Shown in pieces: positions 1 to 64,000 of a DNA stretch of 64,000 nucleotides. Below the pieces are notes generated by a model, which saw only the letters and a program-made list of their open reading frames with translations, had not been told where the DNA came from and searched no databases. Location: assembly GCA_012862575.1 (NCBI GenBank), contig BLSF01000017.1, positions 310,001 through 374,000 of the forward strand. Reading direction: 5' to 3'. This DNA comes from Parietichytrium sp. I65-24A (lineage: Eukaryota; Sar; Bigyra; Thraustochytrida; Thraustochytriidae). The translations under genes were made by a program, and so were the position numbers. The stretch's first letter is position 1, and every line of letters begins with the position of its first letter.

Positions 1-790
1 AGAAGCTGGCATGAGCTTCAGGGAAGCACTTGGGGCTGGGAGACTGTAAGTTTGGGCGACAAGTACCTCGGGGGAACATGGCTTTGCTGAGGCTGACGAG
101 ATGTTGTGCAGTTGGTCTGGAGCGACAACTCAGCTTTCGCTGATCCCTTATTCAATCATGGTGGAGGCAGGTACCAAGTGGTTCCGGACAGAGGTGCAAG
201 CTCCTCCTCTGGTAGCCGCTCTCGCAATATCAACATTTGTGTCAATCGGCCTGCAGCCAATTGAAAAGAAGCTAACAATTGACCAGCTTTTGCAAAGCAA
301 AGGCGCTCAGGTGCCAGGTAAGGGAAACGGTGGGCTGCAGGCACTCTTGGAGCCATTCCGAGACATTGCTAAATACGGAAGAGAAAATGGCTTGGGGCGA
401 TTATACAAAGGGTTCGTACCTCTTGCAACGAGGGAATTTATCTACATAGCCGCCATCTCGGTGGTGAACCCCTTTGTGGTGCGTGCTGTGAACGGCTCCG
501 TGAAGGATTTTGAGCACAAAGCAATTCCTGAAGCTGCGGGGGCGTTCTGCGTCGGATTCTCAGCGGGTCTTTTATCCGCGCCATTCCAGACGGTCAACGC
601 AATGATGAAGGATGAGCGGAACAAGAGCAGATCCATGAAGTCAATCCTGGAAACTAGCGTCTTTGGCAATGGTGTGCAGTCTGGAGTCCATCGACTTTTC
701 TTTGGCGCAGCCACTCGAAGTGCAAGGTGCGGAGGGGCTGGCGTTTTGTACTATTCATGGCGAATGATACTTGGAGCTTCTTCGGAATGA
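1..790 (+). CDS. Mitochondrial carrier family (SLC25)-like protein, 5' partial, two exons seen
   Basis: Membrane solute carrier of the SLC25 type; substrate unknown. The gene enters from the left edge. Exon 1 (1-45) reads in frame 2 and joins exon 2 (112-790) across an intron at 46-111. Splicing restores a typical carrier stretch: a Gly-rich segment, LWSG, then LIPYS, matching the family pattern of an LWxG loop followed by a Pro-containing helix. Without splicing the frame has a stop at 47-49, and the ATG at 101 lies inside the intron. Two later repeats are visible, ending RLYKGF and RLFFGA. The PxD/ExxK/R signatures are degenerate (PIEKK and PFQTVN), so it is a divergent member. The stop lies 14 bases before the stop of the convergent RPP30 gene. 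Family fairly sure; transported substrate not inferable. Confidence 0.75.
46..111 (+). other. Intron in SLC25-like gene
   Basis: A 66-base intron with GTAAGT donor, a CTGAC branch-like site near 93, and a TGTGCAG acceptor. It interrupts a codon after base 2. The protein join restores the carrier LWSG motif, which is the main support. Confidence 0.75.
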
Positions 791-804
791 GATTGACGGC
801 CGAC

Positions 805-1671
805 TCATGCCTGGCCAACAAACATTTTCTTTCTCTGATGAGCCCTTTCGAGCACGGCTTGGCAAGCGGTCGTGATGCTCGCCTCTGCGAAAATACGTGC
901 CAAGCCCAGAGAGCCAGCAAGTTGAATGACCTCCTCAGGTCGTTGCCGTCGAATAGAAGGGCTGCTTCCACTCGTTAAAATTACGTTGCTCCATTGTCGA
1001 TTTGATTTCAAGTGCCCGCCGCTGACCATTTTGAAAATTCGATTGGCCGTGATCCACGCTTCATTGCGATCCGTCTCTGATCTGGCATTTGCCTCTGTGT
1101 AATTTAACTCCAAGAAAATTTTGTGCTGTCTGAGAAGGAGCATTTCCGGATAGGTTAATTTGGTCCCGGCAGATCTTGATAATCCAAGCTTCAAGACATC
1201 AAACGCACAATTACGAGATGGTGCCGAACGAAGCATACTGATTATTGCCGACAAAGCCTTGGGTCCACATGGCTCGAGCGCCACAATGTCGAACAAGTTG
1301 GTTCGAGGGTCCTTCAAGGCAGACATCAGACCAGGTACTGACGAGAACTTGTAAGTCACTTTGCTGTACAAATCCAACTGGTCTGTTGAGCTCCTCGTCG
1401 CCTTCCTCTCCCTCATCGACAGAGTCGGAAAACTCCCGTCGAACACGTCTTGAAGTTCTTTTAGCGTGGGGAACACCATTACCGTCGTTGATTTGCCTCT
1501 TGTGAGAGCTGATATTTGGAGCCCCATATCCGTTTCCTCCGAGCTCGCCCATTCCACGGCGCCTTCGTCGGCGAAGACAGAGACATCCACCGCCGCTGCT
1601 CCCCACTTCATCCGCTGCAAGTCATCCAGCACTGCCTCACATGTTTTACCAAACGGCACTGAGAGATCCAT
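805..1671 (-). CDS. RPP30: RNase P / MRP protein subunit p30
   Basis: Protein subunit of nuclear RNase P (tRNA 5' processing) and RNase MRP (rRNA processing). The 288-residue protein matches the RPP30/Rpp1 TIM-barrel family in length and order. An N-terminal half with paired beta/alpha units is followed by FDIVALEP, a strand-end Leu-Gly-Leu region (KLGLSRSAG), FLELNYTEAN, then the family-typical VILTSGSS and a segment ending in LGL, with a C-terminal A-x-x-A-VLERA-like helix near residues 270-278. In the family the Ser-rich strand is followed by a region locating the next helix (R-x-P-x-E/D), here RRQRPEEV. Start is the ATG at 1671. Tail-to-tail with the SLC25-like gene. Confidence 0.85.
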   Translation of the reverse strand: MDLSVPFGKTCEAVLDDLQRMKWGAAAVDVSVFADEGAVEWASSEETDMGLQISALTRGKSTTVMVFPTLKELQDVFDGSFPTLSMRERKATRSSTDQLDLYSKVTYKFSSVPGLMSALKDPRTNLFDIVALEPCGPKALSAIISMLRSAPSRNCAFDVLKLGLSRSAGTKLTYPEMLLLRQHKIFLELNYTEANARSETDRNEAWITANRIFKMVSGGHLKSNRQWSNVILTSGSSPSIRRQRPEEVIQLAGSLGLARIFAEASITTACQAVLERAHQRKKMFVGQA

Positions 1672-2317
1672 TGCGGCCTTCCTCCCCGAGCGCCTCTCGC
1701 AGTACGCTACTTATATAAGAGCGCCTATTATACGCTACTCGTTGAGAATCGCAAAGTACGCCACTCTTTCCCACAAACCCATTCAAAAAGGCACAGCCAA
1801 CCAGGGTGCTCCACCGGTCTCATAGCGTAAACATTAATTCGGACGAACCCGAATACCCCACTATACCGGTCCTTACGATTTCTGTAATCTCGTGGCTAGC
1901 GTTAAAGGTATTCGTCGGAACCCAAACCCAGGTGGATTTTCTGTCGTGAGCAACAAACAGAGAGAGCTGAAAAGAAAATGAAGTGCGTCAAATACGTGAA
2001 AAGCCTCGATGATTATAGAGGTCGGCGCTGCTGGTTTTGATATGTCTCTGTTGCCTTTGGACTCGAAACGCAGCCCAAGTCTAGTTGCTTGCGCGGTGCA
2101 TTGTCGCTAGCAACGACGGCGTGGGAGATAGAGCACATCGGAAGGAAATAACATTGAACGCGAGAAGTGAACTGTCGAGAGTCTATTGTTGTTTTCTAAT
2201 CTATTGCAAACAGGGCCACTGGCGGCTCCATATTGTGGACTATGTATGGTAGATGCCACGCAGGTCGCGAGGTCTGTGCCAAACGGAGCTGGCCTCTTCT
2301 TTCAGAACCATTCTTAC
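1672..2317. other. Intergenic, promoter side of RPP30
   Basis: No ORF with recognisable homology, RNA gene or repeat is seen in these 646 bases. It must hold the RPP30 promoter and the 3' UTR of the secreted-protein gene on the same strand. Confidence 0.5.
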
Positions 2318-3226
2318 TTAAACGCGAATTGCTATCGCCCCAAAGACCATTGCAGTAAAGGAGAGAGTGATTCCGGAGGCAGAGCTTGGCACCGAAGTTG
2401 GTGCGCCAGTTCCTCTGTTTGCGTCCTGAGTTGGAGCTTTAGTCGGAGCCCCAGTTGGAGCATCAGTTGCACTTGCGGTCGGAGATCCTTCGGCGGTTGG
2501 AGCATCAGTTGCACTTGCGATTGGAGCCTCTGACGGGCTTGGAGTGCTTGCAGGAAAAGTTGGCGCCTCGGATGGAGCGGATGTTGGAGCTTCACTAGCA
2601 GTTGGGACAGTCGGAGATGTTGGTGCAGAACTTGGGCTGCTGGTTGGTTCTGTTGGGGCGCTAGTTGGCTCCGTTGGTGCAGCTGACGGGGAAGGAGTTG
2701 GAGCTGCGGAGGTTGGCTCAGCGGTTGGGCTGGACGTTGGTGCTGCCGTTGGGCCAATACACGCACTTGTGGAACATTCACCGGTGCACTGGGAGCCGAA
2801 CATGCATTCAATATCTGATTCACATTCGGTTGGGCACACGGAGAGGTTGAGACCACTCTGTCCTTCAATTCTAAGTGCTGTCAAATACTCCAAAGCTGCC
2901 ATCTGCGCAACAGCATCTGAGAAAGCGGCTTGATTTGAAACGTGAAGGCCGTTCTCTTGTGTAAAACTGATTCCAGTGAGCCGACCACTGCTGCAGGTGG
3001 AGAAGCCCTTCTTGTAAATGCAAGCGTCTTCAGAACATGGGTCTTCCTCCTTGTTATTGACATTTTTGCAAGCTGTCCAGTCGTCGCCTTGATTCAACGC
3101 AGCTGCGAGTTGCATCCATGCCGTGCATTGCGCTTTGGACAAGGCGTTAGTAATAGCTGAGCAATCTCCGTTCGCTTCCGAGACGAAGGCTGCGAAGAGC
3201 GCGAGCGCAGCGTATCCTTTTCCCAT
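2318..3226 (-). CDS. Secreted Pro-Thr-rich, probably GPI-anchored surface protein with a single LRR-like module
   Basis: Predicted cell-surface or wall protein, 302 residues. Residues 1-20 form a signal peptide ending SEANG before DC. Residues 21-130 look like the capped N-terminus and one turn of a plant-type leucine-rich repeat protein (W-x-x-C, DPCS, then GRLTGISF and a Leu-rich turn). A Cys-rich stretch with about six Cys follows (130-157). Residues 158-275 are low-complexity Ala/Pro/Thr/Ser repeats (APTSSPT-like), probably O-glycosylated. The C-terminus has a small-residue site then a short hydrophobic tail (ITLSFTAMVFGAIAI), as in GPI signals. ATG at 3226. Function unknown; adhesion or wall role is inference. 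Confidence 0.75.
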   Translation of the reverse strand: MGKGYAALALFAAFVSEANGDCSAITNALSKAQCTAWMQLAAALNQGDDWTACKNVNNKEEDPCSEDACIYKKGFSTCSSGRLTGISFTQENGLHVSNQAAFSDAVAQMAALEYLTALRIEGQSGLNLSVCPTECESDIECMFGSQCTGECSTSACIGPTAAPTSSPTAEPTSAAPTPSPSAAPTEPTSAPTEPTSSPSSAPTSPTVPTASEAPTSAPSEAPTFPASTPSPSEAPIASATDAPTAEGSPTASATDAPTGAPTKAPTQDANRGTGAPTSVPSSASGITLSFTAMVFGAIAIRV

Positions 3227-3546
3227 GTTGATATATTGAAGTGTTTGCTCTTGAGATGAAAACCTGCCGTGTTCTTGCCCAAGTCACCGTGATATGGGTT
3301 TGCTGGTGGCAGCCTTTCATTCGCAGAGGGATCTTCTGTCATCAATAATAATTGCATGAATGTGAAACTCCCATAGTTTCTCCTCCATACTTATTTAAAA
3401 GTAGCTCAGCCATCGAGTGTCAATAAATGACCCCCCCCTCCCATTTTTACACTACTTTGAGAAAGCGATTTCTTCCTGCAAGCTCAGCCCCACGATTCAC
3501 GACCGTAGTCAAAAGAGGAATAATTTGATTTCCAGTGTTCACTGAT

Positions 3547-3561
3547 GGGTGGGCGGGTGGG
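3547..3561 (+). other. Candidate G-quadruplex, four GGG runs with one-base loops
   Basis: GGGTGGGCGGGTGGG, about 320 bases upstream of the start codon of the minus-strand secreted-protein gene. Single-base loops give the most stable known class of G4 in vitro. A role in this gene's expression is inference. Confidence 0.6.
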
Positions 3562-4879
3562 TCGGTGAGTGGGCGATGTAAACATAGGACAACTTTTGCA
3601 CTAATCCTACGGACCGTCTGAAACCGGTTGATCTGATTCTGAATTACATCCCAAACAGGCCCACTTTTTGCAAGTCTACTCTACCGATACATCGACTTGA
3701 AAGAGCTCACTTCTTCGCCGACTGCGAAAGTCGAAGGTCCTAATATATATATTTTTAGGAATTTTATTATTTTTACCGTATACTGATCTGTGAACGTTTT
3801 ATTGCAAGGTTTTTATCCGGCAAACGGTTTCTGCGAAACAGGCTTAGGCTTTGCTTGCGAAGGAATACTGGCGAAACCTTCTCACACGAGCTTGACAAGG
3901 GAAGCAAGTAATGATGAGGCTGGCAAGGGAAGCAGGTAATCATGAGGCTGTAAAGTGCGAAAGTTTCTTGAGCGTAAAACACGCTATGAGATTCAGTGTG
4001 AATGCGCTGCTTTGTCTGAGTTCTCTGAACTGTGCTTCTCTTATTGGAGGCTGCGATTGAGCGTCAAAAGGCCCTTTGCGTGGAACGACGCAAGAGTTCT
4101 CCAGATTGCTTCACTCTCAGCAGCAGCCTGAACCATACAATTCAGTTCGAAACTCGGTCACGATCCAGGGAAGCGAGCTAGGCCTCTCTCTACAATTCTC
4201 TTTCAAATTACAAATCTCTCGCACTTATACACGGCCGCGGATACCGTCTGTTGTGAGTCTCCTGCATCACTCGCCGTGGTACCAGTGGCAAGAGCTGGTA
4301 TTTTTGGAACAGGTAAAAAGAGTGTCACAGCGCAAGAACGCGTGCATTCCACCAACATCCATTGGGTGGCCTATTCCGCATGTGTGAGTGAACAAATCAT
4401 GGTGTTGGCAAGTTTACAGTTTTCATTAGCTGCAGAAAATCAGGAGTACATCTGAGCGTTACATTTTGTGAGCAACTACTAATGAGCGGCTAACTACGAC
4501 TACTCTCCGACCAAATTCAGACGCGACCGTTGGCAAAGTTATTTCTGATTCGAGTTGAAAATTTAACAGAATTCAGAATTCACTGTCAGTAAATTAAGAT
4601 GTTAAATAAGACGAAGAGTGGCTCTGGTGGGAAGCGATGGGACCTAATCCCTCGAGCCCTGGAGCCAACGCTTTGCCGTTCGCTCTCCGGGGCTGAACTC
4701 TGCTCTGTGCAAACGTCCCTGCTCTGCAAAGGTGTCACGCGCTCCATCCCACAGATCGCTTGCCATTCGCCGAGCGCGGAAGCTTCTAACGGCCAGGCGA
4801 TAGTTGTTTTGCTCTCTTCTGCGCTCTTCTGTGATCGAGACTTGGAGGCCAAAGCTGTAATAAAACTCGTGCTCCAGGC

Positions 4880-4926
4880 GCTCGATGAGCTCGATGTGCT
4901 CGATGAGTTCGATGAGCTCGATGAGC
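4880..4926 (+). repeat. Short tandem repeat, unit GCTCGATGA (about 5 copies)
   Basis: Imperfect 9-base units read directly. They create a small repetitive ORF on each strand that is not taken as a gene. Confidence 0.8.
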
Positions 4927-5182
4927 TTGCTCCACAAAAGCCGTCGGAGTTCTGAACTGAAACTTGTAGTCCCTATCATCGTGATGCGCGATATGCGCGA
5001 CGTGCTAAATGCGATAGAACGATAATAACGATCAGCTCTCTGTTCACGTACAACGAGTTATTTGTGATTTGTGTGGACGTGTTAGCAGTGTAAAAATTTT
5101 ACACCTGAGTACCTTCTGTGATGCACACGTCGTTCCGCAACAGCGTGTCTTCATTTGAGAAGTCAGGGTGGAAGTGCTCGAG

Positions 5183-6541
5183 ATGGAGAACGAGTACGCG
5201 GGATACCGCGTTCCGGCGAACGAGAAAGGCAGCTCTGTGGAGGTTTTAAATGCACAAGAGGTGGATCCTGAAGGGTTCCACAAGAATTACATATGCGCGC
5301 GCAAGCCAGTCGTGATCCGGGGTATCCCTGAGGACCTGCTCGGCCTCAAGAAATGGTCAAACGATTACCTGAAGAAGCTGGTCGGGTCGGTGCAAGTGGA
5401 CGTGGAAGCACGGGCCGGGGCGCGGGACAAGTTTGGGCGCGGGAATAAGAAGACTATGGCTTTCGGTGATCTGTTAGATGCGATCGAGAAGGGAAGCATA
5501 GATTATTACATGACCACACAGGAGTTTGAGGTGAACGAGAAAGGGCAACAAAACGTGGTCGCAAAGCCCCTCGAGCAAATGTTGGAGAGGGGAGTGAGGG
5601 ACTTCCCGGTGTTGCCCAAACTGCTGCAACCGCTAGTGCCATCAAATCTGAACATCTGGGTGGGGAACTCAGAAGAAGGGACGTCCACAGGTCTACACCA
5701 CGACTACCATGATAACATTTACGTTTTGCTCCGTGGTAGAAAGCGATTCCGTCTGTATAGCCCCGCTGATACCGAGGCGATGTACACGAAGGGGACGGTG
5801 ACCAAGGTGCATCCGAACGGAAGGATAAATTATGAGGGTTTCCCCACCCGCGCAGACGGCGTAACGTCAGAGAATCTTGTTGAGCTGGAGAAGGCTCATG
5901 CGGAAAAGGAGCTGGAAGCCGCTGAGGCAGCCGTCGAACGCGGCGAGAAAGGCGCCAAAAAGAGACTCCAAAGGGCAGAGCAGAACTTGGAAAAGATTCT
6001 TGATAAGGTACTGGACGCACAAATGGATGACGATGACTATGACGACGCCAACTTTGACGAAGATGGGATCCTCTCAAGTGGAGATGATGGTGCGAGCTCG
6101 GACGATGAGGTCCGCGCACAGCCATCGCAAGACAAGAAGCGCCTTGGTGAAGCGTCAGCAAATGCGTCCAAGAAACGGCCTAGGGTTGCAAGACCTGGAT
6201 CGGATGATGGAGAGGACGAGAATGAGGACGGGAAGGCTGACGATCCCCGCCAAGTCCCACTAAATTTCAGCACTGTTAACGATCTGGAGAATCCGGACGC
6301 GAGGCTTTTCCCGCTTTACATGCACGCGAACCACGTATTCGCGAATCTCAAGGCTGGCGATATGCTCTACCTCCCATGCGGCTGGTTCCACGAAGTGACT
6401 TCCTTCACGGAACCCTCGAGCAGCGATCCTGGCCACTTTGCTTTTAATTACTGGGTGCACCCGCCCACCAATGCGAGCCGCGAGAAGCCTTACCCTGACG
6501 ACTATTGGAACCAAATGCAGGTCTTGCCTGACCTTTCGTGA
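5183..6541 (+). CDS. JmjC (cupin-like) Fe(II)/2-oxoglutarate oxygenase with large acidic insertion
   Basis: Predicted protein hydroxylase or demethylase of the JmjC/cupin_8 class; substrate unknown. The ATG at 5183 gives 452 residues; the frame stays open to a GTG at 5168, not used here. N-terminal features fit the family (KPVVIRG near residue 41; NIWVGN near 157). Iron ligands are visible: H172-x-D174 in LHHDYHDN, and H403 in LPCGWFHEV. Between them, residues about 225-360 are an insertion: a charged helix followed by Asp/Glu-rich, Lys/Arg-rich disorder with a possible nuclear signal (KKRPR, about 330-334). JMJD7/JMJD6-like small oxygenases lack such a long insert. Likely nuclear or cytosolic; no signal peptide. 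Family call firm, substrate open. Confidence 0.85.
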   Translation: MENEYAGYRVPANEKGSSVEVLNAQEVDPEGFHKNYICARKPVVIRGIPEDLLGLKKWSNDYLKKLVGSVQVDVEARAGARDKFGRGNKKTMAFGDLLDAIEKGSIDYYMTTQEFEVNEKGQQNVVAKPLEQMLERGVRDFPVLPKLLQPLVPSNLNIWVGNSEEGTSTGLHHDYHDNIYVLLRGRKRFRLYSPADTEAMYTKGTVTKVHPNGRINYEGFPTRADGVTSENLVELEKAHAEKELEAAEAAVERGEKGAKKRLQRAEQNLEKILDKVLDAQMDDDDYDDANFDEDGILSSGDDGASSDDEVRAQPSQDKKRLGEASANASKKRPRVARPGSDDGEDENEDGKADDPRQVPLNFSTVNDLENPDARLFPLYMHANHVFANLKAGDMLYLPCGWFHEVTSFTEPSSSDPGHFAFNYWVHPPTNASREKPYPDDYWNQMQVLPDLS

Positions 6542-7043
6542 TCACACAGCAATTTCACGAACAAACCATATCATAACAGCATAACCATGTCCTTCGCATA
6601 CTGGCCAACAGCCTTGATTGTATCGATCTAACTCGATTGGCTCTCCCTCCCGACTGTAGGTCCGCCAAGATTTCATCCATCTTTGCCTCCCTACTTTGCC
6701 TTAACGTTTGGCTCCCACCCACACATCACACAACCTCACGCAAGTCGCCGACTCCGAGACCTTCATCGACTCGCCGACAACTCTGTTGAACTTTCTATTG
6801 AAAAACTTGTAGAACTCGTTTTCCAATGAGATAAAAAACTTCGCAGTCCATTTGATCAACCATAACTTCGAAAGAGAGGAAGTGTGCCTGCCCTACAGCC
6901 AATACCCTTGGTTCTAATACTCACACAGCCTCCACAACAGTGTGTCAATGAGAGAGGGAGAGACAGAGGCAGCAGTCTAGGGTGAACTTGAAGCGTCGCG
7001 GGCACCGTCGACTGAGCGAGTGCGCAAGCGCGCGTGTGGCAAG
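6542..7043. other. Intergenic, 0.5 kb
   Basis: 3' UTR of the JmjC gene and promoter of the small membrane protein. No repeat or RNA gene recognised. Confidence 0.5.
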
Positions 7044-7429
7044 ATGTTGACGGAAGAGGATGTTTGGCGCACCATAGACAGCGTGCAGGTAAGTGGTTTT
7101 TTGTTTGGCTCAGGCCTACCGGCATCGGTTGGAAGTGCAGCGCGGCGATGCCTCAAGGGATTGAGACTGAGACAGAAGTGGTGTGCTGACCGTCCTGACC
7201 GTATGTACGCGCGCAGCAATTTGCGAACGAGACGCTGGTGCCGTTTTGGCTAGGACATGTGGCCCCGGTTATCGAGGAGTGGTTGCACTCGGAGAAGCTC
7301 CTCTGGAAGGGGCTGAGCATCAACATGGTGCTGTTGTACTCTCTGGGCATCCTCATCGTCCTCAATGGCATCGCTTGGCAGTTCAACAAGAAGCACATCG
7401 CTCTCTGGCACCGCCACAAGCTCGAGTGA
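7044..7429 (+). CDS. Small single-pass membrane protein, two exons
   Basis: Spliced from 7044-7088 and 7217-7429 to give 85 residues. Exon 1 starts at ATG 7044 (MLTEEDVWRTIDSVQ); exon 2 continues QFANETLVPFW in the same phase, and the next in-frame ATG downstream is far too late. Residues 50-71 form one clear hydrophobic helix (NMVLLYSLGILIVLNG), followed by a short basic tail (KKHIALWHRHK), so the C-terminus is probably cytosolic or matrix-facing. No family recognised. The size and single helix resemble small subunits of ER or mitochondrial complexes, but that is only an analogy. Confidence 0.65.
7089..7216 (+). other. Intron in small membrane protein gene
   Basis: A 128-base phase-0 intron with GTAAGT donor, a GCTGAC branch-like site near 7186, and CGCGCAG acceptor. 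It joins two exons with no frame conflict. Confidence 0.7.
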
Positions 7430-7821
7430 AAGCGGCCTCATCAAGCCGCCATCCCCGCCCGAAGCCACAGTCGCGCGGGGGTTCCAAGACTCAGCACGTC
7501 TCCTCCAGCTCGCAGCTCAACGACTCTGCGTCCAACAGGGGTCATTTCTCTCTTGCGGCAGAGCAAGCATGGCATCAGCGGATGCGGCAGGATGCCAATG
7601 GCCAAACCCAACCAACCATCTCGATACACCAGAGCTCGATCGGCACTCCGCATTGCAGGTCATATGATGTCAACCACATGTATCATCGCCCCATCAACCA
7701 TCAAATTTTCGTCTCATCTCGTACCTCTCTTCTGTTGGTCGTGCTCGCACATTCATCTGCCCACTTGACTCTCTCTCGCTCACGCTCACGTTCTTCCATC
7801 CATCCTCTCTCGCTTCTTCCA

Positions 7822-8240
7822 AATCGATCAATCAATCGATCCATGAGTCCATCTTTCACAGCCCACAGTCAATCAATCACATTCATTCCAATTTGAACAA
7901 GTTTCGTTCAATAGAAAACTTTCAATTGAACAAAGTCAACGTTCAAGATCGTTCAAGATCGATCAATCAATCAATCGATCAATGAGTCCATCTTTCATAG
8001 TTCACAGTCAATCAATCACATTCATTTCAATTGAACAAGTTTCATCCAATTGAAAGTTTTCAATTGAATTGAACAAAGCCAACGTTCAAGATCGATCAAT
8101 CAATCAATCAATCAATCGATCAATGAGTGTCCATCTCTCATAGTTCACATTCACAGTCAATCAACCACATTCATGAACATTGACTGTGAACAAATGTTTT
8201 GAAAGTTTTCAAAATTGAACCAAGTCAACGTTCAACGTTG
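7822..8240 (+). repeat. Tandem repeat, three copies of about 140 bases
   Basis: Copies start near 7822, 7961 and 8101, judged by the shared ATGAGTCCATCTTT-like segment at 7843, 7982 and 8123 (periods 139 and 141). Each copy has an ATCAATCAATCGATC run, a CACAGTCAATC motif, paired CAATTGAA/TTCAATTG words and a CAACGTTCAAG end. The copies have diverged by substitutions and small indels. It is AT-rich and sits directly upstream of the kinesin-like gene. Confidence 0.85.
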
Positions 8241-8244
8241 TATA

Positions 8245-8255
8245 GTACTGAGTAC
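8245..8255. promoter_or_regulatory. Palindrome GTACTGAGTAC upstream of kinesin-like gene
   Basis: Exact copy of an 11-base palindrome (5-base arms, G/C centre) that recurs at 17297, 23304 and 43096 in this window, each upstream of a gene. Here it lies about 115 bases before the ATG at 8370. Regulatory role is inference. Confidence 0.45.
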
Positions 8256-8369
8256 CAGGGAAAGAAACACCCGCCCGCCAAAAACCTGCAAATTGCCGGT
8301 GTTTTCCGCTGCGTGGCGCGCACACGTGCGTGCGTGTACGCGTACGCGCGGGCGTCCTCGCGCAGCAGG

Positions 8370-10859
8370 ATGCTGTCTCGCGACAACTCTCGCCATGCGG
8401 ATGCGCCCAGCCGCATCGTGTCTCTGGCAGCTCGCCTCAGCGAGATCTCCCCCTCCGCGTGCTCTCGCGTCGCGCCCGTGCGCGCGGTCGCGCATGTGCG
8501 CGCACCCGAGATTCACACTCACACTCACACTGCGCGTACCCGCTGTCGAAACCGCCAGCCTTTTCCGATCGGGAGCTCCAAGCGCGTGAAAGGGACTGTC
8601 ATGCTGAACGCCGATGCCAATGGGACTGGGACTGGGACTGGGACGGAGAACGCGTACGTGCGCGGGGACAGGGACGTAGTGCTGGCCGATGGAAGTTCGT
8701 TTCGGGTGGCGCACGCGTACACATGCGATGGGTGCGCGGCGGCTGGCGCAGAGGCGCGAGATCTCGCGAACGGCTGGGTAGCGCAAGGGTTCCATGGAGC
8801 ACTGATCGCTTTTGGCCCGTCCGCGGGCGGGAAAACGCGCGCACTCCTGGGCGCGTACGCCTGTACCGACAGTCAAGGCCACGAACTTGGCGCCATACGC
8901 GAAGGGGTACGCGCTTTGCTGAACTGCGGCGGAACGGTGGCTCTGGCAGCATTCGAGGTGGCTCTGGACGGCACCGGCAATGACCTTATTGGTGCACGGG
9001 AACTTTCTGCGAACGCCGCCAGCAACACGGGCACCACTTCGGAGGACAAAAGGATCACAGACAGCGCTCCTGGAGCGGCGACGGCGACGGCGGTGGTTGT
9101 GACGTGCGAAGCAGAAGCGGATGACGTGCTACGGAGAGCGTGGCGACGCAGCATGAACTGGGAGGACAAGTTCGGCATGAACGGCGACAGAGCGCACTTG
9201 TTCATTACCGCCAGCGTTGTCTCTGCAGCTGGTCGCCACGGCTCTCTCACTTTTGTCGACCTCGCTTCCGGCGGTCCTAGCCCTCGCCAGACCACAAACG
9301 GCAGCCATAGCCGTGGAGCACACCACCGCCAACAGCAGCAGCAGCAGCAGCAGCAGTCGAGGACAAGCAAACTGGCCAAGCACGAGCGCGTGCAAGGCGC
9401 TCTTCAGCAGCTGGGCGTGCGTGATCTGGTGGCGGAGCTATCGCGCAGCGACGGGGCCCGTCTAGGTGCTATGCATGCGGCTAAAGCGGTGAACGGCAAG
9501 TGGAGGTTGAACGCCCTGCTAGCGCCGCTCATCGCGCACAACCACAGGTGCTGCATGCTCGTGTGTCTGCCCTCGGAGCCCGAATTCACGGCGGAGGTCA
9601 AGACGCCGCTCGAGATATGCGCCATGGCGCAGTCCATCAACACCGTGTGCTCGAGCGTCGTGGGGAGCTCGCAGCACCCCGTCAGCACCAGCGCGGTCTC
9701 CTATGCCACCTTTGTTGAGAGGGAGGCTTTGATGCAGACACAGCGAGCCGTGCCCCCCGGCGCTCCACGAGATGTCTGGTCTCCTGCAGCCGCACCAAAA
9801 ACGAAGTCTTCTGCAATAGGGCAGAACGATGCTGTCGAGTCCCCTGCGATTGCGCGGGGCGCCGTCGCGGACAATTGGACGGCTTTCGAGAAACCGCAAT
9901 GCTCCTTCGTGGACAAGGCCCGCAAAGCCACGGCGCGTGCGAAAGCGGCGCAGCTGCTGCAGAAAATGGATGAGGAGCAGAGCAAATTGGACTCTGGGCT
10001 TCTGGCGCGTCTTCAAGAACTGGCCCGTGACACAGCTGCCGCGGACGCGGACTTTGAGAGAGAGAGGAAGAAGCTGGCAGACGAGAACCGAGTGCTGCAA
10101 AACTGGTGCGACAGCTTTGAGTCTGACTCCGCGGTCGGCCCTATCTTCAGACTCTATGACATGCATCGCGCATTCTTCCGCGAAGACAAACTAGCTTGCG
10201 ACGAAGATGCACACCAGCTGAGTGAGAAACTAGCGCTCCGTAACATAGATTATATTAACCTCGCCCGAGACCGAATCAAGCTCCTGCGGGCAGAAAAGGA
10301 GCAGCTGTTGCGGGAAGTGCAGCCGCTCCGCAAAAAGGATCGACACTTTGAGCTTCGGTCTCAGTGGGTGGAGCGACTGGCTCGCGAAATGAATCAGCAG
10401 AGGCAAGCAGCGTCGGAAACATCTAAGGAAGTGGAGATGGAACGGGCGGAGGCTGCCAGGTACAACGAAAATTTGGAGATGTTCGCTCAAAAAATCGAAG
10501 CACTTACAAATCAAACGCTCAATCTGGAGCTTGACCGCGAGTACACCTCGGAGGAAGTCGCGGAAATGCGCAAATTTATTTCTAACGTATCATCTACAAA
10601 GGAGAAGAGAGAGATCATACGGCAGCTGGAGGCTGCCAAGCAGGAGCGAATGTACCCTGCCGGAAACGGGGTGCCTGCGGAAGTTCTCAACCAGCTACGC
10701 GCACTTGACGAGCTCGTGTCTCGGTGTGCGCCAACGATGCGGCCACACGCCGTAAATATTATTGCCCAAGTGGAAAGCATTGGCTCGATCTTGCAGGAGT
10801 CTATGTTCAGGGAGCAGCAGCTCTTACGAGGGTTGGAGGATCTTCTCATGCAAAGCTGA
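8370..10859 (+). CDS. Divergent kinesin-like protein with coiled coil
   Basis: Motor-like protein, 829 residues from ATG 8370; an in-frame ATG at 8601 is an alternative and would drop a low-complexity basic N-terminus. The first half resembles a kinesin head: FHGALIAFGPSAGGKT (P-loop 149-156), a switch-I-like region ending GDRAH (272-276) where NxxSSRSH is usual, and LTFVDLASGG (293-302) where LxxVDLAGSE is usual. The switch changes suggest weak or absent ATP hydrolysis. A polyglutamine run of nine lies at 9330-9356. From about residue 510 onward the protein is Glu/Lys-rich heptad sequence, a likely dimerising coiled coil. Family assignment rests on motif order; subfamily not identifiable. 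Confidence 0.65.
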   Translation: MLSRDNSRHADAPSRIVSLAARLSEISPSACSRVAPVRAVAHVRAPEIHTHTHTARTRCRNRQPFPIGSSKRVKGTVMLNADANGTGTGTGTENAYVRGDRDVVLADGSSFRVAHAYTCDGCAAAGAEARDLANGWVAQGFHGALIAFGPSAGGKTRALLGAYACTDSQGHELGAIREGVRALLNCGGTVALAAFEVALDGTGNDLIGARELSANAASNTGTTSEDKRITDSAPGAATATAVVVTCEAEADDVLRRAWRRSMNWEDKFGMNGDRAHLFITASVVSAAGRHGSLTFVDLASGGPSPRQTTNGSHSRGAHHRQQQQQQQQQSRTSKLAKHERVQGALQQLGVRDLVAELSRSDGARLGAMHAAKAVNGKWRLNALLAPLIAHNHRCCMLVCLPSEPEFTAEVKTPLEICAMAQSINTVCSSVVGSSQHPVSTSAVSYATFVEREALMQTQRAVPPGAPRDVWSPAAAPKTKSSAIGQNDAVESPAIARGAVADNWTAFEKPQCSFVDKARKATARAKAAQLLQKMDEEQSKLDSGLLARLQELARDTAAADADFERERKKLADENRVLQNWCDSFESDSAVGPIFRLYDMHRAFFREDKLACDEDAHQLSEKLALRNIDYINLARDRIKLLRAEKEQLLREVQPLRKKDRHFELRSQWVERLAREMNQQRQAASETSKEVEMERAEAARYNENLEMFAQKIEALTNQTLNLELDREYTSEEVAEMRKFISNVSSTKEKREIIRQLEAAKQERMYPAGNGVPAEVLNQLRALDELVSRCAPTMRPHAVNIIAQVESIGSILQESMFREQQLLRGLEDLLMQS
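9330..9356 (+). repeat. CAG repeat coding for nine glutamines
   Basis: One CAA and eight CAG codons in the kinesin-like gene, just after the motor region. Such runs vary in length between strains. Confidence 0.85.
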
Positions 10860-11214
10860 GGATGTACACTATACTTTATACGTTGCGCGATTCTTTCGCT
10901 CCAGTTTGAGTCATCGGCGGGCCGTGTGGAACTGATGCGATCAGTACGGAGCTACCTTTAATTAACATGTAAGAATCGAACAGAAAATAGTTTAGTCATT
11001 TGCCTTTACTTTTTAATCCGCTTCGGCGGAATGCGACCTTAGAGACCAACGCACCACAGTTCCTCCTCTTCAAGCCGAGGAAAAAATTCGGGGCAGTCGT
11101 GCGACGTAATCAACTTTTGAACGTAATTAGGCGAACTAAATAGGGTTTGGATCATCGAAGTCAATTCTAAAGAATTAAGAGAAGAAGACTTGTGTAGCTC
11201 TAACGTCATTGGCT
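10860..11214. other. Convergent 3' intergenic segment
   Basis: 355 bases between the stops of the kinesin-like gene and CEP44. No other feature seen. Confidence 0.5.
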
Positions 11215-13719
11215 TTAATTCTCCGACTCAGCGAGGACAGTCTCGGTTTCTCTGAACCTCTCTTCGATGAACTTGAGAAAGTCGTCAATGCCCTCCACTC
11301 CCTGTGTAGGTGTCTTATTTGTGGTTTTGCTCGGAGGAAAGTTCGGCTCCGCCGCAACAGGGCCGGGCGTTGACGAACTAGATATAGGCATGCTCGTCGT
11401 AACGCTCAAATTCTGGTGCTTAGCTGGTTTTCCCGGAGCTAGAAAACCAGCGGCATCCGTGCTTGCAGGCTGCGACTCGACCGGATTGCGCTCTTTGAGC
11501 TCCCCAGCTCCGTTTTGCGCTTTCGGTCCGGTGACCTGACGCAGCCTGCTGTCCAGGTCGTTGATTCGTTTGTCCATGCTGTGAAGCGCTACCATAACTT
11601 TGCGCTCCATCTGTTCCATCCGCGAAGGAATACTTGACAGATTGTCCAGGGTTGACATCATACGCGAAAACTGTTCCATAAAATCGTGTGCATCCTGAGG
11701 GTGCGAGTCGTTGCTCTCAGATTCAACCACCGAGCTAGCACCGTTTGGCTCTGTTGTTGAAGGAAGGTCTTCCACGCTTGCAGAGGCCACCGAGGAGGCC
11801 CCCGAGCCCGACGGTGCAAAATGAGGTGATGAAGCGGCCCCTTGGCTGCCTGACGAAGGCAGCGACAGCTTACGAGCAATATTCTGGCCACCACGTCCAG
11901 TGGCAATCACTGCGCTTCTTGGCCAAGATGAGCCTGCAGCTTTCGAAGTTGAACGATGTTTTTGCTTCAGAGCCACGCCTTGTCGCGCGACGCCAGAGCT
12001 GCTGGCCGCACCGGTGGTTGTGCCTGCAGCCAATGCTTCCTTCTCGTCACTGTCGCTCCCATTCGAGGCGTTTTCCGCCTGACTCGGCGCGTTGTATGGC
12101 GCCTGCCCAAACAAGTGATGGTTGTTGCTGTTGTGATTATGCTGCAAAAGAAATTGATGGTACATCGGAGACCCTGGCGCGGCTTTTGAGCCCGGCAGAA
12201 CGCCTACATAGCCTTTCGTGGAAGAGTTCCTTGATGTTGATGACGTCGCGGACGCCATCCCTGGCATTGAGCTGCTTCCGAGGCTGTTGGTTCGAAGGAG
12301 ACTCGGCGAAGGGGCGCCTCGTTGCCCACGAATCCTTGGAGAGCTCTGGCCTTTGCCTAAATGCACCCCATGCGTGTCTTTCTTCTTGGCTCGATCAAGA
12401 CTTGGAGGTGGGGACGTCACCCAGCATTCCATCGCTCGATTGACATTCGTCAAAAAGTGCGGGCTTGCATGCAAATCCACCTCCAAGCTCATCGGCGGAC
12501 TTTGGTGCGCTTGCAGCTGCTGGTGCTGGTGAAGCAGACTGATATGCTGCGCTTGAGAGATCATCTCTGGCCTTGCCTTGATTGGGACTTGGCGATACCC
12601 GGGTGGGGCAGAGGCCGCTGAAGTGATTGACACTGGAGATACCGGCCCCGACGAAGTTGGACTTTTACTTTCGTCATGACCCAAGCCGAGATGGGCTGTC
12701 TGAAGCGTGAGCACCTTTTTCCGTTTCGGGAGCCCATTCAATACTGAAGATTGACTGGGCCGAGCGGATTCTGAGGCAACACCTCGCGAAGAATTGGCCT
12801 CACCCGAAATTCCAAGAGTACGTGCCTGCGAGCTTTCTGAGTTTTCCGCACCTTCCGGCACCTCCACCTGCCCGTTGCTCAAAAGCTGTGAGTGAAGCCG
12901 GTCCGCTATTTTCGGCGATCTTGAGCGTAGCTGGACCGATCCGCCACGCAGATGCGCGTGTGGCCCATTTCCAGGAATTAAGCTTGCAGCTGCATGCTTT
13001 GCGTGGGCAGTGACTCGTGCTTGGGGTGCCACAGTAACGGCGACTTGTCTCTTTCCTAGAGCACCTGTAACACCTGATGTCGACGGGGATTTTGCGGTAG
13101 CCACTTTTGGACTTGGCCCCGCAGAAGGCGCAGCCGATATCTCGTTGTCGTGCGACTCCCCTCCACAGGTGCTGGACCCGCTGCTACTACTTGCCTCGGG
13201 ACTGGAAATACGTGCGTTCGCCTCATCGTTGGGTCCCAAGCCTGAATTTGTGGTCACTGCTTTGGTGGCAGCAAGGGGCGACTTTGTGTTTTGCTGTTGT
13301 TGAACTTGTTGCGGCGGCTGATTTCCGATGCGTTTTGACTCCCTCTCCAGTTCTTCAGACTTGCGTTTGCAGAGCTTTATGACGTCGCAGGTGAAGATGA
13401 GCTTTCGCTCCGTGTAGCTCTTTGACAGGAATTGCTCCACAGTCAACGATGGCCGATAGCTAAATTCGTTGCGCACAACCTTGAAAACCCCCTCAAGAAA
13501 GTGTTTGTCGTTCATGTGATAAAGCTGATACCCGTGGTCAGAGAGAAACCGAGCGACCTGAATAGACTCGTCCAAAAGGACATAATGTAAAAGCGGGAGA
13601 TACCCAAGCGGGTTGCCCGATGCTAGAGCGTCCAAGTCCACATTCTTTTCAGGGATGCTCGTGTTGCGCAACTCAAGCTTGAGCTTTTCCAAGTTGTTGT
13701 GCAGGTCACCGGTTGCCAT
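11215..13719 (-). CDS. CEP44: Centrosomal protein CEP44
   Basis: In animals CEP44 is a centriole lumen/centrosome protein needed for centriole-to-centrosome conversion. Here the product has 834 residues from ATG 13719 (a GTG eight codons upstream is in frame but not used). Residues 1-125 match the CEP44 domain: GDLHNNLEKLKLELR, NPLGYLPLLHYVL, FLSDHGYQLY, FKVVRNEFSYRPSLT and QFLSKSYTERK align one after another with the animal domain. The long middle is Ser/Pro/Gly/Gln-rich and probably disordered. A short coiled coil is likely near residues 675-735 (MEQMERKVMVALHSMDKR). The protein is longer than the human one (about 390 residues) because of the disordered part. Confidence 0.85.
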   Translation of the reverse strand: MATGDLHNNLEKLKLELRNTSIPEKNVDLDALASGNPLGYLPLLHYVLLDESIQVARFLSDHGYQLYHMNDKHFLEGVFKVVRNEFSYRPSLTVEQFLSKSYTERKLIFTCDVIKLCKRKSEELERESKRIGNQPPQQVQQQQNTKSPLAATKAVTTNSGLGPNDEANARISSPEASSSSGSSTCGGESHDNEISAAPSAGPSPKVATAKSPSTSGVTGALGKRQVAVTVAPQARVTAHAKHAAASLIPGNGPHAHLRGGSVQLRSRSPKIADRLHSQLLSNGQVEVPEGAENSESSQARTLGISGEANSSRGVASESARPSQSSVLNGLPKRKKVLTLQTAHLGLGHDESKSPTSSGPVSPVSITSAASAPPGYRQVPIKARPEMISQAQHISLLHQHQQLQAHQSPPMSLEVDLHASPHFLTNVNRAMECWVTSPPPSLDRAKKKDTHGVHLGKGQSSPRIRGQRGAPSPSLLRTNSLGSSSMPGMASATSSTSRNSSTKGYVGVLPGSKAAPGSPMYHQFLLQHNHNSNNHHLFGQAPYNAPSQAENASNGSDSDEKEALAAGTTTGAASSSGVARQGVALKQKHRSTSKAAGSSWPRSAVIATGRGGQNIARKLSLPSSGSQGAASSPHFAPSGSGASSVASASVEDLPSTTEPNGASSVVESESNDSHPQDAHDFMEQFSRMMSTLDNLSSIPSRMEQMERKVMVALHSMDKRINDLDSRLRQVTGPKAQNGAGELKERNPVESQPASTDAAGFLAPGKPAKHQNLSVTTSMPISSSSTPGPVAAEPNFPPSKTTNKTPTQGVEGIDDFLKFIEERFRETETVLAESEN

Positions 13720-13952
13720 CTCGACCGCCAGTTTAGAGACCACGGCGCCCCCGACGAGGCACGTCGGGGACCTCAGCTCAGCACAGAATTCCCGAGCTTC
13801 GCAGCCGTCAATATGCTAGAGCTCAAACAGCAACCCGCAGCAACACACACATATAACACACGAAATCTAAGTGTCGCTCTTTCGCAACGCACGAATACGC
13901 CTTTTCTCCTTCTTCCCTTCCTCGGTGCCGGTTTCAAATTGCCTCCCTCACT

Positions 13953-13967
13953 CCCTCCCTCCCTCCC
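13953..13967 (-). other. Candidate G-quadruplex upstream of CEP44
   Basis: Four CCC runs with one-base T loops on the + strand, so GGGAGGGAGGGAGGG on the strand that codes CEP44, about 235 bases upstream of its ATG. Confidence 0.55.
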
Positions 13968-14201
13968 TCTCGTTCTGTGCTAGTTGATAGTGTATCGACC
14001 TTCTCCCCTGCGCGCGGCAGAGGAGAGAAAGCAATTTACACGCGTTCGTTCCCAGCGCTGCAGACTCGTAGTTATCTGCACAGCTTTCCACGCATGGGTG
14101 CGTGCGCCAAAACTCCTCCAAGTAAGACGCCGCAGCGTCTCCAGCCCGGCGCTCCCGCGGGTGGCACGGCCCCTTTTCGCCACCGATCAAGCGCTTGCGC
14201 A

Positions 14202-14259
14202 ATGATGATGATGATGATAATGATATCGCTGCTGCTGCTGTTGCTGCTGCTTTTTTTTT
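14202..14259 (+). repeat. Compound microsatellite (ATG)n-(CTG)n-T9
   Basis: Trinucleotide runs read directly, ending in nine T. Confidence 0.85.
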
Positions 14260-15136
14260 GCGATCCTTGAGCCACTTGCCGACCTAACCTTTCGTTCCCT
14301 CGTTCTTTCGTTCCTTTGTTCCTTCGATCGCTCGCCCTCACTCCCGCTGCCGCCTCCTTCCTCCTTCCTCCTTCCTTCGCAGGCGCCTGAAGCGGCCTGT
14401 GCCAGTCGCCGATTGTCGATTGTCGATGGTCGATCGTCGATGGTCTCTTGTTTGGTATGTCAGCATCAACTTGGTCTCTTGGAGTCATCCATCATACGTT
14501 AGTGGTGGCTACCGCTTTCGGTAAGAGTGGCGCCTCATGGCTGAGAGTCTGAGAAAGAAAGAAAGAAAGAGAGAGAGAGAATGGGAGAAAGGGACTGACA
14601 GTGAGTGTGCGAGGGCTGAGAAAGGGCTGTGAAACAGTGAATTGCGAGACAGTGGCAGTGGATTGGCTGGTTGAGGGATTGATGCTGAGGTGAGTTTCGT
14701 TGAAACGCGATGTTGGGAACGAAAATGTGCAGCGTGAGATGGTCGATCGATTGATGATTGATCGAGTATTTTATTTATTTTATTTTTGCGCGATGATGAT
14801 TTGATTTATTTCACGAAAGCTCTACACGAGAGTAGAGGCCTCGCGAGGGGTTGTGCTACCATTGGTATTAGCATCAGCATGCACCATGTTGCACGTTCAT
14901 AACACTTGCTCTTAGAAAAACTGTGCCGATAGCAGTAACTTACACAGTTCTCACAGTCAGTACCCTTTGATCCACAGGACTGGTAACTTATGTGGTCGTG
15001 AGTTGTGATCATCATCATCGCAGCAAGATGGCTCGGACAAGCGGAAAGGAGCGGAAGGGATGGCGGTGATGTCTGCGAGTAGGTCGTTCATGCATTTACA
15101 AAATCACAGGTATAGAGGACTTTTTCTTCTTTTCGT

Positions 15137-15234
15137 TGTCATTGTCATTGTCATTGTCATTGTCATTGTCATTGCCATTGCCATTGTCATTGTCATTGTC
15201 ATTGTCATTGTCAGTTGTTTTTTTTTTTTTTTTT
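15137..15234 (+). repeat. Microsatellite (TTGTCA)n, then T17
   Basis: About twelve hexamer units with a few ATTGCC variants at 15137-15213, followed by a 17-T run. Confidence 0.85.
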
Positions 15235-17296
15235 GTTGTTGTTGTCGCTGTCGTTTTGATTTGTTTTCCTTCGTTTTGTTTTGCTCGAAACTTTGGCCAT
15301 GGCCTTGGCACGGGCTTTGTGCGAGCGCGGGTTTTTGATCATCGCAGCGAAGGCGAAGGCTGCGAAGTATGGCCTTGGTTTTGCGAGTCTCTTTGGGGAT
15401 GCGTAAGCGGTTCACTGCGTCCCGTCCACAACTGACTGTGAGGCTTCGCGGCAGTTTTCTGTTTGGCTATGATGGTGTGCAACGCCGTCGAAAGTCAGAA
15501 ACCAAACTTGGAAGCTTGGAACCATTCATTCCAGCTTGCCGGCTCGGTGTTGCCTTTAGTCGTTGACTGGCGGGCGGCAGGTGACGACGAAGTTTGTGAA
15601 GAAGAACGCGAACTCATCACGTTCAGGAATCCGCGATTCTGGATGGTCTCGGAAAGCCAAGGCGTGAAAGGCAGCCGAGAATAACTTACTGCTCGTCTTG
15701 TGCTGGGACGCATCACTCGCTCAAGGCTTTCGCTCACCCAACGTGTTGGTCACAGCTAGCTTTGCCATAGTAGACCACAGCATACCACCACAACTTGCGT
15801 GACTACTAGTGCCAGGAGCTAGACCTAATGCTCCCCCCGTTGGTGACTGACGAAAGCAAAGGAAACAGGACTCTACGACCTGGCCAAACAAAGCACCGTT
15901 CGATCTCGAGCCTCGCGAGTTGGATTGTTGCATGAGGTTGCGTGCCACGGCACAGCTATGTGCCTGTTGAGCCTGCTGCATCCATCTTTCCCGCTGGAGA
16001 CCACTTCGGCCACACAGGTTTAGAACATGATGCTGATCCGACTGCAATGGTAGGAGTGTCATACTCCACCGTTACTAAATTGCTAAAAGTATCGGTCTAC
16101 TTTCCAGTGCTGCAATGAATGTAACATTCTAGCTGGAACTATTCCGCTTCAACAAGTAAAAGATAAATTCAACTCTGAATTACAATTTAGAACGATTCCT
16201 GAAACTCTGCTCTATAAAATTTTAAATTATAATCGATGACAATTTTGGTTCATCAAGTAAGTTGGTTTCCCAAGATTCTTGAAGTCAGTGATTGAAGTTC
16301 ACGCCCCCAAGATGGATCCCTTACCAGAATTTACCATAAACTACAGCGTTAGTGGCATACGTGAGGGACTAAAAGATCACCCACGATAGTGCCCATTACT
16401 CGCAACTACCAATGTTGTAAATTGTGATCATCATCGTCTCTGACAGGCAGGCGTTTTAATCCCTTCCGATCGGCGGAAAGAGCAGGAAATAAGGTGGCTA
16501 TTATTAAGAGTTACTCACTTGAAAAGTAACTTGCGAACTTTTCTTCAAAATCAGGTTTCACTGTTTCAGAATTCAAAATTCGAAATGCAGAATAATTAAT
16601 TCAGAATTGACAGTTCAGATCAGAATTCGGGACTTAGTGTTCACTGTCAAAACTTGCCTCGAATTTGCGTTATGATTCTGGAGGCCCCAGCAGATACTAA
16701 TAGTGGTATCTTACTACCCTTAAGAAGCATATCTTCAAATAAGTGTTGCTACTCACGAGCTCGTGTTCAAAATGACTAAAGGTTTATATAGTAGGAGTGA
16801 TAGAAATGAGACAGAATCTGACTAGAGGAATCTCCAAGTCAATGTGTGCTATCCTGAATTCTTCTGAATTCTGCAATCTCGAAGTTCTACCTCCACATCT
16901 ACATTAAACACTAGCATTCGCATATACACAGTCAATTCAGCTCGTCAAGCTTCCAACTTCGCTACTCGAATGCGCTACCCCACTCCTAGTCCAAGGGCTA
17001 GCCGGTGGAGCCGACTCCTACTCCCAGCGTAGCTCTTTCCTTAGTGCAGGAGCAAGCTCGGCTCACAAAGAGGCCGAGTCTCTCGGTAGCGCTCAGTTGT
17101 CCGAAACACTAGCACTTGCATGCGGCGCCGGTGTTGTACAAAAAATGGAATTTGGAAAAAAGAGAGTGTCACAAATCGTTCGCAGCGACCCGCACTGCTA
17201 CCGATATCCATAACCGCGGCCTACCACTCCACCTCTTCCCGCAGTGACCAGCGAAAGCAGAATTGACTTGACTCTGAGAAAGGGAGCAAAGCGCTG

Positions 17297-17307
17297 TGTA
17301 CTCAGTA
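17297..17307. promoter_or_regulatory. Palindrome GTACTCAGTAC upstream of kinase gene
   Basis: Exact copy of the recurring palindrome, about 370 bases before the kinase ATG at 17678. Confidence 0.45.
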
Positions 17308-17677
17308 CTCATTGACGAATAAGAATTGGAGATTCACAAACGAGCAGCGCGGACAGAGACAGGCGGGAGCGCCCGCAACAAGAAACATAGAAGCAAGAAA
17401 CAAGAAACAAGAGCACAGAGCACAGAGCACAGAGCTGCGGGGGCCGAAGCGGAACGCGGCCACTTTGACCCTTCGGAGAGTCCGGGGAGCAGGGAGCAAA
17501 CCGGGTCCGGTGCTGGGAGCACTCGAGTGCTTCCGGGGTACGCGCGAGGAAAGGGAAGGAGGCTCCTGCGCAGTGGTTGGTGAGGGGCGAAAAGGGCGAA
17601 GCGTGATTCGTGATTCGTGAGTGGTGAGTGGTGAGTCGTGGCGCGGGAGTGTATTATTGGGAAGCAGCAGGCGAGAT

Positions 17678-18970
17678 ATGTTGGGCAAGTCGGCAGCATG
17701 GATGGGTCGAAGCCGCGGAGTGGTGGGTTTGCAGCGCAGAGCTGGTGAGCTGAAGCGCGAGAGGCTGCTGAGCAGCGTCCCGCAGCAAAAGAGGTTTGCG
17801 ATATTCTCGGCGAAGACGGTCTCTTCGATGGGCGGGTTCGATGAGGGCATGGTTCTTGCAGATCCGCGTGCTCCGGCGATGGCGGCAGCTACAGCCTCGT
17901 CTGTGGCGGCGGCTGCTGCGGCGGCGTCAATCCCTGAGCCGATCCCAAGCACGCCTGCACCAGCGCCTCGCAAGAAAGCGAGCGTGGTGCCGCCGATTTT
18001 TCGAAAGAAGGAGCTGGCCAAGGAAATTCGTCAAGGGGACGTGTTGAACGATCGATACGCTGTCAAACATCTCCTCGGCCGTGGCCGATTCGGCGTGGTG
18101 CGTCTTGCGGTGGACCTGGAGGACCCGAAGCGCAGGCATGTGGCGCTCAAGTGTATTAACAGAAATGTGGACTCTAAAATCATCGATACCGAGCTCCAAG
18201 TGCTTGAGAAGCTCGCTTCAGTGAGTCAGCAGGACCCAAAGATGTCACAATATTGTACAGTTCCCATCGACATTTTCCAGTCCAACAACCAGCAGATTAT
18301 TGCTTTTGAGTATCTGTGGGGCGGAGATTTGTTCGACCGAATCATGATCAAGGGGTATGTGGATGAAATTCACCTGAGGCCTGTTGTGCGAGGCGTTCTC
18401 AAGAGCCTGGAGCTCTTGCACAGCCATGGCATTGTACATAGAGATGTAAAGCCGGAGAATATACTATTCCGGGTACGTGACAATGTTTCGACAGAGCATC
18501 TGCCACAGCCGATCTGCAAGGAGGACGTGCAGAAATGGGAGAGCATCGAGCCAGTTCTCTGCGACTTTGGCCTGAGCTACCTCGAAGGCGCGCCTGATCG
18601 CATTGACGCCCCTGCCGGGACATTCGGTTACGCGTCGCCTCAGATGCTTAATCTCGAGCGCAAATATAGCCAGGCTTGCGAGGTTTGGAGTCTTGGGGTG
18701 TTAACATTTGCTTGCCTTGCTGGTGAGCTCCCATTCCCGGCAAGCACGGATGGTTCTACTTCTTTGGAGGCACACCTCGGCGAGGCTTACCGCGGCCCTC
18801 GCTACATGAGTTCTCGTTGGGTAAACGTGTCTCAGGAAGGCAGGGATCTCATCAACGAGATGCTACACTATTCACCCTACAATCGCATCCCCCTCAATCA
18901 CATTCTGAACCATCCGTGGTTCCATCTCAAAGACGACGATCTACGCGCTCGGGCCCAGAATGAGATTTAA
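17678..18970 (+). CDS. Serine/threonine protein kinase, CAMK-like
   Basis: Phosphorylates Ser/Thr of unknown substrates. ATG 17678 gives 430 residues; the frame is open upstream only to a GTG at 17621. Residues 1-115 are Ala/Pro-rich and basic with a poly-Ala stretch (about 69-83) and could be a targeting or regulatory region. The kinase domain spans about 127-416: GRGRFGVV (Gly loop), K158 in VALK, HRDVKPEN (254-261, catalytic D256), DFG (296-298), activation-loop end GTFGYASPQ (314-322, SPQ in place of APE), and EVWSLGVL. The C-terminal HPWF is typical of CAMK-type domains. All catalytic residues are present, so activity is expected. No calmodulin-binding or other accessory domain identified. 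Confidence 0.85.
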   Translation: MLGKSAAWMGRSRGVVGLQRRAGELKRERLLSSVPQQKRFAIFSAKTVSSMGGFDEGMVLADPRAPAMAAATASSVAAAAAAASIPEPIPSTPAPAPRKKASVVPPIFRKKELAKEIRQGDVLNDRYAVKHLLGRGRFGVVRLAVDLEDPKRRHVALKCINRNVDSKIIDTELQVLEKLASVSQQDPKMSQYCTVPIDIFQSNNQQIIAFEYLWGGDLFDRIMIKGYVDEIHLRPVVRGVLKSLELLHSHGIVHRDVKPENILFRVRDNVSTEHLPQPICKEDVQKWESIEPVLCDFGLSYLEGAPDRIDAPAGTFGYASPQMLNLERKYSQACEVWSLGVLTFACLAGELPFPASTDGSTSLEAHLGEAYRGPRYMSSRWVNVSQEGRDLINEMLHYSPYNRIPLNHILNHPWFHLKDDDLRARAQNEI

Positions 18971-19930
18971 AATGGCAAGCGACCTGTTGCCTCTTGTGGA
19001 TTGGTTCATTCCAGGAGTTCTTTGCACCATCCAGCGTCTGTATTTTGCTTCCGTATTTTCTTTTTTTTAACTTATTTACTGCAACTCTTCGCAACTCGAC
19101 TGTTTCTTCTTCCACATGCCGGGCCAAGAGATTCCCTGGCACTCCTGATAAGAATGCACATATGGGTGCTGCATTGGTCCCGAACATAACTTTTTCACAG
19201 TCAATTGTCGAGGCACACAACAGCAACATGGCACGCTCTTCTTTGGTTGATCGTAGATCATTCACTGGCTGGCACTGCAACTTCGAGCGAGGGATTTTGT
19301 CCTGTGAAGTAGAAAGAGACCCTCCCATTCCTCCCATTATCAGATTCCATTAGTACCCACTTCTTATCCCCCATAGTCGCTCCTACGCCGCGTCCACTAC
19401 GAGCACTATAAGGAACAAAAGCGAACAACAACGAACGTAATAAAACCCCACTACTCCCCTTTACCCACTATTGCCTCCTCTACCATTTCCCTTAGCCAAC
19501 CCCTGTGCAAATTTCACGTGCGAGTGTGCGTGTGAAACTGTGGCAGTAGCGAGTACAGTTAGCGCAAATACTAATGCACAGGTAGCGGGGCTCATTGAGC
19601 CTTTCGGGTGGTAGAGTAAACCCTAGCTTTACTTTATGCAACGGGATTCAGATGGATTCAGGGAGAAAGCGGGAGGAGGGAGAGCCAGGAGAGAAAGAAA
19701 CAAAGAGAGAAAGAAAGAAAGAAAGAAAGAGAACAATAGCTATACTCAGTACCGAAGATCGTGCTAGTACACAGTGTCCGCGGGGACCTTATTTCAGCAA
19801 GGTCCAGTAGCTAGCAGTAGCGTTGAGGGAAGTGGTAAAGTGGGAAAGTGCGCAAGTTAGAGTGTGAGAGAGTGAGAGAAGCAAGATTCGGCGCTTATCC
19901 AAGCTGGGTGAGGCGCTGCTGTCGGGCAGG
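18971..19930. other. Intergenic, 0.96 kb
   Basis: Contains a TCACAGTCAA motif (19195-19204), a GAAA-rich run near 19699-19730, and a near-match to the GTACTCAGTAC palindrome at about 19742-19751. It serves as promoter of the UAP1 gene. No gene seen. Confidence 0.5.
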
Positions 19931-21517
19931 ATGGGTAACTCGATGAAGAAGGTGAGCAAAGAGCTCCGTGAAAAGTATGAGAACGCGGGGCAGGGCCACG
20001 TGTTTCAGTTTGTGGACCGCAAGATGCTCTCGGACAAGGAGGAGGACGCCTTGGTGAGGCAGCTGGAAGATATCGATATCGCCAGGGCTCTGCAGTTGTT
20101 TGAAGGATCCATGAACTCGTCGACCTCGGAAAGCGACGATCGCGTCACCCCGGTGGACCCCAGCGAGGTGGCGTCTGTCGACGACGCCGTGGCCAACAGG
20201 GAGGAGTGGTCCGACATTGCGTACGAGGCAATGTCTCAAGGCCAGGTGGCTTTCTTGGTTCTGAGCGGAGGCCAAGGGACTCGCCTTGGCTTCGACAGAG
20301 CCAAGGGAATGTACGACATCTCTTTGCCATCGCACAAGTCCCTGTTCCAGCTGCAAGCTGAAAGAGTGCGAAAGTTGCATGAGCTTGTCAAGGCGAAGTT
20401 TCCCGAGGCCAGCCGTGTCAAAATTCCTTGGTACATCATGACGAGCCCTCTCAATGACGAGGACACGCGCGGTTACTTCAAGGAGAACAAGTACTTTGGG
20501 CTCAACAAGGATGATGTCATCTTCTTCGAGCAAGGGACACTCCCGTGCTTCACACCTGAGGGGAAAGTGATTCTTGAGAGCAAGTCCAAGGTGTCCTTTG
20601 CGCCAGACGGAAACGGCGGAATCTATTTGTCGATGCTCAACACTGGCGTAATCAAAGACATGGAGGAGCGCGGGATCAAGCATATTCATGTGACTTCCGT
20701 CGACAATGCGCTCGTACAGGTCGCTGACCCAGCTTTCGTTGGGTACTGCATTACGAAAGACGCACAGGTGGGCAACAAGGGATGTCCAAAAGTTTCTTGG
20801 GACGAGAAGGTCGGTGTGATGGCAAAGAAGGGCGGAAAGTTTAGCATCGTCGAGTACAGCGAAATGGACGAATCTGACGCCAAGATGACCTCCGATGACG
20901 GGCGTCTCATGTTCAGCACTGGCAACATTTGCAATCACTATTTCACTCTTGATTTCATTCGTGATCAAGCGATCCCTGCTCTTACGGCATGCTACCACAT
21001 TGCCAAGAAAAAGATTCCATTTGCTGACCCAGAAACAGGAGCCACGACGAAAGCCACCGCAAACAATGGCATCAAGCTCGAGCTCTTCATTTTTGACGTC
21101 TTTCCTCTGGCCGAGCGAATGGGCATCTACGAATGCGACCGCGACGAAGAGTTTGGCCCTGTCAAGAATGCCCCTGGCGATAAGATTGACTCGCCCGACT
21201 CTGCGCGCGAGATGATCTACAAGCTTCATCGCAGCTGGCTGGCTGATGCAGGTGCTAGCCTCACTGCGCCAAGCACAGACAGTGCTTCGACTCAATGCGA
21301 GATCACTCCGATGGTATCTCTTCGTGGTGAAGGCTTGGATGAATTTTGCAAAAGTGTCTCCTCGCTCGAACTGCCTCTGTTGGTCTGCAGGCGCGGAGAA
21401 GTGGATACTGCCGAGTTTGCTGTCAGCAAGGTGTCCACGAACGACGCACCGCTCTTTGTTTCGCACTTTGTCAACAACGAGGGTGTCCACGTTTACGAAA
21501 TTGCAAGCAAAAAGTAG
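19931..21517 (+). CDS. UAP1: UDP-N-acetylglucosamine pyrophosphorylase
   Basis: Makes UDP-GlcNAc from UTP and GlcNAc-1-phosphate (EC 2.7.7.23), the cytosolic sugar donor for N-glycans, GPI anchors and chitin-type polymers. The 528 residues match the eukaryotic AGX/UAP1 length. Visible signatures: the nucleotide-binding loop LSGGQGTRLG (111-120) followed by the conserved KG; IPWYIMTS; FFEQGTLPCF; PDGNGGIY; HVTSVDNALV and VGVMAKKGGK; and NGIKLELFIFDVFP, all in family order. The start is ATG 19931, followed by MGNSMKK, which only weakly resembles a myristoylation signal. Codon use is strongly biased, leaving a long open frame on the opposite strand that is not a gene. Confidence 0.95.
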   Translation: MGNSMKKVSKELREKYENAGQGHVFQFVDRKMLSDKEEDALVRQLEDIDIARALQLFEGSMNSSTSESDDRVTPVDPSEVASVDDAVANREEWSDIAYEAMSQGQVAFLVLSGGQGTRLGFDRAKGMYDISLPSHKSLFQLQAERVRKLHELVKAKFPEASRVKIPWYIMTSPLNDEDTRGYFKENKYFGLNKDDVIFFEQGTLPCFTPEGKVILESKSKVSFAPDGNGGIYLSMLNTGVIKDMEERGIKHIHVTSVDNALVQVADPAFVGYCITKDAQVGNKGCPKVSWDEKVGVMAKKGGKFSIVEYSEMDESDAKMTSDDGRLMFSTGNICNHYFTLDFIRDQAIPALTACYHIAKKKIPFADPETGATTKATANNGIKLELFIFDVFPLAERMGIYECDRDEEFGPVKNAPGDKIDSPDSAREMIYKLHRSWLADAGASLTAPSTDSASTQCEITPMVSLRGEGLDEFCKSVSSLELPLLVCRRGEVDTAEFAVSKVSTNDAPLFVSHFVNNEGVHVYEIASKK

Positions 21518-22119
21518 ACGGATTGCCCTTGCCCGCGTTATCTTGTGCTACGCCCACATTCCAAACAACGAACATACCTCTCAAAGCTCCTACCCTTTCT
21601 TTTCTTTTTTAGGTTGAATGAAATGAGAAAATAACCTCTTTGATTAAAATCTCTTCTGCCCTCTCAGGTCCTTCGCGTTGAAGGCTAGCAGGCATTATCA
21701 CTCAACTTTCAAAATCGCCCAACGATGCGCAAGGATGATTGAAGATTGACAGCGGAATGATTCCATGGGGAGGTTTCACACAAGATTGGGGATCTAACAC
21801 AACAAGAGGTACGCAATGGCAGCTTCAGAAATGAAGAGCAAGCGCTTACTGCTTAGGACTTCATTTTAATTAAAGTTTCTGCTTTGATTTTATGGCAAGT
21901 TCTTTAGTTGACTACAGAAAGAATCACAAGAGGCGGGTCGAAATGGCAATTCGCTAGTACGTGCCAATGAGCCAGCGGCGTCGAAAATCAACCACTCGCT
22001 CGCTAGCTCCAAAGGATGAGAAAATAGCAAAACATAACGCGCAACCTCTCCAAAAGGGCAACCCGGAAAGGAACAGAATAGAAAAAGTTGCATGGTTTCG
22101 GCATCAGTCGCAAGAAAGT
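21518..22119. other. Convergent 3' intergenic segment, 0.6 kb
   Basis: Between the stops of UAP1 and the PH-SAM gene. No feature recognised. Confidence 0.5.
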
Positions 22120-22986
22120 TTAGCCAGATACCTCACCCTTCGTCAAGTTGCTGATGCGATTCAAAATAACGAGCTGATCGTCCTTCTTGGTGATGCCCAT
22201 CTTCTCCAGGTCCGAAGTAGACAGACCCCGAAGTTGTGAGCCCGTAACGTTGTGATGGAAGAACTTGACACCGTTCAAGTTCATTCCAAAAGTACCCAAG
22301 AACGCCGCAACTTCGAAGGCGTTCCAGTTCTCCCACTTGTTGAGGTCCGCAGGAGCGTGAATGCGAGCGTTTGCGTTAAACATAGTACCTTCCAGCTTGA
22401 TCTCCTCCACGACTGAGAGCGACGGGCGTCTTGGTCGAGAGGGGTGCGTCTTCTTTTCCATCTCTACAGCACCGGAAATGGCCGCAATCCAAGCCTCCGA
22501 CTCCGCGACACTGTCGGCCCGAAGTCTATAAACACGAGTTGGGGTGGTCACATTAAATCTTTCCCTGCTGTCGTCCGTCTTGACGTCCACTTTGCTCACC
22601 ACCGCTAGCGAAATGGATCCTTTGGGAATGTCATTTTCCCCTGGCTTGTCATCAAAGTAGAAGAGCGTCCTCGTCGTCAGCACGAACCATCGCTTCTTGT
22701 ACGCCTGGTTGATAACCCCCTTCTTCATCAGATACCCGGATCTCACGAGGGACTCCGACGTGCTTCGCTCTCGCGGCAACGAACTCGACGAAAATCCCAT
22801 CGCAGACATGGTTCCACGTCTCTCTCGCTGATGCTCACCCCCCAGACTTTCAGGCTTTGGAGCAGAAGACGATGGAGACGAGTCTTCTGCTGGGCCTACA
22901 TTACCGCCATGAGTGACCGACCTCTCCGACAGCCGCGACGAAGTCGTTGCGCTCGACTGCGTCCTCTTCCGAAAGATGAACGACAT
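22120..22986 (-). CDS. PH domain plus SAM domain protein
   Basis: Probable membrane-associated signalling adaptor, 288 residues from ATG 22986 (frame open upstream only to a GTG). Residues 1-80 are Ser/Arg-rich and disordered. The PH domain covers about 81-176: SGYLMKKGVINQAYKKRWFVLT at the first strands, LFYFDD, and the final helix with invariant Trp (ESEAWIAAIS). Basic residues in strands 1-2 fit phosphoinositide binding. A SAM domain covers about 217-282 (KWENWNAFEVAAFL, then LRGLSTSDLEKMGI and QLVILNRI), able to oligomerise or bind other SAM domains. Partners unknown. Confidence 0.85.
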   Translation of the reverse strand: MSFIFRKRTQSSATTSSRLSERSVTHGGNVGPAEDSSPSSSAPKPESLGGEHQRERRGTMSAMGFSSSSLPRERSTSESLVRSGYLMKKGVINQAYKKRWFVLTTRTLFYFDDKPGENDIPKGSISLAVVSKVDVKTDDSRERFNVTTPTRVYRLRADSVAESEAWIAAISGAVEMEKKTHPSRPRRPSLSVVEEIKLEGTMFNANARIHAPADLNKWENWNAFEVAAFLGTFGMNLNGVKFFHHNVTGSQLRGLSTSDLEKMGITKKDDQLVILNRISNLTKGEVSG

Positions 22987-22995
22987 TCCTCGACT

Positions 22996-23030
22996 GATCT
23001 CTGATCGCTGATCACTGATCACTGATCAAT
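22996..23030 (+). repeat. Short tandem repeat, unit CTGATCA
   Basis: Four to five imperfect 7-base units immediately upstream of the PH-SAM start codon, within its likely 5' UTR. Confidence 0.7.
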
Positions 23031-23238
23031 AATCGCTCGCGACTGATGGACGATTGCGAGTATCACTCACAGTCAACCGCGTACGTTCTTGCGCACCGGG
23101 GACCTGCCCGCCCCTCAATACAACAACAACCCCACCGCTAGCTAGCTAGCTGCTCCAGTGAAACGCACAGCAACACTGTGTATGACACACACTTACACCC
23201 CACACCTGAGATCTTGCCTTCTCCCGCGAGGACAGTCT

Positions 23239-23239
23239 G

Positions 23240-23272
<33 letters not shown>

Positions 23273-23280
23273 TCCTCTTT
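23239..23280 (+). repeat. CT microsatellite
   Basis: CT dinucleotides with a few interruptions, in the upstream region of the PH-SAM gene. Confidence 0.85.
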
Positions 23281-23303
23281 CTCCCCACAGCAACGAGTGA
23301 CAA

Positions 23304-23314
23304 GTACTGAGTAC
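23304..23314. promoter_or_regulatory. Palindrome GTACTGAGTAC upstream of PH-SAM gene
   Basis: Exact copy of the recurring palindrome, about 320 bases upstream of ATG 22986 on the minus strand. Confidence 0.45.
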
Positions 23315-25776
23315 TAGTTCGTACGTACACAAGAGAAATTTCACAACACAATGTGTGCGCGTTCCCTTCACATAGCACGCCATACCAGAAACAGTAGTAT
23401 GGGGTGCAATCCACGCAAACCTATAGGATTCATACAATCGCTCCTACGCATCATTCATCCTCAGATAGAGCTGCGCGTAGGAGTGACTCGGGAAGACTAT
23501 GGAATAGCTCTCTCCTACGGTGTATACTGGTGTGGAGAGAGGGAGCGTGTGTAAAAGGCGGCTATGGGGGGTAGTAGTAGTCAGGTAGAAGGTCAGGGAG
23601 CAACAAGTCTGAAGTGTCTGAAGATGTCTGAAGGCCTTTGGTCAGTAGAAGAAGCGTATGACTAGGTAGGGATGGTCCTATCCGGTGGTCTTATTGCATC
23701 GACTAAAGAAGAAGTCTTGGTAACGAGGACGGATGTATGACGAGAGGCGATGTGGCTTGACATGGCTTGACTGCTATGATAGATTTGATAGATTATGATA
23801 GGTATGATAGGAGTGAATTGGGGAGGGAGAGTAGTCACGGAAGGGGGCCCTGTGACGGGAAATGGACCTGGATCACTGATAACAGATGTAAATTGTAAAA
23901 GATGACTCATTTCTGACATTTTAGTCATTTTAGAACACTGTTTCAATTGAATGGGATCACTCGGGCTTTTGTATTCACTTTTTTTTGTGAGGTGAAATGG
24001 TGCCAGAGGAATTTTAAATTTTAAATGTTTGGTTTTATGCATCGTGGATGGGTGTTTGTTGGATGCTTCGTTGAAAAGTCTCGCTACTCGATTCGTTTCA
24101 CATCTCGAAACTCGTTTCAAGCGATTTGATCCTTGGCAAATCTGATCCTCTTAAAGGACCTACTAGCTACCGGAGCCATAGCGACGCGACGAATGCACAG
24201 GCGTCTCCAATCGCTGTTTGAAGCATCGATTTCTGAATAATGCTCTTCAAATGGCCTTCTTGTGTCTGTCTGAAGTATGAGCTCTGAATACTGAGCACCC
24301 ATTGACCGAACGATCCGTTGCCTCTCAGATACACAGGTCGGCCAAGCTGCGAAAGCGCTTGCGATAGTTCGCGCTGAACAGCTCATCGCACTGATCAAAA
24401 GCATAGCGATCGCGCGGCATTGGACTGGCTTTTCGGCCTAAGCTTGGCGATCTTGGGGTAAAAATCAGGTCAAAGAGGGCCAGTTCATTTGCCAGTTCCG
24501 TCTTCTTTCTGTTTCCTCTTGCAGCGAAGGCGCAGGCAGGCAAGCTCTGTAGTCTCTAAGTCTCTAACGTCCAACACCGCCCGACTTGTAAGTAAAGCCA
24601 CGTTTGGCAGTGTGGCAGTAGCTCCCTCGCAGTCAACCCAAAAGAAAGGAAATGTAGATCAAGTCGTTCTCGGCAAGAGCGGAAGGTTCTGAGTTCTGAC
24701 TTGTCATCGCTGCAACCTTTGCAAATTTGTGTGACTCATCTCTGTTCGCGTTTCACACCGTCTTCGGCAGGTTACGCAGGTTAGTCGATCGTCGCTGGTT
24801 TGGCGCCTTTCTTCGTCGAGGACGCGTGTGGCACAATCCTTCCACTTTGACCGACGAGTTTGCACACTCGCATTCTCTCTCCCTTGCCCTTCTTAGCTGT
24901 TTAACCCATACAGCGGTAGCAAGAGTGGCTCATAATGACTTGCATTGGCCGCACACACCGCCTCAAAAGCGTTCCGCAGACGAGGCGTAAGCATGCACTA
25001 GGCAGCGGGGTAGAATGCGAGGGCGAGGTGGTGTAAGTGCACAACGGATAGCGCCGTGAAATTGCACCACCGGAAAAAATAAATGAATGTGGAGTAGCGT
25101 ATGGGATCGGAGCGGGAAGGGCTAATCGGGAGTGGCAGAGCTGAGACGGTAAGGAATTTGAACCTCACCGCAGCACCTATGCGGCGCATCTTTAGTTTTA
25201 ATTTATTGTTAGTGTCCCTGGTCGCTTTTGCGCATCCTGCTGGACTCCGTGTAGGGTTGTGAGTGTTGCTGGAAATTGACTGTCGAGAAGGTCAGATTGG
25301 TGCAACGGTAGTCAAAAGTGTGTTGCATGAAAGAAGAGTACGTGTTCAAATATTAAACATCACCTTAAACAAAACAGGCAATCTACACATATACACACAC
25401 CTCATTGGTCCCGAGATACATGAATCCGTCCATCCTTGCCAGACTGCGGCAGGCTGATTGTATATATTCTTCAATTAAAAAAAGCTGTCAGACCAAACAA
25501 ATGCATCGCAGATCGGCGTCCCTGTGACCGGCTTCACCTGCTTTCCAAAGATACACACACTTTGCAATTCAAGCGAGCTTACACAAGAACATAAGGAAGC
25601 ACGGGCATTCAAACGCTCACATCAATCCAGATCCTTAAGGTACTGAGAGCTCTTTGATGCTTTGATCAAGATCGCCCGAAAGCCAAGTTGCAGCAAACAC
25701 CAAATTCGGCGGGGCAGCGAAATAGCAACGAGATTGTAGAGAAGTTTCGAAGTTTCAAGCGCAGCTGTACTGCAAG

Positions 25777-27933
25777 ATGAAGTGCTCCTTGGCGTTGCTG
25801 GCAGCACAAGCTCTAACCACGGCGCTCGCGGCTTCCTCCAATGGCAACTCCCTGAATCCCTTCCAGGTCAGCATCGATGCTGAAGATCGTGTTGGTGCTC
25901 TTTGGGAATATGGCCACTTTTTTCAAGGCGACATGCGTACCACGTACGAAATGGTTGAAGAGAGATATGGCAAGTCCACTGCCAGCAAACTTGCAAACTA
26001 TGGTCGCATTCCAAAACCCAATTCGTTTCGCCGCCAACTTAGCGCATCAAACTATGGCAGCTGGACAGTGCGCGACAGTGACGGAATTATTCAGGTTCCA
26101 TATGCTTTTGACGTAGGTCACAGTTTCACGGACGCTCACGTCGCAGTCATCACAGACGCCTTGGAAAAGCTCTCCAGCGCCGTCAAGGTTGTAGAGTTCA
26201 TTCCGTGGACCCAGCAAACTAACTACGTTCTCATCACAAGCCAGAATACGGGGTGTTGGAGTTATGTTGGGAGAATCGGTGGCGCCCAAGAGCTCAATCT
26301 TCAGCCGTATGGATGCGTTTACACTGGAGTGGTCCAGCACGAGTTCCTGCATGCTCTGGGAATCTTTCATGAACAGTCTCGCGCAGATCGTGATGACAAC
26401 GTGGACGTCTTGTATGATAACGTCATCTCTGGCTACGAGCCAAACTTTGACAAGGAGCTGGACTCGAATTCTCTCGGCGTCTCTTACGATTACGGATCTG
26501 TCATGCATTACGGGTCCACTAGTTTTGCGAAACCAGATGTCGATTGCTCTACGTTGACCACGGCGTACTGTAATCAGTACGCTCGCCTTCGCTTTGTCGG
26601 CAACAGCCAGGATACAACGACTCAATTCTGCCTTTCAGTTGGCGGAGCCCTTGTTCCTTGCGAGGAGTACTCGGACATTGTCCAGCTATATGTCACCACC
26701 TCGAGCAATGGCGTCGAGTTTAGAAATGCTGGAGACACGACCAAGTGCCTTGCAGCGACGAACTACGGCTTGACTTTTGTGACTTGCGATGGAACTCATG
26801 AGCAACGCTTCCAGCTGCATGGCAGTAGCATTACCGACAGTTTGATTATTCGATGGGATGGTTACAACCGATACTGCGCTCATCGTGACTTGTCCAGTGC
26901 AAGCGCGACCAAAACCGGAACTCTTCTTGTCCTTTCCACGTGCGGCGACAACTCAAACCAGAAATTCGAGCTGGACTTTATGTCAAACGGAGAAACCTAC
27001 GAGTGTCAGACCTACCCGCTCTGCTCCACCAAGTATGGGGTTAAGACCACAATTGACAGCCACGGAAACTCCATCGGACAGAGGAATGGGGTCAGCGACA
27101 GTGACATCCTACTTGTGCAACTCATGTACCAATGCACTGACGGGCGGCGCGAGAAGGAATCCCTCTGCGATAGCACTTGTCCATGCTATGAAGGTCAGTA
27201 TTCCTGCTCCGCGGACTCACACTGTCAAGACGGTCTGGTGTGCGAGGATAGCTACTGCGTGGTGGACACCTCTCCCACTGCGGCCCCGACCACCAAGAAC
27301 CCAACCAAGGCACCGTCAAAAGCGCCCACCAAGGCTCCAACAACGCAAAAGCCAACAAAAGCCCCGACGGACTCGCCTAGCAAGGCTCCGTCCAAGGCGC
27401 CGACCCAATTTCCAACTAAGAACCCCACAACGAAATCGCCTTCAAAGGCGCCAACCAACGCGCCTTCCAAGGCCCCGTCGAAAGCGCCAACTAAGACACC
27501 TACGGCAGCTCCAGTCACGAAAGTGCCGACTAAAGCTCCGAGCAAGGCCCCGAGCAAGGCGCCAAGCGCAGCGCCCACCAAGACGCCTACCAAGGCGCCA
27601 ACGGCGAAACCGACGCTTTCACCGTCTTTTGCACCAACTCCATTGCCAACCGGGTTCGCGGTTCCAACGTCGTCTCCGACGATTTCTTACTGCCGAAAGA
27701 CGAAGAACTACAACACTGCCAAATCCTACTGCTCCAACAACGGGGGAAGCCTTTGCACGCTCGAGGAAGTCAAGGGGGTTGTCTCTCTTGACAACCCTTG
27801 CTCCGACAGCGATTGGTGGATTTGGACTTCGGAAAAGTGCGCTTCGAAGCGTTACACCGCCTATAACCCCAACACTGGCGCCGTTGGCTGCTATTCCACA
27901 TCAAAAAACTTTGAGGCGCTTTGCTGCGAATAG
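25777..27933 (+). CDS. Secreted astacin-type metalloprotease with nested beta-trefoil-like domain and Pro-Thr-Lys stalk
   Basis: Extracellular zinc endopeptidase, 718 residues. Signal peptide 1-19; propeptide to about 95. The catalytic domain begins about SWTVRDSDGIIQVPYAF and has the full zinc motif HEFLHALGIFHE (188-199) and Met-turn SVMHYG (241-246). The domain is then interrupted: residues about 255-417 are a Cys-rich module with QRFQLHG- and QKFELD-type repeats like ricin-type beta-trefoil lectins. The normal astacin C-terminus resumes only at NSIGQRNGVSDSDILLV (431-447) and ends YQC. A small Cys knot (454-495), a Lys-Ala-Pro-Thr stalk (498-635) and a C-terminal Cys domain (636-718: CSNNGGSLCTLEEV, WIWTS, ALCC) follow. 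All catalytic ligands present; likely digests marine polymers or prey protein. Confidence 0.88.
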   Translation: MKCSLALLAAQALTTALAASSNGNSLNPFQVSIDAEDRVGALWEYGHFFQGDMRTTYEMVEERYGKSTASKLANYGRIPKPNSFRRQLSASNYGSWTVRDSDGIIQVPYAFDVGHSFTDAHVAVITDALEKLSSAVKVVEFIPWTQQTNYVLITSQNTGCWSYVGRIGGAQELNLQPYGCVYTGVVQHEFLHALGIFHEQSRADRDDNVDVLYDNVISGYEPNFDKELDSNSLGVSYDYGSVMHYGSTSFAKPDVDCSTLTTAYCNQYARLRFVGNSQDTTTQFCLSVGGALVPCEEYSDIVQLYVTTSSNGVEFRNAGDTTKCLAATNYGLTFVTCDGTHEQRFQLHGSSITDSLIIRWDGYNRYCAHRDLSSASATKTGTLLVLSTCGDNSNQKFELDFMSNGETYECQTYPLCSTKYGVKTTIDSHGNSIGQRNGVSDSDILLVQLMYQCTDGRREKESLCDSTCPCYEGQYSCSADSHCQDGLVCEDSYCVVDTSPTAAPTTKNPTKAPSKAPTKAPTTQKPTKAPTDSPSKAPSKAPTQFPTKNPTTKSPSKAPTNAPSKAPSKAPTKTPTAAPVTKVPTKAPSKAPSKAPSAAPTKTPTKAPTAKPTLSPSFAPTPLPTGFAVPTSSPTISYCRKTKNYNTAKSYCSNNGGSLCTLEEVKGVVSLDNPCSDSDWWIWTSEKCASKRYTAYNPNTGAVGCYSTSKNFEALCCE

Positions 27934-28188
27934 AGCGGCATGCAGCTCCTCATATTCCCTTACGTCGTTTCCTTTGACCATATCGCTCTCCACAGCCCTG
28001 ATGATATATTTCGTTCCAACTAAGAACCTGCAACTATCCACTCATTCGCGTTTTCCTTTCTTTTGTCACCTGGCTCCGTGAGTTCAAACGATCTCCGCTG
28101 GTCTCCCTCCACTGGTCCTGAGCGTCCGACTCGGCTCTTCATTTCTTGAGAAGAACCAAGCGAGCAAGCATCTTACGCCGCGAATGAC

Positions 28189-28251
28189 ATTCCCATTCTC
28201 ATTCCCATTCTCATTCTCATTCTCATTCTCATTCACATTCACATTCACATT
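28189..28251 (+). repeat. Microsatellite (CATTCT)n / (CATTCA)n
   Basis: Hexamer units read directly, about ten copies. Confidence 0.85.
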
Positions 28252-29373
28252 TACAGCCACGCTATGCCGCCATCGTCCCGTGGCCCCGTGGTCCTTTGGT
28301 GCCATGATGTCACCATGCACTGCGCTGTTGCACTGCGCGTTCGCCGCTTCAGCAGTCGCCTGAGAAGCTCGCCACTTTATCTCCCTCTCATCGTTCGTTC
28401 ATCTGTCATTGTTCATCATTCAATGAACATCATTCACAGTCAATGAACATCATGTTCTGAACATTCATCAATTCATTATTTTTTTTCCCTCCACATTGAC
28501 TTGACTCTTCTTGGACAAATATTTTCACCAGCAGCGTCTAGTCTAGCTAGTACAGCAGTCCTAGCACTCGCGTACACATGCGTACGCCGACGTTACTAGT
28601 AGTATCTATTCAATTAGCAATTAGTATTTGTAAGGTGTGTTACCACGATCAGAAAAGCAGCGAACAGCTCTTTGATCCCTCGGCGGTTGGCGCGATCAAA
28701 GTGAATGCGTCATCGAAAGTGCAATCATTCGCTCCCTTAGAGAGCACTAGGTTTGGTCACTGCGGAGGATCTTGGTTCGCTCTTCATACGATTCTGATTC
28801 TGAAATCTAAACTCTATAAATTATTTGTCTGTTCTTGATTGAGTCATCGAACTTTGAAACGAAAATCACAGTCGCCCCTTTTATTTGACTCATACTTTGC
28901 CGTTGTTGGTTTGACTGTCACTGCCACAGTCATTCGATTGACTGTGAAGAAAGAAAATACATCACCTGTGAAAATGTTCATGAAGAAAAAAACAACGCGG
29001 AAGAATGCGAGCAGTTTGTTTACTGCGAAGAGCTTGGCTGGACCCGCCGTTTCAGTTCCAATGAGCTCGCATTGTCACCCATCTCTGCCTCCCTCTCGGT
29101 CGGTCAGCTGGAAGAACAGGGATGAGAATCATTGAATCACAGTCAGACGGAGACTGGCACATGCGAGTCAGCTTCACTGGCAGTTCGACACGTCTTTCTT
29201 TCTTTTCAAAAAAGATCAATAAATGCAACAAGCGCCCCGAGCAGAAGGTGGGCGGGTGTAGTGGTGGGCTGGTAAGAAGTAGTTGAATTCGTCAGCGTGT
29301 CGACCCAACGATCGCTAGATGTCTGTCTGTCTGTCTCCAATGTATTCATAGCCACTGGTGCGGTCACCTTTGC

Positions 29374-29393
29374 TTCTCTCTCTCTCTCTCTCT
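29374..29393 (+). repeat. CT microsatellite
   Basis: About ten CT units. Confidence 0.8.
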
Positions 29394-29711
29394 AGCGGAG
29401 TAGGACCTTCAGTTGCGCGAGGTACGTGCAAGTACTAAGCACAGCAGACCCCAAACGAAGCTGACTTGCGCGCCGAAAGTTTCTCTTGTGCGTTCGTTCC
29501 CCTGGCCATCTTTCTCCCTCTCGCGCAAACTTGACATTGGGCTCGCGCACTTCTATCTGTCACGGTTGGGAACCTCCGCCAGATATCCACCAAGGCCTTC
29601 GATCAGCGGTGCAGTCTTGCGGGTTCGACGAGCTTTCTTTGAGGCCCAATTGGAAAGCCATCCCCTCGAGCGGTGGAAGAAGGGATTGCAAGATTAGAGA
29701 AGAGAGGCAAG

Positions 29712-30293
29712 ATGTTTGCGTTGGCGCTGAGCAAGAAGGTACAGAGAAATGGAACGAGCGCGTTTCGATTGGCGAGGTTTCAGAATAGCAAGGTTACCTA
29801 TGTGGCTGCAGCTGCGCCGCTCGCTAGCGAGTTCTCTCTCAACAGATTGGATGAGATGGACGCGCGCACGGTTGCTCTGGCGGCTATGGAAAAGATCGGG
29901 CAGCACGTCATTAATCTGTGCGGTGGTGTCAACTTTCGGAAGGATCTTCAGGGGAACTTCATCTGCGAAGCGGTGCTCGAGTCTGACACGTTGAACACCA
30001 TTCTCGGAGTCTCCATCCACGACCTCCTTCACGCTCGCTCTCACAGCTTTTGCCTCTCAGAGATGTGCAGAGTTCGACAACTTGATGTTAACCAGGTGGC
30101 TGTCTCTATTCCCGTGGATGACCAAGTGCATGGTGGATCTATGGCGCTCCAGCGTCTTGCCGCAGAGCTAAGCTTCATGTCCCTAGGATCTCAACCTGCT
30201 TTCTCGCGTGGCATGGCTTTCCCGCGCCGCTCATCGACCTCCGGGCCCGAAGCTGTCAACCCTTTTGACACACCGAGACTCCCTGTGCCATAA
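29712..30293 (+). CDS. Uncharacterised protein with probable mitochondrial presequence
   Basis: ATG 29712 gives 193 residues; a GTG 39 bases upstream is in frame but not used. The first 30 residues are basic, Ser/Ala-rich and almost free of acidic residues (MFALALSKKVQRNGTSAFRL), as in mitochondrial targeting peptides. Residues about 62-105 contain FRKDL and, after an interruption, DTLNTILG, faintly like the FxxDLGxDSLD region of acyl carrier proteins, but the phosphopantetheine Ser is not in the expected place. The C-terminal third is Pro/Ser/Arg-rich. Function not recognised; the ACP-like hint is weak. Confidence 0.55.
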   Translation: MFALALSKKVQRNGTSAFRLARFQNSKVTYVAAAAPLASEFSLNRLDEMDARTVALAAMEKIGQHVINLCGGVNFRKDLQGNFICEAVLESDTLNTILGVSIHDLLHARSHSFCLSEMCRVRQLDVNQVAVSIPVDDQVHGGSMALQRLAAELSFMSLGSQPAFSRGMAFPRRSSTSGPEAVNPFDTPRLPVP

Positions 30294-30984
30294 CTGCAAA
30301 AATCTAACAGAGCCTTTCCCCAGGGCTTGGCAGATTGGCGAGCCCTCAAGAACATTTTGAGCGATAATAATCGGCGCCTCTGTTTTTCTCGTAGCAATTG
30401 AGGTTCCTCCGAGCAGTTCTGATCGCACCGCGAATCTCCCGACCCTTCCGTAAGATAAAATATCCAATGGTTTGTTTCTTGTACAACAGACTCCAATCAC
30501 AAAGCGCCAAACTGCGCCAGTATGTTTCCTCGAGCAAGCATTGCAGACGCCAGGCCGGAGGGACGGAGGTGATGGAGCCCCAAGTTGTACTTTCCGCAGC
30601 ATGCATTGTACCAGGTACGCTTACATGAACGACCCCGTTGACTACAAATATAGACTCTCACAGTCAATCTCCACACTCCAATTCTCGCGCGCACATGCCT
30701 TTACGTGCGCTTTCACACAGTCAATTCTCACATTCGACACTCTTCCGAGCAAGCCGCACCACGTCCGCGCAAGTTGCTACGCCCAACGCAAACAAATCTA
30801 CCAGGTCTAGCACGCCTTTGTCCTACCTTCTCTCGAAACCTCGCTGCAAACGCAGTCCCACTGCTGCGTGCTTGAGTACCCCAGCAGGGCACACAGTTGC
30901 ACATCGCAAAATAGATTCTCGGCACAGGTCCGCTCGGCGTTCAGCGTTCAGCGTTCAGCGTTCAGCGTTCGGCGTTGGGAAAGG
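30294..30984. other. Intergenic, 0.7 kb
   Basis: Promoter side of the heme monooxygenase-MAPR gene. Contains a TCACAGTCAA motif (30658-30667), a variant at about 30716, and the 7-base tandem repeat listed next. Confidence 0.5.
30937..30978 (+). repeat. Tandem repeat GCGTTCA, six units
   Basis: Four exact GCGTTCA units then GCGTTCG and GCGTTGG, ending 6 bases before the ATG at 30985. It lies in the probable 5' UTR. Confidence 0.85.
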
Positions 30985-31764
30985 ATGGGAGCGGGGGAAA
31001 CGCTTGCGGTTTGCGTGACCAACCGCATCCCAGTCGCGGAAGGGCACGAAGAGGAGTTTGAAGACCGCTTCTCGAACAGGATTCATCTGGTGGACAAGGC
31101 CACGGGGTTCCTGCGGAATGAGGTGCACAGGCCGCGGCCGATGAGGTTCTCGCACGAGACCATGCGCTGGGAGCCTGTGCGAGACGAGAAGGCATACTAC
31201 GAGGTGAAGACTTGGTGGAGATCGATGAAGGATTTCGAGGGCTGGACGCGCAGCAAGGAGTTTGCGGAGGCGCACAACAATCTGCCGCCGAAGGAAATGT
31301 TCGCGGGGGCTTCGCATATTCAGGTCAACGAAGTGTTCTTGTCGACGGATCTGATCCAGAAGCGCATTTCCCTGGACGACCTCGCAAAATATTGCGGGGA
31401 AAATGGTCGCCCAATATACATTGCAATCTGTGGCAAAGTATTTGACGTCAGTGAAAGTTCCGGATTTTATGGAGCGGGCGGAGGGTACCATGTCTTCGCT
31501 GGCAAGGATGCGTCCCGCGCGCTTGCGAAGGGACATCTTGATGAAAAGCAAGTCAGTGATCGACCTGGCGACATTTCTGATCTCAGTGCAGTTGAAATGG
31601 AGAAGCTTGAAGGCTGGCTGGACAGGTTTGAGAGTAAATATCCATGTGTAGGGCATTTGGATACCGCGAAGGTGGAGGCGGATACCTTGCAAAAGAGGTC
31701 TGCCAAGCCAATCAAGCAGCCTCGGGCGTACAAGAAAATGGTCACTTTAAAGCCCAAGCTTTAA
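30985..31764 (+). CDS. Fusion of IsdG/HmoA-like ABM heme monooxygenase and MAPR (cytochrome-b5-like) heme-binding domain
   Basis: Predicted soluble heme-handling enzyme, 259 residues from ATG 30985. Residues 6-117 are an ABM ferredoxin-like domain aligning with bacterial IsdG: N13 in VTNRIPV, W78 in WWRSMKDFEGW, and H97 in FAEAHNN fall at the positions of the IsdG catalytic Asn, Trp and His. Residues 127-224 are a MAPR/PGRMC domain: SLDDLAKYCG, IYIAICGKVFDVS, GGGYHVFAGKDASRALAK and the C-terminal WLDRFESKYPCVGHL. Y168 matches the heme-ligating Tyr of PGRMC1. Unlike PGRMC there is no transmembrane helix. Family knowledge: IsdG types cleave heme to release iron; MAPR proteins bind heme. The joint function, heme capture and cleavage, is inference. 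The C-terminal tail is Lys-rich. Confidence 0.85.
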   Translation: MGAGETLAVCVTNRIPVAEGHEEEFEDRFSNRIHLVDKATGFLRNEVHRPRPMRFSHETMRWEPVRDEKAYYEVKTWWRSMKDFEGWTRSKEFAEAHNNLPPKEMFAGASHIQVNEVFLSTDLIQKRISLDDLAKYCGENGRPIYIAICGKVFDVSESSGFYGAGGGYHVFAGKDASRALAKGHLDEKQVSDRPGDISDLSAVEMEKLEGWLDRFESKYPCVGHLDTAKVEADTLQKRSAKPIKQPRAYKKMVTLKPKL

Positions 31765-33913
31765 GCATGATGGTGCTTGTCCAAAACAAGTGATGCGTTT
31801 ATACGTCCACGATCAGTTGCAAAGCAAAACATCAAATTTACTGTAAGAAATGCAATAATACTGAGCTCCTTGTACGCTCTTTCTCCAGTTTGCAAGCTTA
31901 AGTGTCTTTGAAGAGGGGTCGTGCAATTTTCAGGAGACCATAATCAAAACTCTCGCTCAAGATGTTCTTCCTTAACACTTGAGAGAGTGACAACTACTTC
32001 CAGGTCGTGTGTCGAGTCCATCTTTATCTCTCGCTTGGATAGCATTCTCCAGAAGCGAATGTGATCTATCGTTCACGCTGTCATCAATGAATCCTATAAA
32101 AATATATTGTGTACCTTCTGGCGAAGTGATTTGCAAGACCACCATCTTTCTCAGCTTTTCCATTCATTGAACAAAGACCAGAAGAAAGCAATGCTTTAAA
32201 AAAAAAGAAAAGGAAAAGGTAGAAATGTGGGTGTGAAATTAGCATCTTGCGCTTACACTCTTTCATTTAAAAAAAAGTTAGAGAACATAAACAATCGCCG
32301 GCTCGATTAGTACGTTGAGCCTTCTGGTGGCTGGCTCGACCTGCTTGCCTTTCTCATTTGCTCACGGAGATAGCACAAGCAGGTTGCTATGGAGCAGTCG
32401 CGGTTCCAACCAGGCATCTTAGCAACCTGGGATCAAATTGCAAATTAATGGACAAAGAATATCGCAGTTAGCACCCACAGCTTGCCAAGCGCAAATTCAA
32501 GCTCACAATCACCAGCGCTCAACCTACCTTTCCAGACGATTGGTCAACGCCAGACATGTTAATTTTGGTCACGAATTGAATCTGTGGCGGATTCACCGGA
32601 TAGGACTCGTCGCAGTACACACGCAACGTGTAGATTCGGTCACCAAGCGAGGTCTACAACACCGCGCAAACCACCAAGCACCAGTTCACCCGTCAGTTCC
32701 TCGATCCATGTATCCACCCATCAGCCAATCCATCGCCCACAACCCCAACAACAATAGCAACAACTACAACAACAACAACTTCCCAACCTACATTCTGCGG
32801 CCCAATAATCGAAGCGTTCCAAAAAGACAAGCTCATGTCCTCCGGGTCAGCCAGTCCATACGACACAAACCCTGCATGTGGTGCGGGGACACCGCCGCCT
32901 TTCTCCCCCTGCTCCAGCTCTTCCAAGAGCTTGAAGCTCCTCGGGATGATCACTCCAGACATTTCGTTTAGTCCTCTGTCCCCTAAGTCCCCGCAGTTCC
33001 AATAGTAACCACAGTAACCACAGCTACAAGCACGCTAACGACCAACTACGTATGCTACCTTCCCTCTGCGCACGCTGCGCGCACCTTCTGTCTTCTGCTC
33101 AACCGACTTGGCTCCCAACTCAATCATTTATCAATCAATTCATCTGGACATGTATACATCCGCAGCGACCTCCCAGCAGCCGTACTCAAGGAGGTCTCCG
33201 TGACGTGGCTCTCAGCCGATCTGAGCCGCAATTTGCGTCACGGAGACGGAGGTGTTGCGCATTCGTGTGCAGCTAGCTGCTCAGCACTACTACTACGGTG
33301 GTGGGAGGGGTATAGGATTGGGTTAATATATGTTAGTTAGATTGTGATGACTGGTATGCGAAAGGGTAGTGCACGCATGAACCAAACTAACCAAACCCAC
33401 GAGCAGTAACCCTGGTTATGATATCTATAAGAAGTGGTCCTATTGTGCACGTAACCAAATCAATATTACTCGGAGCCAGTGGTTGTAATATTGCACACTA
33501 TCGCGCGATGTAGTCTTCCCCACGCCCTGCAACTCTTAACAGAAACCCTACCCCAATTGCTATCACACTTTCCGGCCGCGAGGACACGCGGCTCTGGTCC
33601 CCGCGCACCACACTAATACCCGCGTAGATCACTTACTGGGGCCCTAGGAGGAACAGCTCTCTGTTCTCGCTCTCTCTGCGGTCTCTGAAATCTCTGAGTT
33701 GTTGGGACTCGGAATTGTTTGTCCAAGTTTGTCTCTGTCTACTTTTGGTGAGCGAAGGAGGGAGATCTGGGGAGCTATATAGATAAAGAGAGAGAGAGAA
33801 AGAGAGAAAGAGAAAGGAAGATAGGAAAACAGCGGTGAAATATCAGAGTGGCGAGGAGGAACTTTCACTTCACAGAGCGGTACGGTAGAGGGTTGTAAAA
33901 GGTTGTGTGAGAG
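31765..33913. other. Intergenic, 2.1 kb
   Basis: No gene recognised; the + strand ORF at 32438-32971 is CAA-rich low complexity without homology. A strong inverted repeat lies at 33194-33247 and a GA-rich run near 33788-33817. Confidence 0.5.
33194..33247. repeat. Inverted repeat with two nested stems
   Basis: Outer arms GTCTCCGTGACG (33194-33205) and CGTCACGGAGAC (33236-33247) pair perfectly over 12 bases. Inner arms CTCAG (33211-33215) and CTGAG (33221-33225) form a second stem. Could be a cruciform, a structured RNA or a remnant of a small mobile element; nothing in the sequence decides. Confidence 0.7.
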
Positions 33914-34456
33914 ATGGCGGCGCTCAACTTGACCGGTGCGTGGGAGCTGGACAAAGAGCGGTCGCAGAGCATGTACCCTCACATGAAGCTGCTGGGCTGC
34001 GACGAGATCGCTGCGTTGGCTTCGGAGAAGCTGAATTTGAAGATGCATGTGATTCAGTCGCCGCTGAAGATGTCTGTGTGGCAGCAGTCGCAGCTGGGGG
34101 TGGTGTACAGGGGGCTGAATATCGGCCAGGACACCACCGAGCAGTCGTCTATGGGAGAGCGCAAGGTGTGGGTTTCGGTGACGGACAAGGAGATGATTGT
34201 GGACACCAAGTTCAAAAACGGGCGACTGCTGGACACAAGGACGCTCGAGTATGACGAGGATAGTGGCGAGTTGCTGTGTACGGTTCTGCAGCTGACGATC
34301 AAAGGCCAGGGCGGCTCGGTCAAGACCATTCGGTACTTTCGCCGGGTGGGCGATCCTGACCCGGAGATTGTAAACATTCCTTTGGAGAACATTGCGACGT
34401 CGGCTGGAGTCCCCCCGGACCCGGCTATGCTGTCCCAGTATAGCCTCTCTGCCTAG
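33914..34456 (+). CDS. Calycin (lipocalin/FABP)-like small ligand-binding protein
   Basis: 180 residues from ATG 33914. GAWELDKERSQSMYPHMKLLGCDEIAAL near the start resembles the FABP opening (G-x-W, then a YM-x-x-LG helix), followed by beta-strand-like alternation: KMSVWQQS, KVWVSVTDKEMIVDTKF, and TLEYDEDSGELLCTVLQLTI, ending in IRYFRR. This fits a ten-strand fatty-acid-binding barrel. It is longer than FABPs (about 130) owing to a Pro-rich C-terminal tail. No signal peptide, so intracellular. The ligand is unknown; lipid binding is inference from weak similarity. Confidence 0.6.
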   Translation: MAALNLTGAWELDKERSQSMYPHMKLLGCDEIAALASEKLNLKMHVIQSPLKMSVWQQSQLGVVYRGLNIGQDTTEQSSMGERKVWVSVTDKEMIVDTKFKNGRLLDTRTLEYDEDSGELLCTVLQLTIKGQGGSVKTIRYFRRVGDPDPEIVNIPLENIATSAGVPPDPAMLSQYSLSA

Positions 34457-34972
34457 ACCTTCGTGGGCTGCAGGGGCGGTTTGGGCGGAAATTTCGGCGG
34501 CATGTAACAAAAACTCTCGAACACGCAGAGACGAACGAGCCTTTTTCGTTGTTTTCGCATTTGTATTCGCAGTGATGTTGTGCGTTGGAAACCACAAGTT
34601 GGAAATTTCAAGAAAACGCGAAACCAATCCTACTACTGTATCTGCATTGCTGGTCGGGCCCAGCAAGTTTCATTGTGCTCTCAAATTCTCGCGTTGTTTG
34701 TTTTTATTTTATATTTCCTTCTCAGCCCAGTTGAAGAAAAACACTTTATAGATTTCCTGTTAGTCTCACACACGAGTGCCGGTACCAGAGAGCCTTTTTT
34801 TATATAGATTTATACTTGTGATAGATCGAAACTGATCGTCATTGCAGAGGCGTTGGCCGAGAAGATTTTGAAACGGAGAAAAACATGAGCAGAAACAGGA
34901 CTGTTTGTGCCGTGTATTTTTGCCAAGGTCTGTTTTCAATAATTACAAATTGCACGAAATGTGTGTTTTAAC
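34457..34972. other. Convergent 3' intergenic segment, 0.5 kb
   Basis: Between the stops of the FABP-like gene and TBC1D31. No other feature seen. Confidence 0.5.
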
Positions 34973-37900
34973 TTAAAATTCCGAAGCAAATCTGGCGGCT
35001 TCTGAGTCCTGTGCACTCTTTCGGAACCTTGCCCGGCGCATTGCATCATCATCACTGTCATGCTTGGAACGAGGGCTCGAAGAAGGTCGTTGAGCAGCTG
35101 AACTACTCTCAGCCTCGCTGCGGATTCTCTCCACTTCCTTGCGAAGCAGCTGAAACCTCTCGCGCTCTTTTTGGACCGCGTCTTCTTGTTGCTTGCGTAC
35201 AGATCTTGCAATTTCGACACGTTCGCGAAGAGTGGATTCTTTCCGTTGCAAATCGGCTTCAAGCATCTGGTCTGCCCGCCTCTGCTCGTCCAATTCAAGT
35301 ATTTGTCGTTGCATTTCCCTTTCTTCCTCGTCCACTTGAGTGCGTGCGGTGCGCATCGCTTTGGCAGTCTCCTCCTCAATCTCTCTCCGAGACTGAGTAG
35401 TCTCTAGCTCGGCAAGCCTGCGATCGCGCTCCATAGCGTCTTGGATGAGCTTGCGACGCTCGTCCATGAGAATTTGCTCACGCTCGGCGCGCAGACTGCC
35501 CGTCCAGTCCTCAAGTTGCTTGGCTACTGCCTCCCGATAAAGCTTCTCCTCCTTAGCACCAAGTCTTTCTGCTTCCATCCGCTTCTCAAACCTCGCTTGT
35601 GCGTCAGCAGCTGTATCTTCTGCAAAATGGCGCAACTCTCGTTTTCTCTCGAGTTCTGCGAACCTGACGTGGGCACTTGACTGTTTATTCAACAAGTTTG
35701 TTTCTAACTGCTGACGCGTCGTGTGCACTTCACGTAGTCGCGCCCTTGTTTCGGCATCATCTAGTTTCATCTCTCTCTCGAGTTTTCGTTTTTCGTCCTC
35801 CATTTTCCACGCCTCTTCTCGCATCTTGAAGTCTAGCTCAGCTTGCTTTCTGAGCAAGTCTGACTGCAGCCGCACAGCTTGCATCTCTTGCTCAATCTCA
35901 CGTTGTGTATGCATCTGTTTGAGTTTCAAATAGGCTTGGGATTCCAAATCTTGCACCTTTTCTTCTTCGGCGCGGCCGTGAAGTTCGTGCTCAAGAACAT
36001 TCGAGCGATGCTCCAGCTCTGTCTCCTGTCGCTTCACCTCAGCTTCCCGAAAGCGAAGCTGTAGGGCAATGTTTTCCCGCGCTAGTTCTTCGAGCTTATC
36101 TACCCGTTCGAGACGACGCAATCGAGTGATGTTTTCGATACGGTCCAATTCGCGAAGCCTTTGTTCATCGAGGTCTGCCATTTTCCGACGGTTATCCGCG
36201 TCAGCGCGAAGGAGGTACTCCTGAAACGTCAAATTCTGCTTCTCGGTCTCTTCCAGCTGCGCTGTCTTACGACGCACTTCTTCGGCGTAGTTCACTTTTT
36301 GCAGCAGCGCCTCTTCTTCTCGCTGGAGCCGCTTTCGCTCCATGGCCTCGTAGTCCACGAGAAAAGTTGGGTACCGCGAGAAAGAAGGGTAAGAGCTCCC
36401 TCTTGGAATTCGATTTTCGGGGGGATGCGCGTCCGTTCGCGAGCTTTTCTTGCCAGATAAGGTTTCGTCACTAAATTTGGCCCAGAAACTTGTGTATTGA
36501 CGGTGGAGCCGGTATGCAGCCTTGATAAAGCGGCGTATGTCGAGAGGATTTTGGCGTCTAAAAAAGTTTTCCAAATCCTGGGTGCGTTTCAATGACATGA
36601 TGGTATTTCGAAAATACCGCAAGTAAGCAACAACAGCCGCTTCTAAAAGCGAGGATGCGTTGTCCAAATCGACAAGAAGATGGTCCCAGAACTTTAGCCA
36701 CTCTTCCTTGGACAAAACCTCACTGAAGAACGACTTTAGCAGCGGCCAGCCATATTTCTCGCTTGGAAAATCCAGGTCTACGAAGAATTTCAGCAAGGTT
36801 GGGTCAGCGATGGACAGCAGCTTTTCGACTCTTGCAAGGGGAAACAATGGCAAGTGTGGGAATGTTTCAAACCAGCTTGGGCATACTTGAAACATGACGG
36901 TCACTATAGCCTCAAACGCAGCGAGCTCATCGGTGCCGAACGCCTTTACGAATGGGAACACAAGCGCCGGAAGATAGGAAACTTGCTCGAACAGCGGGCA
37001 CCAGTGAGCGAGGCTGTGAATGACTCGTTCAAACCTTGCCATGACGGGAGGACTCTTGACTGGATACTTCTCGAAAAGGTTACCCCATGCTTGATGCGCG
37101 CCCTTGCGCACCAAATCAGAATATGCCGAGCTATTTTCTGGGAGTTCGAGCAAAAAGCGCCACACCAGGATACGATACTTGGCCGGAAACTCTCCAAAGT
37201 GTGACACCATCTTACGCAGCTTTTCACGGTTCAAGAGAGAGTCTTTGCTACTTAAACCCTTTGCAAGGCGAATCAGAGGGGGCTCCTCCTCTTCCACGAG
37301 AACACCGCCGGTATGTTGTGGTAACGAACTGTCTTCGTTTGTACCATGGTGCGGACGCTGTCCAGGAGCCTCGGTTTCAAAACGAATTGTTTTCTTCTCC
37401 TCGGAAATTACAGGGCTCGAGTTCGTCGAGCGCGGATCGAAACGAGGCGAGGGAGTTTCCGTTCCTCTTTGTGGAGATTGCTTGGTGGGGGATGGAGTCA
37501 TTGTGGAATTTCCAGCCGAAGATGGTGAGGATGGGGCATCATCTTCGGGGAACTCTGGCTCTGTGTTCAGTGCGCCTGTGGCTTGCGGCTGTTCTGGCTC
37601 AAAGACTGCATAACTAGCAAGAAAAGGCTGCTCTGGCTGCGTATGAACGCCCATCGCCAGCCGTTTCTTTTTTTGGCGCGTGGCATGTTCTTTTGCTGCG
37701 GCCAAATCGTGTATGCGTAACTCGCCATTCGAGAGACAACCTGCAAGCATCTTGCAGTCTGGGAAAGACATCGAAAAGTTTAGGAACGCACCTGCATCGG
37801 AAGAAATTTCCTGTAACACTCTGGCGGTTCCTCCTCCGACAGCCTGAACAATTCGAATGATGCCATCGTCAGCGAGAACAGCTACTGAAAAATTATCGGA

Positions 37901-38755
37901 AAGGAATTCCACCTGAACGATCGCCGTTGCTGAGTCAGGCAGTTGAATGACGCGCAAAAGGGTTTTTGCTCGAAGTTCCCAGACAAAGAGCAAGTTTGCA
38001 GCTGCTCCGCCAACTACAAACCTCGAATCGGGGGACACACAGAAGCAAGTAATCTGCGTCGCGGATCGTCCCACTTTCCGCAGCACTCCCCTTGGTAGGT
38101 TCGCTGGAAGCTTGGGAACAAGCCTCACCATCAGCTCAAACGAAGATGCCCCCCAGCCAAAAATCTCCGAGCTCCGAAAAGCCACCAAAAGCAAGTCTCC
38201 ACGCGGTGCAAACCTCGCCTGCACAATTCCACTGCCTCCTCCTAACCTTTTCGAGCAACGCCAGCTCGCTGTGTCCCATAGCGACAGCCTATCCACCGAC
38301 GCAACAGCGAGCAATCCCCATTGCGGGTGAAATTCCACACTATCTACGACGTGCCGATGGCCTCCATTCAACCATTTAATCGCACCATTCTCATCGCTTC
38401 CGCTCGAAGCGATGTGTTTCACCACGTCAACCACCGCCACCTGTGCGCTCTTCCCGTGCTTGTCCAGCCCTACTGCTAGCTCACCGTTCGCTAGGGCCAC
38501 ACACCTCGGCCGACCTCCAATGCCCAATGGCGTTGCTCTCCGCGAAACTCTTCCATTCTGCACCCAAAACAGCGAACCGCCTTGATCCAACACCGCCAAC
38601 CCATTGCTATTCTCCGCCCTGGGCTGAGGGTACGCGCACTGCACCACAGGCCGACCTGCGTGCGCGCAGCTCACCAGGCCGTCCGCAGAGGATGATGCTA
38701 CTGAGGGCGTACTCGGCCATAGCCGCGTGGCCCGTCCAAGGTCCACGCTCGCCAT
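34973..38755 (-). CDS. TBC1D31: TBC1D31 (WDR67): WD40 plus TBC plus long coiled coil
   Basis: In animals a centriolar-satellite protein that recruits an E3 ligase to control ciliogenesis. From ATG 38755 the protein has 1260 residues; the open frame runs on to a GTG at 39010. Residues about 20-360 are WD40-like (SVEFHPQWGLLAVASVDRLSLWD and later LLFVWEL). After an acidic Pro/Ser linker, the TBC domain covers about 500-720; LLNREKLRKM, GEFPAKYRILVWR, YLPALVFPFVKAFG and GWPLLKSFFSEVLSKEEWLKF parallel the human protein almost residue by residue. The usual Arg and Gln finger motifs of active Rab GAPs are not evident. SRYPTFLVDYEAMER then leads into a coiled coil to about 1230. Order and content match the human protein. 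Confidence 0.93.
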   Translation of the reverse strand: MASVDLGRATRLWPSTPSVASSSADGLVSCAHAGRPVVQCAYPQPRAENSNGLAVLDQGGSLFWVQNGRVSRRATPLGIGGRPRCVALANGELAVGLDKHGKSAQVAVVDVVKHIASSGSDENGAIKWLNGGHRHVVDSVEFHPQWGLLAVASVDRLSLWDTASWRCSKRLGGGSGIVQARFAPRGDLLLVAFRSSEIFGWGASSFELMVRLVPKLPANLPRGVLRKVGRSATQITCFCVSPDSRFVVGGAAANLLFVWELRAKTLLRVIQLPDSATAIVQVEFLSDNFSVAVLADDGIIRIVQAVGGGTARVLQEISSDAGAFLNFSMSFPDCKMLAGCLSNGELRIHDLAAAKEHATRQKKKRLAMGVHTQPEQPFLASYAVFEPEQPQATGALNTEPEFPEDDAPSSPSSAGNSTMTPSPTKQSPQRGTETPSPRFDPRSTNSSPVISEEKKTIRFETEAPGQRPHHGTNEDSSLPQHTGGVLVEEEEPPLIRLAKGLSSKDSLLNREKLRKMVSHFGEFPAKYRILVWRFLLELPENSSAYSDLVRKGAHQAWGNLFEKYPVKSPPVMARFERVIHSLAHWCPLFEQVSYLPALVFPFVKAFGTDELAAFEAIVTVMFQVCPSWFETFPHLPLFPLARVEKLLSIADPTLLKFFVDLDFPSEKYGWPLLKSFFSEVLSKEEWLKFWDHLLVDLDNASSLLEAAVVAYLRYFRNTIMSLKRTQDLENFFRRQNPLDIRRFIKAAYRLHRQYTSFWAKFSDETLSGKKSSRTDAHPPENRIPRGSSYPSFSRYPTFLVDYEAMERKRLQREEEALLQKVNYAEEVRRKTAQLEETEKQNLTFQEYLLRADADNRRKMADLDEQRLRELDRIENITRLRRLERVDKLEELARENIALQLRFREAEVKRQETELEHRSNVLEHELHGRAEEEKVQDLESQAYLKLKQMHTQREIEQEMQAVRLQSDLLRKQAELDFKMREEAWKMEDEKRKLEREMKLDDAETRARLREVHTTRQQLETNLLNKQSSAHVRFAELERKRELRHFAEDTAADAQARFEKRMEAERLGAKEEKLYREAVAKQLEDWTGSLRAEREQILMDERRKLIQDAMERDRRLAELETTQSRREIEEETAKAMRTARTQVDEEEREMQRQILELDEQRRADQMLEADLQRKESTLRERVEIARSVRKQQEDAVQKERERFQLLRKEVERIRSEAESSSAAQRPSSSPRSKHDSDDDAMRRARFRKSAQDSEAARFASEF

Positions 38756-39033
38756 GCTGACCGAGTTGAATCGAATGCCGAAAATGCCCAATGTACAATG
38801 CAATGCACAATGCCTTTGCTCCTCGCCGGGCCTGAGCGAAACTTTAAACTTTGCTTTGAGAATAGAAAAACTTTTGATTAAAACGTCGCGTTGGACGGCT
38901 CTTCCGGGTCCACTTTCGCTGTGCGTTGGACGCCGAAGTGTCCTCGCAAGCGCGGGGTGTGCGCGAAGAGTAACTCTCCGGTTGACTTCCAGTAGGACCC
39001 CCAGAACCACCTGGGCGTTTCACTTTCACTTTC

Positions 39034-39066
39034 ACACACACACACACACACTCTCTCTCTCTCTTT
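39034..39066 (+). repeat. Compound (CA)n(CT)n microsatellite
   Basis: About ten CA units followed by CT units, in the upstream region of TBC1D31. Confidence 0.85.
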
Positions 39067-39641
39067 CCCCACACCTGAGAGGGGTACTCGGACCGTGTTA
39101 CCGTACAACAGTACGCCCTCTTTCACTGTGAGTGACACGAACGACAAGTCTTTTTTTTTAAATTCGACTGTTAATAAGTCACATAACCAATAAACTAGTG
39201 GATCCTGAACCCGGCGATACTAAAAACCTTATAGCACTCCCTACCACTGAAGAAAAAAAGCGTTCCGCAGACATTCTGAGTCCTATTTCTCCTCTTAACG
39301 GAAAGCCTATTTGGCTTTGAATGTGTGGAGGGGGGAAAAAAACAACCCAAAACGAACCAGCTTTGGCACTTTGGCACCCAGCAACACCGTCCCCCTCCGC
39401 ATAGCACTGTTTAAACACCAGGTAAGTCAAACATGGTCCTACTGAGGTATTACCTCATTATCAGCACGTAATAGATCTAGTTTAATAACAACTAGGCGTA
39501 ACTGGGGGCGTATCTGTAAATCTGAAAATACGAATTCACATGCATTGCAAATTTTTTAGAATCACACATGTTCGAAAACTCGATGCAAAACTGGAGACCA
39601 ATTCATTTGGACCCAAATTCCAAATCCAACTCCAATTCCGA

Positions 39642-39692
39642 GTCATTCATTCATTCATTCATTCATTCATTCATTCATTCATTCATTCATTC
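39642..39692 (+). repeat. Microsatellite (TCAT)n, about 13 units
   Basis: Uninterrupted tetranucleotide run. Confidence 0.9.
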
Positions 39693-40054
39693 AAAATTGA
39701 TTCCGAACAACTTGAACTCTTCCGCTCTTGAATTTCGAAAACCAAGCTTTTATCTCACTTATCTCCATGGACAGAGAAAGGGAAAGCGAGAGTAGAAGAA
39801 GAAAGAGAGAGAGAGAGGACAAGTGGTCTTGGTCCAATTGGAGTTGGAGTCATTAGTTATTGGTTGTTGGATTTGTTGGATTTGTTGGAGTTGCGAGGGC
39901 AGTGCAGCGACAGAGAACGCGATCGCAATCATCAAATCTGTCTCTGTGTCTCTGTGTCTCTTTGTCTCTCTGTGCTGTGCTCCGACCTTGAGCTGAAAGA
40001 CCAAAGAGCGATCGCAAAAGTCGAAGAGCTGTGAGTTGCGTAACAGACTCACAA

Positions 40055-40103
40055 ACGTGCACATACGTTCACATACGTTTGCATACGTTCACATACGTTC
40101 ACA
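40055..40103 (+). repeat. Tandem repeat, unit about CATACGTTCA, 4-5 copies
   Basis: Ten-base units ending about 50 bases before the ATG at 40154, so in the probable 5' UTR. Confidence 0.8.
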
Positions 40104-40153
40104 GACTCACCGGCGCGAGAGGACAGTTGTTGCTTTGTTGGTGGCGGGTGAGA

Positions 40154-41401
40154 ATGTCTGCGCTGGAGGATGAGTTGATTCATGACGGGGAGCTGCAGCT
40201 GGAGGAGGAGAAGCGCGAAGTGGAGATGGAGGACTGGGACAAGGGGTTCTCGCACCGTTTCTTGGCGCCGCCGTGGAATGTTCTGAAGAAGGAGGAGCTG
40301 CTGGAGAAGGATCTGATGATTAGGAAAAAGCAGGTTGAGGGCAAACTGCACGTGACGAAGACTGCCAAGGCGGCGATGCGAGAGCTGTGCGAGAAAGAGT
40401 TTGTGTTTTGGAGACGAGATGTTGGCGACCTGTACCGAGACCGCAGCGAAGAGTCCTTGCGGTACTTTTTCTTTTCGAAAAAGATGCGCTCCAAGGACTA
40501 CCATCTATGGCTGTTCAAACTCATCTACTTTGACGCGCCTGAGCCGTTCAAGAACTTGATCGAGACAGCCGGGAAGAAGCCCCGCCCGAAAAAGGACAAA
40601 GACGGGAACGACGTTTTGGATGCCGACAAGGAAGAGGTCCCCCAGTGGTACTCCTTTGCGCTGTACGATCAAATTGTGGCTCAGACCTCCACTTTGCAGC
40701 AATACATGAAACTTTTGAAGAAAGAGGCGAGAAAGACCATAGACGACGAGTACTCGGACACGGGGTCCCAGCCCCCGCCTAGCCCACGCAAGTCTGACCC
40801 CGGCAGTAAGCGGCCTCGGATGGAGGTTGATCTCGCGACTGCGCTGACCAGCGAAGATGTGCATCGAGCCAAGCGCAAGCTTGACGATGAGGCGATTCTC
40901 GCCGATCCGGCGCACGGCGCACGGATGCGTGTGCTTGAGAGGTGCACGAAAGAGCTTTCCAGTATTAGAAAGGTTTTTGCTCGGGTGACAGATAGACGCT
41001 CCAACGAAGCTGGTGAAGCTGGTGCGGGGAGCTCCAGCTCGGAGGGCCGCGCGTCGTATGAAGAGCTAAAGTATTTACTTGAGCACGAGCGAGCAAGAAG
41101 AGAGATCTTGGAGGAGAATGTCGAGCAACTCTCGCAAGAGCTAAAGGCGGACAGGAGCCTGCAAAAGGAGTTTGAAAAGAATGTTGAAGCCATGGTCGGA
41201 CAAATGCACGAGATTGTGACCGGAATGTACAGGCATCTGTCCAAGGTCGTTGGCGTGCCATCTTCCAAAGAAGACAAGGAAGAGGGAGACGGAGCACAGG
41301 AGAGTACGAGCCCAAATGAGGTGGTAGATGAAGTTGTAGATGACGCCAGCGGCGGCGGCGAGCACCATGAGGACCAATCTTCAAACATGTCCATGATGTG
41401 A
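40154..41401 (+). CDS. Unrecognised protein with C-terminal coiled coil
   Basis: 415 residues from ATG 40154. The first 190 residues are rich in Lys, Glu and aromatic residues (FVFWRRDVGDLYRDR, YHLWLFKLIYFDAPEPF), suggesting a folded alpha-helical domain. A Pro/Ser stretch follows with a possible nuclear signal (SKRPRME near 260). Residues about 335-385 show Leu/Glu heptads (YLLEHERARREILEENVEQL), a likely coiled coil. The tail is acidic and disordered. No family, catalytic motif or membrane segment recognised. A nuclear role is only suggested by the basic cluster. Confidence 0.7.
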   Translation: MSALEDELIHDGELQLEEEKREVEMEDWDKGFSHRFLAPPWNVLKKEELLEKDLMIRKKQVEGKLHVTKTAKAAMRELCEKEFVFWRRDVGDLYRDRSEESLRYFFFSKKMRSKDYHLWLFKLIYFDAPEPFKNLIETAGKKPRPKKDKDGNDVLDADKEEVPQWYSFALYDQIVAQTSTLQQYMKLLKKEARKTIDDEYSDTGSQPPPSPRKSDPGSKRPRMEVDLATALTSEDVHRAKRKLDDEAILADPAHGARMRVLERCTKELSSIRKVFARVTDRRSNEAGEAGAGSSSSEGRASYEELKYLLEHERARREILEENVEQLSQELKADRSLQKEFEKNVEAMVGQMHEIVTGMYRHLSKVVGVPSSKEDKEEGDGAQESTSPNEVVDEVVDDASGGGEHHEDQSSNMSMM

Positions 41402-41677
41402 GCTAAAGAAAAGTTGTTTCTTGAGTGTAAAATGACTTTGGCAGGCAAATCGGCAAGTACAGCAGAAGAGGACATGCTTGGTTTTTTTCTCTTCTTCGCT
41501 GCCCAGTTCCAAGCAATGAAGTACAGTATTCCCCATACAAGTTGGTCGTTTTCGTTTCTGCATCAAATCGAGTCCTTCATGGTTTTCATGAAACGCTAAT
41601 CTTGCTCGAGTTCTCTGCAATAATAGAATATGGGCAAAGAATAAATAACACGATATATTCCGCGGTTCGTAAAAGAG

Positions 41678-42505
41678 TTATTCCTTTGAGGTCGGGGGCG
41701 CAGCTTGGGCAGCGGCAGTATCCTGCCCTTCACTTGACGGCGCGCTGTAGTCCAAGTACAGAGCGACGGCCTCGCAATTGTTTGCAAAATATGGCTCCTG
41801 TTGCAATGCTCTTGTTGAAGCCGCCATAAAAGCACTGTGGTTGGCCACTAAGATCCGTTTCCAAGGCGTCGATTGAAGCCAGTGGAAAAAATGATGAGCC
41901 CGCTGGTCAAGCTCTTCAAAGGTTTCCCGGGTGCTCTTGTGCCAAAAGTCGGTCTCGCCCTCCATGAGGTCAAAATTGACCTCTGGGAATTCAGCTCGAA
42001 GCTCCTGCAAGGTTCGGCGCTTCTCTGAAAGGCACAAGCCAAACCGCTCGCGACACATTTCGACTGCTAAAATAGGGACTTTGCCCCACAAATCCTTGAA
42101 CGCAATTTTCGCAGTCTGGATGGCTCTTGAGATTGGGGACACGAGGATGACGTCTACCTCAAGACCGCTTTGAACAGCTTTGGAGACCATCTGAGACACG
42201 CCCTCTGCTTGGCCAATTCCGTGTGGGGTCAATCTCGCATCCAAATACTTGGGGTCCAAGGACTCGGACTCGTACCACTTTTCCACGCCAACCTCATTCT
42301 CCGCAACGTTGTGGAAGGCCTGACCGTGGCGAAGCATCATGACCGCTTTCTTGGAGGCATGGTCGTTCTCCGGCCATGTTGCCCAGTCCCCGAGGCAGTG
42401 TAGTTCTTCTGCCTCTCCGTTTGGCACAACCTTTTCAACGCGCAACTCGCACCTTCGACCAGGCACCCTATCTTCAAAATAGCTGACAAGAATCTGATCT
42501 TCCAT
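41678..42505 (-). CDS. Histidine phosphatase superfamily, phosphoglycerate-mutase-like protein
   Basis: 275 residues. Core motifs of the branch-1 histidine phosphatases: MLRHGQAFHN (catalytic H60 in R59-H60-G61), VSPISRAIQTA (about 122-132), E153 in MCRERFG, and H223 in VANHSAF. The segment CRERFG, then EKRRTLQELRAEFP matches plant phosphoglycerate-mutase-like proteins rather than glycolytic cofactor-dependent mutases, so a phosphatase of unknown substrate is more likely. Residues 1-50 are an extra N-terminal segment with no obvious targeting signal. ATG 42505. Converges with the preceding coiled-coil gene, with 276 bases between stops. Confidence 0.85.
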   Translation of the reverse strand: MEDQILVSYFEDRVPGRRCELRVEKVVPNGEAEELHCLGDWATWPENDHASKKAVMMLRHGQAFHNVAENEVGVEKWYESESLDPKYLDARLTPHGIGQAEGVSQMVSKAVQSGLEVDVILVSPISRAIQTAKIAFKDLWGKVPILAVEMCRERFGLCLSEKRRTLQELRAEFPEVNFDLMEGETDFWHKSTRETFEELDQRAHHFFHWLQSTPWKRILVANHSAFMAASTRALQQEPYFANNCEAVALYLDYSAPSSEGQDTAAAQAAPPTSKE

Positions 42506-43095
42506 GTTTTCTTCCTGACGGTGTTGCCTCGATCTTTCCGGAACTCCTGCGCTGCGGGAAAGTGGAGGAAAAATAAGGCAGTTAGATTACGACCAAACTT
42601 CAGAATTCAGGATTCAGGTCGAACAACAGCCACGGGCCAGACGCGTCGATGACACGGGCGATATACAGTCACCAGACGTCGCCAGCACCAAAGGACTCTT
42701 GTGCTGATGAGAGATGGTGACAAATTCTTGACCGATCGCACGCACCAGGGTCCAGATTCTTTCCAACCTTGACTTTGGGAGAATAGACAGCAAGATTCTC
42801 ACAGATGTGGGTGGTGTTTCGAGTGGCCGGTGAGAACTCCACAAAACCCGAACAAAAACAATCTCTACCAGTTTGAAACAGGAAAATCTCCCGAGTCAGA
42901 ACTCAAGTGAGCAAGTGAGACCGGTGTGCGCCAGATTTAACTAGTGCAAACCAAACAAAAGAAATCCTTTCTGCTTCACGTCGTCTCCAACACCAAGTCT
43001 CCAACCAGCAACCCACACTGCTCCCACAAAGCCACCACCGAGCGACCTTGCCCAACAGTGCAGTGCGTCAGCGTTGTAGTACGGCCACCAGCACG

Positions 43096-43106
43096 GTACT
43101 GAGTAC
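43096..43106. promoter_or_regulatory. Palindrome GTACTGAGTAC upstream of histidine phosphatase gene
   Basis: Exact copy of the recurring palindrome, about 590 bases upstream of ATG 42505 on the minus strand. Confidence 0.4.
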
Positions 43107-46100
43107 GTGGTCCTTTTCCGTGTCTTTCGCCCGTGTCCTCCCAACAACCCCAACAGTCGAAGCCTTCAATCTCACCTTTCCTGGATCGCTGAGGGCGGTG
43201 GGGGTGTGTGTCTGTCGACGCAAGGGAAAGAAAGAAATGATCGACCACTTTCCAAAGCTAGTTGCTGTAGCGCTGCGCTAGCTCGAGAGCTAGCTCCCGA
43301 CGTGGCAGGAGGCTGGACACGTCACTCTTTTGATACTTTGACTTCTTATTCGCAAGCTGGCAAAAGACCGAAATAAAATGATGAAACCGAACTGAGATAG
43401 ACGCGAGCGCGCGGCCTTGCAGTTGCCGATGCATCGGGTCTCTCCAAGTCCATCATCCTCCATCCGATGAATAGTAAGTACATATACTCCAATGGGGATG
43501 CATGCGACCAACAGCACTGCAGGTCCTTCCTCGCTGCTTCGTAACGCTGGGAAAGCGCCGGTTCGCTGGACCGCAAGAGCTGTCGACGCGACCAACTGAC
43601 GAGATCTGAGTTCTGAATTACGCAACCGCGCGGAACCCGGCTTCTTCACATCCGTTCGCTAGAGACCTGTGTGCCATTGTAACAGCATTCATGTGCCCAT
43701 TATGCGCTATAAGCGGCTGCAATTCCTGTGCTCTCTTCTTCTTCATATTCTTCTTTTGCTGCTGCTGCTGCTGCTGCGACATTTGCACATGCTTCTTGTT
43801 CTCCCTTTCCGCGTGGCTCGATTCCAGCTCTCTTCCTTCACTTCGAGCAAGTAAAATCTATACTTTTTATAATTTTTATACACCGTTCCACATTCTCGAA
43901 ACAGTTTAATTTTTTCATTTTCCTGGTTCTACGAGTTCTGTATAACCGAGCTCTCTATTTTAATACCAACCCTAACAGATCTATCACTCCGAATGTATCT
44001 TATCGTGCGTTTAAGACATTGCTATATCATTGGAAGGTAATAGAGGTCATTAGGGGCCCAGAGAACGCTTCGCTTGTGCCGAAATCGAAACGCAAGTGAC
44101 GTCAGCTGATGTCAGTGGAAGTTGATAGGAGAGAGTAGTAGATCTGAGGGATGGTAAGGAGTGACAGGCCGAGATGAAGTGACGCGTTGCGGAGGCTGTA
44201 TCACAGTGGAGGAAGAGTAGGATTGAGATGATGGATTTTGACCAGTGTGACACTCCAAGCTGTTCTGTAGGGAAAGATCTCTTTGGCTTCATGCTACGCC
44301 GCCATTCTCCACCTGAAACAGAGACACTTAGTCTATAGTAGATAGGTCTACACTTTTTCAAAACACGCACGCGCGCCGCGTCATTACTGTATGCGGTAAT
44401 TTCAGCATAACCCTCTTTCCTGTGTAGCATTGTGTGCACATCGTTCTCAAAAGCTTCAGCCAACCGCCTCTTGGAGGGGGGTTGTCTTGACATAGCCGAT
44501 TTCTTATTTGCGTCCTACTGCGAACGAGTAATTAAAAATGTCGCCCAAAAAATGGTGAGCCTCCCTTTATCACGCGAAAAACGTTTGAGATGTTTACGCT
44601 TCCGTTCTCCGTCTCCGAAACCTTACCGCGTCTTAACAATCACTACTACAGAGTGGTGATCAGAATCTGGATCGAGTCTTATGGTCTCGCTTGTAGTGTG
44701 CTATGACAGTCTCTACTCGAAAAGGAAAAAAGAAGAATCAGGAGAAAGAAGGAAGTACTTCGTGACGGATTCTGAGGCGCACAGAAGAAGTCAAGAGTTG
44801 TGAGGCTGGGATGCGTATTCGCAATTAGGTGGTGTGTTAGGAGTTAAGAGGTGGAGGGTGCCATTCGGTGCGTGCATCGCAGAAGTTTTGCGTATCGATT
44901 GAAACCTCAGAGTCCACTTCTGTGTGAGGGAATCTGAAAGATTGTGAGGGGTTGAAAGATTGCGATGATCGTCTCACCGCGGTTCGCATTGTGCACCCCC
45001 CTATACAGTCGACTAATAAATATTAATAGCGATATATACAGAAGCCAAACGCCACGAAGAACTCGCTAGCTATTAGCCTCCTGAACGTCAATCCAGAATC
45101 TGGGTTTATTTCCTTGCAGAGGGCGAACAACATGCACTTGTTTTCTCCGGACAAGTTGCTAATTGGAAATTGCTGAAGGAAAAAGACGGTGTGCTTGTCG
45201 CCTGCTTGTTTGTTTGCGGCGGGCAAGCGATCATGGACTATGTGAAATACAGACATCTTGGGAATTTGCACCGCTTCCGGGTTCTCTTGCCTTGTTCTCT
45301 CTGCCAGAATCTACGCGGTGTGTTAGCTCTTAGCTTTTAGCTATCATGAGTCAAGTCAATTCCAATTGGAATAAAAGCGCCTCTCATTTGGCACGCAAAC
45401 CTTTGTGTGAGGAGGGCGGTGCGGGCGTGAGGGTCGGAACCTTGCGAGAAGGAAGCATTAAAAATCTACGAGGAAATATAGAATCCCGCGCTTGTCGGAG
45501 CCTGACTCTGTCAGACAAAAATGGCCAATCCTTCTCGTTTCAGTCAATCGATATCTTTGCCTGCAGGGGAGCCCTAGTGCCAGGTTCTATTTATCGAGAT
45601 ATTTATCTTTCCCTGAGCTGGTTGAGAAAGCAAAAGAAAGACTTTGAGCGCCGGTGAAGCGATCGCAACTTTCATCAAGAGTCCGCAGCGCCGCACACGT
45701 CGCCAAACTGTTCATGGAAGGGAGGAACGAAGGGATGGGATGGAAAAAAAAAAAAAGAAATCAAGACGAACCTCGACGGTTGTAAAAGCGAGGCAACATT
45801 CTCTCTCCTGACATATGTCTAACAGACTTCAGATTAATATTTCAGAAATGCTCATCTTCGTTCCTCCGAGAGCCTCTGAGTCTAGGCCGAGCGCATATCA
45901 ACGCAGTTGCGAGAGGTCTTTCGAGAACCCGGAACAGAAAGAAAGAAGGCTTTCGTTGCACTAAGTTACATGTAGGTCAAATTTTGACAGCACCGTCGAT
46001 CACCGAAGATTCCAGAGGCTTCTGGATCGAGTTTGCTAGCGCTTTGAAATGAATGGATGCAAGCGAGCAATTTAAACACCTTGCAACGCCAGAATTTCAG

Positions 46101-49100
46101 AATCCAGAAGTCCTGTCAAGCAGAGCGTTTGGAGCAAGCAAGTGCTTTGCTGACCGCTGTATTGCGGGCCAGTCCGCCAGTCCCTCGGTCCCCGCAGCGA
46201 CGTAGGCGGTCAACTCTGGCGATGTGTGTCCAAGCTTGGTACAAGTGATAAGATGGAAGGAAGAGAAGGAGGAGGGTAGGCAGGAAAGAGAGAGAAAGAG
46301 CGCTGCTGAGAGAACGAGCCTCGCTTCACAGCCCTTTCGCACTTGGAAGTCTTAAGTTGTGCGCCTCACGAGCGGCGTGTTGAAGTTTAAGTAGCACGAG
46401 TTTATGCTTATCGCTAGTGCCGCTAGACTGTTCATGTAAGGGAAGGAAGCATGGGAGGAAGATACTATTGGCCTTCCACCGAACTGATATTTTGCTGGGC
46501 GTGAGAGAACGAGAGCAGCCCAGGTGAACCTTCAAATTGGCGATATGAGAACATCGACCTCGAATTCTGTAAGTGAAAGTTCTGTGGGATGCGAGCCCCG
46601 CAAATGCCGCGTTCCGACGCAGTGTAAAAAGCCTGAGGATTTTGCCAAGTTGAGCGTTGGCAAAAACGCACGGGTACTGAGTAACGTGTCAAGCACATTG
46701 TTGTTGTGGATAAGTGCTGGCTGCCGAGAAGATCTACCATGATTTGAACGCCTCCTGGCCACTGGTTCTCTGGCTCCTCGAACAATCCAGAATCATGAAT
46801 TCGGAAAGTTTTTATGTTTTTTGATTGACATCTGGGTGCATCTGGGTCTTTATTTTATCTCCTCGACGCGCATTCGAATCTGCACGGATTATATTTCCAT
46901 TCTTCAGTGCGCCAGATTCCAAGACAAAATTCGCAGTGATTCAAATTCGAAGCGAAAAAGGCCATTCCTAGATCACCCAACAAAAGTTGCTAACTTTCGG
47001 AAAGACAAAAGCATTGACACATTTATAAAAGGCATCTTGTGAGTTGTATAGCTCACTGCGTTCAAGGAAGACATTTTGCAACGGCTTGCCTGCCTTCATT
47101 TCTAACAAACACGCTTGAAGGTAATACGGTACCAGTGCTCAGTTCCCAGCCCACTTGGTACGCTCCCGAGCGTCATCTGGCCTACTATATCTATGATACT
47201 TCTCAGCATGTGCGAAAGACCTGAATTCTGAATTCTGAATTGTGAATTGTGAACGAAAGAAACCAGTATTATGAATTCACTGTCAGAAAGAATGCAGAGT
47301 TGAGAAGATTTTAGCTGAGGTCGTTAGGTCGCTTGGCCTCACATGAGTTAGAACATTTGCCAGGTTAAAGCTACACGTAGAAGGGCCTTCACTCCTCCAG
47401 GAATTGTCCTGTGTTGGCACAAGGCAGGAAATTTCTCCCCCTACGGCTCGTCTCCGTAAGCCTCACATAGACGGTTTCTTAGGGACCGTCGAGAAGCGGG
47501 ATGATGGTGAGGGCCGGTAAGGCCAGTAGGGCTGTCCGTAAGACGAAGAGGAGAAAGAAGGGAGAAGGTTTCCTGTTGGGACTCCAGGAGAAGGAAGGGG
47601 GAAAGAGTGAGAATTTTTGGTGTGTTGAAGCAGATGGACCGCCTGTTTCGCCTCGTCACCGCCGCGTCACAAGTCCATTTCCAGTTTTATAGACTAGTTG
47701 TGGAATGTAGAACTGACTGATTTACGAGAGAAGGCCAGGCGTACCGGACAAGGGAAATTACCCGCTGCCGAAACTTTCGATGTGAATTCTCACTCCTCAG
47801 CACCCAAGATCGGCAGGTCAGACCAACCGAGTGCGTGGTACGAGTATACCTATTGCTGTACATTCTGGGTCTTCTGGCCAAGTCTTCATTGATCGAGTGA
47901 GAAATTTTAATTAGATAGAACAAGTTGTTTTGTGCACACAAGGCGGTCTGAGACGACCGATCTTCACCGTCAGTCTTGGCGACTCGGAGACCTGAATCCT
48001 GACTTGTGAATTCTGACGTGCCTGCAATTCGCACAAGTCTTGACCGCGAGTTCTCAATTGTGCGTTTTCTGAATCTTTGCCCGGCATCCACCAGGCATTT
48101 GAAGCGATGGAGTTAGTTTCATAAAACGGTTCTCGGGGAGGGGAACCGGTGCTCTAACACTTGTTCAAAACCAAGCTAGTGTCGCGACAACATGGCTGTG
48201 TGAACCATCGAGGTCATCGATGGTCATCGTCGTCATCGCCACCAGCTCTTCACTGCAACATTTTGAATTACTTTTGTATCGGGTGTACTTGTCTGACAGT
48301 GAACTCGCAGTCAGTTCACTCGTGCCACCGGTACTGGTACGCCACCGACACTGGACAAATGGGAGACCAACGTGTTCTCTACTTGGCATAGCATCCCGAT
48401 TATGATGACACTCACTGTAACGTAATTCTGTTGCCCCCACTTACTTTCCACAGTAAGCAGTTAAGCATTGAGTGATACACACTACCTTTGCCATAACCAT
48501 CCACTATGCTCTGCTTATGGATAGCGGGACTCAAGGCATTCATTAAATTAATAAGAAGAAAGAAGGGGTCGTTCAATATATAGGCAGTACAGTGAGCCTC
48601 CAGGTGCAAAACAACGGGTGTCTCTCCTATGGCGGTACAAGCATATCTATGAAAGGGGAGACGCTTCTGCTCGGACAAGTCGGGAAAAGAGACTCACTCC
48701 TTCCTCCTCCCTCGTTGCACTCCTACTCCCATGCAGTACCTGCAGGATGTAATGCGAAGCATGAACCTCAGGGTTTATGCTAGCCGTGCTACTTTGCCCC
48801 CCCCTTCGACTCTTACCGGAGCCCTTACAGCACCTGTGCTCCTCGCAGTTGCTTGCTGGGTGACCTCAGTGAGGAGAAGGAAGGAAATAGGCCGGTGTCC
48901 TAGTACTCGTCATTATCATCCGCTATGGGTGCAAAGAGTTCGGCTAATGAAGCGAGGGCCGGGGTCTTATGTTGAATTTAGACCTCTGACTAGTGAGTCA
49001 GAGGTAGAATTGTCTGGAATAAACTCGAAGACGTAGCTCCGCATAGAACGAAGAACGAAGGAGGGAAAACTCGGCTCAAAAGAGCGAATCATCGTCGTCG

Positions 49101-50076
49101 ACGCAGGATGGAACGAGAGGGATCGGCCAACTATTTTCACGCCAGTCAGCCTCGCTGCGGTCAGAATCTCTCCATCCTACAGGTGTGATAGTCAACAGCC
49201 TAGTCTCTTACGGATCCCCATAAGAGTGCTGGGCTAAATGCGAGTTCGCCGCACATAGGAGGGCCTACCAGGATCACGCACTCTGTAAGGAAATACTGAA
49301 GGGAGAAAGAGCTGTCCAAAGCGGCACAGTTTGATGATGACGGGGCGAGCGAGAAGCAGACGTCTCGATATTTTTTCGAGATTTTGCTGCACTCAAGATC
49401 AGGTCCGGAAATGGATTTTTACACCCAGGGTTTTCTGCCTGCCTCTCCTCACAGACTCTTGAAACGTTTTGAATGTTTCAACAAATTATACCATTCCTCA
49501 CTCACTCACAAAGCTCTCACTGCCCTCGCACGCCCCTCTCTTCCTGTCGCTCAAGAATGTAGAGCAGAACGACGACGATGATTTTTGGGAGGGGATAAAT
49601 TGAGAGACAAGAAACTTTTATTGGCCCGAAGAAATGTTTTGGTGTTGGCCTTAGGTTCTACTTGTGCACCACTCCTTCGCCCTAGAACCCTCGACGTCAT
49701 TCGAATTTATTTCGCAACCTGCTCTCTCTCTGTCTCTCTCTCTCTTTGTCTCTGTTTCTGTTTCTGGCCGCTCTTTTCAGTTTCTTGAAGCCTTTGAGCA
49801 TCGCTTGGAAGGGCCTGAATTGCGGCTGACTGAATATAAAAGAATGAATGACTTGGTTGCCGTGACGTCGATGTCAATATCAGGCTCCTGAATGCTGATA
49901 ATCGCTCAAGGAATGCGGAAACTCAGAAATGCGCGACAGAGGCTGGCCGATTGACCGCTGGGAAATTCTTTCATTCTTAGCTGAGACTGAGTGGTCAGAT
50001 TTCAGCTCATCTCTCACCTGAGCTGGCTAGTGCACGCACATTCTTCGTTCGGGGCGCAAAGCGGCAGAGGGGAGAG

Positions 50077-50101
50077 GGAGGGAGGGAGGGGGGGAGGGAG
50101 G
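50077..50101 (+). other. G-rich tract, candidate G-quadruplex
   Basis: Repeated GGGA with one longer G run, about 700 bases upstream of the reductase-cyclase gene. Confidence 0.5.
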
Positions 50102-50789
50102 AACGATGGAAAAACAGAGGAAAAGAAAAAATAAAGAAAGAATAAAACTATCAAAAATCAAAATGAAAGACGACTGGGAAGATTTGATTTTGGTCAGCAA
50201 GATATTTCTTCTTCTTTCTTTCCCCGGCCTCCTTCTCTTTCCCGGTGATGCACTTCATGATCGTCTCCGCTGACCAGGCAGGTACGCTAAGTTCGCTAGT
50301 CCATAATAAGGCTCGCCAGCGCCGCTCTAGCACTCCCTCTTTACCTCGTCCCAGGCTTTTCCGCCTGTATCACTCCGAAGCAGTCCTACCGGCAGCTACG
50401 AAGCTCATATGCACCGCTGCCCTCCCTTTTTCTCGAAGAGGGATTGCTAATCTTTAACCTAGCCAGGGCCCAGCGGGAGGAGGCAGGGGCGACGGAGGAG
50501 GAGAGGGAAGGTGAGCGGGGAGAAGGAAGGAGCAGGCCTAGTTGCATCCAATACGCAAGGCAAAAGAGGAGCACGACGCAAGGGAATTATTCCAGGAGCG
50601 GGGCAACTTTGATATTGAGTCGAAGGTTCGAAAGGTTCGAGATTGGAGTTGAAGCAGAACCCAAACTCGAGCGAAGAAGCAAAACAAAAGCAACAGCAAA
50701 ACCCGAACATTGAGCAAGTCCGAGACGCGAACCTGCCCAAGTACAAGTATTACCCTTTGAAGATACAGAGCAAGAAGAACCCAGCGACC

Positions 50790-53186
50790 ATGGCGAAAGA
50801 ACAAGTGATTGCGGAGCAGCAGCAGAACGCAGAGCACGACAAGATGCTCAGCTCTAAGATGCGCCAAAAGATCATGTCCCCATCGGACTCGTACGATTCG
50901 TCGGAGGACAAGAGCGACGAGATGTCCCTTTCGGACTCGGAGAGCAAAACTAACTCGAGCTCCAAGACACAGCCAGTGGCGTACAAGCGGAATCGTCAGA
51001 GGCTTACCAAGCCAGCTACCACCATCCCTCTCGTGGGCTTTGGAACCTTCAACGAGTTCAAAGATAACGAGAAGGTCGGAGAAGCCGTCGAAGATGCGAT
51101 CGCTTCCGGCTACCGCATGATTGATTGCGCCCGCCTCTACGGCAACGAGAAGGAGGTCGGAGCAGCACTCCAGCGCTCTTTCAAATCCGGTGTCGTCAAC
51201 CGCGAGGACTTGTACATTGTCTCCAAACTCTGGTGCTGGGACGCCGCTCCTGAAGATGTCGAGAAGGCATGCCGCGCTACCCTCGCTGACCTCGAGGTCG
51301 ACTACCTCGACAGCTACATGATGCACTGGCCTGTACAGATGACCGCGGACTCCAAGCTCGCATCAACTGAGTACGGAGGAAGCTTCGACATGAAGATTGT
51401 ACACAGCGGCGACAACGAGAAGATTCTCGAGACCTATAAAGCTATGGAGAAGCTCGTGGAGAAAGGCCTTGTTCGCACCCTCGGAGTGAGCAACTTTGGC
51501 ATTGGCCGACTTGAGGAGCTCCTGCGCAAGTGCAAGATCAAGCCTACTGTTGTGGAGGTCGAGATGCACCCATACCTCGCGCAGCCACGCCTTCTTGAGT
51601 TTTGCCAGTCCCAGCGCCTCAACGTTATCGCCTACTCTCCACTTGGCAAGGTTGGCTACAGGAACCCTGGCGACCCAAGCCTTCTTGACGACCCAATCGT
51701 CAAGCAAGTTGCAGAGGAGACTGGCCGCTCTGCTGGCCAGGTATTGCTCCGCTGGGGAGTCCAGCGTGGAGTCAGCGTGATTCCAAAGAGCCTTCGCCCT
51801 TCTCGCATCTTGGAGAACCGCGACGTCCTGGACTGGCAGCTTTCCCCACACCACATGGAGATGCTCAACTCCTTGGACCGCGGATTCCGCTTCTGCACCA
51901 ACCCATGGTTCGACATTCATGAGGACTGCGAGTACCGCGTGGGAGCGGGCCACCCTGTGTGCCAGCCAAAGCGCACCCCATGCTTCGTGGACAAGAACGG
52001 CGGCTACAGGAATAAGTTTGAGCGCGATGGAAAGCTTTTGAGCTCTGAGATCCTCATCCAAAAGGGTCTGCTCAAGAACCTTGCAAAGGTGGCTCGCGAT
52101 GTCATCCCTGTGTCCTCCCAGGAGGCTAACAACTATCTCGTCACTGACACCTTTGTCAATGAGCATTACGGCGAGATGGTCCTCGAAGGCTTCCGCGAGG
52201 CAGGCATGAAGTTCGAAAAGATTGTGGTTCCTGCAGCAGCAATCGATGAGTCTGGAGAGCCATCTGGTGAACCATTCAAGAACAAAGAGGTCTTCCACAG
52301 CTGCGTCGATCAGATCCTTGAGCAAGGAATCTCCAAGCACAGCTGCATCGTCAGTCTTGGAGGCGGAGTTGTCAACAACATCTGCGGTGTCATGGCCTCT
52401 ACCCTCTATCGCGGTATCAAGCTGGTGCACATCACAACCACCTCCATGGGTATGTTGGATGCTGCCATCGACTTCAAGCAGGCATTCAACCACCACTGCG
52501 GCAAGAACCTTATCGGAGCTTACTACCCTGCAGACTTGATCGTCATTGACCCTGACTGCCTTGCAACTCTCGGCGAGAGGCATCTTCTCAACGGAATCGC
52601 AGAGGCCCTCAAGCATGGGCTTACCCAGTCCTGGGAGCTCACGAACGCTATTGTCGAGCCAATCCGCAAGCACGGATCCAAGATTCTCCGCGACTCGGAC
52701 TACCTCGAGAAGCTTTGCCGCGAAACCATTGAGGTCAAGGTTCCAACCCTCACCCATTACAACGAGTCGGACTTCAACGAAATGGTGCCTCAATACGGCC
52801 ACGCTGCTGCCCACGCCATTGAGCATCTCTCCTGGCACGACGGCCACTCTCCACTCCTTCATGGAGAGGCCGTTGCTATCGGAATGTGTGTGACCGCAGA
52901 GATTGCGCACATTCTTGGCAAGTGCACCAAGGAAGTTGTCGAACAGCACTACGACCTCGTCGGAGCTACTGGTCTGCCAACCCTTGTCCCTGCGGACATG
53001 GACGTGGAGGAGATCCTCAAGACCATGTGCTACGACAAGCACTTCGTGCAGATGCCAGTCATGGGCCTCGCCATTGAGATTGGCAACATGGCGTGCGACC
53101 AGGAGAACGGCTCGTATGCCTTCGCCATCACCCTTGACCAGATGAAGGAGGGCTTCAAGCGCAACATGGCTCGTCACAGCAAGTAA
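50790..53186 (+). CDS. Aldo-keto reductase fused to 2-deoxy-scyllo-inosose-synthase-like sugar phosphate cyclase
   Basis: Bifunctional enzyme, 798 residues from ATG 50790 (context GCGACCATGG; frame open upstream only to a TTG). Residues 1-72 are charged and disordered. Residues 75-375 are an NADPH aldo-keto reductase with the full tetrad D112 (MIDCA), Y117 (LYGNE), K146 (SKLW), H179 (MHWP). Residues about 420-790 are a dehydroquinate-synthase-fold cyclase: GGG 524-526, the KQAxN motif at 563-567, GKNLIGAYYP, and zinc ligands E605, H671 and H691. The KQA-N motif and KLVHITTT-x(5)-D pattern match bacterial 2-deoxy-scyllo-inosose synthases (which cyclise glucose-6-phosphate) better than dehydroquinate or epi-valiolone synthases. 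The reductase may reduce the cyclic ketone to a deoxyinositol; an osmolyte role is inference. Strong codon bias suggests high expression. Confidence 0.9.
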   Translation: MAKEQVIAEQQQNAEHDKMLSSKMRQKIMSPSDSYDSSEDKSDEMSLSDSESKTNSSSKTQPVAYKRNRQRLTKPATTIPLVGFGTFNEFKDNEKVGEAVEDAIASGYRMIDCARLYGNEKEVGAALQRSFKSGVVNREDLYIVSKLWCWDAAPEDVEKACRATLADLEVDYLDSYMMHWPVQMTADSKLASTEYGGSFDMKIVHSGDNEKILETYKAMEKLVEKGLVRTLGVSNFGIGRLEELLRKCKIKPTVVEVEMHPYLAQPRLLEFCQSQRLNVIAYSPLGKVGYRNPGDPSLLDDPIVKQVAEETGRSAGQVLLRWGVQRGVSVIPKSLRPSRILENRDVLDWQLSPHHMEMLNSLDRGFRFCTNPWFDIHEDCEYRVGAGHPVCQPKRTPCFVDKNGGYRNKFERDGKLLSSEILIQKGLLKNLAKVARDVIPVSSQEANNYLVTDTFVNEHYGEMVLEGFREAGMKFEKIVVPAAAIDESGEPSGEPFKNKEVFHSCVDQILEQGISKHSCIVSLGGGVVNNICGVMASTLYRGIKLVHITTTSMGMLDAAIDFKQAFNHHCGKNLIGAYYPADLIVIDPDCLATLGERHLLNGIAEALKHGLTQSWELTNAIVEPIRKHGSKILRDSDYLEKLCRETIEVKVPTLTHYNESDFNEMVPQYGHAAAHAIEHLSWHDGHSPLLHGEAVAIGMCVTAEIAHILGKCTKEVVEQHYDLVGATGLPTLVPADMDVEEILKTMCYDKHFVQMPVMGLAIEIGNMACDQENGSYAFAITLDQMKEGFKRNMARHSK

Positions 53187-53264
53187 AGCTTTGGTGGATA
53201 TACAGTCACGGCGCTGGTGTTCCGGGATGTGCGAACGAACACCACTTGTAAATTCTTTTTTTCT

Positions 53265-54178
53265 TTACACTAGGCCGCCATCGACACGTAAGACTTGGCC
53301 GGCTTAGGAAATTTTCCATTTCCATGTTTTCGACAGCAATCAACAGAAATTGCACATTTTGCTCAGTACGAGCTCACTTTAGTAAACTGTCATAACCATA
53401 CTCAAATCATACAACTTCCACTACCATATTCGATTTCTTCCCTTTCCTCTTCTTCGTGCAACATCAAGCGACAGCGGTTGATAAACTTACTTATGTAACC
53501 CGCGTCAGGGGAAAGCAGCAGAAACTCTACTACGCCAGCCACCTCCTCTGGAGTTCCAAGTCTATTCAACGCAATCCCTTTAGACAACTTTTCCTTGTCC
53601 AACTTTGCCGTCATGTCTGTTTCGATGTATCCAGGCTCTATCACGTTCACCCTGATACCTCGCGATGCGACCTCGAGCGCAAGTGATTTGCTGAACCCTA
53701 CAAGGCCTGCCTTGCTAGCTGCGTAAACAGATTGGCCCGCGTTTCCTCTGGACCCCACAACGCTCCCAAGGTTCACAATGCCACCCCCTTTTCCGTGCCG
53801 CATCATCTCGCGAACCGCTGACCTTGCGACGACCATGGGGCCGATCAGATTGAGCGCAATCTGCTCACGGATAAACTCCGGGCGAGCGCGCACAAGCAGC
53901 CCGTCACTCGTTGTTCCAGCAGCGTTTACCACGTATCGCAGCTCCGCCCCTTGCTCGGACGCTGCGCGACGAACGGCATCCTCAACTTGCTCGGGGTCTA
54001 AAATGTCGCATTGAATGGCAAGTATTCGGCCTGCCAGACTCCTTTCCTCTGCCAGAGCCACAGTCTCTTCCGAAGACTTCAACGTGCGGCTCGCCACCGC
54101 AACTGGAACGCCTTGAGAGGCAAGTCTCAGCGCTATGCTTCTGCCAATGCCTCTCCCGCCGGTGACCAGCGCCGCCAT
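53265..54178 (-). CDS. Short-chain dehydrogenase, 3-oxoacyl-ACP reductase type (CBR4/FabG-like), two exons
   Basis: NADPH-dependent ketoreductase, probably for fatty acid synthesis. The coding sequence is 54178-53491 joined to 53302-53265 on the minus strand, giving 241 residues. Unspliced, the frame runs past YI into SKFINRC and loses the family C-terminus; splicing yields YITGQVLRVDGGLV, the expected FabG/CBR4 ending. Other motifs: the NAAG strand end, NLGSVVG with catalytic Ser, YAASK with Tyr and Lys, and IEPGYIETDM. The glycine loop reads TGGRGIG, one residue shorter than the usual TGGSRGIG. NAAGTTSDGLLVR and GNAGQSVYAASKAGLVGFS closely resemble CBR4. No clear targeting peptide. Its 3' end lies 78 bases from the reductase-cyclase stop. 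Confidence 0.88.
53303..53490 (-). other. Intron in CBR4/FabG-like gene
   Basis: A 188-base intron with GTAAGT donor (53490-53485) and CCTAAG acceptor (53308-53303). It interrupts the Thr codon of YITGQ. Support comes from recovering the conserved DGG C-terminus. Confidence 0.85.
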
Positions 54179-54996
54179 TTGTCGCCTACGTAGAATGTGT
54201 CACCAAACTAAAGTCCACGACAACAAACAACTTTGCAGTATTCAGAAGAGCCAATCCTTTGGCAAGACTTCTCAGACTCTAGCTTGCGAGATTACACTGC
54301 GAACCCGACTCCTTGCTCGCCGACCACGCCTCAATCCACGTACTATTGGTGCGCGCGTACCTGTACGTACGTAAACATTGAGTACTGACTGTGAGTATCA
54401 CAGTCCTCGAGTACAGCTGCGTTTGTTTACATTTTACATCTTTTCACATTCACATCTTGTTCACACTCCTTACCTCTTACTTCCAGTCAAGTCTAGAACG
54501 GGAGCTGGCTCAGATTGTGACGCCAAAGGTTCCTGTGTTACGTGACACTTCCTTGCAGTTGTCTCTCTTCGAGTAACGATACGAATTACGTGGCACTTCT
54601 TCGCTTGTAGTATGTATGCCCTACCGATATCATCCGACTACTATCCCAGTAGTGATAATGAGCACGTTTTTTAATACCTGACTCACGAAGAGCAGGCCAC
54701 TTATAATCACAATGCTATATAAAACCATGAAGCCATTTAAAGCAGAGAACTGTCTTGTATTGGAGTGTCAAAATCAGAACACTTTTTGAAATTCACGCAA
54801 ACTTTCGTTGTGATTGACTGTGAGTCAAAATTGACTGTGAAAGCGATTGCGAGGACAGAGCACAAAGAGAGAAGACAAGGAGGAAGAAGAAGGAGGAGGA
54901 GACAAGCTACAAGCTACAAGCTGAGGTGTACTCGAGTACCACAGTTAGTCAGTCCCTTGGCGAAAGGGAAAGAACGGCTGCAGCAGACTAGCCGCG
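54179..54996. other. Divergent promoter region, 0.8 kb
   Basis: Between the starts of the CBR4-like gene (-) and ORC4 (+). Contains two inverted TCACAGTCAA motifs close together (54814-54823 and 54831-54840) and an AGTACTGACTGTGAGTA segment at 54381 that combines parts of both recurring motifs. No gene seen. Confidence 0.55.
54814..54840 (+). promoter_or_regulatory. Pair of TTGACTGTGA motifs upstream of ORC4
   Basis: Two exact copies separated by seven bases, about 160 bases before the ORC4 ATG. The same 10-mer recurs across the window in noncoding DNA. Regulatory role is inference. Confidence 0.45.
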
Positions 54997-57867
54997 ATGG
55001 AGAGCGCATTAGGGCAAGAGCAGCCGGCAGTGACATCATTGGTGGGCAATAGCCCGTCTTGTGTGAGGCTCGAGTCTGTGGTTGGTGCGGCCGGACCATC
55101 GCCATCGCCATGTGCTGGGGAGTCAGGCGATGGGGAGATGCAAAAGAAGAACGTGGAGGCTTGGAACTGCACCGCGCAGCATGGAAGTGGAGTGGCGAAG
55201 CGAGATGCTTCGAGCCCGTTCGCTGTACTTGGAAAAGCGACTACTGCAAAGCTGTCCGAAAAGGAGCATTCTGTTTCGAGCCCGTTCGCTGTGCTTAGAA
55301 AAGCAACTCCTGCAAAGCTGTCCGAGAAGGAGCATTCTGTGTCGAGCCCGTTCGCTTTGCTTAGAAAAGCAACTCCTGCAAAGCTGTGCGGGAAGGAGCA
55401 TTCTGTTTCGAGCCCATTCGCTGTGCTTGGAAAAGCGACTCCTGCAAAGCTGTCCGAGAAGGAGCATTCTGTGTCGAGCCCGTTCGCTTTGCTTAGAAAA
55501 GCAACTCCTGCAAAGTCGCCTCAAAGGTTGATGGATATCATATCCCCTTCGAGACAAATGAGCACAGTGACGAACCCCCAAAAAGTGGGCACTCCAGAAC
55601 TGAATCGTCAGAAGCTTACTCCTGCAAGAGGGGAGGAGGTGCTAGTGGTTCATGCCCCAGGAGCGCAAACGACGGCAGCAAGCTGCGAGGAAACAAACCT
55701 GGCGCGGACGAATCTGGATGAAGAGTTGATATTGGGAAATCTAAGAGCAAAATTCACACCTCGCAAGAGCCCTGCACATCCGGCACCTTACTCGAGCCAA
55801 CGACAGCCTCGAACTCCCACCATATCCAGTACGTTTGATGCTGCATCTACTGACGCGCTAAAAACTCCGAAAAGCATTAATCAACTATCATCAACAGCCC
55901 GGCGAAGTGAGTATGCCGAGACGTTCAACCAGGCGGGGACTAATGTTGCCTTCAGAACTCCAAAGAGACAGCGTATCGAGACATCGCAGCATCCAGATCA
56001 AGTGACGACTCCGGAAACAACTGTACACACTAGGACAACGCCCTGCACGCGCTCACTTGATACATCTATAGATCTTGGGACCGAACCTCACGAGGGCCAG
56101 GTAAAGACCACAAACAAGCCTTACGTGAGCTCAACTAATGAGGTTGTAAAAACCCCGACTCAGCAGGAAGAGGTAACCAAGCACATCATGCATACCCCGT
56201 CTTTGGCATCGCAAAAGAAGCAGCGTCAGGAGGAGACCGCCGCAGCGGAGGATGGAGACTTGGTACGAAGTGAAGCAACCGTTACTACTTCAGTTGATGT
56301 CGCTTCATCTGGCTCACAACTGAGCAAGGATCTCGCCCGACCTTCATCTGTGCTTTCCTCTCCAGCTGAGGAAACGAGCCAAGGGATTCCGGCAAAAGAG
56401 ACGTTCTCATTGAAAGGACCAGAGTGCGGCTACAGAGACGATTGCCAGTTTCCTCCGGGACCGAGCGAAAGTTGGGAGTCTGATTTGGTGGAGGACCTGG
56501 TGAGCACAGATGACTCTTCAGGGTGTGGGACTATTAGCCCGAAAAGTGCAGCCGCTGACGAGGGCTTTGACGACTCCTTAGAGATGAAAATTGCCACTGT
56601 CACGGATCAGCTTCAGCGTGGCCAAGCTCTTGCTTCGGGAATTGGAATAGAGGAGCAAGAAGGGAAGCTTTTTCGATTACTCCAGGCGGCCGTAGAAAAC
56701 ACAGAGAGCAATGCCGCGCTCATTATCGGAAAGAGAGGCTCCGGGAAATCTCTCTTGGTTGATCACGTCCTGAAAAAGTTCACGGGTAGAAAGGACTCCG
56801 TGATAGTGGTTCGATTGGACGGGCTTACAATCGTGGATGACTTTATGGCTCTGCGAGAAATCACAAGGCAACTCTACGAGAGCCCGCTCCATGCGACGAC
56901 AATCGCCAAAAGTCGCTTTGACACGCATCTTGCTTCGGTGCTCTCCGTTCTGCGCGAACTAACGAACGCGGACACCACTCGGCCTGTAGTCTTTGTGCTG
57001 GATCGGTTTGAAATGTTTGCAAAAAGGAGCAAGCAAACCTTTCTGTACAATTTGCTGGAGCTCTCGCAGTGCAAAGATTCTCGTTTGGTCTTTATAGGCA
57101 TGACTACTCAGCACGATGTGGTGTCATTGCTGGAGAAACGAGTCAGTTCTAGATTTGGTGCGCACAGGCTGTATCTTCGGCAACCAACGTTCGAGCATAC
57201 TCGGGCGATACTGCAGGAAAGACTATACCTGAATGATGACCTGGAGTGGAATGCTCAAGTCGACGCCAAGCTTCAAGAAAGCGCGGCGGATGTCAAAATG
57301 TGCCTTGCCGTTGGTGCATCCACTCGACAGATTCTTGACCTCTTTCGCGATGCTATGATGAGGTCGTATATCACATCGACCATGTCGGGCTCTCCAACTT
57401 CACAAGGCGGCTTCCCTCTCGACGTCGCGCATCTTCGTGCATTAATGCAGATCAACTACGAAGCAGCGATGGGCAGAGAGGCTCTGCAATCACTCTCGAT
57501 TTATGAACTAGTCATGTTAGTATCCATGGAGCACCTGGAGCGTATTTTCGAAAGGTCTACCTTCAACTTTGAGTCGGTTGCAAAATTTTCGGAAAAGTTC
57601 TTTAAGCGGAGCGAGAATTCTATGCACAAGGTGGATAGAGCAACTTTGAGGAAAGGGTTTGAGCATCTTTTGCAGCTTGGAGTTATTGCGCACGGCGCGA
57701 CAACCTTGCAGGACTACACTGGCCAAGGTCGCAGCGCGATTCCGTACGACTTCCAGCCTGTTCTCAAACGAGTTCACGGGGAAGATCTGCGGGCCGAAAT
57801 TAAGCATCGCCAGGACCTCCCTACATCCTTCGTGCAGTGGTCAGAAAAGCATCTGATGGAAAACTAG
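54997..57867 (+). CDS. ORC4: Origin recognition complex subunit 4
   Basis: AAA+ subunit of the nuclear replication origin recognition complex. ATG 54997 gives 956 residues, over twice the animal length, because of a 540-residue N-terminal extension. Residues 72-173 of the extension are five 22-residue repeats (SSPFAVLxKATPAKLSEKEH); the rest is Thr-Pro/Ser-rich with many possible CDK sites. The ORC4 core starts about residue 550: Walker A GKRGSGKS (578-585), EITRQLYE, Walker B VVFVLDRF (D669, followed by Arg rather than Glu), YNLLELSQCKDSRLVFIGMT, LLEKRVSSRFG, and the C-terminal winged helix (LSIYELVMLVSMEHL, then FEHLLQLGVI). The Walker B change fits a subunit that binds rather than hydrolyses ATP. 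Confidence 0.92.
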   Translation: MESALGQEQPAVTSLVGNSPSCVRLESVVGAAGPSPSPCAGESGDGEMQKKNVEAWNCTAQHGSGVAKRDASSPFAVLGKATTAKLSEKEHSVSSPFAVLRKATPAKLSEKEHSVSSPFALLRKATPAKLCGKEHSVSSPFAVLGKATPAKLSEKEHSVSSPFALLRKATPAKSPQRLMDIISPSRQMSTVTNPQKVGTPELNRQKLTPARGEEVLVVHAPGAQTTAASCEETNLARTNLDEELILGNLRAKFTPRKSPAHPAPYSSQRQPRTPTISSTFDAASTDALKTPKSINQLSSTARRSEYAETFNQAGTNVAFRTPKRQRIETSQHPDQVTTPETTVHTRTTPCTRSLDTSIDLGTEPHEGQVKTTNKPYVSSTNEVVKTPTQQEEVTKHIMHTPSLASQKKQRQEETAAAEDGDLVRSEATVTTSVDVASSGSQLSKDLARPSSVLSSPAEETSQGIPAKETFSLKGPECGYRDDCQFPPGPSESWESDLVEDLVSTDDSSGCGTISPKSAAADEGFDDSLEMKIATVTDQLQRGQALASGIGIEEQEGKLFRLLQAAVENTESNAALIIGKRGSGKSLLVDHVLKKFTGRKDSVIVVRLDGLTIVDDFMALREITRQLYESPLHATTIAKSRFDTHLASVLSVLRELTNADTTRPVVFVLDRFEMFAKRSKQTFLYNLLELSQCKDSRLVFIGMTTQHDVVSLLEKRVSSRFGAHRLYLRQPTFEHTRAILQERLYLNDDLEWNAQVDAKLQESAADVKMCLAVGASTRQILDLFRDAMMRSYITSTMSGSPTSQGGFPLDVAHLRALMQINYEAAMGREALQSLSIYELVMLVSMEHLERIFERSTFNFESVAKFSEKFFKRSENSMHKVDRATLRKGFEHLLQLGVIAHGATTLQDYTGQGRSAIPYDFQPVLKRVHGEDLRAEIKHRQDLPTSFVQWSEKHLMEN
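55210..55515 (+). repeat. Coding tandem repeat, 66-base unit, five copies (last partial)
   Basis: In-frame repeats inside ORC4, each coding SSPFA(V/L)L(G/R)KAT(P/T)AK plus LSEKEHSV or a close variant. Copies are nearly identical at the DNA level, so expansion was recent or the array is homogenised. Confidence 0.9.
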
Positions 57868-58406
57868 ACGAGCCCCACGCTGTTCCACTTTCTCACTAAG
57901 AATCAAGGCTCCTTCAATGTATCATAACACGTTGGGTTTCAAGCCACGAAGTCCGCCAAATTTACTTTCAAGTTGTTCTTTCATTCCTTTGAACAACAAA
58001 CTTTGAAGAGTCGCTCTCCAATCCAGATTCACACGACGGGCCGATTGATGCCGACTGGCCCATTCTCATGACTGATGAAAACAGAGGACGAGAAAAATGA
58101 ACAAAATTACATCATTACTAACAGAACAGTAAAGTAGAATTTAGAATTTAGAATTTAGAAAAAGAGTATCCATGACGAACAAACAATTGCTCCTCAGACG
58201 TTGGAGAGTGTGGCAAGTGAGGCAAGGAGACGTGAGCGTGTCCGTCCTCACTGCTCCGTCAGGTCTCACGTGCTAGCTAGCACCACGAAAGCATACGCGG
58301 CGGATGCTCGAGTCCCTAAAGTGAAGGCGTCCCCAACGTTCATCCATTGCAGCGCAATATTATTCGTCTGTGCCCCTTGGAAAGCAGGTAGGGCGAGCGA
58401 GCAAAA
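57868..58406. other. Intergenic, 0.54 kb
   Basis: Holds a possible hairpin at about 57969-58003 (AAGTTGTTC pairing with GAACAAC then ACTT after a 12-base loop), and a short TTAGAATTTAGAA repeat near 58140. Promoter of ARL2. Nothing else seen. Confidence 0.5.
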
Positions 58407-58967
58407 ATGGGACTCTTAAAGATTCTGAAGAAGATGAAGCAGAAGGAGAAGCAGATGCGGATCCTGATGCTGGGCTTGGACAACGCAGGGAAGACCACAA
58501 TATTGAAAAAGTTTAACGGCGAGGACATAGACACAATCAGCCCTACGCTGGGGTTCAACATCAAAACGCTCGAGCACCGGGGCTTTCTGCTCAACGTGTG
58601 GGACGTGGGCGGTCAGGTGTCTATTCGCTCATACTGGAGAAACTACTTTGAGGAGACGGACGGTCTGGTGTGGGTCGTGGACTGCGCGGACAAAAGTAGG
58701 TTAGCAATGTGCAGGGACGAGCTGCACAATATTTTGCAGCAGGAAAAACTTGCTGGCGCGTCTGTTTTAGTGTTTGCCAACAAGCAGGACCTTCCCGGGG
58801 CACTCTCCAGCGAAGAGATCGCAGAGATTCTCGAACTTGGCTCCTCGATTTTCAAAAACCGCCACTGGGAGATCAGGCCATGCAGTGCTGTCACCGGGGA
58901 GGGTTTGGTTGAGGGGGTTGACTTTCTCGTAGACGACATCGCTTCCAGAATATTCATGCACGAATAA
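58407..58967 (+). CDS. ARL2: ARF-like GTPase ARL2
   Basis: Small GTPase that in animals regulates tubulin folding cofactors, microtubules and release of lipidated cargo from PDE6D/UNC119. 186 residues, as in the family. [15 protein letters not shown] at the N-terminus, GLDNAGKT (23-30, P-loop), [16 protein letters not shown] (switch I), WDVGGQ (65-70, switch II), and [10 protein letters not shown] (125-134) match human ARL2 nearly residue by residue. ATG 58407. The basic N-terminal helix matches ARL2 rather than ARL3. Confidence 0.95.
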
Positions 58968-59206
58968 GTTTTGATAGGATCTTTTCACAAACACACGACT
59001 CCATCCAGGCCAGTGCCGTACGAAGATGGTCCTCTGACTGATTTTCTGTCTCATGGCTATGACTAGCAATATCGTCACTGGTGGAGCTCAGACTCAAGCT
59101 GCGTGTCGCGGGTGGTGTTAACGATGAAGATTAGTACACATTGCAAACAAATAAAGACATAAAGTCACCATTTCTCCAAAATTTTACGTAAAACTCAAAC
59201 TAGTTA

Positions 59207-61063
59207 TTACCCTCGCCCTTTCGTGCTATTTTTCAAGGCTTTGGCTAGACGTAGCCGCGTCTGCTCCAGCTGATCAGACTTGACCATTAGCGAGTGTAGC
59301 TGGCCCTCCAACATGCTCTTCTCTTTCGCCAAAAGACCAGTGCGATTCTGCAGAACAGCCACCCGCTTCTTTTCGACGTCAATGCTTCTCTCGTGGCAAC
59401 GTCGCATAGAGTTCTTGCGAGAGAGCAACGAGACAGTGATATGAGACTTCTCTTTGCGCTCTTCAACTATACGAGCCTCACGTGGGGATCGCAGGAGCCC
59501 CTGGCATTTTTGAGATGCCTTGGTGGGGGAAATGAGGCCCATTTCTGCAGCTCTGTGTTGTTTTAGCGCTTGCACAAGACCCTTGTTTTGCTGCCGAAGA
59601 GCGTGCAGCTTGGCTGCAGCCAAGTCGTTTGCATATCCCTCGCTTGCAGGTAGCAAGGGACTTGCTTGCGTTTGAACGGACTTGTACGAATCCCGCCGTT
59701 GGTTCAGTGACTGGCGCTCAGCTCGAATCAATTCTTTGACTTGGCCGATCTCTTTCATCAGTTGTTTTTCTTGGCCCTCCCACGCCTTTGCGTCATCGTC
59801 CAGTTCTTCGATGCCTTTTAATTGTGAGCCAAAAACCACAGCCTTGAGTGCGTCCTGTTCCTTTCTGAGCAAATTTAACTGCAAGTCGAGATCTCGATTC
59901 TTTTCAATTAGCGAGATCCCCTCTTCGTTGGCTTTGGTGAGTTGCTCTTGCCCGTACTTCTCCGTCAACTTTCGATTCGCTCTAGTTTCATTCTCTACTT
60001 GAAGGAAAAGCTTTTCAAGAGTAGCATCAAGAGCTTTGCTCTCTCTCTCGTCTGCCGCCTCCGGTGCTTCACCTTCTTTCGACATAAACTCTGATCGCCG
60101 TCTTGTCTCTTTCTGAGCCAATCGTTCTTCGCTCTGCGCTTCAAGAATCATATGATCCAGCTTTTCAGAAGCCATTCTGCAACGCTTTACCAGGTGCGCG
60201 TTTGTTTCTTGCAATTTTTTCAGAAGCGCTTCATTACGCTGCTTTTTAATGAGCCGAAGCTGCTGCTTTCTAGTATCCATCGCTCGCCCCTTGCGCATCG
60301 CTTCTGTGGCCTTTATCTTCTCTCTCTTAAGACGATTCAATAGCTCTGCCTCCATGACGAGCTTATAATGTTGTATTTGTTTTCTCTCTTCTTGACGTGA
60401 ATACTCGCGACTGATTTCATCCTTCAGTTCAGAGAGCATTCGAGAGCTACTTTGGCCAAGGTCTGCCAGTTGCTGCTCTTGCGCATTGTTTGACTTGAGC
60501 TTTCTTCGAGCTTGCATTCCTCGCTCATGAGCTTGTATCCGGATTGCACTGGCCTTTTTCGTCTTGTAATTCTTGCGATTCACCATGCCCCGCCCTGAGG
60601 CTTGAATCTTGATCACTTTCGCCTTCTGGTCTTTATATCGGCCATGCTCCTTCTTTCCCCTGGAATAAGCTTGGATCTTTGTCGCGCTCTCATGCTTGTG
60701 CTTGATGTCTTTCCGCACCAAGTGCCCGCGACTGTTTGCCTGGATAATAGTTGCAGCGCCGTCTTCATCTTTGCTAGAATCTGGCGTGGAAGTTCGGCTT
60801 TGCTGTGAGTCCTGAGAGCTGTTCCTTTTTCTCAACTGCTTCATCTCTTCGACCGCTTTGCGTGCTAGTTTACCTCTGCTCCCTGCTTGAATTCGCACTG
60901 CGGCCTCTTCCTCACGGAGATCCTCTTGGACCATCTCGGCCTCCGCTTCGTATTTTGGCGAAGGCAGCGATTCCTGCACACTCTGTGCATCTTCGCCTTC
61001 GTCCGGAAAGAGAAAATTCGCCTCTTCCATGAGCACGCGCTCGTCTTCCACGGCCCCGCTCAT
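59207..61063 (-). CDS. IQ-motif and coiled-coil protein
   Basis: 618 residues from ATG 61063. Five IQ calmodulin-binding motifs follow the pattern IQAxxRGxxxR: about residues 54-70, 103-119, 126-142, 149-165 and 172-188, the last three spaced 23 residues apart, as in stacked light-chain-binding helices. From about 210 to 600 the protein is Glu/Lys/Leu-rich coiled coil. No motor or kinase domain. The layout resembles flagellar or cytoskeletal scaffold proteins that bind calmodulin or centrin; that role is inference. Converges with ARL2. Confidence 0.75.
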   Translation of the reverse strand: MSGAVEDERVLMEEANFLFPDEGEDAQSVQESLPSPKYEAEAEMVQEDLREEEAAVRIQAGSRGKLARKAVEEMKQLRKRNSSQDSQQSRTSTPDSSKDEDGAATIIQANSRGHLVRKDIKHKHESATKIQAYSRGKKEHGRYKDQKAKVIKIQASGRGMVNRKNYKTKKASAIRIQAHERGMQARRKLKSNNAQEQQLADLGQSSSRMLSELKDEISREYSRQEERKQIQHYKLVMEAELLNRLKREKIKATEAMRKGRAMDTRKQQLRLIKKQRNEALLKKLQETNAHLVKRCRMASEKLDHMILEAQSEERLAQKETRRRSEFMSKEGEAPEAADERESKALDATLEKLFLQVENETRANRKLTEKYGQEQLTKANEEGISLIEKNRDLDLQLNLLRKEQDALKAVVFGSQLKGIEELDDDAKAWEGQEKQLMKEIGQVKELIRAERQSLNQRRDSYKSVQTQASPLLPASEGYANDLAAAKLHALRQQNKGLVQALKQHRAAEMGLISPTKASQKCQGLLRSPREARIVEERKEKSHITVSLLSRKNSMRRCHERSIDVEKKRVAVLQNRTGLLAKEKSMLEGQLHSLMVKSDQLEQTRLRLAKALKNSTKGRG

Positions 61064-61467
61064 TCTGCCTGCCTGACCCTTGGGTCACGGCGCATTATCC
61101 GCCGGAGCGCGCAGAGCCTGTTCGATCAGATGCGCAAAGACAACCGAGCTCCAAAGCTCTCGAGTCGCTGCATGAGGGAGGAGCTTGATCAAAATGGCTG
61201 TTGGATGGTTGTTGGGCGTCAACAACGGGGAGGGAGCTCGAGAAACGAATGTGTGCGATTGCAACAATTGCAAGTGCAACTATCGCAGTCTTTCGGATCG
61301 GGGCACTGCTAGCTCCAGAGAATAGGTTCGTTCATTTCCTTTTGCTTAGCTCTGGGCCAGGACTGGTGCAGGAGTCTCAGCACAAGCACAACTAGTTTGC
61401 ACGGCACACCGCAGGAGCATCCTGGTGCCTCTTTCGTTCATTTTGAAGAAATTAGGAATGAATGGGC

Positions 61468-61468
<1 letters not shown>

Positions 61469-61501
<33 letters not shown>
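61469..61501 (+). repeat. GA microsatellite
   Basis: About sixteen GA units without interruption. Confidence 0.9.
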
Positions 61502-61502
<1 letters not shown>

Positions 61503-62336
61503 CCATCATCGCTCCATTTTGGCGTCAAGAAACGAAAAGCTTTGCATCGGCCAATATGCTGTTCTTGATGCTCTTGATGGGCGAGCTAACTATCTTTCGA
61601 TCTCTTGATTGATCTTTTGGTTGATTGATCTTTTGCGTCGAGTATTATGCGCTCCTGAATCGTTTTCGTGCATCTATGCAAAAGAAGCGTCTCGCGTTGG
61701 AAGGCCGGAAATCAAAATAGTTGAGAGAGAGAGAGACGACACTGCTGGCAAGGTTTCCAAGTGGCAGAAAACCAGTGAAAACAACTAATTAATGTTGGCG
61801 GTGGCTGAACTTTGCGCTGTGTAAACTTCTTGCACTCTCAAATTTACAATTTCGTTTCCAGATGGGGTTTACTAAAAAAAAATTATCAAAAAACAAACAC
61901 GTAAAACAAAACAAACAAAACGAAAATAGTTCGAAACGGATTTCTTCCACTCTTACCAGACCTACTACCGACTCTATCTCACGCTACTCTGTCGCTACCG
62001 CACTTACCCCTCATGGCAGAGTGCTATTTCCGGTTAAGCGGCACTACCAGTTGCTGGTCCATACCAACTAGCCTAATCACTGCTACCACGTCGCACTTTG
62101 CTATCCACTCGGAGTAGTCGCGGGTAACATGCGAGTGGTAGTGGTCATTAGATCCATTGAGTAATATGCCCCGGAGAAGACGTTCGTGCTCGCGCACGCT
62201 TTTCGGCATTTAGTGCATCGCCGAAGCTGCGATAAATTTGCCGATAGAGGTTTTGTCTGGGGTTCTTAGAACAAGCGACGGTCGGTTAGGTTTGGTTCGT
62301 CTGGCGTCTTTCGGTTTCGTGTCCTCTGTGTCCTTG

Positions 62337-62411
62337 AACGTTCGCACGTTCCCACTCTCGCACGTTCGCACGTTCCCACGTTCGCACGTTCCCACGTTCC
62401 CACGTTCGCAA
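62337..62411 (+). repeat. Tandem repeat, unit CACGTTCGCA / CACGTTCCCA
   Basis: About seven ten-base units alternating between the two variants; each contains an ACGT core. Confidence 0.85.
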
Positions 62412-62442
62412 GTTGCCGCATTCTTGTGCTACTTGCTGCGAG

Positions 62443-62472
62443 TTTGGCATTTTGGCACTTTGGCACTTTGGC
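62443..62472 (+). repeat. Tandem repeat, unit TTTGGCAC, three to four copies
   Basis: Eight-base units read directly, about 220 bases upstream of the RING gene ATG. Confidence 0.75.
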
Positions 62473-62693
62473 GTACATATTTTGTTTTGATTTGGTGGGT
62501 GACACGCTTGGTGCGTTTAAGGGGGCGTTTGGCGAAGTTTTTGGCGAACGTGGGAGTTTGGAGTTTGTGGTGTGTTTAGTTTTTTATATCTCTGCTGTCA
62601 ATCTCACTGACCCCGCGCTCTGGAAAAGCTGGAAAAGGTGTTTGTTTGAGAATCTGGACGCAGTCTTCTGGCTGCCGGAATTGGAGAAGGGGG

Positions 62694-63662
62694 ATGGGGA
62701 ACACGTGGGGACAGCAGCGCGAGCAGCAGCAGAGTAACAATTTTCGGCAGCGGTCATGGGCAGACGTCGCGAACATGACGGCGCTGAATCATCGCGTGCT
62801 GCGACAAGGAGACGAGCGGCTCGCTGCGGCGGCGCCTCCAAAGTTGAGGAAAGCAGACAGCGTGCGCAATCCCATGAATGTCATTCGTAACTCCCTGCAA
62901 GCTTTGGGCAACGAAACCGGGCTGGGGCTCAAGTTCATGGTGGACTTGGACTGCTCCGCGACCGTAAAAGTGATGATCTTCGCGAAGATGGAGAAAGACG
63001 CCAAAGGTGACGCAGACTTCTCGACACTCTCGAGCGATTCCGAACAGAGCGTGGAGGTAGCTCCTGGAAAAGGCCAGAACATCGTCTTTGAAGCGATAAA
63101 AGACATCACCGGGGCTTCGGAAGCCCTTGTTTATAAAGACGAGTCTCTGGATGTTCCGCTTGTTCTGCAGATCATCCGAAAAGACGAGCGAGTGGAAGGC
63201 CAAACGGATGATGGAATGATTACAGATTTGTTGAACGTTTTTTGCAATATTGTAATGGACGAAGACGGTGGCATAACAATCAAAGAGTTCCAGAGGTCCA
63301 TAAGTGTAGGCGGCAAAGTGTATGTGATTAAAGACCTATACGGATCGCTTGACAGCTCCACTTCCTCATCCTGCTCGTCCTCGGAGGGTGCTGTCTCGGA
63401 AAGCGAAAATGGTGAAGAAAATGAAGAAGAGGTAGAAGCAGCGGATGCTACAGGTTTGAACGGAAAAGTTGTCCCTGATCTCGGTTTCTCGGACGACGGA
63501 AGCACAGAGTGTGTCGTGTGCTTGTCAGAGGAACGCAACACTACAATTCTCCCTTGCATGCACCTCTGTCTTTGTGCAGAATGTGCCGAACGGCTGACCG
63601 CTGCAAACGCAAAGTGCCCGTTGTGTCGAACTAGGATTTCTGAATTTTGGCAGTTGAGCTGA
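62694..63662 (+). CDS. RING-type E3 ubiquitin ligase of the MGRN1/RNF157/LUL family
   Basis: Transfers ubiquitin to targets; family members act on endosomal and membrane proteins. ATG 62694 gives 322 residues; upstream in-frame codons reach only a TTG. MGN at the start is a plausible N-myristoylation site, as in plant LUL proteins. Residues 65-200 form the substrate-binding region (LGLKFMVDLDCSATVKVMIFA). An acidic Ser-rich linker leads to a C3HC4 RING from C273 to C311 (ECVVCLSEERNTTILPCMHL, then CAEC and CPLC). The end ISEFWQL matches the MGRN1-type tail. Target unknown. Confidence 0.88.
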   Translation: MGNTWGQQREQQQSNNFRQRSWADVANMTALNHRVLRQGDERLAAAAPPKLRKADSVRNPMNVIRNSLQALGNETGLGLKFMVDLDCSATVKVMIFAKMEKDAKGDADFSTLSSDSEQSVEVAPGKGQNIVFEAIKDITGASEALVYKDESLDVPLVLQIIRKDERVEGQTDDGMITDLLNVFCNIVMDEDGGITIKEFQRSISVGGKVYVIKDLYGSLDSSTSSSCSSSEGAVSESENGEENEEEVEAADATGLNGKVVPDLGFSDDGSTECVVCLSEERNTTILPCMHLCLCAECAERLTAANAKCPLCRTRISEFWQLS

Positions 63663-64000
63663 CGAGCTTCTTTGGAAACGTACTTTTCCGCATCATTCTA
63701 AAATGTGTTATAATATCTCCGCAATTGAACTGATAATCTCCCTCTTTGGCTTTCACAGCCAGTGAACACGGTAATCTGCCCAATTCACTGTCGTTTTTTG
63801 AAGAAAAGACCGCGATTTAATCCTGCAGCCTTACCCAATGTAGCAAGAATCGAAACGTGTATAACTTTTTTAGTACCTCTCCCCTTCGACGACATCAATT
63901 CTACTCTTTGATAAATTAAGAAAATAAAGTTGCGCGATCTTACCCGCTGGCAACGCGCAACAATAACGTTCAACTCTTTAAAACTCAAAAGTGCCAAAAT
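63663..64000. other. Downstream of RING gene to window end
   Basis: 3' UTR and beyond. A minus-strand frame at 63785-63997 begins without an ATG near the edge and shows no recognisable family, so it is not called. Confidence 0.5.

Follow-up and report, generated by a model that had tools for sequence, protein, structure and literature searches.

A single-frame fusion of an aldo-keto reductase with a sugar-phosphate cyclase of a new subfamily in a thraustochytrid, a candidate enzyme for deoxyinositol synthesis

A single open reading frame in a 64,000-nucleotide stretch of DNA from the thraustochytrid Parietichytrium sp. I65-24A (the window) joins an aldo-keto reductase (AKR) to a sugar-phosphate cyclase (SPC). 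Judged from sequence, the cyclase is neither a dehydroquinate synthase (DHQS), an EEVS/DDGS nor a 2-deoxy-scyllo-inosose synthase (DOIS), and forms a new SPC subfamily with eight stand-alone bacterial cyclases. With a probability of roughly 55%, the fusion makes a reduced deoxy-cyclitol, a deoxyinositol (quercitol), from a hexose 6-phosphate; its substrate, product, cofactor use and physiological role are predictions. What appears to be new here is the subfamily, to which none of the literature searched gives a name, and the AKR-SPC architecture, which was unmatched in searches of 187 loci.

The fusion gene occupies positions 50790..53186 of the plus strand and encodes 798 amino acids followed by a stop codon (53184-53186), with no internal stops. 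The ATG at 50790 lies in the context ACCATGG, and the nearest in-frame stop upstream of it is at 50616. A TTG at 50643 is a possible alternative start of the frame. The translation opens with a Ser/Asp/Glu/Lys-rich extension of about residues 1-76 (50790..51017), in which a targeting peptide is not evident by eye; similarity to AKRs sets in at residue 72-78 in the PDB matches listed. Then follow an AKR domain of AKR1 type (51018..51929), an approximate linker spanning the gap between AKR and bacterial-cyclase similarity (51930..52022), and the SPC domain (52023..53183), identified by Pfam, trees, residues and an AlphaFold2 model; its subfamily belongs to the sister clade of DOIS. Pfam matched Aldo_ket_red (PF00248) at residues 84-363 (E 3.8e-50), DHQ_synthase at 491-599 (E 1.1e-29) and DHQS_C at 602-751 (E 8.9e-22). 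Together with the residue positions given below, these matches bear out the initial annotation, which had described one frame holding an AKR with its full tetrad and a DHQS-fold cyclase with three zinc ligands and a KQAxN motif. A full-length structure model had a mean pLDDT of 66.6, with the AKR barrel poorly modelled and residues 29-91 at low confidence. The product is probably a cytosolic bifunctional enzyme.

The AKR domain contains Asp112, Tyr117, Lys146 and His179, which we take to be the complete AKR catalytic tetrad, and the sequence IPKSxxxxRIxEN, presumably the AKR cofactor motif; by these two sequence features it classifies as AKR1. Its top PDB matches were aldehyde and aldose reductases (E 1.9e-77; 4gac, 2alr and 1ads, which we take to be AKR1A1 or AKR1B), with which it has the AKR1 sequence, the tetrad and the cofactor motif in common. 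Unlike these enzymes, it is joined to an SPC and preceded by an acidic N-terminal extension. Among solved structures the domain is closest to animal AKR1, scoring 264 bits in phmmer with an AKR1A1-like NADP alcohol dehydrogenase, whereas the best bacterial scores seen were 205 bits in plasmids (tblastn, best 8 of 1225 records) and 204 bits in 200 Pseudomonadota genomes; note that the animal and bacterial scores come from different programs. By sequence, the AKR domain is of eukaryotic type. A tblastn search at 1e-6 found no AKR in the first 119 cyclase loci, and no other AKR-SPC fusion was found across 187 loci. The only matches were two loci fetched as AKR loci, indicating that the tblastn search for AKR works.

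Cyclases for comparison were gathered by the DNA pattern KQ[AG]xNxxxGKN..G, which occurs at no fewer than 119 loci in genome contigs. An SPC matching that of the window (phmmer) was present at 107 of the 119 loci, and the remaining 12 were left out. Reference rows for DHQS, DOIS, EEVS and DDGS came from some of the same genomes and from PDB chains. Because rows were gathered by motif, KQ[AG]xN relatives are over-represented; relatives without the motif could be found solely in genome samples of Pseudomonadota, Bdellovibrionota and Chloroflexota. We built a quick IQ-TREE of 82 rows, a careful IQ-TREE of 60 rows, from which 22 long-branched or redundant rows had been taken out, and a FastTree of 117 rows. 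In the careful tree, EEVS/DDGS (support 100/100) and DHQS (95/79) stood apart from a KQ[AG]xN superclade (100/99), which divided into a DOIS side (94/82) and a sister clade holding the window (100/99). Within the sister clade, the window grouped with six bacterial cyclases (100/97). The quick tree had the same arrangement, with support of 99 for the superclade, 93 for the DOIS side, 99 for the sister clade and 98 for the window subclade, and FastTree supported the superclade at 0.994 and a window subclade of nine rows at 0.996, with a Patescibacteria branch joined weakly to the sister clade (0.43).

In AU tests, grouping of the window with DHQS was rejected most strongly (p 1.7e-50), followed by grouping with the DOIS side (p 0.006); rejection was weakest for EEVS/DDGS (p 0.028). 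The tree check named beforehand in the initial annotation therefore placed the cyclase outside both the dehydroquinate and the valiolone synthases, as had been proposed. Assignment as a DHQS was ruled out by the AU test, by a score of 212.8 bits against NCBIfam aroB (TIGR01357), below the cut-off of 305, and by the absence of three DHQS residues described next. The more specific claim that the enzyme is of DOIS type was not supported, since the window lies in the sister clade and lacks the residues typical of the DOIS side at positions 268 and 356.

The cyclase domain has the SPC fold, the zinc ligands Glu605, His671 and His691, and the lysine/asparagine set of the superfamily (K563, K572/N573, K608 and K650), with KQAFN at residues 563-567. 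The window has a single match to the DNA pattern KQ[AG]xNxxxGKN, and none of 100 shuffles contained one. For comparison across rows we use positions 264, 268, 356, 250, 275 and 151, which we take to be numbered after Aspergillus DHQS (AnDHQS). At three of these, E664, Q668 and H751 replace DHQS Arg264, Asn268 and Lys356; the DHQS rows, leaving out one divergent row (L130), have each of the three residues in 12/12, and the window has none. The combination Glu264/Gln268/His356 with Phe151 (DFKQA) is a signature of the window and all eight other rows of its subclade (9/9) and is found in 0/108 other SPC rows. DOIS, represented by BtrC (PDB 2d2x/2gru), has the SPC fold, the zinc ligands, KQAxN, GKN, the retained Lys250 and the lost Arg264 in common with the window. 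In contrast, DOIS-side rows carry Ala or Gly at 264 (51/54), Glu at 268 (51/54) and Lys at 356 (54/54), where the window has Glu, Gln (Gln668) and His; DNK(R) of DOIS at 355-356 reads DKHF (Lys750-His751). The initial annotation had taken KQAxN with a HITTT-like strand as the mark of DOIS. This did not hold, because KQAxN also occurs in the sister clade and HITTT is peculiar to the window, the 115 other rows having Pro (113) or Gly (2) as the third residue.

EEVS and DDGS (PDB 4p53 and 5tpr), which occur in eukaryotes, have the SPC fold and zinc ligands in common with the window but form a separate deep clade. Position 250 is Lys in the window, as in DHQS and DOIS, and Met or Tyr in all five EEVS/DDGS rows; His275 is likewise kept in the window and replaced by Pro in the same 5/5 rows. 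In DHQS, Arg264 holds the carboxylate of DAHP. Loss of Arg264 with retention of Lys250, which is absent in EEVS/DDGS, argues for a C6 substrate and not DAHP or sedoheptulose-7-phosphate, and points to a C6 sugar phosphate, without singling out glucose. Modelled with AlphaFold2, the cyclase region takes the expected fold with good confidence (mean pLDDT 89.9). Among the 50 Foldseek matches listed, DHQS, ValA, DOIS and DDGS all scored TM 0.73-0.80 by query length, so that fold comparison does not separate the subfamilies.

The best relatives of the cyclase are the eight stand-alone bacterial enzymes (36.6-40.9% identity), from Trinickia, Ralstonia, Sulfurovum, Chloroflexi, Bdellovibrionales, Rhodoplanes, Rhodopseudomonas and Bradyrhizobiaceae. 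All eight share the four-residue signature and a supported clade with the window, and the subfamily is found in four bacterial phyla; they differ in being unfused, with the reductase, where found, a separate SDR. No published name, function or characterised member of this subfamily was found in the literature searched. A close-relative scan with the cyclase alone found no close relatives in genome contigs or viral contigs, and an alignment scan of viral contigs gave 13 distant matches only (24-30%). Matches at 25-31% came from plasmids (40 of 115 records listed) and phages (14/14), annotated, where named, as DHQS or sedoheptulose 7-phosphate cyclase. At E 1e-40, matches were present in 4/398 Pseudomonadota, 2/290 Bdellovibrionota and 48/301 Chloroflexota genomes. 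Scores above 161 bits were confined to the three centre genomes, at 247-265 bits, and a partial match in Bdellovibrionota (179 bits), and no closer bacterial relative of the window cyclase was found in this sample. Bacterial origin of the cyclase half, suggested in the initial annotation, is plausible by sequence: the enzyme is of bacterial type, but a donor was not found. Inositol-1-phosphate synthase is present in the genomes of 6 of 16 relatives. For bradyrhizose, the accessible text of PMC4743980 states the genes as unknown and proposes an 11-gene cluster. As a product of the rhizobial subfamily members, bradyrhizose is a lead.

Other members of the sister clade are fusions of a different kind. 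In the Myxococcota group and in Patescibacteria, the N-terminal partner of the SPC is a MobA-like nucleotidyltransferase (in the same frame in 25/33 Myxococcota-group loci); these proteins have Gln268 in 35/36 cases, are without the window signature, and no published name for them was found. Reductase genes recur beside these cyclases. In the Myxococcota group, all of the 25 loci with at least 700 bp of downstream sequence have a same-strand SDR no more than 300 bp downstream (28/33 overall), compared with 1/50 such loci on the DOIS side (1/59 overall; the exception is L103), where SDRs unlike the seeds might escape detection. The seeds were the SDRs of L040, L046, L060 and L091, all confirmed by Pfam, and the SDR of the window; the four seed loci score by construction. 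In the window's own subclade, an SDR is found within 300 bp in only 1/8 loci. In 19-kb windows, however, one SDR family (44-72% mutual identity) lies within 4 kb of the cyclase in 6/7 loci (L166, L167, L168, L170, L172 and, on the opposite strand, L171); none was found at L169 (19 kb) or at L017 (8 kb).

In Patescibacteria, a zinc alcohol dehydrogenase-like gene lies within 2 kb on either strand in 4/7 loci. One of these loci, L096, has a zinc alcohol dehydrogenase, a CDP-alcohol phosphatidyltransferase, an APH-type kinase and a nucleotidyltransferase nearby (Pfam), and other Patescibacteria loci carry similar genes. The repeated presence of a reductase near the cyclase in the sister clade suggests that bacterial cyclase and reductase are one functional unit. 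By analogy, the protist gene appears to be such a pair in which a fused AKR takes the place of the SDR. AKRs are a promiscuous family, and fusion alone does not prove that the reductase acts on the cyclase product.

The fusion gene is strongly codon-biased, as the initial annotation had noticed. Its effective number of codons is 36.8, the lowest of 15 genes measured, compared with 51.4-59.5 in 14 other window genes (Pfam was run on nine of these, matching eight, and NCBIfam on the SDR). Both halves are similarly biased (AKR half 35.3, cyclase half 37.0), which fits a single gene with a single expression regime. Such bias suggests an enzyme made in quantity, which the synthesis of an osmolyte in bulk would require. 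The gene content of the window is eukaryotic (ORC4_C, RabGAP-TBC, PH-SAM, RING, and astacin with PT repeats, by Pfam). Its long uninterrupted genes and its PT-repeat proteins are suggestive of a stramenopile such as a thraustochytrid. No long frames were found in the 8 kb upstream of the fusion; of the 12 window proteins scanned, those encoded nearest to it are an ORC4-like protein and a FabG-like SDR. This SDR (53402-54178, minus strand) has 31-35% identity to six SDRs of the window's cyclase subclade and 29-40% to eight SDRs of the Myxococcota group; on these identities and its FabG-like character, it was rejected as the partner of the cyclase.

From a hexose 6-phosphate, SPC chemistry leads to a ketone whose ring contains one CH2; reducing this ketone yields a quercitol. 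In the proposed mechanism, the SPC domain, with catalytic NAD+ and Zn2+, would accept a hexose 6-phosphate and proceed through oxidation at C4, loss of phosphate, re-reduction, ring opening and aldol closure of C6 on C1 to a deoxy-inosose. The fused, presumably NADPH-dependent AKR would then reduce the ketone to a deoxyinositol. Since a reductase gene lies close to many of the bacterial relatives, the fusion probably makes a deoxygenated inositol; the substrate is an extrapolation, as no characterised member of the subfamily was found. The general idea of the initial annotation, a cyclase whose product the attached reductase turns into a deoxyinositol, is thereby strengthened. Its narrower version, a DOIS acting on glucose-6-phosphate, is not: that substrate was extrapolated from DOIS, and the differing active site lends it no support.

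Stereochemical book-keeping bears on the choice of substrate. With trans closure between C1, bearing the new hydroxyl, and C2, glucose-6-phosphate would give scyllo- or vibo-quercitol. proto-Quercitol requires a manno (1D; 1S,2R,4R,5S) or galacto (1L; 1R,2S,4S,5R) precursor, or epimerisation; the 1D form from mannose-6-phosphate and the 1L form from galactose-6-phosphate would arise if the reduction is trans as well. If (+)-proto-quercitol is 2-deoxy-D-chiro-inositol, the (-) form fits mannose-6-phosphate. A cited title (Jakobsen 2007) reports (-)-proto-quercitol and glycine betaine as principal compatible solutes of thraustochytrids. The product in this host would then be (-)-proto-quercitol. 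We tentatively propose, as possible rather than probable, that it is made from mannose-6-phosphate or another non-gluco hexose phosphate, without myo-inositol, by an SPC of the new subfamily that was acquired from bacteria and whose SDR partner has been replaced by a fused host-type AKR.

It is unlikely that the cyclase is instead a eukaryotic DOIS whose product, 2-deoxy-scyllo-inosose from glucose-6-phosphate, is turned by the AKR into scyllo- or vibo-quercitol. Such an enzyme would be in keeping with the KQAxN and GKNLxG motifs common to the window and BtrC, with the position of the DOIS side as sister group, with the abundance of glucose-6-phosphate and with DOIS being the nearest group of known function. 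However, the AU test separates the window from the DOIS side, the nearly invariant Glu268 and Lys356 are replaced together with the DNK(R) motif, and DOIS-side loci nearly all lack the adjacent SDR (1/50). Reduction of the DOIS product would moreover lead to scyllo- or vibo-quercitol and not to the proto isomer, so that proto-quercitol as product argues against glucose-6-phosphate.

That the cyclitol goes into glycans or lipid head groups instead of serving as a free solute seems quite unlikely for the protist, although gene context in bacteria speaks for it. At least three of the stand-alone cyclases (L020, L046 and L112) adjoin glycosyltransferase genes, L020 also being near a gene of the UDP-GlcNAc 2-epimerase family, and the product there may be a glycan building block; the nucleotidyltransferase fusion at L096 adjoins the phosphatidyltransferase and kinase genes mentioned above. 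In the window, the neighbours are the FabG-like SDR and the ORC4-like gene, which counts weakly against such a role, as eukaryotic pathway genes need not cluster, and the strong codon bias is better suited to bulk synthesis. Very unlikely is a C7 route, in which sedoheptulose-7-phosphate or a comparable sugar would give a cyclitol that the AKR reduces to a valiol- or gadusol-like protectant. Membership of the SPC superfamily and the protection of some eukaryotes by C7 cyclitols such as gadusol (PMC4426668) speak for this route; the tree, the retention of Lys250 and His275 and the AU rejection, the weakest of the three, speak against it. We therefore favor synthesis of a deoxyinositol from a hexose 6-phosphate.

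Quercitols and related deoxyinositols are abundant in some trees and marine protists, and are the kind of compound that some marine protists accumulate against salt stress. According to a 2021 review (PMC8919412), how plants make quercitols has yet to be elucidated. Among the matches listed in the open literature, most subscription papers lying outside it, a eukaryotic gene for quercitols was not found. D-1,4/2,5-cyclohexanetetrol has been putatively identified in a haptophyte (PMC7998644, accessible text), and, according to a title cited in PMC3721227, a diatom contains 1,4/2,5-cyclohexanetetrol when salinity is raised. By its pattern, this compound is proto-quercitol without O-3. If the proposed function is correct, the fusion would be the missing enzyme of eukaryotic deoxyinositol osmolytes, leading in one polypeptide from hexose phosphate to product, and the cyclohexanetetrol of diatoms and haptophytes would be the same product without the 3-hydroxyl. 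A single, strongly codon-biased gene may carry the whole quercitol route. The analysis also outlines an unnamed SPC subfamily within a wider clade whose cyclases are linked to reductases and often to nucleotidyltransferases too, which would widen carbocycle synthesis past antibiotics and sunscreens.

Upstream of the reductase-cyclase fusion lies a region of ~8 kb (window 42600-50500) in which the longest ATG-started frame measures at most 147 codons, and which could contain regulatory DNA or repeats. By eye, we noticed gaattctgaatt-like words recurring in this same region. Elsewhere in the window, one frame (30985-31764) combines, according to Pfam, a cytochrome b5 domain with an ABM monooxygenase domain. 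Tail to tail with the fusion, on the minus strand, is a short-chain reductase (SDR) gene (53402-54178). Its product is FabG-like and falls outside the cyclase-linked SDR family.

Among the bacterial relatives, Pfam identified fusions of a nucleotidyltransferase (NTase) with a sugar-phosphate cyclase (SPC) at loci L062 (2273-4303) and L096 (1775-3682). In-frame NTase similarity together with the SPC was found at 25 of 33 Myxococcota-group loci and 5 of 7 Patescibacteria loci. Genes for a CDP-alcohol phosphatidyltransferase, an APH-type kinase and a second NTase lie near the L096 fusion. This suggests that a CDP-activated deoxy-cyclitol is made there, perhaps as a phosphatidylinositol-like head group.

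Window-type cyclases, the stand-alone bacterial SPCs closest to that of the fusion among the loci sampled, also occur in relatives of photosynthetic bradyrhizobia (loci L017, L050 and L112; Rhodoplanes, Rhodopseudomonas and Bradyrhizobiaceae). Bradyrhizose is an inositol-fused O-antigen sugar of photosynthetic bradyrhizobia. Its genes are described as unknown in PMC4743980, which proposes an 11-gene cluster.

Apparent polysaccharide clusters in Trinickia, Ralstonia, Rhodopseudomonas and Sulfurovum (extended loci L166-L168 and L170) hold a window-type cyclase together with its SDR, hinting at cyclitols as O-antigen or capsule components in these bacteria. Glycosyltransferase genes were confirmed at L020 and L046, and a UDP-GlcNAc 2-epimerase family gene is present at L020; the remaining cluster gene content was judged by eye.
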